DNA from: an uncultured Rhodospirillales bacterium
Lineage (GTDB): Bacteria > Pseudomonadota > Alphaproteobacteria > Azospirillales > Azospirillaceae
Reading direction: 5' to 3'
DNA length: 42,298 nucleotides
Assembly (NCBI GenBank): GCA_903931735.1
Contig: CAIZDL010000055.1
Span: 1-42,298 of the forward strand
Position 1 is the first letter of the stretch, and the number at the start of each line of letters is the position of its first letter. Below the pieces are notes generated by a model. It was not told the origin of the DNA and did no database searches. It saw only the letters and a list, made by a program, of their open reading frames with translations. Positions 1 to 42,298 of the stretch are shown here, one piece after another. A program made the translations under genes and the position numbers.

Positions 1-515
1 ACACCCTCGGCGTTGGCCACCCAAAGATCGAGATACACGGTGTAAGAGTCGAGAATCACGCCCAACCGCTTATTGGCATAGCGGGCGGTGGCATCCGAGT
101 GTTGGGCGAGGCAGTCCACCATCGCCGAGTCTGTGGCCCACCAGCGCACATCGCAGGAGCGTTCGTAAAGATTGCGGTCGATAATCTCGATCATGTTAAG
201 CGAAAGGTCAGCCAGTCGATTGCCACGCACGTGCATGACCATCGCTTCGCCGAGATCGGAAAGCTCGTTAATATTGGCCGATAGTTCCGACTCCAATTCC
301 TGTGTAACCTTGTTGATCAGCCCAGAGATGCTTTTTACCTCGTTGGCGACAACCGCGAAGCCCCGGCCGACTTCGCCCGCTCGATTGGATTCAACCAGGG
401 CATTGAGGGCCAGGATGCTGGTGGCGGCGGTCACTTGCTTGATGGTACGGATTTTGTCGGTGGCGATCCCCGAGACCACTCGCAACAGTTCGACAATTCT
501 TTCTGGTTCGGCCAT
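1..515 (-). CDS. Methyl-accepting chemotaxis-like protein, C-terminus cut by window edge
   Basis: Minus-strand reading from ATG (complement of 513-515): MAEPERIVELLRVVSGIATDKIRTIKQVTAATSILALNALVESNRAGEVGRGFAVVANEVKSISG..., an MCP hairpin-tip motif, followed by DRNLYERSCDVRWWATDSAMVDCL, which looks Cache-like. Open to window start. Confidence 0.8.
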   Translation of the reverse strand, partial: MAEPERIVELLRVVSGIATDKIRTIKQVTAATSILALNALVESNRAGEVGRGFAVVANEVKSISGLINKVTQELESELSANINELSDLGEAMVMHVRGNRLADLSLNMIEIIDRNLYERSCDVRWWATDSAMVDCLAQHSDATARYANKRLGVILDSYTVYLDLWVANAEG

Positions 516-545
516 GGCCCGCGCTCTTTCTTAATGAGTGTGGAA

Positions 546-1313
546 TTATTTGCGCGCCGTGCGGCCCCGGTAGGCGCCAACGCCGCTTCCGATCTCAAGC
601 CGGGACAACCAGTCGAGGAAGCGCGGGACGTCCTGGCCCCGAAACGCCAATCCGTGTTGGGGGACGATAAAGTCCAGCGTCAAGCCCGCCACCATTTCAA
701 CCCAAGCATCGCGCGCTTCCCGGCAAGCAAGAATGCGACGGTGGAACCCGTCCATGTATTGGACGTGGTTATTAAAATCGGTCACCCATATATCCCGTAT
801 CGGGGTGCCGGGCAAAATCGCGGCGCCAATATCGCCGGAGAACAACGCCCTCGCTGTTGGGTCATAGACCGCGAATGCTCCCGGAGAATGCATGTAATGG
901 GAGGGCAAGAAGCGTAAAGCGGTGCCGCCAAGGGTGAGTTCGGCACCTTCATCCGGGATTGGCGAAAAGTGTGTGTCGGAGTCGAAATGCGCCACATAAG
1001 AAGGCCACAGGGCCGAAATGTGAACCATGGTCCCCGGTAGCGTTACCTGCCGCCACAAGGCGAGCCCGGAGCCAACGTCTGGGTCTTGGTGAGAAAGAAA
1101 GATATGGCTCACTGAGTCCAGGTCTACTTCTTGGACCAACGCGCCGATCATCGACGGAAACACTTCAATACCACCAGGGTCCAGCAGGATGGCATGACCA
1201 CCTGAGGTAATCGCCACTTGGTTTGTATCGACGACACTTCCCGGCTTGTGTTCATCTTGGCTGAACACAAGCCAACGGTGGTCCCCTTGGGCAAACGGCT
1301 TGTAACACTTCAT
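546..1313 (-). CDS. Metallo-beta-lactamase-fold diiron protein, ODP (oxygen-binding diiron protein)/flavodiiron-like
   Basis: 255 aa ORF with SHIFLSHQDPDVGSG, LPSHYMHSPGAF, LFSGDIG and VPQHG metal-ligand motifs; lies between two MCP-like genes. Confidence 0.8.
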   Translation of the reverse strand: MKCYKPFAQGDHRWLVFSQDEHKPGSVVDTNQVAITSGGHAILLDPGGIEVFPSMIGALVQEVDLDSVSHIFLSHQDPDVGSGLALWRQVTLPGTMVHISALWPSYVAHFDSDTHFSPIPDEGAELTLGGTALRFLPSHYMHSPGAFAVYDPTARALFSGDIGAAILPGTPIRDIWVTDFNNHVQYMDGFHRRILACREARDAWVEMVAGLTLDFIVPQHGLAFRGQDVPRFLDWLSRLEIGSGVGAYRGRTARK

Positions 1314-2101
1314 CCGGCGTGCGCTCCCTGGACTGCCGGCTGAAATGCCGGATTGGGTTGGTGTCGGGTGAGGATAGACGCCGCCCCGGTTAGAGCCTTG
1401 CAGCCCTCGAGCGCCCCCCGGAGGCCCCGGGCTGCCTGATCGTTCATGACACGGAGTTCTTCGACATATCGGGTCATGGTCTCGGAAACTGCTTTGAACT
1501 CGCCTTCGTGAGATCCGGCGGTGACGGCTTCGGCGGCAATGTTGGTGGCGATGCTCGCGGCCTGGGAAACCACATCATCAACCACATTCACCACTCTGCC
1601 CAGGCGCGCGGTGCCGTCGTTGATATTGGCGATCCGCATCGCCATTTCGCGTAATTGTCCGGTCCGAACATGCTCCAACACATCGAGAGCCTTTTGACCG
1701 GAAGGCGTTATATCCGCGATATCCACCTGCACCGAGGCTTCTTCCAGTTGCCGCAAATGTCGCAGGGTCCGCAAGGCCGAAGTGGTCGTGTCATAGAGCG
1801 ACATCACCCCCGAGGCATTGGTGTTGATCTCGGCGAGTCGTCGAACCAAGCCTCGGGTATATTGGGTCAACGCACGGACCGCAGCGCCTTTTGGACCCGC
1901 GCGTCCTGCCGCGAGTTCCGCGTTAAGAGAAAGAATGCGCAAGTCCTCGGAGAGATCGCCCAAACGAAACATGGCACGATTGGCGCGGTTAATATCCGGA
2001 AACAATGCCCGGATACGCCCCTCGACCTGCTTCAGTACCCCACGATATCTTCGTGTTCCGGCAGGTTTGATTTTAGACATCCCAGAAGACAAAACAATCA
2101 C
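1310..2101 (-). CDS. Soluble MCP-like protein with degenerate signalling tips
   Basis: 263 aa, mostly helical; contains LRILSLNAELAAGRAGPKGAAVRAL and ASIATNIAAEAVTAGSHEGEFKAVSETMTRYVEEL, both resembling MCP tips. Overlaps the ODP gene start by 4 nt. Confidence 0.7.
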   Translation of the reverse strand: MIVLSSGMSKIKPAGTRRYRGVLKQVEGRIRALFPDINRANRAMFRLGDLSEDLRILSLNAELAAGRAGPKGAAVRALTQYTRGLVRRLAEINTNASGVMSLYDTTTSALRTLRHLRQLEEASVQVDIADITPSGQKALDVLEHVRTGQLREMAMRIANINDGTARLGRVVNVVDDVVSQAASIATNIAAEAVTAGSHEGEFKAVSETMTRYVEELRVMNDQAARGLRGALEGCKALTGAASILTRHQPNPAFQPAVQGAHAG

Positions 2102-2448
2102 CCCAAACTAAGTGCCATACCGAACCAGCACAACGCGACCGGCCGTCGAATCGGCGGTGCCGTCATCATCTTTCAAAACTGTGGAAAGCAAATTTTGCGC
2201 CAGAAAAAGGCGGGTGATTTTGTCGCTGCAAGATATCGCTGCTTGCTCCGTAGGCGGCAGAGTGCTTGCAAAATGCTACTTTGTTTATTTTCCGGGCAAA
2301 CGCCCCGCTGACCGTCGCGCGCCTCGGTGGTTTCCTCCGGCCGTTCATTCTTTTATCGTGATTGGACCCTGGGAATGGTAGCAGGCCTGATTCAGCCTTG
2401 CCTTTGGTCCGTTTGGTCGTTAGCTTACCAACACGTCGCCCCAAGTGG

Positions 2449-2524
<76 letters not shown>

Positions 2525-2577
2525 TCTATCCACAACCCTTTGATTTTAAAAATATCCTTGGAAACCAAGGTGTTCAT

Positions 2578-2607
2578 CGCTAGAATCATCGCTAGAATCT
2601 CGCTAGA
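2578..2607 (+). repeat. Left CGCTAGA iteron cluster (3 copies), candidate integrase arm sites
   Basis: CGCTAGA at 2578, 2590 and 2601 (spacings 12 and 11). Confidence 0.6.
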
Positions 2608-2620
2608 TCGAGGCACCATC

Positions 2621-4177
2621 ATGGCGACCAGCTACCTCACGAAGTCGGGCACAAACTATTTTTTCCAGATCGCAGTTCCTGCCAACCTGTGGCTGGCGGT
2701 GGGAAAAAAAGGTCGTCCGAATCTCGCTCGGAACCGCTGATAAGCGGGTAGCTGAAATTCGTAAGCGTGAAAAATTAGATTTTTGGATGACTGAATTTGC
2801 GCGATTCAGGGGCGGGGAGTCATCGGCCTGGGAGACTGCCGCCGCCGAACTCGGCAGGATGGGCTACACTTATCGTCGAATCGCTACCGAAGCAGAAATC
2901 GAGGCTGGTAAGGCCGAGGTCAGTTTCGACCATGAAGGCGAGGAGCAACTGACCATCGAGGAGGACAACCGCGATAGGGTGGCAGTATTCGCCGAGCAAA
3001 TCGAGGCGTGGGAACTGGACAGTGCCGCACGCAAAATCGAATACCATCGGTAAGAACTCTCCAAGCTGGGTACGCACCTGGACATTGACGCCGCCCTCGC
3101 ACCTAATGCGGCAAAGCATTACGGAGCGACTGGACCACGTCTTGACCGTCACGGAGGCCATTACCGGAAAGGTGCCCCCAGCGAAGTTGGTTGACTTCCT
3201 GACCATCGTGGATCTGTTTAAACGGTGGGTCGTTGAGGCCAAGCCCACCAAGGCGTCGATCACCGAATGTGAATACAGCGTTCGTCGATTCGGTGAACTT
3301 CTGGGTGCCATCCCCGTGGACAAGGTTACGAAGGCGCATATTCGGCAGTTCCGTGAGGCTGCGCTACAAACGCCGTCGAGGCTATCGAACGAGGAAAGCA
3401 AAGCCCCGCTGCCTGAGCTGTTAAAGCGGTACGCTGGGAAAGATGTTCCCCGCGCAGCTCCAGTAACAGTCCGGAAACGGTTGAGTTTTATCAAAACGCT
3501 CTTCAACAGAGCGGTTGACGCTGGCCTGATAGAGGAAAATCCTACAGACGGTATCAGGATAAAGGATATGGGAACAAAGCAGTCACGATTAACGTTCTCT
3601 GATGTTGAGATAGTCGGTATCGTTGATGGCCTTGAAAATGAAGACAAAAGTTTTCGATGGCAACTGTGCTCGGTATTTATACCGGGGCGAGAATGGGGGA
3701 GATTGTTCAACTAACAACTTCAGATGTTAGAACGGATAACGGTATCACGTATATCGCAATTATAGATGAAGGCGAGAAGACGGTAAAATATATAAGAGTG
3801 TCAGAAGTGTTAATCTTCATAATGATATAATAAATGGTGAATTTATTGACTTTGTAAAATCGCGTGGGGCGGGGTGCCTATTTCCAGATATCAAGCTTGG
3901 AGATGCGTTGCCGTCTCATTATTTCTCAAAATTATTTGGGAAGTATCTGCGAGAAGTAAAGCTTGATTGCGACCGTAAATGTTTCCATAGCTTCCGTCAT
4001 GGGTTCAAGGATCGATGCCGAGAAGCGTCTCTCGATGAAGCGATAAGCGACGCGCTCACCGGACACGCTGGCGGTGGTATTGGCCGAACCTACGGCGGAC
4101 GCCCACCATTGCGCGTCTTGAACGAGGCGGTACAAAAACTAGACTTCGGTATCAATCTCAAGTCCATTAAGGATTAA
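2621..4177 (+). pseudogene. Tyrosine recombinase/phage integrase, frameshifted
   Basis: Collinear fragments in different frames: MATSYLTKSGTNYFFQIAVPANLWLAVGKK / KVVRISLGTADKRVAEIRKREKLDFW... / LTVTEAITGKVPPAKLVDF...VRKRLSFIKTLFNRAVDAGLIEENP / TVLGIYTGARMGEIVQLTTSDVR / HSFRHGFKDRCREASLDEAISDALTGHAGGGIGRTYGG. Catalytic boxes are recognisable but separated by several frameshifts and a TAA. Confidence 0.88.
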
Positions 4178-4191
4178 ATCGAGGGAAATTC

Positions 4192-4225
4192 GCGAAGGGT
4201 GCAATCTTCCGCTTGCATCCTTCGC
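4192..4225 (+). terminator. Hairpin downstream of the integrase remnant
   Basis: GCGAAGGGTGCAA / TTGCATCCTTCGC, 13-bp stem with one G-U, 8-nt loop; poor U-tract. Confidence 0.55.
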
Positions 4226-4333
4226 CGCCTTTAATGTACAAAAATTACGGAGCCAAAAAACTCCCTATAAAACAGAATTGAACCGCTACGGCAACAACGC
4301 CATACGTGTATTTTGTTTTTATAGGAGAGTAAA

Positions 4334-4525
4334 GTGTTGATTCTGACAAAGCTCCCAGAGTGCCTCGCAAGCGAAGGCTACGACTCCGTTCCATCCTATC
4401 ATGTTGTCTGGCGCTTTGCATGTAGCGGCAAGACAAGTTTGATTCGTAAAATTCGCGGTAGGTGGTTTTTTTTAATCTGTCCAACCTTCCTGCAATCGCT
4501 AAATCGCTCAATTGCAGGAAGTAAA
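4334..4525 (+). pseudogene. Excisionase/HTH-like DNA-binding protein, frameshifted in a T8 run
   Basis: MLILTKLPECLASEGYDSVPSYHVVWRFACSGKTSLIRKIRGRW continues in another frame as FFNLSNLPAIAKSLNCRK* across TTTTTTTT. Confidence 0.55.
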
Positions 4526-4811
4526 ATCCAGGGTCAAGTTCGACGTTGCATTCAACGCACGAGATTACCCATTTGGTGAAGAGTATGATCGGCTTTTCGC
4601 CGAACAATTCTTGACTGATTGCGCCGATGAAGTTCGCCGAACTAGAGACAATCGCCGACATACTATCAATCGTCAGGCATTCGCGGTCGGCCGGTTCGTC
4701 GGCGATGGGCGAATTGATCGAGCTGAAGCGTTTAAACGCCTGATGGCGGCTGGAATCGCGACAGGGAAGGCGTCAATTTTTACGGCGCCTTCCTCGCTAG
4801 AAATTCGCTAG
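4512..4811 (+). CDS. Primase/polymerase-like C-terminal fragment (mobile-element remnant)
   Basis: 99 aa ORF; RRTRDNRRHTINRQAFAVGRFVGDGRIDRAEAFKRLMAAGI resembles the helical segment of phage/plasmid bifunctional primases. ORF ends inside the right CGCTAGA repeats. Confidence 0.45.
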   Translation: MQEVKSRVKFDVAFNARDYPFGEEYDRLFAEQFLTDCADEVRRTRDNRRHTINRQAFAVGRFVGDGRIDRAEAFKRLMAAGIATGKASIFTAPSSLEIR

Positions 4812-4824
4812 ATCGCTCGCTAGG
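4795..4824 (+). repeat. Right CGCTAGA/G iteron cluster (3 copies)
   Basis: CGCTAGA at 4795 and 4806 and CGCTAGG at 4818 (spacings 11 and 12). Confidence 0.6.
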
Positions 4825-4866
4825 AGAAAATATAAGTTCTTGATATTGCTACATAAAAATAGTTTT

Positions 4867-4890
4867 GTTCGAATCCGCGAGGCAGCACCA
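4867..4890 (+). repeat. att direct repeat, distal copy
   Basis: Identical to 2501-2524; no complete tRNA around it. Confidence 0.93.
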
Positions 4891-5001
4891 GTTTTGGGTC
4901 CCGCTCCTTATTGCCCGATCGTCAATGACTCGGGGGTGAAACCCAGGTAATGATGGTGAACGAGCGGGGCTCGTTGCCTTATCTGATTTTGCCTGGATAC
5001 C

Positions 5002-6750
5002 ATGTCACACCCAGACTCTCTTCCGCAGGTGGGGACTTCGAAGGACGGGGGCGCTCTTGCGCTTTCGGTCGTTCCTCCTTGTCAGGGCGGCGCCATTTCC
5101 GATGAAGTTCTTGAGCCTGAAACCGTTCCCGCTTGGCTGGCCGGCTTTCAGTCCAGCACCGCGACCATAATCGACGTTCGTCCGATTTTGACGGCGGGAC
5201 GGGAGCCGATTGCCGAGGTGCTGGCCGCGGCCGAGGGAATGCCCCAAGAGGGTGGTCTTATCCTGCTGGCTCCGTTCAATCCCGGCCCGCTCCGCTCGTT
5301 GCTGCATGAGCGCGGAATGGCGACTTATGGCCGCCGCCAAGGCGAGCGGCTTTGGAATATCCGGGTTGTCCGTGTTGCCAAGTCTCCATCGGCGAGTCGG
5401 GGGAACGGGCCGGCGTTAGCCCGTTCGTCGGTGGGCTCGACCCTAAAGCTGGGCGGCGCCACCCAACGGCTGCTTCCTGAGGTGATCCCGCTTCGTTTTT
5501 TCGGGGTGGCGCTGGTCGCACACGCCTTGGCTTGGGCCGGACTGGTCGTATTTGCCGAAGCGTTTCCGGGGTTTCGGGGCGGGGCAGGGCCGGTGCTGGG
5601 GGTGTTGCACCTCACCGTGCTTGGGGTTTTTTTGGCGACCGCGATGGGCGCATCGTTTCAGATGCTCCCCGTTGCTTTCGCGCTGCCCCCTCCGGCGCGC
5701 TGGCCTTGCGACTTGGCTTTTGCGTTGTTGGTTGCGGGAGGGGCGGGGCTGATTATCGGCTTTGGTCTTTCCGAGCCCGGCCCGATGGTTGGCGGCGCTC
5801 TTATGCTGGGCGGGGCGGTGACGCTCCATGCCGTTGCGCTGGCGCGGCTGGTGTATGTGCCGGGCGATAATTCTCTGCTCCGGTGGCATATTGGGGCGGC
5901 GTTGGCGGCGATTGCTTGCGCGGTGCTTCTTGCTCTTGGGCTCGCAGCCGATTTCAGGCTGGGTTGGCTTGAAAATCATCAAGACGTGGCGCTGGCACAT
6001 TTCATTTTGGCCGGTTTCGGCTTTATGGGAATGTTCGTGTTGGGATTTTCGCAAATTCTGATCCCGATGTTCTCGGTTGCCGAACCTGCGGGTGAAAGGC
6101 TGGGCCAAGCTGCTTTCGTGCTGGCAACGCTGGGGATACTCAGCGCGGTGGTCGGTGTCCTCGCCGAAGGTCGCGTTCTCCTGATCGTTGGTGTCTTGGC
6201 AGGGTTCGGCGCGGCGTTGTGCCACATCGGGCAGATGATGCGCACGCTTCGGGGACGGATGCGCACGCGATTGGGGCCGGAGTTTTTGTTGATCCGGTTG
6301 GCTTGGCTGTTCTTTCCGGTGTCGCTCGGTTTGGCGCTTTTGATCGTTCTCGATATTGGAATGGATCTTGTGCCGACTCTCTTCGGCTTTACCCTGATTT
6401 TTGGCTGGTATTTGACTTTTTTGCTGGGTGTCCTGCAACGAATTCTTCCGTTTCTTGCCTCGATGCACGCAGTCCGTTTCGGTGCAAAGGCGCTGTCCCC
6501 GGCCAAACTAACCACACCCGAGTTGCTTGTGGTTCATCAATGGTGTCATCTGTCCGCGCTGGTTTGCGTCGGCGCCGGCCTGATCCTGGCCAACATTTGG
6601 CTCATCAGGCTTGGTGGGCTGGTCGGGTTTGTCGGGGCCGCGAGCTTTATCGCATTCGGTCTTGATGTTCTCAAGAAGACAAAGGCTCACATTGCCACTA
6701 CGGCGAGCTTAAAAACGGCGGCCCCAGGAAGGAGTGTTGTTGATGGTTGA
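5002..6750 (+). CDS. DUF2249 domain fused to a multi-TM NnrS/heme-copper-like membrane protein
   Basis: 582 aa; N-terminal ATIIDVRPILTAGREPIAEVLAAAEGM...LHERGMATYGRRQGERLWNIRVVR fits DUF2249; the remainder is many hydrophobic helices. Confidence 0.72.
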   Translation: MSHPDSLPQVGTSKDGGALALSVVPPCQGGAISDEVLEPETVPAWLAGFQSSTATIIDVRPILTAGREPIAEVLAAAEGMPQEGGLILLAPFNPGPLRSLLHERGMATYGRRQGERLWNIRVVRVAKSPSASRGNGPALARSSVGSTLKLGGATQRLLPEVIPLRFFGVALVAHALAWAGLVVFAEAFPGFRGGAGPVLGVLHLTVLGVFLATAMGASFQMLPVAFALPPPARWPCDLAFALLVAGGAGLIIGFGLSEPGPMVGGALMLGGAVTLHAVALARLVYVPGDNSLLRWHIGAALAAIACAVLLALGLAADFRLGWLENHQDVALAHFILAGFGFMGMFVLGFSQILIPMFSVAEPAGERLGQAAFVLATLGILSAVVGVLAEGRVLLIVGVLAGFGAALCHIGQMMRTLRGRMRTRLGPEFLLIRLAWLFFPVSLGLALLIVLDIGMDLVPTLFGFTLIFGWYLTFLLGVLQRILPFLASMHAVRFGAKALSPAKLTTPELLVVHQWCHLSALVCVGAGLILANIWLIRLGGLVGFVGAASFIAFGLDVLKKTKAHIATTASLKTAAPGRSVVDG

Positions 6751-7246
6751 TCGGATACTACATAACGAGCATATGGCCACGCTGGATATCATCAATCGGC
6801 TAGAGGTTCGGATCGGTAATGGAAAGTGGGCGCGACGTCTGGATATCGCGGTCCCGGCCGATAAAACTCTTCTGGAAGAGTTGATTGCGATGATGGAAAG
6901 TGAGGTTCGCCATCACTTGCCATTTGAAGAGAAGGTGATATTCCCAAAGCTCGATGAGGTTGGCTTTGAAGATATCACCAACATGCTTTTCGACGAGCAT
7001 GAAGCAATTCGCTCGCTGGTAAGCTCGATCCGGCCGATTGCTAACGATGCGTTGTCCGGCGGATTTCAGGAAGACAAGTGGACGATATTCTACCAACTCC
7101 TTGCGGACCTCGCCAGCATTATCGTTTTCCATATTCAAAAAGAAGAAATGGGTGTCATCTCGCGCTTGCAGATGCTCATCGGAGCGGAAAGTTGTCAGGA
7201 GATGGGGGGCGCATATCGTAAGCTGTTAAGCGGGGAGACCGCTTAG
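6734..7246 (+). CDS. Hemerythrin HHE cation-binding domain protein
   Basis: DRILHNEHMATLDIINRLE, EVRHHLPFEEKVIFPKL, LFDEHEAIRSL and IVFHIQKEEMGVI metal-ligand pattern. Overlaps the upstream gene end. Confidence 0.85.
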   Translation: MLLMVDRILHNEHMATLDIINRLEVRIGNGKWARRLDIAVPADKTLLEELIAMMESEVRHHLPFEEKVIFPKLDEVGFEDITNMLFDEHEAIRSLVSSIRPIANDALSGGFQEDKWTIFYQLLADLASIIVFHIQKEEMGVISRLQMLIGAESCQEMGGAYRKLLSGETA

Positions 7247-7270
7247 GCGCGGGCCGTCTGCCGAGTTTAA

Positions 7271-7303
7271 AAGTAAGGACGAGCCTTGCGCTCGTCCTTA
7301 CTT
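7271..7303. terminator. Convergent bidirectional terminator-like hairpin
   Basis: AAGTAAGGACGAG-CCTTGCG-CTCGTCCTTACTT, 13-bp perfect stem between two convergent genes. Confidence 0.75.
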
Positions 7304-7312
7304 GCATCGCCG

Positions 7313-8605
7313 CTAAATTTTTGCCAGCGCTTGTTCCAAATCGGCCAGAATGTCATCAATGTGCTCAAGTCCAACTGAAAGTCGGACATAGCCAGGAGTA
7401 ACGCCCGTTTTTAATTGATCACCAACGGTGAGTTGAGAGTGGGTGGTGCTTGCCGGATGGATGGCAAGGCTGCGGGCGTCGCCGATATTGGCAACATGGT
7501 AGAACAACTCCAAGGCATTGATAAAGCCTTTGCCGGCATCGACCCCGCCCGCAAGCTCAAAACCAAGCAACCCGCCGTATCCGCCTTTAAGGTAGGCATC
7601 GGCGCGGCGGCGATATTCTCCGGTTTGCTGTGACGGATGAATGACCTTGGTAATCTTAGGGTGCTTAACCAAATAATCGACCACCGCTTGGGTGTTGGCG
7701 CAGTGGGCGCGGATGCGCAATGGCAGCGTCTCCAGGCCTTGGATGAGTTGGAAGGCGTTGAACGGGCTCAGCGCCATCCCGACATCGCGCAGCAGGGTTA
7801 CCCGCGCCTTAAGAATATAGGCGATCGGCCCCAGCGGTTTTACCGCCTCGACCCAAACGGCACCATGATAGCTCGGATCGGGTTGGTTGAGCATCGGGAA
7901 GCGGTCGGGCCATGCTGCCCAATCGAAGGTGCCGCCATCGATAATCATGCCGCCAATCGAGGTGCCATGGCCGCCGATATATTTTGTGGTTGAGTAAACC
8001 ACGATAGCGGCACCATGGGCGAGTGGTCTCGCCAGTAATGGTGCCGCCGTGTTATCGACGATCAGCGGGATACCGATTTTTCGGCCCAGTGCGGCGACTT
8101 CAGCCAGCGGAAAGACTTGGAGTTTGGGGTTGGGCAGCGTTTCGGCGTACCATGCGCGGGTGCGGGCGTCGGAGGCGCGCACAAACGCCTCGGGGTCGGC
8201 AGGATCGACGAACCGGACCTCAATGCCCAGCGTTTTAAAGGTGTTGGCGAATAGGTTCCAGGTGCCCCCGTAAAGGTCGGTGGAACTGACGATGTTGTCG
8301 CCGGCATGGGTGATGTTCTGAATTGCCGCAAACTCGGCGGCTTGTCCTGAAGAGACGGCCAGCGCCGCGACGCCGCCTTCCAGCGCCGCCATGCGCTCTT
8401 CCAACACCGCAGTGGTCGGGTTCATGATCCGGGTGTAAATGTTGCCCAACTCTTGGAGCGCGAACAGTTTGCTGGCATGTTCGGCGCTGTCGAAGAGGTA
8501 GGAGGTGGTTTGGTAGATCGGCACCGCCACCGCATTGGTTGCGGAATCGCGCCGGTGGCCGGCATGGAGCACGATGGTTTCAGGGTTTTTCCAGGGTCCG
8601 CTCAT
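7313..8605 (-). CDS. metY: O-acetylhomoserine (thiol)-lyase / Cys-Met metabolism PLP enzyme
   Basis: MSGPWKNPETIVLHAGHRRD...IYQTTSYLF...YTRIMNPTTAVLEERMAALEGG...YSTTKYIGGHGTSIGG; PLP lysine in STTKYIGGH. The longer 7313-9880 ORF is an upstream extension. Confidence 0.9.
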   Translation of the reverse strand: MSGPWKNPETIVLHAGHRRDSATNAVAVPIYQTTSYLFDSAEHASKLFALQELGNIYTRIMNPTTAVLEERMAALEGGVAALAVSSGQAAEFAAIQNITHAGDNIVSSTDLYGGTWNLFANTFKTLGIEVRFVDPADPEAFVRASDARTRAWYAETLPNPKLQVFPLAEVAALGRKIGIPLIVDNTAAPLLARPLAHGAAIVVYSTTKYIGGHGTSIGGMIIDGGTFDWAAWPDRFPMLNQPDPSYHGAVWVEAVKPLGPIAYILKARVTLLRDVGMALSPFNAFQLIQGLETLPLRIRAHCANTQAVVDYLVKHPKITKVIHPSQQTGEYRRRADAYLKGGYGGLLGFELAGGVDAGKGFINALELFYHVANIGDARSLAIHPASTTHSQLTVGDQLKTGVTPGYVRLSVGLEHIDDILADLEQALAKI

Positions 8606-8863
8606 AGCCAAATCCTCTCGGTGATTGGTCCCTGTCTCGCGCATTCCGGTATCGAGTGCAAGTGTCGGTGACGCGGCCCAGATAAGAGGACCGGGATTCC
8701 ATGCCAGGGCGAGGCGCCCGGCTCGCGTTTCGGGCGTTGACTTTAGGCGTTGGCGGGCTTTAAAGTCGCGACAGATGTTTGGGGCGCCGGGGGCGCTTCT
8801 GGGGTCAGTCCGCGAGTTTCGCGCACTGGCGCGTTTTTTGTTGGCATGGGGTGTTGGCCGCGC

Positions 8864-10228
8864 ATGTTTGAGGGTTTGACCGGACGCTTGGGAGACATTT
8901 TCGACCGGCTGCGCAAGCGCGCGGCGTTGTCGGAAGATGATGTCAACGCCGTTTTGCGCGAAGTGCGGGTCGCCCTTCTTGAGGCCGATGTTGCGCTGCC
9001 GGTGGTCAAGACCTTTATCACTGGTGTCCGCGACCGGGCGGTTGGGGCCGAGGTGTTGCGCTCGGTGACGCCGGGCCAGATGGTGATCAAAATTGTTCAC
9101 GATCATCTGGTCGAGATGTTGGGCGGAGAGAGCGCCGGGGTTAACCTCGTTGCGGTGCCGCCGATTCCGATGATGCTGGTTGGCCTTCAGGGGTCGGGCA
9201 AGACCACCACCACCGCCAAGATCGCGTTGCGGCTCAAGACCCGCGACCGTAAAAAGGTGTTGATGGCCTCTCTCGACGTTCGGCGCCCGGCGGCGCAAGA
9301 GCAGTTGAAGGTGCTGGGCGAGCAGATCGATGTTGTAACCTTGCCAATCATCCCCGGGCAGCAGCCGGTTGAGATCGCTAAGCGCGCGCTCCAGACCGGT
9401 CGGCTTGAGGGGTACGACGTTGTCCTGCTCGATACTGCCGGCCGGCTCGCGATTGACGACGAGTTGATGGCCGAGGTGGCGGCGATCCGGGATGCTGTGA
9501 AGCCGACGGAAACGCTGTTGGTGGTCGATGCCATGACCGGCCAGGATGCGGTGACGGTCGCGACCCGATTTGAGCAGAGGGTCGGGTTGACCGGTATCGT
9601 GTTGACCAGGATTGATGGCGACGCTCGCGGCGGCGCCGCGCTTTCGATGCGCCAGATCACCGGTAAGCCGATTAAGCTGTTGGGTGTTGGCGAAAAAATT
9701 GATGCGCTGGAGGATTTTCACCCCGACCGTATCGCCGGGCGCATTTTGGGCATGGGTGATGTTGTCAGCCTGGTCGAAAAGGCCGCCGAGCATATCAATC
9801 AGGAAGAGGCAGAAAAGCTTGCCGCCAACTTCCAGGCCGGATCGTTCACGCTCGACGATATGGCGGCCCAGTTTAAGCAAGTCCGCAAGATGGGCGGCAT
9901 GTCGGGGATCATGGGGTTACTTCCCGGTGTGGGGAAAATCAAGAATCAGTTAAAAGAAGCCAATATCGACGAGAAGATGTTGAAGCGCCAAGAGGCGATC
10001 ATTTCTTCGATGACCAAGGCCGAGCGCCGCGATATTCGCCTTCTTAATGGCTCGCGCCGTCGGCGCATTGCCTCTGGTTCGGGGACCAGCGTTCAAGATG
10101 TCAATCGCCTGCTGAAGCAGTTTCAAGATATGCAGGGAATGATGAAGAAAATGAAGAAGCTCGGTCAAAAGGGGCTGTCCCGCCAAGGAATGCAGGCATT
10201 GCTGCCGCGAGGTTTGGGGGGGCGCTGA
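8864..10228 (+). CDS. ffh: Signal recognition particle protein Ffh
   Basis: MFEGLTGRLGDIFDRLRKRAALSEDDV..., GLQGSGKTTTTAKIA, DVRRPAAQEQL, DTAGRL and a Met-rich C-terminal M domain. Confidence 0.97.
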   Translation: MFEGLTGRLGDIFDRLRKRAALSEDDVNAVLREVRVALLEADVALPVVKTFITGVRDRAVGAEVLRSVTPGQMVIKIVHDHLVEMLGGESAGVNLVAVPPIPMMLVGLQGSGKTTTTAKIALRLKTRDRKKVLMASLDVRRPAAQEQLKVLGEQIDVVTLPIIPGQQPVEIAKRALQTGRLEGYDVVLLDTAGRLAIDDELMAEVAAIRDAVKPTETLLVVDAMTGQDAVTVATRFEQRVGLTGIVLTRIDGDARGGAALSMRQITGKPIKLLGVGEKIDALEDFHPDRIAGRILGMGDVVSLVEKAAEHINQEEAEKLAANFQAGSFTLDDMAAQFKQVRKMGGMSGIMGLLPGVGKIKNQLKEANIDEKMLKRQEAIISSMTKAERRDIRLLNGSRRRRIASGSGTSVQDVNRLLKQFQDMQGMMKKMKKLGQKGLSRQGMQALLPRGLGGR

Positions 10229-10323
10229 TGACGGGCTGTCTTGATGTGGCTGTCGCCGCATAAGGTTTCGTTTTTGCCATATCGACTATTGTTACCATCT
10301 CAACCAAGGAAAGCACGAATCGC

Positions 10324-10680
10324 ATGTCTCTGAAGATCCGGTTGGCCCGTGGCGGCGCCAAGAAGCGCCCCTTTTACAGCATCATCGTTGCTGATGCCCG
10401 CTCGCCCCGCGATGGCCGCTTTATCGAAAAGATCGGCACCTATAATCCGATGCTGGAAAAGGATCATCCCCAGCGTATCCAGATCGATGCCGAGCGCGCC
10501 AAGCATTGGTTGAGCGTCGGGGCTCAGCCGACTGATCGTGTGGCGCTGTTCTTTGGTCGTGCCGATTTGGTTGCAAAATCCGACGTTAAGGAAACTCCGA
10601 AAAAGTCGGCCCCCAAGGCCAAGGCTCAGGAGCGGGCCAAGCAGGAAGCGGCGCTGGCGGCGAAGGCGGCTCAGGGATAA
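10324..10680 (+). CDS. rpsP: 30S ribosomal protein S16
   Basis: [43 protein letters not shown]. Confidence 0.97.
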
Positions 10681-11199
10681 GTGGAGATGGTCGCCGGGGT
10701 GCGGGTCCAGGTTGGTGAGATTGTGGGCGTTCACGGCGTGCGTGGGCTGGTGCGCCTCAGGAGCTTTACCGAGGACCCGATGGCGGTTGCGGCCTATGGT
10801 CCGGTCGAGGATGAGGCGGGCCGGAGGAAGTTTGTCGTCCGGCTTCAATCGGCGGTAAAAGGGGTGTGGATTGCTCGCATCGAGGGTGTCGAAACTCGCG
10901 ATGCCGCCGAGGCTCTCCTGGGGGTGGGGTTGTACATTGATCGTGCGTGTCTGCCGGAGCCTGGGGAGGGGGAGTTTTACCACACCGATCTGATCGGGCT
11001 TCGGGCCGAGCGGGCCGGCGGCGGTGAGGACCTTGGCGTGGTTTTGGCGGTCCATGATTTTGGCGCTGGCACCATGCTGGAGTTGAAGTTGCCCGAGTGG
11101 GCGACGGCGATGGTGCCGTTTACGCTGGCGGCGGTGCCGCTGGTGGATTTGGCGGCTGGCCGGGTGGTGATTGACCCTCCGGAGGAGGTTGAGTTGTGA
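10681..11199 (+). CDS. rimM: Ribosome maturation factor RimM (GTG start)
   Basis: [23 protein letters not shown]...; located between rpsP and trmD. Confidence 0.95.
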
Positions 11200-12035
11200 G
11201 TCCCGCCTGGACGGCGCGGGTGCTGACCCTGTTTCCGGAGATGTTTCCGGGGCCACTTGGGATCAGTCTGGCCGGAAAGGCGTTGGAAAACGGCGTTTGG
11301 GCGTTGGAAACGGTAGACATTCGGGCTTTTGCGCGCGATAAACACCGCTCCGTCGACGACACGCCCTTTGGGGGCGGGCCGGGAATGGTGATGCGTCCAG
11401 ATGTTTTGGACGCTGCGTTGGCGGGGGCGACTGGGGCGGCGTTGGCCGGAGGGCAAGCCCTCGGTGTAACGGGGCAGGGGCGGATGATTTATCTTTCTCC
11501 CCGGGGCCGTCTCTTGGATCAGGCGCTGGTGAAGGATTTGGCCGCTGGACCAGGAGTGGTCCTGCTTTGCGGTCGGTATGAGGGGGTGGACCAGCGGGTC
11601 CTCGATTCGCGGGTCATTGAGGAGGTCAGTCTCGGCGATTTTGTGCTGTCGGGCGGCGAACCGGCGGCGTTGGCGTTAATCGACGCTTGCGTGCGGTTGT
11701 TGCCTGGGGTGATGGGGAACGCCGGGACCGCTGGCGAGGAAAGTTTTGAAGGGGGATTGCTGGAATATCCACATTATACCCGCCCCGCCGTCTGGACCGA
11801 TGGTCAGGGAGTGGAGCGGGGGGTGCCCGAAGTGTTGTTGTCGGGGCATCACGAAAACGTCAGGGCTTGGCGGTTGGCTGAGGCGGAAGCGGTTACGCAG
11901 GCGAGGCGGCCCGACCTGTGGCGGGTTTATGCCGAGGCCCATGAAGCGGAGTGGAATGCGCGGGAGGCAAAACGCCGCCGGCGACGGAAGAATAGGCTGG
12001 CGGGCGAGCGCTCCGCCGAGACGGGTGAAGGATAG
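11196..12035 (+). CDS. trmD: tRNA (guanine37-N1)-methyltransferase TrmD (GTG start, 4-nt overlap)
   Basis: [61 protein letters not shown]. Confidence 0.97.
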
Positions 12036-12040
12036 GTGTC

Positions 12041-12424
12041 ATGAATTTGTTGCAAAAGTTTAACCAAGCTCAAGTCGAGAAGCTGACCCAGGGTAAAACG
12101 ATCCCTGAGTTTTCGCCGGGCGACACCGTGCGCGTCAACGTCAAGGTCATTGAAGGAACGCGCGAGCGCATTCAGGCCTATGAAGGTGTTTGCATTGGTC
12201 GTCGCAGCGCCGATATCAACTCTTCGTTCACCGTGCGCAAGATTAGCTATGGTGAGGGGGTCGAGCGCGTGTTTCCGCTCTATAGCCCGCGTATTGACAG
12301 CATTGAGCTGGTCCGTAAGGGCGATGTTCGCCGCGCCAAGCTCTATTATCTGCGCGATTTGCGTGGCAAGTCCGCCCGCATCACCGAGCGTACTACAGGG
12401 CGGGGCATGAATAAGTCAGCCTGA
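12041..12424 (+). CDS. rplS: 50S ribosomal protein L19
   Basis: [35 protein letters not shown]...[21 protein letters not shown]. Confidence 0.97.
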
Positions 12425-12466
12425 ACTCGGTTGTGCTGGGTTTTTGGGGTGTGAGGGTTCGAGATC

Positions 12467-12493
12467 AGTGGGGGCGCAGGGCGCGTCCCCACT
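12467..12493 (+). terminator. Terminator-like hairpin after rplS
   Basis: AGTGGGGGCGC-AGGGC-GCGTCCCCACT then TT; one G-U pair. Confidence 0.55.
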
Positions 12494-12625
12494 TTAAGCG
12501 CTTGGGTTGTCGGCGCTGATAAGTTTATTGGCCCGGCCTCGGTTTGCGTGTGGTTGCTGCGGTCTTTTCGCTGGTGCCTTGTTGGCGGGCTTGGTCGAAG
12601 ATCGCAAACATTTCATTGAGGTCGC

Positions 12626-13069
12626 TCAGTATCTTTTCCATGTCCCACCCTCTTTTTGTTCGCGATCGGTTGAGAGGTGCGCGAGTTGCCGGTCGGCCCG
12701 CTTTTTAACGTCGCCGAGGCGGTTGGCCATTTTGTCAAGCTCGGCTGCAACGGTGGCGTTTACAAACAAACAGGCGCGCACATCTTGTTCAAACCGACGC
12801 TGCATTGGTAACTGGAAGAACTCGATAAAAGCTCTCGCATGCCCACCAAATGATTCTATGCAGGCGTTTAAGATAATTTGCGAATCTCGTCTGTTGACGA
12901 GGTTGGTTTTGCACTTATTTATGATCTTCACAGTTTCTTCTAGCATCTGCCGCCCGTAGTAAACGTGCTCGCTCAAATATGAGTCTTTCTCCTTCTCCGT
13001 CATCTCTTTTGCTTTCTTTTGACGGGATTGGTTTTCGATTTTCATAGAATCACCATCGGGCGTAAACAT
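12626..13069 (-). CDS. Hypothetical helical protein
   Basis: 147 aa ORF, lysine/glutamate-rich N-terminus; no family recognised. Start may be the internal Met at 13045. Confidence 0.5.
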   Translation of the reverse strand: MFTPDGDSMKIENQSRQKKAKEMTEKEKDSYLSEHVYYGRQMLEETVKIINKCKTNLVNRRDSQIILNACIESFGGHARAFIEFFQLPMQRRFEQDVRACLFVNATVAAELDKMANRLGDVKKRADRQLAHLSTDREQKEGGTWKRY

Positions 13070-13276
13070 CTGAGTTTAAACTTTCGGTAATACGGCAAAT
13101 TATGCGGTGGGGCAGGAAAGCACCCAGCGCCACATGGCTATTTGACCCGGGTAGCGAGCGCTGGCGCTGTCGACGTGAACCACTCCTAACGCCTTAGCAT
13201 AAGAAAGTGGCTTGCGGATAGAGGGATCGTTCGGTTTTATTCTCCCCAACCTTGACCGTTTGGCTGTCCTACGGCA

Positions 13277-14476
13277 TTGTGCCCGCAGCACTTTCCCTTC
13301 GAATCTATATCGGATATCCCCGTGCTGAGTGTCTTTGTTCTTGTGAATGCCGTGCTGATTGCCGCGACGTGTGCCGGGGCGGGCTTTTTGGTGGTGGCGG
13401 CGGTGATGGTGCGGCGGTTTGCCGCAGAAAGCGCCCCGGTTCAACAGCGGGGGGCGGCGGTGACGGTGTTGAAGCCGCTCTGTGGCGACGAGCCCAATCT
13501 TTACGAGAATTTGCGCTCATTTTGTACCCAGCGCTACCCAAAATTCCAGGTGGTCTTTGGCGTTGGATGCGCGGATGATCCGGCGATTGCGGTGGTGGAG
13601 CGGCTTAAGGCCGAAATGCCAGAGGTGGATATTGCGCTGGTGGTCGGTAATCATGTTCATGGTGCGAACCTTAAAATTAGTAACGTCATAAATATGATGA
13701 GGCTGGCGCGACACGATATTCTGGTTCTCTGCGATAGTGACATGCGGGCGCGACCAGATTATCTTGAGGCGGTCGCTGGAGCATTACAAGAGCCGGGCGT
13801 TGGGTTGGTGACGTGTCTTTATACTGGGCGTCCGGTGCCTGGTGTATGGTCCCAACTGGGGGCGATGTTTATCACCCACAGTTTTCTACCTCAGGTGCTC
13901 GTGGGCCGGTTGGTTGGCGCGCGTCAGGGTTGTTTCGGCGCCACCATGGCGCTCACGCGCCAGACTTTGGAGCGGCTCGGCGGTTTTGAGTCATTGGTAG
14001 ATAAGTTGGCCGATGATTATGCCTTGGGCGCGGCAGTGCGAGCGCTGGGGTTGCGGGTGGCGCTCTCGTCCCATGTCATTGAAACTCAAGTCAATGAGCC
14101 AGATTTTTTGACCCTCTGGCGCCATGAATTGCGGTGGGGACGGACGTTGCGCTCGATCGAGCCTGCGGGCTATGCCGCTTCCATCATCACTCAGCCGTTA
14201 TTGCCAGCGACCTTGCTTTTGGTTTTGAGCGGCGGTGCGCTCTATGGGGCGGTGATTTTTGTGGCAGTCATGGCGATCCGGATCGGCTATAACCTGATGG
14301 TGGACGCGACGCTGAAGGTTCTGCCGTCGCCGCTGTGGCTGCTCCCGGCTCGCGACTATCTGTCGGTCGCCGTGCTGCTTGCCAGCTTCTGCGGCAGTGG
14401 CGTAACATGGCGAACGCAGTCATTCCACGTCAATTCCGACGGCCTACTGACCCTCGACGGAGACATCCGCCCATGA
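13277..14476 (+). CDS. hpnI: Ceramide-glucosyltransferase-like hopanoid glycosyltransferase HpnI
   Basis: VTVLKPLCGDEPNLYENLRSFCTQRYPKFQVVFGV, DILVLCDSDMRARPDYL, LADDYALG, HELRWGRTLRSI; directly upstream of hpnJ. Start may be GTG at 13322. Confidence 0.85.
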   Translation: MCPQHFPFESISDIPVLSVFVLVNAVLIAATCAGAGFLVVAAVMVRRFAAESAPVQQRGAAVTVLKPLCGDEPNLYENLRSFCTQRYPKFQVVFGVGCADDPAIAVVERLKAEMPEVDIALVVGNHVHGANLKISNVINMMRLARHDILVLCDSDMRARPDYLEAVAGALQEPGVGLVTCLYTGRPVPGVWSQLGAMFITHSFLPQVLVGRLVGARQGCFGATMALTRQTLERLGGFESLVDKLADDYALGAAVRALGLRVALSSHVIETQVNEPDFLTLWRHELRWGRTLRSIEPAGYAASIITQPLLPATLLLVLSGGALYGAVIFVAVMAIRIGYNLMVDATLKVLPSPLWLLPARDYLSVAVLLASFCGSGVTWRTQSFHVNSDGLLTLDGDIRP

Positions 14477-15900
14477 TGAAGACCTTATTTCTCCAGCCGC
14501 CGTCCTTCGAGGGCTTCGATGGGGGCGCCGGCTCGCGCTATCAGGCGCGGCGGGAAATCCGGTCGTTCTGGTATCCGACTTGGCTGGCGCAGCCGGCCGC
14601 GCTGGTTCCTGGCAGTAAGCTGATCGACGCGCCCCCCGCGCGCATCGGCATGGATAAGATTCTGCCGTTGGCAAAAGACTATGATCTGGTGGTGATGCAC
14701 ACCTCCCAGCCGTCTTTTGCCAATGATGTTAAAGTAGCCGCGGCGCTAAAAGAACAGAATCCCAAGCTGATGGTCGGTCTTGTCGGCGCCAAAGTCGCGG
14801 TCGACCCGGCGGGCAGCCTGGAAAGCGCGCCGGTGATTGATTTTGTCGGTCGCAATGAGTTTGATTTTACGATCAAAGAAGTTGCCGAGGGGCGGCCGTT
14901 TAAAGATATCGTCGGATTGAGTTATCGAGATGCCGAGGGCGCGATTATTCATAATGCCGAGCGGCCGGTACTCGAAGATATGGATCAGCTGCCGTTTGTG
15001 TCGGAGGTTTATAAGCGTGATCTTCACATTGAGGATTACTTTATTGGATACCTTAAACACCCTTACATTTCATTTTATACCGGTCGGGGCTGCAAGTCTC
15101 ACTGCACCTTCTGTCTCTGGCCTCAAACGGTTGGCGGCCACAAGTACCGGGTGCGCAGCGCGGATCATGTTGCGGCGGAGATCGCATATTGTCAAAAGGC
15201 GTTTCCGCAGGTTAAAGAATACTTCTTCGATGACGACACGTTTACCGATAATCTTCCTCGTGCCGAGGAAATTGCGCGAAAGTTGGGCAAGTTGGGGGTG
15301 ATGTGGTCGTGTAACGCCAAGGCCAATGTGCCGCGCGAGACCTTGAAGATATTGAAGGATAATGGTCTTCGGCTGTTGCTGGTCGGCTATGAGTCGGGAA
15401 ATCAGCAGATTCTTCATAATATTCGCAAGGGCCTGTTGATTGAGACCGCGAAAAAGTTCACCAAGGATTGTCATGAGCTTGGCATTCAGATCCACGGTAC
15501 CTTCATTCTCGGCCTGCCTGGTGAAACTAAAGAGACCATCGAGGAAACTATTCGTTACGCCGCCGAAATCAACCCGCATACGGTGCAGGTCTCTTTGGCC
15601 GCGCCGTATCCCGGCACGCGGCTTTATCAGGAAGCGACCGAGAATGGTTGGCTTGATACCGCTCATGCGGAGTTGATCGATGAGCGCGGCGTTCAGATTG
15701 CGCCGCTCCATTATCCGCATTTGACACATACAGAAATTTTCGACTCGGTCGAGACTTTCTATAAGCGCTTTTACTTTCGGGGTTCCAAGATCGGATCGAT
15801 CGTTTGGGAGATGATTTGCAGTCCCGAAATGATGAAGCGGCGCTTGCGGGAAGGCGTGGAGTTCTTCCAGTTCTTGAGGGACCGTAAGACTGCTTGCTAA
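14473..15900 (+). CDS. hpnJ: Hopanoid biosynthesis radical SAM protein HpnJ
   Basis: MMKTLFLQPPSFEGFDGGAGSRYQARREIRSFWYPTWLAQPA; GRGCKSHCTFCLWPQTVGGHKYR (CxxxCxxC radical SAM cluster). Confidence 0.92.
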   Translation: MMKTLFLQPPSFEGFDGGAGSRYQARREIRSFWYPTWLAQPAALVPGSKLIDAPPARIGMDKILPLAKDYDLVVMHTSQPSFANDVKVAAALKEQNPKLMVGLVGAKVAVDPAGSLESAPVIDFVGRNEFDFTIKEVAEGRPFKDIVGLSYRDAEGAIIHNAERPVLEDMDQLPFVSEVYKRDLHIEDYFIGYLKHPYISFYTGRGCKSHCTFCLWPQTVGGHKYRVRSADHVAAEIAYCQKAFPQVKEYFFDDDTFTDNLPRAEEIARKLGKLGVMWSCNAKANVPRETLKILKDNGLRLLLVGYESGNQQILHNIRKGLLIETAKKFTKDCHELGIQIHGTFILGLPGETKETIEETIRYAAEINPHTVQVSLAAPYPGTRLYQEATENGWLDTAHAELIDERGVQIAPLHYPHLTHTEIFDSVETFYKRFYFRGSKIGSIVWEMICSPEMMKRRLREGVEFFQFLRDRKTAC

Positions 15901-15910
15901 AGGAGCCGAT

Positions 15911-15938
15911 GCGATGCGGTTTGAGAACACCGCATCGC
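15911..15938 (+). other. Perfect 10-bp inverted repeat between hpnJ and elbB
   Basis: GCGATGCGGT-TTGAGAAC-ACCGCATCGC. Confidence 0.65.
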
Positions 15939-15968
15939 GTTTGGTGTTGGTGTGCGAGGAGACCGGCG

Positions 15969-16628
15969 ATGCGTGGTAAAAAGAAGATCGCGGTTGTACT
16001 CTCGGGATGCGGTGTCTACGACGGCGCCGAGGTCCATGAGGCCGTGTTGACCTTGTTGGCAATCAACCGGCATGGCGCCGAGGCCGTTTGCTTTGCGCCG
16101 GACATCCACCAGCACCATGTCATTAATCACGTGACTGGGCAGAGCGCGCCGGAAACCAGGAATGTGCTTGTCGAGTCGGCGCGCATCGCTCGGGGTGAGA
16201 TCTCGGATCTTGCCAAATTTGACGCCGCCGAGGTTGATGCGTTGGTGTTTCCGGGCGGATTCGGTGCTGCGAAGAACTTGTCGAGCTTTGCCTTCGACGG
16301 CGCGGATGCTTCTGTCAATTCCGGGGTTGAGGCGGTAATCAAGGCGATGGTCGCCGCAGGAAAGCCGGTGGCGGCGTTATGTATCGCGCCGGTTTTGCTG
16401 GCAAAGTGTCTTGGCGATAAGGTGGAATTGACCATCGGGCAAGATGCCGACACCGCCGCCGCTTTGGAAAAGATGGGGGCTCATCACATTCGGAGTCGTC
16501 AGGCTGAGGTGGTCGTCGACCGCAAACACAAGATCGTGACCTCGCCTTGCTACATGCTCGAGTCGTCGGTGGCCCAAATCGCCGATGGTGCCGATGCCGT
16601 GATCAAAGCGGTGTTGGGGTTGCTTTAG
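15969..16628 (+). CDS. elbB: Isoprenoid biosynthesis glyoxalase ElbB (DJ-1/PfpI family)
   Basis: KKIAVVLSGCGVYDGAEVHEAVLTLLAINRHGAEAVCFAPDIHQHHVINH...VFPGGFGAAKNLSSFA. Confidence 0.93.
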   Translation: MRGKKKIAVVLSGCGVYDGAEVHEAVLTLLAINRHGAEAVCFAPDIHQHHVINHVTGQSAPETRNVLVESARIARGEISDLAKFDAAEVDALVFPGGFGAAKNLSSFAFDGADASVNSGVEAVIKAMVAAGKPVAALCIAPVLLAKCLGDKVELTIGQDADTAAALEKMGAHHIRSRQAEVVVDRKHKIVTSPCYMLESSVAQIADGADAVIKAVLGLL

Positions 16629-16679
16629 AGCGGGGCGCGAAGGGGGGGGACACATCCCGTAGCGTTGATCCGCTCTAAA
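16624..16679. repeat. Intergenic palindromic repeat, copy 1
   Basis: TTTAGAGCGG...CCGCTCTAAA perfect 10-bp termini; interior CGTAGCGTTGATCCG shared with the 22215 copy. Confidence 0.7.
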
Positions 16680-16728
16680 AAATAAAAAGTTAAGAGCGCC
16701 ATGCTCTAAAGTGCGCCTCTCGGCCGGG

Positions 16729-17688
16729 TTATGCCCCTTTAAGGGCGTAAAAGCGGTAGCATTTGAGGCCGGAGTTGAGGGCGGTGACGCGGTTTGCCCA
16801 GGTCTCGACCTCATCAATGACGTTGATTTTGGTTTCTTTATCGAGGTTATGCTTTTCCAGATGCTCGGTTAGCGCTTTGATCGCGGCCAGGATTTGGGTG
16901 CGGTGAGGAATGGTGATATCCTCGTGGACTCGGAGATCGAGGTTGCATTGGGCGCAAGCATCGAGCGCGCCTTGGAGCGTCCACAGTTGTGGTTCCAGAG
17001 GTTCGCGGTCGCACCAAGTGATGATTGGCTTCGCTGTTTGCTTCCCGGCTTCAATCACGTAGTCTGTAAATAAAAATTGGCCGCGAGGTTTGAGTATTTC
17101 CTCAACGCGGTCAAAGAGTGTGGTCTTGTCCTTGATCGTGAAGAAAACATCTTTGGCGAAAACAGCATCGACCTTCTTAGAGTATTTGAAGTTTTCCGGA
17201 TCATACACTTCAACTGGCGCATGTTTATTCATGCCGGCCTTTGTTGAACGCAGCATTCCTTGTTCGGCGAGGAAGGGGGATGCTTCCAGCCCGGTTACAT
17301 AGCAACCCGTGGCCGCCATGCAGCGTGCCGCCCCACCAAGGCCGCAGCCGAGTTCGAGAACCGTCATCGACGGATTGAGGCCAAGGGGTTTGATGAGCGT
17401 CGAGATCAGTTCGATGCCGCCCGGTAATACATAGCCCGTTCCCCAGATCTTTTCGGCCACCTCGATTCGGGTGGCGGACCACAGGGGCTTGCCGTGGCGG
17501 TTCAGGCCAGCGCTGCTATGGCTTTCATCGGGGGCTTCGGCGCCTTCTTCGCCGTGCTTTGCACGCTTGCGTCGCAAGCCCGAAAGATCATAGCCCTCCC
17601 ACCACGCTAACAGCTTGGTTTTCAGCGGTAAATCGGGGCGTTCTTCGTCCGTTTGTTTACCGTGTTCGGGGGTATGCGGTGTCGTCAT
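16729..17688 (-). CDS. SAM-dependent methyltransferase
   Basis: MTVLELGCGLGGAARCMAATGCYVTGLEASPFLAE; VDAVFAKDVFFTIKDKTTLFDRVEEILKPRGQFLFTDYV. Confidence 0.82.
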   Translation of the reverse strand: MTTPHTPEHGKQTDEERPDLPLKTKLLAWWEGYDLSGLRRKRAKHGEEGAEAPDESHSSAGLNRHGKPLWSATRIEVAEKIWGTGYVLPGGIELISTLIKPLGLNPSMTVLELGCGLGGAARCMAATGCYVTGLEASPFLAEQGMLRSTKAGMNKHAPVEVYDPENFKYSKKVDAVFAKDVFFTIKDKTTLFDRVEEILKPRGQFLFTDYVIEAGKQTAKPIITWCDREPLEPQLWTLQGALDACAQCNLDLRVHEDITIPHRTQILAAIKALTEHLEKHNLDKETKINVIDEVETWANRVTALNSGLKCYRFYALKGA

Positions 17689-17857
17689 CGGGTGAGCAGT
17701 TTGTTGGTGTGACCGGAAATTGTGCAGGCTCAATCGGGTATGGCTGGGTATCGTTGGCCCGGCACGGCCGCGAACTTGGCAAACTTCCTTTCGCGAGGAT
17801 GAGGTTACAGCAACGCGCTTTGATTAGGCAAAGTTTCTTGAATCCCGATAGACATCC

Positions 17858-17935
17858 CTCTAATCGCCGGAAGGGACGATTAGAGCATGATGCGATCAAG
17901 CGGATTCGTTTTTAGAGCGGATCACCGCTACGGGG
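17858..17935. repeat. Intergenic palindromic repeat, copy 2 (composite)
   Basis: CTCTAATCG...CGATTAGAG perfect IR, then CATGATGCGATCAAGCGGATTCG and TTTAGAGCGGATCACCGCTACGG, similar to the reverse complement of copy 1. Confidence 0.6.
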
Positions 17936-18310
17936 GGGAGCCCTCCCATATGCGCTAGGATAATCTAGACATAGGGAAATCGGTGTCTGATTCATAGGGG
18001 CGATGCAGACGATTTCTCTCCTTACGGAAGCTGGTTGGCCCTGGTGGCCTTTCGCTCCGCGGGGCTGTGAGTTGGGAGAAAATGCAGGGCCTTGCGCGGT
18101 TGACCGACCCGTCTCTGAACGATCGTCTTCACGCCGCCAGAGATTTCCTTGAGGGGATCGTCGGTCTGGCTCTCGCCCACGAGATCACACGACCAACGCC
18201 GGACTTCGGCCGATATTTTCGGTGCCGTCCTGACCAAATCACTTCAATTGCAGGCCGCCAATGGGCAGAAAAAGGTCAATATCTAGGGCCATTGGTATGT
18301 CTTGTTGCTG

Positions 18311-21300
18311 CTATGTCGCCAGTGCAGAAATCTCGTTCATGAGGCGCAGGGTACCTTTGAGCCGTTGTTCGGGGGCATCCCAAGCCCGGAGGCTGACAAG
18401 TTTGTGGTCGGGGCGGAGTTTTACGGTGCCCGATTGGCTGGCAAGATAGCGAACCAGCTTTTCCGGATGACTGAACGTGTTGTTGTGGAAGGTGAGCACC
18501 GCACCCTTGGGGCCGGCATCGACCCGCTCGATGTTGGCAACCCGGCAAAGCTGTTTGATCGCCACCACCTCCAGCAGATTTTCGACTTCGCCCGGCAGGC
18601 GGCCAAAGCGGTCGATCATTTCGGCGGCAAAGGCGTCGATTTCGGCGCGGGAGGCAAGGTCGGCAATGCGGCGGTAAAGGCCGAGGCGCACCGCAAGGTC
18701 GGAGACGTAGGATTCGGGGATCAGCACCGGCATCCCGAGGTTGATCTGGGGCGTCCAACGCTCTTCGGCGGTGGCGGCACCGGCGCCAGCCCGGGCGGAG
18801 GCCACCGCTTCTTCCAGCATGTGCTGATAAAGCTCGACCCCGACCTCTTTGATATGGCCCGATTGTTCCTCGCCCAGCAGGTTGCCGGCACCCCGGATAT
18901 CCATATCGTGGGAGGCGAGCTGAAAGCCGGCCCCCAGCGTGTCCAGAGTCTCGATGACGTGCAAGCGCTGTTGGGCCGCGCTGGAGAGCACACCCTTTGG
19001 ATTGTAGGTCAAATAGGCGTAGCCGCGCAGCTTGGAGCGCCCGACCCGCCCGCGCAACTGATAGAGCTGGGCAAGGCCAAACAGGTCGGCGCGGTGAATG
19101 ATCATGGTGTTAGCGTTGGGGATATCGAGCCCGGATTCGATAATATTGGTGGCGAGCAGCACGTCGAAAGCGCGATCGTCGAAGGCGGTCATCACCTCTT
19201 CCAGCTCCGAGGCGGTGAGCTGGCCATGGGCGGTGACGATTTTAACCTCGGGCACCAGCTCTCGGATCGTATCCGCAACCTTTGGAATGTCCTCGATGCG
19301 CGGGCAGACATAAAAGGTTTGGCCACCCCGGTAATGTTCACGCAAAATAGCGTCGCGCACGACCACCGGGTCGAACGGCAACACGAAGGTGCGTACCGCG
19401 AGTCGGTCGATGGGGGGAGTTGCAATGACGGTAAGTTCGCGCACCCCCGCGAGTGCCATTTGTAGCGTGCGCGGAATCGGCGTCGCGGTCAGGGTCAACA
19501 CATGGACGTTGGCCCGGAGTTCCTTCAGGCGCTCCTTTTGTTTAACGCCGAAATGTTGCTCTTCATCGACGATCACCAGCGCCAGCCGCTTAAAGCCGAT
19601 GGTTTTGGCCAGCAGGGTGTGGGTCCCGATCACAATATCAACGGTCCCCTCGGCGAGGCCCTTCTTGGTGCGCGTGGTGTCTTTGGCCGTAACCAGTCGC
19701 GAAAGTTGCTCCACCACCACCGGCAGGCCATGGAAGCGGTCGGTGAAGGTGCGGTAATGCTGGCGGGCGAGGAGCGTTGTCGGCACCACCACCGCCACCT
19801 GTTGGCCGGAAAGTGCGGCAACGAAGGCGGCCCGCAGCGCAACTTCGGTTTTGCCGAAGCCGACATCGCCGCATACCAGCCGGTCCATCGGTCGGCCAGA
19901 GCCCATGTCCTCGATGACATCGGCGATGGCGTTGAGCTGATCTTCGGTTTCGGGGTAGGGGAAGCGGGCGGCAAATTCGGCGTAAAGCCCCTCGGGCGCG
20001 GCGAGGGCATCGCCGCGGCGCAGTTCGCGTTCGGCCGCGATTCGCAGCAGAACTTCGGCCATGTCCTTGAGGCGCTTTTTGACCCGCGACTTGCGGCCTT
20101 GCCACGAGGTGCCGCCGAGTTTGTCGAGCTGGGCCGCGGTTTCTTCCGAGCCGTAGCGCGACAGCATCTCGATGTTTTCGACCGGCACGAACAACTTTTC
20201 ATTGCCGTCATAGACGATGCGCAGACAGTCGTGGGGAGCGCCAGCGGCGGTTACGGTTTCGAGGCCATCGAATCTGCCGATGCCGTATTCGACGTGGACC
20301 ACCAGATCGCCAACCGCGAGGCTGGAGGATTCGACGAGGAAATTGGCGGCGCGCTTGCGCTTTTTGTGTGGGCGCGCAAGCCGGTCGCCGAGAATATCTT
20401 GTTCGGTGATAACGGCCAGATCGGCGGCCACAAAGCCGTGTTCGATCCCGAGCACGATCATGGCGAGGATGCCGCGCCCAAAGACCTGGGCATCCGACCA
20501 GCATGAGGCCGGCTCCAGCCCCTCAATGCCATGGTCGGCCAGCACCGAGAGCAGGCGATCACGCGAGCCCTGGCTATAGCCGGCCACCATCACCCGCCGG
20601 CCCGATTTTGCCAACTCGACAATGTGCTCGTGAACGGCATCGAATATGTTGATATCGGGCCGGGCGCGCTCCTCGGCAAAATCATGGCCGCGCCGGCCGC
20701 CAGCATCAACCTGCCCGATCAACCCGGGCGGCACCGCGAAGGGCGAAAGCTGGGCCACGGCGTGACAGCCGAGGATCATCTCCCAACTGGTTTTGTCGAG
20801 ATAGAGCCGTTCTGGCGGTAGCGGCCGGTAGGCGGGAGTGCCAGCAGCGCGCTCGACGCTGCGCATACTTTTGCGGGCGTCATAGAAGTCGGTAATCTGG
20901 GCGAGGCGGGCGTCGCGCGCCTCTTCCGCCTGATGATCGAGGCTGATGATCGCCGAGGGCACGTAATCGGAGAGGCTCTCGAGGCTGCCATGGAACAGCG
21001 GCAACCAATGCTCCATCCCCGGATGTTTGCGCCCGGCGCTGACCGCGCCATAGAGCGGGTCCTGATCGTTGATGGCGCCGAACAGTTCCCGATAGCCCGA
21101 GCGAAAACGCGAGATGGACGGCTCGTCGAGAAACAACTCGGCCATCGGCTTGAGGTCGATGGTGTTGCGCTTTTCCGTCGTGCGCTGGGACAGAGGGTCG
21201 AAGGCGCGCACGCCATCGAGTTCGTCGCCAAAAAGATCGAGACGCAGCGGTTCCTCGGTGCCGGGCGGGAAAATATCGATAATGCCGCCCCGAATGGCGA

Positions 21301-21787
21301 ACTCCCCTGGTTCCCGCACCGTTTGCGCGCGGGAGTATCCGTTGTGGGCAAGGTATTTTTGCAGGCGTTCGATATCCAACCGTTCGCCGATCGCGGCTCG
21401 AAAGCTGGCCGGCTTGAGCGCCGCGCGCGGCGGCACCTTTTGAATCATCGCGGCAACGGTGGTCAGCACGATGCGGGGTTCGCGGGCCGGTATCAGCAGC
21501 CGGCATAAGGTCTCGATCCGTCGGCTGACCAGGGCAGGGTTGGGGGAAACCCGGTCGTAGGGCAGGCAATCCCAGGCCGGAAACGACAGTACCTCCACCC
21601 CGGGGGCGAAGAAGGCCAGCGCTTCGGCCACCCGTGCCGCCCGGCTGTCGTCGAGGGCGACATGAAGCAAGCCAGCGTTGCCGGCGCGGTGGGCGAGGTC
21701 CAGCAAGATCCGGACATCATGACCCTCGGGGGCGCCGCCGATCAGGGTGCGGCTGGCGCGGCCCGCTGTGAGATTGAACTTGGACAC
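18311..21787 (-). CDS. mfd: Transcription-repair coupling factor Mfd
   Basis: 1158 aa; CGDVGFGKTEVALRAAFVA (Walker A), VIVDEEQHFGVKQKERLK, TATPIPRTLQMALAGVREL, LYQLRGRVGRSKLRGYAYL. GTG start. Confidence 0.96.
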   Translation of the reverse strand: MSKFNLTAGRASRTLIGGAPEGHDVRILLDLAHRAGNAGLLHVALDDSRAARVAEALAFFAPGVEVLSFPAWDCLPYDRVSPNPALVSRRIETLCRLLIPAREPRIVLTTVAAMIQKVPPRAALKPASFRAAIGERLDIERLQKYLAHNGYSRAQTVREPGEFAIRGGIIDIFPPGTEEPLRLDLFGDELDGVRAFDPLSQRTTEKRNTIDLKPMAELFLDEPSISRFRSGYRELFGAINDQDPLYGAVSAGRKHPGMEHWLPLFHGSLESLSDYVPSAIISLDHQAEEARDARLAQITDFYDARKSMRSVERAAGTPAYRPLPPERLYLDKTSWEMILGCHAVAQLSPFAVPPGLIGQVDAGGRRGHDFAEERARPDINIFDAVHEHIVELAKSGRRVMVAGYSQGSRDRLLSVLADHGIEGLEPASCWSDAQVFGRGILAMIVLGIEHGFVAADLAVITEQDILGDRLARPHKKRKRAANFLVESSSLAVGDLVVHVEYGIGRFDGLETVTAAGAPHDCLRIVYDGNEKLFVPVENIEMLSRYGSEETAAQLDKLGGTSWQGRKSRVKKRLKDMAEVLLRIAAERELRRGDALAAPEGLYAEFAARFPYPETEDQLNAIADVIEDMGSGRPMDRLVCGDVGFGKTEVALRAAFVAALSGQQVAVVVPTTLLARQHYRTFTDRFHGLPVVVEQLSRLVTAKDTTRTKKGLAEGTVDIVIGTHTLLAKTIGFKRLALVIVDEEQHFGVKQKERLKELRANVHVLTLTATPIPRTLQMALAGVRELTVIATPPIDRLAVRTFVLPFDPVVVRDAILREHYRGGQTFYVCPRIEDIPKVADTIRELVPEVKIVTAHGQLTASELEEVMTAFDDRAFDVLLATNIIESGLDIPNANTMIIHRADLFGLAQLYQLRGRVGRSKLRGYAYLTYNPKGVLSSAAQQRLHVIETLDTLGAGFQLASHDMDIRGAGNLLGEEQSGHIKEVGVELYQHMLEEAVASARAGAGAATAEERWTPQINLGMPVLIPESYVSDLAVRLGLYRRIADLASRAEIDAFAAEMIDRFGRLPGEVENLLEVVAIKQLCRVANIERVDAGPKGAVLTFHNNTFSHPEKLVRYLASQSGTVKLRPDHKLVSLRAWDAPEQRLKGTLRLMNEISALAT

Positions 21788-21788
21788 T

Positions 21789-21838
21789 GTTTGATAAGGG
21801 GGCGGTTTGATAAGGGGAGTGGTTTGATAAGGAGGCGG
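21789..21838. repeat. Three tandem copies of GTTTGATAAGGNGG upstream of the mfd start
   Basis: GTTTGATAAGG at 21789, 21805 and 21822 (16- and 17-nt period), starting 2 nt upstream of the mfd GTG. Confidence 0.75.
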
Positions 21839-21869
21839 GGGATTTGCTCGAGGGCGTTGGCTGGGAGGC

Positions 21870-22172
21870 TTAGTTTTGTGAGGTGTCTTTGATCCGGAAT
21901 GCTTGCAGCAGCGCCATCACATCGTGATCATACTCGGCCGGCACCGGCTCGCGCCGGGCGTACCAATTATAAATGTCGGCGTCGGCCACTTCCAGTAAGG
22001 TCTCGAAACGGTCGAGTTGCTCTTGGGAAAAGTTGATGGCGTGGGTGTCGGCGAAGTTGCCGAGCAGCAGGTCGGATTCCCGCATCCCCCGGTGCCAAGC
22101 CCGGAACCGCAGCCGTTTGCGACGAATCTCAATGGGTTCGGGCGTCATGTTCTTTCCACCATCTTGTTCCAC
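21870..22172 (-). CDS. sdhE: Succinate dehydrogenase assembly factor SdhE (FAD assembly factor)
   Basis: RRKRLRFRAWHRGMRESDLLLGNFADTHAINFSQEQLDRFETLLEVADADIYNWY, i.e. RGxxE-type motif with D/N-W-Y. Start probably the internal Met at 22148. Confidence 0.92.
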   Translation of the reverse strand: MEQDGGKNMTPEPIEIRRKRLRFRAWHRGMRESDLLLGNFADTHAINFSQEQLDRFETLLEVADADIYNWYARREPVPAEYDHDVMALLQAFRIKDTSQN

Positions 22173-22214
22173 GAAATCAGGTCTCCATATATCCCGTCAA
22201 ACCGGGGCAGGGCC

Positions 22215-22281
22215 TTAGAGCGGGTCGCGAAAGGGGGGACGCCCCGTAGCGTTGATCCGTTCTAAAACAAAAGGTTTAGAG
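22215..22281. repeat. Intergenic palindromic repeat, copy 3
   Basis: TTAGAGCGGGTCGCGAAAGGGGGGACGCCCCGTAGCGTTGATCCGTTCTAAAACAAAAGGTTTAGAGC, closely similar to 16624-16679. Confidence 0.65.
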
Positions 22282-22899
22282 CAGCGAGCTTGCCACGGCC
22301 CAAACGCCGAGCAGGGCAAGGACGATGGCGGTGCCATGGTTGATCAGCGCCAGCCGATCTTCGGAAATGCGGTGACGCACCAGCGCCACCCCAGAGCTTA
22401 GGGTCAGCCACCAGGAGGAGGCGCCGATAAAGACGCCCCAGACCAAAATCGCGGCATCCAGAAACTCCAGTTTGCCGGTTACTCCAGCGGCGGCGAACAG
22501 GCCAAGAAAAGCAACGATGGTCACGGGGTTGGTCAAGGTCAGCGTGAGGCCGGTGATAAACCCACCGACGCAGGTTTTGCCGTCGCTGGAAGGCTCGTCG
22601 TTGATGACCGTCGCTTCGCGGTAGTAGGTGCGTAACGATACCGCCAGCAAAAAGATGCCGCCGACCAGACGGAAGGTGGATTCGTGTCCGGCGAGGAAAA
22701 TCAGCATGGCGCTGACGCCAAAGGCGGCGATTGCGCCATAGATGGTGTCGGCCACAGCGGCGCCCATGCCGGTGGCAAAGCCCACCAGTTGCCCGTGCTC
22801 CAGGGTTCGCCGGATGCAGAGCAACCCGATCGGCCCCACCGGAGCGGCGATTGCCACGCCGAGGATGAACCCCTGGAACCAGACCAACACCGAACTCAC
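22276..22899 (-). CDS. LysE/RhtB family translocator
   Basis: FILGVAIAAPVGPIGLLCIRRTLEHGQLVGFATGMGAAVADTIYGAIAAFG; FITGLTLTLTNPVTIVAFLGLFA. Confidence 0.9.
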   Translation of the reverse strand: MSSVLVWFQGFILGVAIAAPVGPIGLLCIRRTLEHGQLVGFATGMGAAVADTIYGAIAAFGVSAMLIFLAGHESTFRLVGGIFLLAVSLRTYYREATVINDEPSSDGKTCVGGFITGLTLTLTNPVTIVAFLGLFAAAGVTGKLEFLDAAILVWGVFIGASSWWLTLSSGVALVRHRISEDRLALINHGTAIVLALLGVWAVASSLL

Positions 22900-23042
22900 C
22901 GCGATTGCTCCTTAGCTACGCTCCGATGGTCTGAAGCGCCGATTTCGATCCCTTACGTCCACTATCAAGTTTTTGCGGAAACTTCCAAGCTTTTCCCCGG
23001 TATGGAGGGGGCCATCCGTACTTGTCCGCGAGCAATGCACCC

Positions 23043-24140
23043 TTAGCGCGCCTGATCCATCACGACCTCACGAAAGACTTTTAGCAGGTCCATGTCGATG
23101 TGGGTCGACATGTTCTGAGTCATGATGTCAAACGCGACCTCCGGTTCCATCCCCGGCTTATAGGTGCGGCGATCGGTCAAGGCGCCGTAGATATCGACGA
23201 TTGCCGCCATTCGGGCCAGTTCGTTGACCTCTTTCCCCTTGAGGCCATTGGGATAACCGGTGCCATCCAGCTTTTCGTGATGTTGGCCCGCAATGATCAG
23301 CGCGCCCTTGGGAATGTCGTCGCAGCTTGCAAGAAACTCCATCGTGGTGGGGACGTGGCGCTTCATCACCGCCCATTCATCGGCCGAAAGTTTGGCCGGC
23401 TTATTTAAAACTTCCAGCGGAATGCTCATTTTGCCAACGTCGTGGAGCAACCCCCCGCTAGCCAGGAGTAATTGGTCCTTCTCGGGAAGCCCGATCGCGC
23501 TGCCAAACAAGGCAAGCATAGTGCCGACTTTGAACGAATGAGCAAATGTATAATTATCGTGCTCGTTGACGGCTTCCATTACACTTTTAATATTGCCGTC
23601 ATAGACCATTTTTATGAGGGGTGTGCATTTGCTACGAAAATCGGCGTAGTTGATCGTTCCTCCGGTTTCTAAGGCTTCGGCAACGTGGTTCATGTTTTCA
23701 AGGGTGCCCTTGAGGGCCACGCGCTGGATTTCCGGCAGCAGCTCCCACTTTTTCTCCACCGCTTTGTTCAGCGTTTTAGAGATGTTTTTGAGGACGGCAT
23801 CGGCCATCCAGGGCTTGGGCAGGTAGCCGTTGCCGCCGCAGCGGATGATCGAGTCTCGCACCCGCTTCACGTCCAGCGCCGATATCACCATTGCGGGGAT
23901 CGTGGCGAGAGCGCGGTCGGCGCGAATCATGCCGATAAAATCGTAGCCCCCGCACGGCACCAGCATTTCGTCTACGATAATCAGGGCCGGCGGGGCTTTG
24001 CGCAGACCGACCAGAGCGGCATCAGCTTCAGAAAATTGAGTGACAGAATAGTAATTGCCAATGGCATTTGCGAGCTGTTTACGGTCATTGGGGTTGCTGT
24101 CGATTACGGCGACCGATGGTTTTGATCGACATTCTGCCAT
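23043..24140 (-). CDS. Response regulator with HD-GYP phosphodiesterase-type output domain
   Basis: REC: VIDSNPNDRKQL...IIVDEMLVPCGGYDFIGMIRAD...GYLPKPW; HD-GYP: LLHDVGKMSIP, QHHEKLDGTGYPNGLKG, AAIVDIYGALTDRRTYK. Confidence 0.92.
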   Translation of the reverse strand: MAECRSKPSVAVIDSNPNDRKQLANAIGNYYSVTQFSEADAALVGLRKAPPALIIVDEMLVPCGGYDFIGMIRADRALATIPAMVISALDVKRVRDSIIRCGGNGYLPKPWMADAVLKNISKTLNKAVEKKWELLPEIQRVALKGTLENMNHVAEALETGGTINYADFRSKCTPLIKMVYDGNIKSVMEAVNEHDNYTFAHSFKVGTMLALFGSAIGLPEKDQLLLASGGLLHDVGKMSIPLEVLNKPAKLSADEWAVMKRHVPTTMEFLASCDDIPKGALIIAGQHHEKLDGTGYPNGLKGKEVNELARMAAIVDIYGALTDRRTYKPGMEPEVAFDIMTQNMSTHIDMDLLKVFREVVMDQAR

Positions 24141-24342
24141 CCCGGTTCTTCCTTAACGACAAAACCTGTTCGTAAGAACGGTCTGTGCTGTGGTTGCGAA
24201 GGTCGGCCCTGGGGGCGGCTTGCCTCTGATTGCCGTTAGTGTATGCAATTCGTGCCCGCGATGACAAGCTGCGAATCAGTATCTTTTAAAACGAAGCAGT
24301 CGCCGTGAGAGTTGTTCTTTGCCCTCTCACTTCAGCACTCCC

Positions 24343-25650
24343 TCACTTCAACAGCAGGGCCTCAAGCAGGCCCGATGAGCGGAGCAGGGTAAAGGCGGCG
24401 ATCGTGACATCGGCTTTGGCCGAGGCGGCGTCGCTTTGAGCGTTGATGAGTGAGGTTTCGCCCGAAAGAACGTCGATCAGCGAGCGTCGTCCATGGAGTC
24501 GTTCCTCGCCGGCCAGCTTTAAAAACTCCCCTGCGATGTGAACCTGATTATCGAGGTGTCCGGCGTTGTCGCGGGCGGTTTCAAGATTTTCCCAGGCATT
24601 GCGGACTTGCTCTTCCACCAGATCTTGCAGTTCGATAAATTTATTGTCTACCGAGAGGTAGGCTTGCTTTGCCGCCTCAATGGAATCGAGGGTGCCGAGC
24701 CCGGTGTTGAACTGGTAGGTCATCTCGACTTTGAAGATATGCTGGGTGCGGTCCGCAGATACGCCGTCGGGGTTGCGCTCCCATTTCCGTTGGGCGATGG
24801 CGTTGATTTTTGGGTACAGCTCCGAGCCGCGCACCCGGTCGATTTCGGTGCGTGCGGCCTCGCTGGTCAGGCGCAGGGTTTCAAGTTGGCGGTTGCCTTT
24901 GCGCCCCTGTTCGATGGCGTTGTCGAGGGTGGTTGGCAATAAATCGTGGGGGAGGGCGATGTGCTGCCGTGCGTCCTCGGCGGTGGGCTCGCGGCCAAAA
25001 AGAGCGCGGAACCGGTTGTTGGCGGTGATGAGTTGGCCCTTGGCCCGGACCAGCCGCGCCTGCGCGCCTGCGAGCTGGCTTTTAGACTGAAGCACATCGG
25101 AGGTGAAGCCGCCGCCCATGGTGACCTTGCTTTCCTCCATCCCGGTTTGCTTTTCGATGTTGGTTACAGACTGCCGGGCAAAGCCCTCGGTCAGGTGTGC
25201 CCGTTCCAGGTTGACATAGGCGGCCAGCGCTTCCAGCAACAGGTCTTGGGTCACCTGGGCCAACGCCGCCTCGGCCTGCCGGACCCCGACCTCCGCCTTA
25301 TCGATGGTGGTGTTGGTGGTGCCAAAATCCCACAGGGTTTGGCGCAGGCCAAAGGTCAGCTCACGGGTGGGCTTGCGGGTGGATTCGTCGGCGTTGTTTT
25401 TGTAGATGCGCTGATGCCCGGCGGAGCTGGTCAACGTAAGGTCGGGAAACCAGCCCGAGCGCGCTTTGGCGGCGGCGGCCTTTGCCGCATTCAGATCGGC
25501 TTTGGCGGCGGCAACGCGCTTGTGCCCCTCGGCCAGGCGCACCAGCGCTTGGCGGTACTCGTCGGCCATGGCGGGGGCAGCCCCCCCCAGCGCGCCTGAA
25601 AGAAGGACGCCCCAGAAAAGGGAAAATGCGAGAGCGAGGCGCAGGATCAT
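24343..25650 (-). CDS. TolC family outer membrane efflux/secretion protein
   Basis: Signal peptide then helical TolC repeats: TFGLRQTLWDFGTTNTTIDKAEVGVRQAEAALAQVTQDLLLEALAAYVNLERA; ...VLSGETSLINAQSDAASAKADV. Confidence 0.88.
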   Translation of the reverse strand: MILRLALAFSLFWGVLLSGALGGAAPAMADEYRQALVRLAEGHKRVAAAKADLNAAKAAAAKARSGWFPDLTLTSSAGHQRIYKNNADESTRKPTRELTFGLRQTLWDFGTTNTTIDKAEVGVRQAEAALAQVTQDLLLEALAAYVNLERAHLTEGFARQSVTNIEKQTGMEESKVTMGGGFTSDVLQSKSQLAGAQARLVRAKGQLITANNRFRALFGREPTAEDARQHIALPHDLLPTTLDNAIEQGRKGNRQLETLRLTSEAARTEIDRVRGSELYPKINAIAQRKWERNPDGVSADRTQHIFKVEMTYQFNTGLGTLDSIEAAKQAYLSVDNKFIELQDLVEEQVRNAWENLETARDNAGHLDNQVHIAGEFLKLAGEERLHGRRSLIDVLSGETSLINAQSDAASAKADVTIAAFTLLRSSGLLEALLLK

Positions 25651-25654
25651 TGAG

Positions 25655-26953
25655 CTACCTTTCCTGGAACGCCATGCGAAGAGACCGGAACCATGGGCTG
25701 AGCAGATACTCCGCCACCGAGCGGCTGCCAATACGGATGCTACATACCACTTGCATTCCGGGATAGAGCTGATAATCCCACCCGCCTACTGTAAAGTTGC
25801 TTTGTCGGGTTTCGATCCGTACCCGGTAAAAGGATCGCCCGCCCGGATTAGCGCCGGGGCTGGAAGGGCTGAGCACCGCGTCGGGGCTAACCCGGATGAC
25901 CCGCCCGTCCAAATGGCCAAACACCGTGGCCTCGGGGCTGGCCAGGGTCACCCGCACCGATTGGCCGGGATGGACGTAGCTGATATCCTGAATTGGCAAT
26001 TGCGCGTCGATCACCAACCGGTCTTGGGCGGGCACGATCTCGGCCACGGTTTGCCCCGGTTGAATGACACCGCCCTCGGTTGCCACGGCCAGGGTCTTGA
26101 CGATGCCATCCACCGGCGCGCGCAGCACCGTCCGCTCCTCAATGTTGGTGAATTTGAGGGTGCGCTGGCTGAGTTCGTCCACCTGTTGTTGGGTTTGGGC
26201 CAGCTCTTTGCGCGCTTGCTCCTGTTGAGTTTCGCGCAGCGAGCCCAGCCGTTCCCGCGCTTCGGCGGCGGCGGCCTCCGACCGGGGCAGGGCGTTTTCG
26301 TCGCCCTCGATCAGGGTGCGCAGACTTTGCTGCTGACGGAGTAGCTCCAGGTGCGCCATGCGGCTGGTGAGGTCGCCACGCAGCATGTTGGCGCTGATTT
26401 GTACCTCGCTGGTAATGATCTCCCACGATTTGCGGTTGTTGGCCATGCGCAGGCGGAGTTCGCGGCTGTCGCCTTCCCGCTGGGCGACCAGACTTTGTTG
26501 AATGGCGATATCGTGTTGCGCTCGTTTGCGCCGGGTTTCAAAAATCTCCCGGGTTTGGGCGGCAAGATCGGGGGCGGCGCTTTCCAGCTCGGGCGGAATT
26601 TCCGGCGCTGGCTTGCCCTCGATCTCGGCCGTGAGGCGCAGCGCGTCGAACCGCAACCCAAGCAGCCGCTTGTTGAGTTCGCTGGCGTCGGACTGGGCGC
26701 GCACCGGGTCGAGGCGGATCAGGGGTTGGCCTTTTTTCACCACCGCCCCTTCTTCCACCAAAATTTCCGAGACGATGCCGCCTTCAAGGTGCTGAACCGC
26801 TTTGAGCCGGGTTGCGGGCGTAACCTCGCCCTGGGCGTTGCTCACCACGTCGAGCGGGGCCAGCGCCGCCCAAAGAATCACCACCGCCAGCAGGCCGAGT
26901 CCGGTCAGCAAAAATTGCCGCTTTGCCGTTGTTGCGCCAAAGAGAGCGGTCAT
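25655..26953 (-). CDS. HlyD family type I secretion periplasmic adaptor
   Basis: Single N-terminal TM, GEVTPATRLKAVQHLEGGIVSEILVEEGAVVKKGQPLIRLDPV, LRAPVDGIVKTLAVATEGGVIQPGQTVAEIVP. Confidence 0.9.
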   Translation of the reverse strand: MTALFGATTAKRQFLLTGLGLLAVVILWAALAPLDVVSNAQGEVTPATRLKAVQHLEGGIVSEILVEEGAVVKKGQPLIRLDPVRAQSDASELNKRLLGLRFDALRLTAEIEGKPAPEIPPELESAAPDLAAQTREIFETRRKRAQHDIAIQQSLVAQREGDSRELRLRMANNRKSWEIITSEVQISANMLRGDLTSRMAHLELLRQQQSLRTLIEGDENALPRSEAAAAEARERLGSLRETQQEQARKELAQTQQQVDELSQRTLKFTNIEERTVLRAPVDGIVKTLAVATEGGVIQPGQTVAEIVPAQDRLVIDAQLPIQDISYVHPGQSVRVTLASPEATVFGHLDGRVIRVSPDAVLSPSSPGANPGGRSFYRVRIETRQSNFTVGGWDYQLYPGMQVVCSIRIGSRSVAEYLLSPWFRSLRMAFQER

Positions 26954-28623
26954 GACCCCGCCCCTTCGGTTGCGGCGGGGGCTGAGCGCAGCAGGACCGG
27001 CTCGCCGCCATCAAAGCGCAGCAACAGTTTCGCACCGCCCAGAATCGCCGGATCGTGGCTGATCACCACCAGGGTTTTGCCCCGCCGGGCGAGGTCGATC
27101 AAGAGGGTGTAAACCGCCTGGGCACCTTCGCGGTCGAGCCCCTCCGAGGGCTCATCGAGCAGCACCAGCGGGCCATCGACCAGCATTGCCCGCGCCATGG
27201 CCAGCCGGCGGCGAAGGCCCGGCGCGAGGGTTCTGCCGCCTCCGGTCAATATTTGGTCCAATCCGGCCGGATGGCGGTCGATTAGCTCGCGCAGACCGGT
27301 GAAGGCGAGGCACCGCAGCATGGTCGCTTCATCGGCATCGGGTCGGGCGGCGGCGAGGTTTTCACGCAGGCTGCCTTCCAGAAACACCGGCTCCTGGGGC
27401 AGCCATGAGACCTGAGTACGCCACCAGTCGAGGGAAATTTGGCGTAAATCGACGCCATCTGCGCGAATCTGGCCCCGGGATGGCTCGATCATTCCCGAGA
27501 TCAGGCGCAGCAGGCTGGATTTGCCGGTGCCGTTCCGCCCGGTGATCACAAGCACGCTGCCCGGCTCCAGCGCCAGTTTCAGGTTGGAAAACAGGGGCGT
27601 CACCGCGCCGGGATAGATCAGCCCCACCGTATCCAGCTCCAGCCGGCCCGACCAGGAGGGGAGGGTTTTGCGGCCCTCGGGCTCGCTGGCGGTGGTGGCG
27701 AAGCTGCGCGCGTTGGTGAGGCTTTGGCCGGCAGAGGCGAGGGCCTTGCTCATCTGGACCAGCCGGGTCAGCGGCGCCAGCGCGCGCGCCGCAATCAGGT
27801 TGGCGCCGATCAACGCGCCAACATCGAGTTGCCCTTGCACCACCAGCACCGCGCCGACCGCGATCAGGCACGCGCCCATCAGCGCTTGTATCGCCTGGAT
27901 CATCGAGCCACTGTCGTGCTGGCGAATGGCGATGGCGGCGCGGGTGCTGCGGGCCTCGGTGGTCGTGGCCTGCCAGCGCTTCATCAGCAGTGGCGCGCCG
28001 CGAAAATGCCGGATGGTGTCGGCCCCGGCGATGGTGGCCATAACCAGCGCGCCCACCCGTTCCCCAAGGCTGTTAAGGGCCTGAATCGGCTTGACCAAGT
28101 GTTGTTGGCTGCGCCATGCCATAAACACCGAGACGGCGCAAAATAAAATCGCCACCAGGGCCAGCGGCGCCGAGAGCAGTGCGAGGGCGAGCAGAAAAAG
28201 CGCGGAAAACGGGATATCGGCGAGGGCTGCAAGATTGGTTGCCCCGAGGGCTTGCTCGGCACGCTCAATGCCCCGAATCAGCTCTGTACGTTCGCCCGAG
28301 GGGCGCTGTTCGAGCGCGCCTGCGCTGGCGGTGAGCATCAACCCAAAGACCCCAATCGTCAACCGTTCGTCGGCGTCACCAATAATCTCTTCGGCCAAGC
28401 GCAGGCGCAGGCGGCGAAAAATGTGCTCGGCCCCAATCGCGATGGCCACGCCCACGCTCAGGCTGGCGAGGGTGCCGCTGACGCCATAGCCGACATACCG
28501 GTTGAGCACCTGGATGACATACAGCGACGAAACCAGCCCCAAAAGGTTCACGACCAGTGATGCCAGCAGCAGATACGCGGTCGCGGGCCGGTTTCGGATC
28601 ATCCGCAGGACGAGTTCGGCCAT
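26950..28623 (-). CDS. Type I secretion ABC transporter permease/ATPase
   Basis: N-terminal TM domain; VLVITGRNGTGKSSLLRLISGMIEPSRGQI (Walker A), PLVLLDEPSEGLD (Walker B), VVISHD (H-loop); signature position reads LAPGL. Overlaps the HlyD start by 4 nt. Confidence 0.88.
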   Translation of the reverse strand: MAELVLRMIRNRPATAYLLLASLVVNLLGLVSSLYVIQVLNRYVGYGVSGTLASLSVGVAIAIGAEHIFRRLRLRLAEEIIGDADERLTIGVFGLMLTASAGALEQRPSGERTELIRGIERAEQALGATNLAALADIPFSALFLLALALLSAPLALVAILFCAVSVFMAWRSQQHLVKPIQALNSLGERVGALVMATIAGADTIRHFRGAPLLMKRWQATTTEARSTRAAIAIRQHDSGSMIQAIQALMGACLIAVGAVLVVQGQLDVGALIGANLIAARALAPLTRLVQMSKALASAGQSLTNARSFATTASEPEGRKTLPSWSGRLELDTVGLIYPGAVTPLFSNLKLALEPGSVLVITGRNGTGKSSLLRLISGMIEPSRGQIRADGVDLRQISLDWWRTQVSWLPQEPVFLEGSLRENLAAARPDADEATMLRCLAFTGLRELIDRHPAGLDQILTGGGRTLAPGLRRRLAMARAMLVDGPLVLLDEPSEGLDREGAQAVYTLLIDLARRGKTLVVISHDPAILGGAKLLLRFDGGEPVLLRSAPAATEGAGS

Positions 28624-28658
28624 GGCTCTCCCTGGTGGTTGTGGGCGGTCGGGGCGGT

Positions 28659-31600
28659 TCAGCTTATGGCGGTTTTGGGAGCGGGGAGAGCGCCTCCCGG
28701 CTGGGTGGGGTCGGGGCGGGTCCACTCGACGCCGTTGACGTGAAACCGCTCCCAGATGCGTGCCATCACTTCGTTGACCACCATGTTTTCGTCGTTGCCC
28801 TTCTGGACGTAGAACTTGACCCGGTAGCGTGCGGCCCAAATCCCGTTTTGGCATTCCACGCCCTTAAACTGGGCGTCGGGACCGAAATAGTTACTGGCGA
28901 GGTTCAAAAATATGTCGAAACCGCTGAGCGCCTCCTTGACCAACTGGCGGATCAGCCGTGGATCATAGCGCGGGTCTACGAAGAGCGGAATGCGGACAAA
29001 GTTGGCGTCAAGGTTGCTATAGTTATGGATTTCCGCTTCCGAGACTTTGGCGTTGGCAAGGCAGACCATTTGGCCTTCAAGGTGACGGATGCGAATGGTA
29101 CGCCACGTGATATCCACCACCTGTCCCATGACGCTGGCGTTGAGCTTGATATAATCGCCAACGTTAAAGGGGCGTTCCAGGTTGAGCACGATGCCAGAAA
29201 AGATGTTGGCAATGTTGGCTTGAACAGCAAGGCCGATGATCATCGCCATCAACCCCGAGGTGGCCAGCAAGCTGGTTACCGTTTTGCCCATCACGAAGGC
29301 GATGACCCCGAAGATGGCGAACAGGTAAATGATCAGCGCCGTGATCGCCCGGATGATGTTGGGAATCTTGCGCCCGGTGCGAATCTCCAGCGGGACCCAC
29401 ACGAACCGTTCCAGCGAAATGACTGCCAGCCGCGCCGGGACCACCCACCACAAGGACGCGCAGGTCATAACGATCATGTCGACGGTCGAGGTGGTGAGGT
29501 TTTGCAGGCCGTAATCGAGGGCCATGTTGCCGGCGGACATGAGCAGCAGCGGCCACGAGACGATGCGCAGCCCCAAGGTCTGCATCCGCCAGAATTGCCC
29601 GCGATCCTTGCGGTCGAGCAGGTTGGCCACCACCGAGCCGACCAGCGAGAAGATCGCGATGATCAGGAACCAGTCGTTGGGAACGAAGTCGCGCGGGTCG
29701 ATTTGGTCGGGCTTCAGCAGGCTGCCCATGTCGAGCAGCGAAAATTCTGGTTGGGGCTTGCCGAAGCCGACAAAGGCCGGGTCGCCCTCGGCCCCCCTGC
29801 GGGCGATATCCTGGGAAATCCACGCCCGGTCGAGCACCCAGCCGGCAACCCCGGCCAACACGCGGGAGCGCAACAAGGCGTCCATCAGCGGGTCGGTGGT
29901 TTCGGGGGCGGGGGAAAGCTGGGCCGCCATGCGCTGGAAAAACGAAGCGTCGCTGGCACCCGAGGCAAGATCGAGCACCAGATTGGATTTCAACAGTTGC
30001 TCGGCCAAAGTCGAGCTGCCGTTCATATCCATGCCGAGTATGTCGCTGACATACATGAGGTTGTTGCGGGCAAGCGTACGGTGATGGAACGAGACGCCGA
30101 TAATTTGCGTGCCGTACGCGCGGTCGACCGAGGAATAGTTGAGGAAAAATTTGCCCTTTGCCCGATAGGACCGGTACAGCATATCGCCGACTTTGGCTTC
30201 GCGTTCGGGCTTTTCCAGGTGAATCGGTTCGGCGGCGTTGGTAAAAACCAAGTCTTGGGGCTCGATGGAGCCGCGCCAACGGAACCAGATTTCAAAGCTC
30301 AAGGATACGGTATTATTTGAGAGATCAAGTCCGGAAATCTTCTCAAGCTTCAAGCCCGCGTACACCACATTGGTCTTATACATGAAGCGATCGTTGACAT
30401 AGAGCGCGCGCCCGGCGACCAATTCATCGAGGTAGTTTCCAATGTTTTCTTCGCGGATTGGCGAGAGCTGGGTCATCGCCGCTACCAAGTCGATGCCGTC
30501 GTACACCCCGATCATGGTTTGGGGCGACGACACGCCCTTGGCGTTGAAAGCGATCGGGCCGAACAGGCTGTCGATACGGACATGGCTGCCGTCGAGGGCG
30601 GCAAGGCGGCTGCGCTCGCGCTCGTGAAGCTGTTCGGGAGGCAACCGCGCTTGCTCGCCACTGGGGCGGCCGTGGGCGTAAATCAGCAATCGGGTGGCGT
30701 CGAAAGCGCTGGCGGCCAACCAGTCGGGCGGTGCGCGGTGGGCTTTGACATAACCGTTTTTGAAGCCCTGTGCCAACTCCCCCGCCGTATCGAACAGCAG
30801 CGGCGTTGTGGTCAGCAGGCCATTGAGAGCGGAGGCTAGTGAGGCGCGTTTGCGCGGGTCGGTGATCTGGGCTTCGCTTGCGGCCCACTCGGCTTTAAGA
30901 GCGGCGATAAAGGTGTTGGTGGCCAGAACCCGAGGCCCAAGCACCCGGTTATCGAGTCCGGTGCGGCGCAGCGCGGTCAGCACTTTGGCGCTGGCGGGCG
31001 CATCGCCCAGCACCAAAAAGGCGCCGATCAGCTTTTTGTCTTTGATATCGCTGGCGATGGCTTGGGCGCGGGCGGCAAAATCGGGCGAAGCTGCGTCATA
31101 ATCCCAGCGGTAGAGCACCTTGGTGCCAAAGCGCTGCATCACCTCGTCGAAAGCTTGGCTGAGTTGCTCATTTTGGGCGCCAGCCTGATAGATGATTGAA
31201 ACTGTCTTTTCACCGACGACGTTGCGCAGATAATTTGCCAGAAACCTTATCTCGTAAAGCTGGCTGAACGAATTGCGAAACACCCAAGGGTTGTCGGTGG
31301 TGTCGCCATCAAACTCGGCGGCGGGGGAGATAACCGGCACGCCCCGCGTGCGGTAGACTTCGGCAGCACTGGTCAGCGTTGCCGTTGAGGCGTGCCCGAC
31401 CACGCCGATCACGCCAGCGGCCACGGCCGCTTCGGCTGCCTGTTTTGCCTTATCCGGGTCGTCGCCGTCGTCGAAGGTCAACAGCTTGAGCGGCCGGTGG
31501 TGGAGCCCGCCACCGGCGTTGACCTGATTGACGAAGAGAGCGGCGCCGCGCCGAATCTCCTCCCCCAATGCTTGGGCCGGGCCGCTGAGCGGTGCCACCA

Positions 31601-31766
31601 CCGCGAGCCGCACTTCTTCAGCCCCGGGGCGGACCACCACAAGTTGGATAATGAGGGAGATGGCGCTGGCGACGCAGACGGCGATACCGAGGATCACCAA
31701 AAAAAGTTTGCGTTTCGACCAGTGTCGCCAGGGCGGCGAGGACTCATTTGGTGTTGAAATGGTCAT
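28659..31766 (-). CDS. MscS-family channel fused to a periplasmic type I (LivK/Peripla_BP_6-like) ligand-binding domain
   Basis: 1035 aa. N-terminal TM, then LAVVAPLSGPAQALGEEIRRGAALFVNQVNAGGGLHHRPLKLLTFDDGDDPDKAKQAAEAAVAAGVIGVVGHASTATLTSAAEVYRTRGVPVISPAA; C-terminal SLLATSGLMAMIIGLAVQANIANIFSGIVLNLERPFNVGDYIKL...GQVVDITWRTIRIRHLEG (MscS pore helix and beta domain). Confidence 0.9.
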   Translation of the reverse strand: MTISTPNESSPPWRHWSKRKLFLVILGIAVCVASAISLIIQLVVVRPGAEEVRLAVVAPLSGPAQALGEEIRRGAALFVNQVNAGGGLHHRPLKLLTFDDGDDPDKAKQAAEAAVAAGVIGVVGHASTATLTSAAEVYRTRGVPVISPAAEFDGDTTDNPWVFRNSFSQLYEIRFLANYLRNVVGEKTVSIIYQAGAQNEQLSQAFDEVMQRFGTKVLYRWDYDAASPDFAARAQAIASDIKDKKLIGAFLVLGDAPASAKVLTALRRTGLDNRVLGPRVLATNTFIAALKAEWAASEAQITDPRKRASLASALNGLLTTTPLLFDTAGELAQGFKNGYVKAHRAPPDWLAASAFDATRLLIYAHGRPSGEQARLPPEQLHERERSRLAALDGSHVRIDSLFGPIAFNAKGVSSPQTMIGVYDGIDLVAAMTQLSPIREENIGNYLDELVAGRALYVNDRFMYKTNVVYAGLKLEKISGLDLSNNTVSLSFEIWFRWRGSIEPQDLVFTNAAEPIHLEKPEREAKVGDMLYRSYRAKGKFFLNYSSVDRAYGTQIIGVSFHHRTLARNNLMYVSDILGMDMNGSSTLAEQLLKSNLVLDLASGASDASFFQRMAAQLSPAPETTDPLMDALLRSRVLAGVAGWVLDRAWISQDIARRGAEGDPAFVGFGKPQPEFSLLDMGSLLKPDQIDPRDFVPNDWFLIIAIFSLVGSVVANLLDRKDRGQFWRMQTLGLRIVSWPLLLMSAGNMALDYGLQNLTTSTVDMIVMTCASLWWVVPARLAVISLERFVWVPLEIRTGRKIPNIIRAITALIIYLFAIFGVIAFVMGKTVTSLLATSGLMAMIIGLAVQANIANIFSGIVLNLERPFNVGDYIKLNASVMGQVVDITWRTIRIRHLEGQMVCLANAKVSEAEIHNYSNLDANFVRIPLFVDPRYDPRLIRQLVKEALSGFDIFLNLASNYFGPDAQFKGVECQNGIWAARYRVKFYVQKGNDENMVVNEVMARIWERFHVNGVEWTRPDPTQPGGALPAPKTAIS

Positions 31767-31925
31767 GAGTTAGGTGTCCAGCGTTTTCACCTGTAACATA
31801 TCACATGCTGGTTGTGGTTTTGATGACAAATCGGGGGTGATGCCCGGCGCGGATGAGGATACACTCGGCGCGTTGCGAGCCGGCCATGGGGCCGGGCGAG
31901 CGGACAGACGGGCGAGGGCTGGGGC

Positions 31926-32990
31926 ATGGGGCGGGATATCAACCATTCAGGTGATGCTGCGGACGACGATTTGGGCAACTGGTCCCTGAACGGCAAGTCG
32001 ATCCTGATCACCGGGGGCACCGGCTCATTCGGCAAAGCGATGGTGGCCACCATCTGTAAACGTTGGAAGCCCCGGCGTCTGGTTATCTTCTCGCGCGACG
32101 AGATGAAACAATACGAGATGGAGCAACGCTACCCGGTCAAGACTTACCCGTTCTTGCGCTACTTCATCGGCGATGTACGTAGCCTGGAACGGCTGGAAAT
32201 GGCGATGCAGGATATCGACTATGTGGTTCACGCGGCGGCGCTCAAGCATGTGCCGATTGCCGAGTACAACCCGTTTGAATGTATCCAGACCAACATCATC
32301 GGTGCGCAGAATGTGGTTCAGGCGGCGCTCCACGCCAAGGTCAAGCGGGTGGTGGCGCTGTCAACAGACAAGGCGGTGAGCCCGATCAATCTTTATGGCG
32401 CCAGCAAACTGGCCGCCGAAAAGGTGTTTGTGGCCGCCAACAACTTAGCCGGAAAGTTGCCGACCCGGTTTTCGATCGTTCGTTACGGCAATGTGCTGGG
32501 CTCGCGCGGCTCGGTGCTGCCGTTCTTCCGCCGCCTGATTGCCGAGGGCGCAGATCATCTGCCGGTCACCGATCCGCGCATGACCCGGTTCTGGATAACC
32601 TTGCCTCAGGGCGTCGCGTTTGTGCTCCAGGCGATGGCTCACATGACGGGTGGCGAAATTTATATTCCGCGCATCCCGAGTATGCGTATTCCCGACCTCG
32701 CCCAGGCGATGGCCCCCCAGTTGCCAATCAAGGTGGTTGGCATCCGGCCCGGTGAAAAGCTGCACGAGGTGTTGATCACCGAAAGCGAGGCGCCGCATAC
32801 TTTTCGAGTCGAGAGCACCGGAGACTATGTGATCATGCCGTCGTTTCAGGGCTGGACGCCGGGCAAACCCGAGGTGGAAAGTGGCCGGCTGGTGCCGGTG
32901 GCCGAGGGTTTTTGTTATGCCTCCGACCAAAACGATCAATGGCTCGATGAACCCGGCCTGCAACGTTTCCTCGCCGATGAGGCGGACTGA
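31926..32990 (+). CDS. pseB: UDP-N-acetylglucosamine 4,6-dehydratase (inverting), PseB-like
   Basis: SILITGGTGSFGKAMVATICKRWKPRRLVIFSRDEMKQYEM...ALKHVPIAEYNPFECIQTNIIGAQNVV...STDKAVSPINLYGASKLAAEK. Confidence 0.93.
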   Translation: MGRDINHSGDAADDDLGNWSLNGKSILITGGTGSFGKAMVATICKRWKPRRLVIFSRDEMKQYEMEQRYPVKTYPFLRYFIGDVRSLERLEMAMQDIDYVVHAAALKHVPIAEYNPFECIQTNIIGAQNVVQAALHAKVKRVVALSTDKAVSPINLYGASKLAAEKVFVAANNLAGKLPTRFSIVRYGNVLGSRGSVLPFFRRLIAEGADHLPVTDPRMTRFWITLPQGVAFVLQAMAHMTGGEIYIPRIPSMRIPDLAQAMAPQLPIKVVGIRPGEKLHEVLITESEAPHTFRVESTGDYVIMPSFQGWTPGKPEVESGRLVPVAEGFCYASDQNDQWLDEPGLQRFLADEAD

Positions 32991-32993
32991 GCC

Positions 32994-34328
32994 ATGAGCC
33001 TCGATCCGTCGTTTCTGCCCTATGGCCGGCATCTGATTGAAGATGATGACATAGCCGCCGTGGTGCAGGTGATGCGGGGCGACGCGCTGACCGGCGGGCC
33101 GGCGGTGGCGGCGTTCGAGGCTGGGCTCGTGGAGGCGACCTCTGCCCGTCACGCCGTGGTGTGCGGCAACGGGACCCAAGCGTTGCATTTGGCAGTGCTG
33201 GCGGCGGGAATCGGGCCGGGTGATTGGGTGATTTGCCCCTCCATCACCTTTCTTGCCACCGCCAATTGCGCTCGCTATGCCGGGGCCGAGGTGGTCTTCG
33301 CCGACGTCGACCCAGACACCGGGCTGATCACCGCCGCAACCGCCGAGGCGGCGGCGGCGCGGGCGGGCGGGCCGGTCAAGGCGGTGCTGCCGGTGGATTT
33401 CGCCGGCCAGTTTGGGGATCTACCCGCGCTTTCCGCCTTGGCCCGGCAAAAGGGCTGGGTGGTGATCGAGGATGCCTGCCACGCCGCCGGCAGCCGCTAT
33501 GAGTTTGTGGGGGCTGGCGCCAGTGGCGCTGTGGGGGCTGGCGCCAGTGGCGCTGTGGTGGCCGGCGCTAGTGGCGCTGTGGGGGCCGGCACTAGTGGCG
33601 CTGTGGGGGCCGGCGCCAGTGGCGCTGTGGGGGCCGGCGCTAGTGGCGCTGTGGGGGACTGCCGGTGGGCTGATTACACGGTGTTTTCGTTTCACCCGGT
33701 CAAGACGGTGGCCATGGGCGAGGGCGGGGCGGTCACCACCAACGATGCGGCCTTGGCGGCCCGGATGACTTCGTTGCGCAATCACGGTATGGCGCGCACG
33801 GCAGACGCTTTTAGTCTGCCCGAGCAGGCCTTTGCCGCCGATGGCAGCGCCCACCCGTGGTATTATGAAATGCAGGAGTTGGGCTTCAACTATCGGGCCT
33901 GCGATCTTCAATGTGCGCTGGGTTTGAGCCAGTTGAGCAAACTCAAGCGGTTCACCGCCCGGCGCCGTCGTTTGGCCGGGCTTTATGATGAGCGGCTGGC
34001 GGGGTTGCTGCCTCAGCTTCGGCCGCTCGGGCGGACTCCGGGCGTGATCGCGGCTTGGCACCTTTATTCGGTGTTGATCGAGTTCGAGGCGTTGGGGCTC
34101 AGCCGCGATACCGTGATGAACCGCCTGCGCGCCGAGGGTATCGGCTCCCAGGTTCATTATATTCCGGTGCCTTGGCAGCCTTATTATCGCCGTCGCTACC
34201 CGGTGCCCGCGCTTCCGGGCGCCGCCGCTTATTACGCCCGAACCTTGTCGCTGCCGCTTTATCCCGCCATGGCCGATCATGATGTTGGGCGGGTGGTGGA
34301 TGCCTTGACGCGGGCGCTGGCGCCGTGA
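32994..34328 (+). CDS. pseC: UDP-4-amino-4,6-dideoxy-N-acetyl-beta-L-altrosamine transaminase, PseC-like (DegT/DnrJ/EryC1 fold) with internal repeat
   Basis: FLPYGRHLIEDDDIAAVVQVMRGDALTGGPAVAAFE, CGNGTQALHLAVLAAGIGPGDWVICPSITFLATANCARYAGAEVVFADVDPDTG, TVFSFHPVKTVAMGEGGAVTTND (PLP lysine). Confidence 0.93.
   Translation: MSLDPSFLPYGRHLIEDDDIAAVVQVMRGDALTGGPAVAAFEAGLVEATSARHAVVCGNGTQALHLAVLAAGIGPGDWVICPSITFLATANCARYAGAEVVFADVDPDTGLITAATAEAAAARAGGPVKAVLPVDFAGQFGDLPALSALARQKGWVVIEDACHAAGSRYEFVGAGASGAVGAGASGAVVAGASGAVGAGTSGAVGAGASGAVGAGASGAVGDCRWADYTVFSFHPVKTVAMGEGGAVTTNDAALAARMTSLRNHGMARTADAFSLPEQAFAADGSAHPWYYEMQELGFNYRACDLQCALGLSQLSKLKRFTARRRRLAGLYDERLAGLLPQLRPLGRTPGVIAAWHLYSVLIEFEALGLSRDTVMNRLRAEGIGSQVHYIPVPWQPYYRRRYPVPALPGAAAYYARTLSLPLYPAMADHDVGRVVDALTRALAP
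33507..33657 (+). repeat. In-frame 24-bp tandem repeat (6 full units plus a partial) inside pseC
   Basis: Units start at 33507, 33531, 33555, 33579, 33603 and 33627; consensus GTGGGGGCCGGCGCYAGTGGCGCT = VGAGASGA. Confidence 0.97.
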
Positions 34329-34564
34329 GCGAGGCGTTCGACGACTATCACCGCCTCGCCGCCGAGGCGTTCGACGCTTGGGACCGACTGATCGACGATC
34401 CCCATTCGGCCGAGGCGCAGGCACAGGTTGCGGCGCTGGAGGCCCGGCTCACCGGCCTGGAGCCCAAAATCATCGCCGCCGCCAAAACCCACCCCGCCTT
34501 TTGCGCCGGCGACTGGCCGGACTGGATGCTGGAAATGGCGGGGGAGGGGAAGCCCCCCGATTAG
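34325..34564 (+). CDS. Small acidic hypothetical protein, translationally coupled to pseC
   Basis: 79 aa, GTG start overlapping the pseC stop (GTGA); MSEAFDDYHRLAAEAFDAWDRLIDDPHSAEAQAQVAALEARL. Confidence 0.6.
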   Translation: MSEAFDDYHRLAAEAFDAWDRLIDDPHSAEAQAQVAALEARLTGLEPKIIAAAKTHPAFCAGDWPDWMLEMAGEGKPPD

Positions 34565-34588
34565 AGCATGATGTGACCCGCTCTAAGA
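34557..34588. repeat. Intergenic palindromic repeat, short copy 4
   Basis: CGATTAGAGCATGATG shared with 17877-17892; TTAGAGC...GCTCTAAG inverted ends. Confidence 0.5.
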
Positions 34589-34686
34589 CATTGGTGCGCC
34601 GCGCCACTCCAAGCCCCGCTTGAGCCCGGCGCCGTTCCCTGGTATGCGGTGGGCTCTGATCAATTGGGACAACGGAGGAATCGCCC

Positions 34687-36522
34687 GTGCCCGCATATCG
34701 TTCGCGCACCAGCACTCATGGCCGCAACATGGCCGGCGCCCGCAGCCTTTGGCGCGCCACCGGCATGAAAGACGGCGATTTTGGCAAGCCGATCATTGCG
34801 GTGGCCAATTCCTTCACCCAGTTCGTGCCCGGCCATGTTCATCTCAAGGACCTGGGGCAATTGGTGGCGCGCGAGATCGAGGCTGCGGGCGGCGTCGCCA
34901 AGGAGTTTAACACCATCGCCATCGACGATGGCATCGCCATGGGCCACGATGGGATGCTCTATAGCCTGCCGTCGCGGGAGTTGATCGCCGACTCGGTGGA
35001 ATACATGGTCAACGCGCATTGCGCCGATGCGCTGGTGTGCATTTCCAATTGCGACAAAATCACGCCCGGCATGTTGATGGCGGTGCTGCGGCTTAATATT
35101 CCGGCGGTGTTCGTTTCGGGCGGGCCGATGGAGGCCGGGCGCGGCATTATCGGCGGCAAAGCCAAAGCGCTGGATTTGATCGACGCCATGGTTGCCGCCG
35201 CCGACAGCAAAGTTGCCGACGAGGATGTGGCCGAGATGGAACGCTCGGCGTGTCCCACCTGTGGCTCGTGCTCGGGCCTCTTTACCGCCAATTCCATGAA
35301 TTGCTTGATGGAGGCGTTGGGGCTGGCGTTGCCCGGCAACGGCACCATTGTTGCCACCCACACCGACCGTCGAGGCTTGTTTGAGCGGGCGGGCCGGCTT
35401 TCGGTCGAGCTTGCCAAACGCTATTACGAGGGGGACGACGAGAGCGCCTTGCCGCGCTCCATCGCGTGTTTCAAAGCGTTTGAGAACGCGATGGTGCTGG
35501 ATATCGCCATGGGCGGCTCGACCAACACCGTGTTGCATTTGTTGGCGGCGGCGAGCGAGGCCGGGGTTGATTTCACCATGAAGGATATCGACCGGCTGTC
35601 GCGCAAGGTGCCCAATTTGTGCAAAGTCGCGCCCTCCGATCCCGATACCCACCTTGAAGATGTGCATCGGGCCGGCGGCGTTATGGCCATCCTGGCTGAG
35701 CTTGATCGCGCCGATTTGCTGAACCGCGACGTTCCGACCGTTTACGGCACCAGCCTTGGTGCGGCGCTGGAAGAGTGGGATGTGATGCGCAACCCGCTGG
35801 TTCATGATTTCTTTAAGGCAGCGCCAGGGGGTGTGCCGAGTCAGACCGCCTTCAGCCAGTCCAGGCGTTATAAAGACCTTGATCTTGATCGCATGAAGGG
35901 CACAATTCGCAGTCTTGCCGGGGCTTATAGCCTGGATGGTGGCTTGGCTGTGCTTTCGGGAAACCTCGCCCAGCACGGGTGTATTGTGAAAACGGCGGGG
36001 GTTGATCCCTCAATTTTGGTTTTCAGCGGGCCGGCGGTGGTCTTCGAGAGCCAGGAAGCGGCGGTCGCGGGAATTTTGGGCGGAGAGGTCAAGGCCGGTG
36101 ATGTCGTGGTCATCCGCTACGAAGGGCCGCGCGGCGGGCCGGGGATGCAAGAAATGCTCTATCCCACCAGCTACTTGAAATCGCGCGGTTTGGGTAAGGC
36201 GTGCGCCCTGATCACCGATGGCCGTTTTTCCGGTGGCACTTCGGGGCTTTCCATTGGTCACGTGTCGCCCGAGGCGGCGGAAGGCGGCGTGATCGCCCTC
36301 ATTCAGAACGGCGATCTCATTGAAATCGATATTCCCGGCCGGACCCTGACCCTCGCGGTTCCCGATGCCGAGTTGGCCCGCCGTCATAGCAGCCGGAGCG
36401 AAAAGGCGTGGAAACCCGCCGCCAGTGCTCGTAAAGTTTCGCCCGCTCTGCGCGCTTACGCCGCCATGGCTACCAGCGCGGCGCGCGGTGCGGTGCGGGA
36501 TGTTTCGCGGTTGGAGGGCTGA
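34687..36522 (+). CDS. ilvD: Dihydroxy-acid dehydratase
   Basis: [106 protein letters not shown]. Confidence 0.97.
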
Positions 36523-36523
36523 T

Positions 36524-37621
36524 ATGATGAAGGCGTTTTTGGCGGGAGCAGCGTTTCTTTTCCTGTCCAGCGCCGCTGTTGCCTGGGCTGAAGACATTCC
36601 GGAACAATTTTTATATGTTACTGCGGGGGGATTGGTCGACCGGGAACAGATCATAATTGCCGGTTCGGAGACGATGACGCCACTCACCCGGGCCATCACC
36701 TCCCGCTGGGTTGCGCGCTGGAAACATCGAGAGCCCGAGATTCAACTGGTGGGGACTCTGGCCGGCTTTTCCCGCTTTTGCGCGGGTGTGGGGAAGGAAT
36801 TCCCCGATATTGTCGCGGCCACCCGCCGTATTCGGCAAGGAGAGTTTGACCGTTGTCTTGAAAATGGCGTTGCCGATATTATCGAGATCTCGGCCGGCTA
36901 CAGCGCTGTGGCGTTTGTCGGGCGGCGCGATGATCAACCTATTTCGCTCACCCCCAAAATTATTTACCAGGCGATCGCCGCCGAGGTGCCCCAGGGCCAG
37001 GATTTGGTGGCGAACGCGAACCTGCGGTGGCAGCAAATCGATCGATCGCTGCCCGCCACTGAAATTCGGTTGCTGATGCCGGGGGTGACTACCGGCACAC
37101 ATAGCTTCATCGACGATGTGTTTCTTCAGGGCGGATGCCGTAAGTTTCCGGTGATCAAGGTCACGTTTGATAAAGTCGATCGTGTGCGCCTCTGTATCAC
37201 GCCCAGGACCGATGGCCGGGTGGTTGATCTTGGCGTGTTCTATGAAGATGTGTTGCCGGCCAAAATGGCTGAGGGGCCGCCCGGTGTTATTGGCATTCTG
37301 CCTTATTTTAAGGCGCTCGCTCACCAGAACACGCTGCGCATTCTGCCCGTTAATGGCGTTTTACCCTCACCTGAAACGATTGCCAACGATACGTATGAGG
37401 GGGTGCAGACGCTTTATTATTACATCAAACGGGCCCATATGCGGAGCCATGAGGGGCATGGTGTCGTGTCTGGTTTGCGCCAGTTTATTCTTGAGGCGAC
37501 AAGCGAGGAGGCGCGTGGCCCCTCGGGATATCTTCAGGCCGTCGGGCTCATTCCCTTGCCGACCGCTCAGCGCGCCGAAGACCGGCGCTCGGCGCTCCGC
37601 CTCGAACGTTTCACCCGGTGA
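36524..37621 (+). CDS. PstS-like periplasmic substrate-binding protein
   Basis: Signal peptide (MMKAFLAGAAFLFLSSAAVAWAED) then IIIAGSETMTPLTRAITSRWVARWKHREPEIQLVGTLAGFSRFCAGVGKEFPDIVAATRRI. Confidence 0.72.
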   Translation: MMKAFLAGAAFLFLSSAAVAWAEDIPEQFLYVTAGGLVDREQIIIAGSETMTPLTRAITSRWVARWKHREPEIQLVGTLAGFSRFCAGVGKEFPDIVAATRRIRQGEFDRCLENGVADIIEISAGYSAVAFVGRRDDQPISLTPKIIYQAIAAEVPQGQDLVANANLRWQQIDRSLPATEIRLLMPGVTTGTHSFIDDVFLQGGCRKFPVIKVTFDKVDRVRLCITPRTDGRVVDLGVFYEDVLPAKMAEGPPGVIGILPYFKALAHQNTLRILPVNGVLPSPETIANDTYEGVQTLYYYIKRAHMRSHEGHGVVSGLRQFILEATSEEARGPSGYLQAVGLIPLPTAQRAEDRRSALRLERFTR

Positions 37622-37632
37622 AGGAGAGAGCC

Positions 37633-38331
37633 ATGAAGAGAGTCGCGCTCGCTGCTTTTGTTTTGGTCGCCGGGAGTGCCGAGGTTTCGGCCCAGGGCCA
37701 GAGGGTCGCTCCCTCGATCAACGCGGTGCCCAGCGCCATTGCCACCGCTGCCGTCGCCCCGGCCGATGTCGACGAGAACGACGACCCTACCGATGATCGT
37801 AATATTGGAGAGTTGGTCGCCAGTTATGGTAGCGGTATTTGGACTTGGATCAGTTATAGTTTTGGGTCTCTGTTTGCGGCGGTGACACCTCCGACGCCTG
37901 CGGCGATGGTCAAAAAATTTCAGGAGAGTGATGAGAAGTCGACTTTCTTTTCGATGATCGGAGATTGTGGGTATAAAATTAAAGAGATTGAAAATGGCAT
38001 CGGTCTTCCGCCCGATGTTACTGTTAAGTTTGGCCGTATTCGCAATCTTTCCGATGCTGACATTGATTATATCGACCGGGAGCTTTCGCGCTGGGAGCAG
38101 AGAGAGCCGGGAGCGATTGCCGGAGCCCAACGCGCGGTGATCACTACTCTGGTTTCGATCAATCAGAGCGATTCTTATGTTGTTGATTCCATGCGGTTGC
38201 GGGTCCTGCCGCTGCCCCAGGTGAAATTCAGCCTCGCCCCGACCATCGGCGGGCTCGGCTGGGAGGGCAGCCAACTCATGCGCGCGATCCAGCGTCTCGA
38301 CCGGCGAGTGGCGGATTTCAAGTTGAAATAG
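37633..38331 (+). CDS. Secreted/periplasmic hypothetical protein
   Basis: Signal peptide MKRVALAAFVLVAGSAEVSAQ; no family recognised; 11-nt gap to the upstream binding protein gene. Confidence 0.65.
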   Translation: MKRVALAAFVLVAGSAEVSAQGQRVAPSINAVPSAIATAAVAPADVDENDDPTDDRNIGELVASYGSGIWTWISYSFGSLFAAVTPPTPAAMVKKFQESDEKSTFFSMIGDCGYKIKEIENGIGLPPDVTVKFGRIRNLSDADIDYIDRELSRWEQREPGAIAGAQRAVITTLVSINQSDSYVVDSMRLRVLPLPQVKFSLAPTIGGLGWEGSQLMRAIQRLDRRVADFKLK

Positions 38332-38428
38332 CGACCGGGTGGATTTTTTGCGTGGGGTCGGCTAGGCTGGCGTCTTCGTCGGGCCGTGACGTTTGGCCCA
38401 CCCCGCAACACTGCCTCGCCGGTTGGTC

Positions 38429-39619
38429 ATGTCCGCTGCTTCCAAAGGTCGGGTCCTCCAAGTTCTGGAGACTTATTTGCCGCTGATCGGCGGTGCCGAG
38501 TTTCATCTTCACTATTTAACCCAAAACCTTATCGAACAAGGCTGGGAGGTGGAGATTGTTACCGGCTTGGCGGATGACGCCACGGTTGAATACCAGGATA
38601 TTTGCCCTGTGCATCGGCTGCCCCATGCGGTGGGGCGGCGGGCATTGCCCTATTTCTTTGTTTGGCTGGCCCGGTTTATCCGGATGTTTCCCAAGTTTGA
38701 TGTTATTCACGTTCACCACACCTCGTTTTTGTCGTTTGTGGCGGTGATCGCGGGCTGGCTGACCGGCAAGCGCATCGTGGTGACGCTGCATGGGCTCGGG
38801 GTGCTGGATAGCGGGGTTGGGCGGTGCCCGATCCGTTTGATGTATCGGTGGCTCTCCATGAAGGGGGCCGGGCGGATCATTGCCACCAGCGAGGAAATGA
38901 CCGCCGTGGCGGTGCGTTTCGTTGCGCGCGACCGCGTGGTTGAGGTGACCAATGGCGTTGATACCAAACGCTTTTCCGCCACCGGAGACCGGAGTTTCGA
39001 GCACGTTGGCGAAACGCTGCGTCTTGCCACGCTGCGCCGGATGAACCCGAAAAACGGTGTTCACTTCGTAATCGATGCGTTGGGGTTGGCCTGGGATACC
39101 TTGAGATTTCACCTCAGAATGGCCGGGGATGGCCCTTTGCGTCCGGCGATCGAGGCGCGGATTGCCGAGTTTGGCCTCGTTGGCCGGGCGACGTTCGAGG
39201 GCTTCCTCAATCATGATCAGGTCAAGGGGGTGCTCGACGAGACCGATCTTGCGATGTTCCTGTCCACCGCCGAGTCTACCAGCCTTGCGGCGCTGGAGTG
39301 CATGGCTATGGGCTGTATCGTGGTGTGCAGCAACGCTGGCGCCTTCCCGCTTTTTGTGCGCGATCGGGAGACCGGGTTCATCATTGATTTGTTCGAGCAG
39401 GGCCAGTCCGACTATGCGGCGCCGCTTCACTTGGAAGCGTGGCAAAACCAGCGCATCGCCGAAACCCTGATCGCGATTCAGGCGATGCCGGCCGCCGAGT
39501 TAAGGGCCATATCCGAGGCGGCGCAGGCCTATGTTCGCGCATACTTCGATTGGTCGGTGATTACCGCAAACACGGTGGCCCAGGCTTATCAGCCGCTTAT
39601 CAAGAGGCGGGCTGGGTGA
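38429..39619 (+). CDS. Glycosyltransferase family 4-type (GT-B) protein
   Basis: RVLQVLETYLPLIGGAEFHLHYLTQNLIEQGWEVEIVTG; VIHVHHTSFLSFVAVIAG; GVDTKRFSATGD; AMFLSTAESTSLAALECMAMGCIVVCSNAGA. Confidence 0.88.
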   Translation: MSAASKGRVLQVLETYLPLIGGAEFHLHYLTQNLIEQGWEVEIVTGLADDATVEYQDICPVHRLPHAVGRRALPYFFVWLARFIRMFPKFDVIHVHHTSFLSFVAVIAGWLTGKRIVVTLHGLGVLDSGVGRCPIRLMYRWLSMKGAGRIIATSEEMTAVAVRFVARDRVVEVTNGVDTKRFSATGDRSFEHVGETLRLATLRRMNPKNGVHFVIDALGLAWDTLRFHLRMAGDGPLRPAIEARIAEFGLVGRATFEGFLNHDQVKGVLDETDLAMFLSTAESTSLAALECMAMGCIVVCSNAGAFPLFVRDRETGFIIDLFEQGQSDYAAPLHLEAWQNQRIAETLIAIQAMPAAELRAISEAAQAYVRAYFDWSVITANTVAQAYQPLIKRRAG

Positions 39620-41594
39620 TCAGCCGGGACGCCGGGAAGCGCATGTGAGCGATGGTGCCTTGACCGGCCTCGCTCTCGATACCGAGGGAGCCGCCGTGCA
39701 GTTCCATCAGGTTACGGCTGATCGCAAGGCCAAGCCCAGTCCCCTCGATTTTGCGCGATAGGCGCGAATCCGCCTGTTGGAACGGCTCGAAGATGCGCGG
39801 CAGCATTTCCGCGGCGATGCCGGGGCCGGTATCGACGACCGTGATAACCATTTGGCCCGAATCGCCCACCCCGGCGGTCACGGTGACGCAGCCGCCCCGG
39901 GGCGTGAACTTGACGCTGTTGGAGAGCAGGTTGAGCAACACCTGCATCACCGAGCGGCGGTCGGCGCAGATGCGCGGCGCCCGGGGTGATGCGCGCGAGC
40001 CGACCGTCAGCCCGCCATGATCGGCCCGCGCCCGCACCATGGTCAGGCAAGACTCGATCACCGCCGCCACGTCGATGCTTTCCTCAATCAGCTCGAAGCG
40101 CCCGGCCTCGATGCGGGCCATATCAAGGAGGTCATTGATAATTCCCAGTAAATGCTGCCCGCTCTCAAAGATTGTTTCGGCATATTCCACATAACGCGGC
40201 GCCAACGGCCCAAACAGTTCGCGCTTGAGAATTTCAGAAAAGCCGATGATGGCGTTGAGCGGCGTCCGCAATTCATGGCTCATGTGGGCCAGAAATTCGC
40301 TCTTGGCGCGGTTGGCGAGTTCGGCCTGGCTTTTGGCGGTTAGCAACGCCGACTCGGCACTTTTGCGCTCGGTGATATCGCGAATGACGCCGACAAAAGA
40401 GCGGCGCCCGTTGCCGGCCCCGCTGGTATTGAAGTAGTCGCCCTGATCAATGATTTCGGTGATGGCCAGCTCAATTGGCACCAGCGAGCCGTCTTTGCGC
40501 TGGGCGACCAGTTCCCGTTCCTTGCCGATGTTCCAGGCTTGGCCGCCGCGCCGATAGTTGGTCATAAAGACATCGTGCTGATCGTGCATCGGTGTCGGCA
40601 TGAGTACCGCCAGACTGCGGCCGATGACTTCATAGGCGCGCCAGCCAAAAAGTCGCTCGGCGGCATCGTTGAAAGTCTCGATGATGCCCTGTTCGTCGGC
40701 GGTGATCACGGCATCAAACATCGACGATAAAATCGCGTGCATCCGGTTGGCGAAGGCCAGTAATGCCGCCTCGGTGCGCCGTCGTTCGGTAATATCCTTG
40801 AAAATGCTGATCACCAGCATTCGGCCGTTCCAGGCCATGGTTGTGCTGGTAATTTCAACCGGCACGGTACTGCCGTCGGAGCGGCGCACCAACACTTCGC
40901 TGGTCTGGCGCCCGACTTGGTGGGCACGGTGACAAAACAACTCCCAGTAATGGTCGCGCTCGTCGTTGGGGTGGAGGAGCGCCTGGGGGGCGCCGATAAT
41001 TTCGTCGATCGGCCGTTGGACCAACTCCCCCGCTTGCTGGTTGCAGTTAACCACGATGCCGGTTTCGGCGTCGACCACGAAATAGGCCTCACCCGAAACT
41101 TCAAAGATGCGGCCGAAAAAGCGTTCGTCATCGGTGGTGCCGCTCCGCACGCCTTTGGTTTCCCCGGCCGTGTAGTCCCGCGGGGGAGGCGGGGCCGCCG
41201 ACCGATAAACCGGCACCAGCGCCGCCCGTGCGGCAACGTCGTCGGGCATGGCATCGATCAGCGCGAAAATCCCGAGCGCGCTGCCCTCGTCGTTGTAGAG
41301 TGGCGTCCGGCTCTCGATGACCGTGACAACGTGGCCATCGCGGTGGAGGTAGCGCACCGGCACCGGGGCGCAGCCGGCTCCCTCGGCCAACAGGCGCGCG
41401 CGCTCGGCGGCTCGGATCTTGCGGTCCTCGGGCGGAATAATCGTCTCGCCCAGGCTTCCCCGCAATTCGAAGTCGTTATAATTGAGGGTCCGACAAAAAG
41501 CAGGGTTGGTCGCCAAAATCTGCCCGCCCACACCGGTGACCACCACACCTTTTGGTGATCTCCTGAATGTTGTCGCGAGTTTTTCTGGATCCAT
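39600..41594 (-). CDS. PAS-domain sensor histidine kinase
   Basis: Three PAS/PAC-like segments (DITERRRTEAAL, DITERKSAESAL), HisKA FLAHMSHELRTPLNAIIGFSEIL, HATPase LLNLLSNSVKFTPRGG and GTGLGLAISRNLMELHGG. True start likely MDPEKLATTFRRSPKGVVVTGV; the ORF extends further upstream. Confidence 0.92.
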   Translation of the reverse strand: MDPEKLATTFRRSPKGVVVTGVGGQILATNPAFCRTLNYNDFELRGSLGETIIPPEDRKIRAAERARLLAEGAGCAPVPVRYLHRDGHVVTVIESRTPLYNDEGSALGIFALIDAMPDDVAARAALVPVYRSAAPPPPRDYTAGETKGVRSGTTDDERFFGRIFEVSGEAYFVVDAETGIVVNCNQQAGELVQRPIDEIIGAPQALLHPNDERDHYWELFCHRAHQVGRQTSEVLVRRSDGSTVPVEITSTTMAWNGRMLVISIFKDITERRRTEAALLAFANRMHAILSSMFDAVITADEQGIIETFNDAAERLFGWRAYEVIGRSLAVLMPTPMHDQHDVFMTNYRRGGQAWNIGKERELVAQRKDGSLVPIELAITEIIDQGDYFNTSGAGNGRRSFVGVIRDITERKSAESALLTAKSQAELANRAKSEFLAHMSHELRTPLNAIIGFSEILKRELFGPLAPRYVEYAETIFESGQHLLGIINDLLDMARIEAGRFELIEESIDVAAVIESCLTMVRARADHGGLTVGSRASPRAPRICADRRSVMQVLLNLLSNSVKFTPRGGCVTVTAGVGDSGQMVITVVDTGPGIAAEMLPRIFEPFQQADSRLSRKIEGTGLGLAISRNLMELHGGSLGIESEAGQGTIAHMRFPASRLITQPAS

Positions 41595-41748
41595 CGAGGC
41601 GTGCCTTGCGAACCCCAGCTTGGTTGCGGGCTGGTGAGTAGCTTTTACCGTTGATCCCATGCCCTTTGTCTGAGCAACGTACTGAAAAGGTTCGGTGAGA
41701 GTCAACCGGAAGCCGCCGCGAGCACCGGCGGAATCGCATTTTGCCCAA

Positions 41749-41785
41749 AACAAAAAGGCCACCGAGTCTCCCCGGAAGCCTTTGT
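41749..41785 (-). terminator. Rho-independent terminator on minus strand
   Basis: Minus strand ACAAAGGCTTCCGGGGAGACTCGGTGGCCTTTTTGTTTT: AAAGGC/GCCTTT stem followed by T-rich tail. Confidence 0.65.
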
Positions 41786-41799
41786 CACACTTGATCGTT

Positions 41800-42298
41800 A
41801 CCAAAAATTGCGCCCAATTTATCGCAGCCCTCAGCACAACAAGATTTCGACCAATTGTTGCGTCAGCTAGAATCCCGCCACCAGTAACTGTCTTGTCGTT
41901 ACGCATTGCATCTTCAGCGATGTGGCGGCGCTCAGCTCGACGGTCCTTCTCGTATTTTCTTACAACACCATTATTAATAGCCGTGATTGGCAGATTCCCG
42001 AGATGCCGCTTCAGGTGTGCGACCTGGAAGTCAGAGCCCCGCAAGCACTTCACCGACTGCTCGGCCTCAACTCGCCGCCTATCGATTTCCTGCAGTGCGC
42101 AACTGTTGTCCCGAGCGATCTCGGCCACCCTGGACCCCGCCTTGCGCTGGTTAGCTGCCAACTTGGCTGCCGAGTAGCTGTCGAGCAAGGCCGCAACGGT
42201 CCTCTCTTCGGGGAGGGGGGACTCCATTCCGGCAAGGTAAAGCTTCAAAAATCGTTCCGCTTCCGGGCGCGACTCGACACCTGTGCTGATCGCTGATC
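41800..42298 (-). pseudogene. Truncated tyrosine integrase N-terminal portion, continuing beyond window
   Basis: ERFLKLYLAGMESPLPEERTVAALLDSYSAAKLAANQRK...LKRHLGNLPITAINNGVVRKYEKDRRA...ILADATIGRNLVVLRAAINWA matches the integrase core-binding (SAM-like) domain; no catalytic domain follows. Confidence 0.65.

Follow-up and report, generated by a model that had tools for sequence, protein, structure and literature searches.

Nicotinic, GABA-A and glycine receptors bind their ligands with the Cys-loop extracellular domain (ECD), and to our knowledge this module comes with its own four-transmembrane (4-TM) pentameric pore in the characterised channels. Cys-loop receptors (pLGICs) are pentamers, and MscS channels are heptamers. 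Tasneem et al. (PMC549065) described the ART-LGIC fusions, in which a prokaryotic pLGIC carries a type I periplasmic binding protein (PBP-I) domain at its N-terminus; they do not mention MscS. The bCNG channels, which are MscS proteins with a cytoplasmic cyclic-nucleotide domain, form a known ligand-gated branch, to judge from the bCNG reports in the reference list of PMC4560390. In addition, SiiAB is an auxiliary proton channel of the Salmonella SPI-4 type I secretion system (T1SS) for a giant adhesin (PMC12607715). PBP-I domains on pLGICs and cytoplasmic cyclic-nucleotide domains on MscS are already known, and a description of a pLGIC ECD on an MscS pore was not found in the open-access papers searched. 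No MscS-pLGIC or MscS-PBP fusion was found in these papers or in the pLGIC inventories PMC549065 and PMC4795631.

We analysed a protein encoded in the window, i.e., the whole 42,298-nucleotide stretch of DNA from an uncultured Rhodospirillales bacterium. The first-pass annotation had claimed one uninterrupted ORF of 1035 aa, and the frame was indeed open from an ATG start with zero internal stops; it lies on the minus strand, which the annotation had left unstated. Pfam recognised Peripla_BP_6 (PF13458) at residues 51-410 (E of 5e-39) and MS_channel_2nd (PF00924) at residues 852-917 (E of 7e-17, 61.8 bits with a cut-off of 20.2), with no match for the residues between them. A phmmer search against the PDB matched residues 50-304 to LivJ-type proteins and residues 738-944 to YnaI/MscS. 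The AF2 model of the full protein, computed with 54 sequences, had a mean pLDDT of 81 and a pTM of 0.69. It ordered the chain as a TM helix (18-45), the PBP (~50-430), a beta-sandwich (460-686), five helices (697-719, 724-756, 759-797, 803-825 and 830-864) and the MscS domains up to residue 1010. Pfam and AF2 thus agreed with the earlier claim that a TM anchor, a type I binding fold, a beta region, TM helices and an MscS end are fused. The start of the anchor is rich in Lys and Arg, which suggests that the N-terminus lies inside and the PBP outside. The features are located in Table 1.

Table 1. Window positions of the fusion channel gene, its domains and motifs, and the neighbouring secretion genes
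Feature	Positions	Strand	Evidence
Fusion channel gene, 1035 aa	28659..31766	(-)	Open frame, Pfam, AF2 model, full-length homologues
N-terminal transmembrane anchor, residues 18-45	31632..31715	(-)	AF2 helix; WSKRKLF at start
Type I PBP domain (LivJ/LivK fold), ~residues 50-430	30477..31619	(-)	Pfam PF13458; Foldseek 4gnr
PBP-ECD junction motif NDRFMYK, residues 458-464	30375..30395	(-)	Invariant in 54/54 aligned homologues
pLGIC (Cys-loop receptor)-type extracellular beta-sandwich, residues 460-686	29709..30389	(-)	Foldseek, hhalign, HMM
Pro-loop (Cys-loop) equivalent, residues 543-554, NYSSVDRAYGTQ	30105..30140	(-)	Alignment with canonical FPFDHQ of L046
Membrane helices before pore, residues 697-825	29292..29678	(-)	AF2; YnaI similarity from 738
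MscS-type pore helix, residues 830-864	29175..29279	(-)	BLASTP to E. coli MscS, column counts
MscS beta-domain and alpha/beta cytoplasmic domain, residues 865-1018	28713..29174	(-)	Pfam PF00924; BLASTP to MscS 819-1018; AF2
Type I secretion ABC transporter	26950..28623	(-)	Pfam ABC_membrane and ABC_tran
HlyD-type membrane fusion protein, same operon	25655..26953	(-)	Pfam HlyD_3
TolC-type outer membrane protein, same operon	24343..25731	(-)	Pfam OEP, two repeats

In a Foldseek search with the full model, 4gnr was matched with an E of 2e-21 and a TM-score of 0.88 on the target. The residues of LivJ that presumably contact the amino acid are S79, T102, Y150, Y202 and E226. T128 of the fusion keeps a hydroxyl at the S79 position, and the T102, Y150, Y202 and E226 positions were replaced and varied within the family in the 54-row alignment. 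An amino-acid ligand is therefore not supported by this sequence comparison, and the PBP may bind a protein or a ligand of another kind. The domain had been called LivK-type; Pfam and Foldseek upheld this for the fold, but the replaced contact residues did not support it for the ligand. The peptide joining the PBP and the ECD, NDRFMYK, was the most conserved of the fusion family. The helix ExRFLANYxRNVxGEK (PBP residues 172-186, window ~31209-31253, minus strand) was among the most conserved stretches of the PBP; it differs from the usual ligand-contact positions and may be an interface. A separate protein of the PBP_like_2 superfamily is encoded at 36365-37618 on the plus strand, ~4.6 kb past the start of the fusion gene and beyond polysaccharide biosynthesis genes.

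The profile of the middle domain matched nothing in Pfam or among PDB sequences, and direct hhalign comparison with GLIC-type pLGICs was weak (E of 0.004, probability 8), so that sequence intermediates and a fold search were needed. The genome of the fusion also encodes a 751-aa protein (L002) that has a 4-TM end, preceded by a PBP and a comparable beta domain in which the motif reads FPADHQ; in its relatives L046 and L048 the motif is FPFD[HI]Q. In hhalign, the middle domain built from fusions only matched these three PBP-pLGICs with an E of 2.5e-19, and they matched GLIC-type pLGICs across the ECD and TM domain with an E of 2.7e-27; negative controls of the middle domain against the PBP and MscS parts gave an E of 0.24-0.34. 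An HMM from fusions only, searched with Z set to 200,000, listed PBP-pLGICs with canonical Pro-loops: L177 (YPFDHQ, E of 1.9e-32), L046 (1.4e-17), L179 (FPFDSQ, 3.5e-15) and L181 (2.3e-10). L177 matched the chain sequences of ELIC, GLIC and GABA-A over the ECD and TM domain, with a best E of 1.5e-12. Since only PBP-type structures stood among the first 50 matches listed for the full-length model in Foldseek, a separate model of the middle domain was made and used as the query. All of the best 50 matches were then AChBP or nicotinic ECDs, with a probability of 1.00 and E from 2.5e-9, at moderate TM-scores (0.47 query, 0.60 target). A Foldseek search of the full model against viral structures (BFVD) contributed nothing to the identification; among its matches, A0A5J6VL22 and A0A1V0SAA2 are giant-virus proteins, with annotations as neurotransmitter-gated channel ligand-binding domain and periplasmic binding protein.

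By way of the sequence intermediates and the predicted fold, the middle domain is a homologue of the pLGIC ECD. The PBP-pLGIC profile matches, the bridge through L177 and the Foldseek result therefore give an architecture of TM anchor, type I PBP, pLGIC-type ECD and MscS-type channel in one chain. The "extra beta-rich region" of the first-pass annotation was present, and hhalign, HMM and Foldseek added its identity. An analogy with the amino-terminal domain of iGluRs had also been drawn. It is not the only parallel; because the beta-rich region is a pLGIC ECD, the closest one is a PBP-capped pLGIC with an exchanged pore.

The proline of the Pro-loop is said, in the inventory that named the Pro-loop receptors, to be universal and absolutely conserved in true pLGICs. 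The corresponding residue here is Ala550, and 18 of the 54 homologues have Pro. According to Pfam and AF2, the four-helix (M1-M4) pore of pLGICs is missing as well, and an MscS-type domain follows the ECD instead. As it lacks the pore of pLGICs as well as the proline of their Pro-loop, we placed the fusion with the MscS-superfamily sensor channels and not with the pLGICs. In the AF2 model, the last ECD strand (674-686) ran almost directly into helix 697-719, as in pLGICs. BLASTP alignment put M842 and L846 at the MscS gate positions L105 and L109, and these columns were M in 48/54 and L in 47/54 sequences. Residues A835, G838, G845 and G858, at the positions of A98, G101, G108 and G121 in MscS, were invariant in the 54-row alignment.

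The same fusion was found end to end in more than 50 other genomes with ~30-86% identity. The 53 other full-length homologues came from separate assemblies and were 32-85% identical, and the family alignment comprised 54 full-length sequences aligned end to end. Within the genus, relatives carried the fusion at 67-85% identity; across the family, many members did so at 40-60%. It is also encoded on a complete Azospirillum plasmid. These homologues and the plasmid indicate that the fusion is neither chance nor mis-assembly, and they settle whether it is conserved, a check that the first-pass annotation had proposed. An assembly error joining two ORFs was ruled out by the recurrence in many separate assemblies. 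A scan of a genome collection gave 80 homologue loci, in Azospirillum, Skermanella, Paracraurococcus, Magnetospirillum, Magnetococcales, Desulfamplus, Methylococcaceae, Gallionellaceae, Sphaerotilus and others. Magnetococcales, Magnetospirillum and Desulfamplus are lineages known for magnetotaxis and supply many of the loci (L059, L061-L064, L087, L089, L093, L095, L097-L101, L103, L104, L106, L108, L115-L117, L125 and L129), which may reflect sampling, as there was no background comparison. For one homologue, the sole RefSeq name is ABC transporter substrate-binding protein. No relative was found in the viral contigs searched, and a viral origin was ruled out on this ground. Homologues exist in culturable strains of Azospirillum, including A. 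brasilense, and Magnetospirillum, so experiments are feasible.

Genes for a type I secretion ABC transporter, an HlyD-type protein and a TolC-type protein lie downstream of the channel gene on the same strand. The ABC gene probably starts at ATG 28623, after a GGGAG site and 33 bp past the channel stop; the listed ORF start is 28854. When the three window proteins were used as tblastn queries, the complete trio was found in 50 of the 80 homologue loci, and in 45/52 where the locus was at least 13 kb. Its order and its position relative to the channel gene differed between loci. A T1SS was not detectable in ~20 loci, of which several are short contigs; these loci were counted against the explanation favoured below. 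Outside the clade, the trio was found in 0/17 loci, of which nine encode PBP-pLGICs and eight encode fusions of other types, so that the PBP-ECD family as a whole is not linked to a T1SS. Immediately upstream of the channel gene, at least 16 loci encode a large adhesin-like protein that is poor in Cys and rich in GDNSTV; where Pfam recognises its domains, they are LamG, cadherin or Big. The window contains the trio, and a giant protein directly adjacent to the channel gene was not seen there. In Azospirillum sp. B510, whose homologue is WP_012976639.1, the RefSeq row reads VCBS protein, channel (as ABC transporter substrate-binding protein), ABC, HlyD and TolC, and the channel and ABC genes overlap by 4 bp.

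The ECD of this family, fused to MscS or to a pLGIC pore, occurred in 43 of the 399 genomes of a phylum-wide sample. MscS-fused forms made up one side of the ECD tree and pLGIC-fused forms the other, a split that is suggestive only because of midpoint rooting. Further fusion types had ~1000 aa (L195) or ~1170-1190 aa with a C-terminal cyclic-nucleotide-binding domain (L198, L202), and another was found at L201. The type 3 relatives (L198:7867-11370 and L202:2496-6071) combine a PBP, a pLGIC-type ECD, MscS and the C-terminal cyclic-nucleotide-binding domain; as judged from their sequences, their sensors are on both sides of the membrane. As this last domain is that of the ligand-gated bCNG branch, it supports a ligand-gated chimera. 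Three MscS paralogues in the genome of the fusion appeared, by inspection only, to have an MscS domain followed by cNMP-looking sequence. In addition to the fusion, this genome has genes for at least four pLGIC-like proteins (L002:904-3159, L133:1006-2052, L136:538-2433 and L156:934-2319), some with and some without extra N-terminal domains, and those of L133 and L136 were above the Pfam Neur_chan_LBD cut-off. Directly after the PBP-pLGIC genes L190:10202-11932 and L191:10370-11947 come genes with a match to the MCP signalling domain, in line with the older proposal that bacterial pLGICs act in chemotaxis.

We favour, with reasonable though incomplete confidence, a natural chimeric inner-membrane channel in which a periplasmic PBP and ECD sensor sits on an MscS-type pore and serves a T1SS/adhesin operon. 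The type I PBP and the pLGIC-type ECD would be the two storeys of a sensor in the periplasm, and the last strand of the ECD would lead straight into the membrane helices of the pore. A periplasmic molecule or protein would bind the PBP and/or the ECD, and binding would shift the base of the ECD against the membrane helices. In pLGICs, it is the last strand of the ECD that passes movement of the ECD base on to the first membrane helix. The corresponding movement here would alter the open probability of the MscS pore, in which the hydrophobic gate positions are kept, and the flux or state of the channel would then affect the secretion/adhesin system. The domains, their homology and conservation and the operon linkage were observed; channel activity, gating by a ligand, the ligand itself, oligomeric state and the role in secretion are inferred. 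Because the channel is part of a T1SS/giant adhesin operon in the clade, its flux or state would most likely serve adhesin export, surface retention or release, by likeness of role with SiiAB. The lost LivJ contacts, the Ala at the Pro-loop, the heptamer versus the pentamer, the lack of a direct profile match of the ECD in Pfam and PDB sequences and the moderate TM-scores were counted against the chimera, which we still consider probable with these included. Ligand gating in some form is likewise rather probable, and a periplasmic ligand-gated MscS relative stands as the best inference.

Retention of the MscS gate features in the pore would also be expected of a tension-gated osmotic valve, with periplasmic domains that only position or tune it and a PBP reduced to a degenerate scaffold for a T1SS or adhesin partner. 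The lost and variable LivJ ligand residues, the tight T1SS linkage and the conserved PBP helix ExRFLANYxRNV, which suits an interaction surface as well as a pocket, are consistent with such a valve. We nevertheless consider it unlikely, since two sensor folds, the PBP and the pLGIC ECD, were both kept entire over deep divergence, the PBP-pLGIC relatives join both domains to a true ligand-gated pore (two of them preceding an MCP gene), and some relatives have an added cyclic-nucleotide domain. If instead the head gripped the secreted giant adhesin, the protein would be a tethered force sensor, and the pull of the adhesin would open the pore or report surface attachment. The giant Cys-poor repeat proteins directly upstream, with their LamG, cadherin or Big domains, the T1SS that stays beside the channel despite gene-order rearrangements, and the MscS family of the pore would fit this explanation. 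It is improbable, however, because a giant protein was not seen immediately next to the channel gene in this window, and the PBP-pLGIC relatives carry the same head with no T1SS nearby. Membership in the T1SS operon could further indicate a secretion-system subunit that conducts no ions and uses an MscS-derived membrane domain for signalling or assembly, but conservation of the pore-lining pattern and of the cytoplasmic vestibule domain makes this highly improbable.

The favoured chimera may represent a new class of channel opened by extracellular chemicals. The fuller proposal is a separate class of ligand-gated channels, in which a PBP-capped Cys-loop ECD gates an unrelated pore, five-fold and seven-fold symmetry are accommodated, and the channel is a signal-controlled ion/osmolyte valve of T1SS/giant-adhesin systems; it is more tentative, and we put it slightly short of even. 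A conserved ECD-on-MscS family, if true, would mean that the module is transplantable between unrelated pores, would offer a test system for the coupling of ECD motion to a gate, and would turn the symmetry mismatch into a concrete question. Type I secretion/giant adhesin systems would then gain a dedicated channel.

The PBP of the fusion has the fold of LivJ/LivK proteins at ~20% identity, whereas it is membrane-anchored in cis to a channel and its ligand residues are replaced. Furthermore, LivJ/LivK are partners of an ABC importer, as opposed to the HlyD/TolC type I exporter to which the adjoining ABC protein belongs. The pore helix, beta-domain and alpha/beta domain are common to E. coli MscS/YnaI and the fusion, with YnaI aligning from residue 738, but the fusion has ~700 extra N-terminal residues with the PBP and ECD. 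The bCNG channels also combine an MscS-type pore with a ligand-binding domain; in the fusion, however, the sensors are periplasmic and Pfam found no cytoplasmic cNMP domain, whereas the type 3 relatives carry both. SiiAB and the fusion, whose conduction is putative, are alike in role only, as inner-membrane accessories encoded with a T1SS and an adhesin. SiiAB belongs to the Mot/Exb/Tol family, is not homologous to the fusion and has no ligand-binding head; the fusion has no Mot/Exb/Tol match in Pfam. The PBP-pLGICs have the identical order of PBP and then Cys-loop-type ECD, with sequence homology recognisable over both domains. They continue into a 4-TM pLGIC pore and have a canonical Pro-loop, whereas the fusion continues into an MscS-type pore and has Ala in place of the proline.
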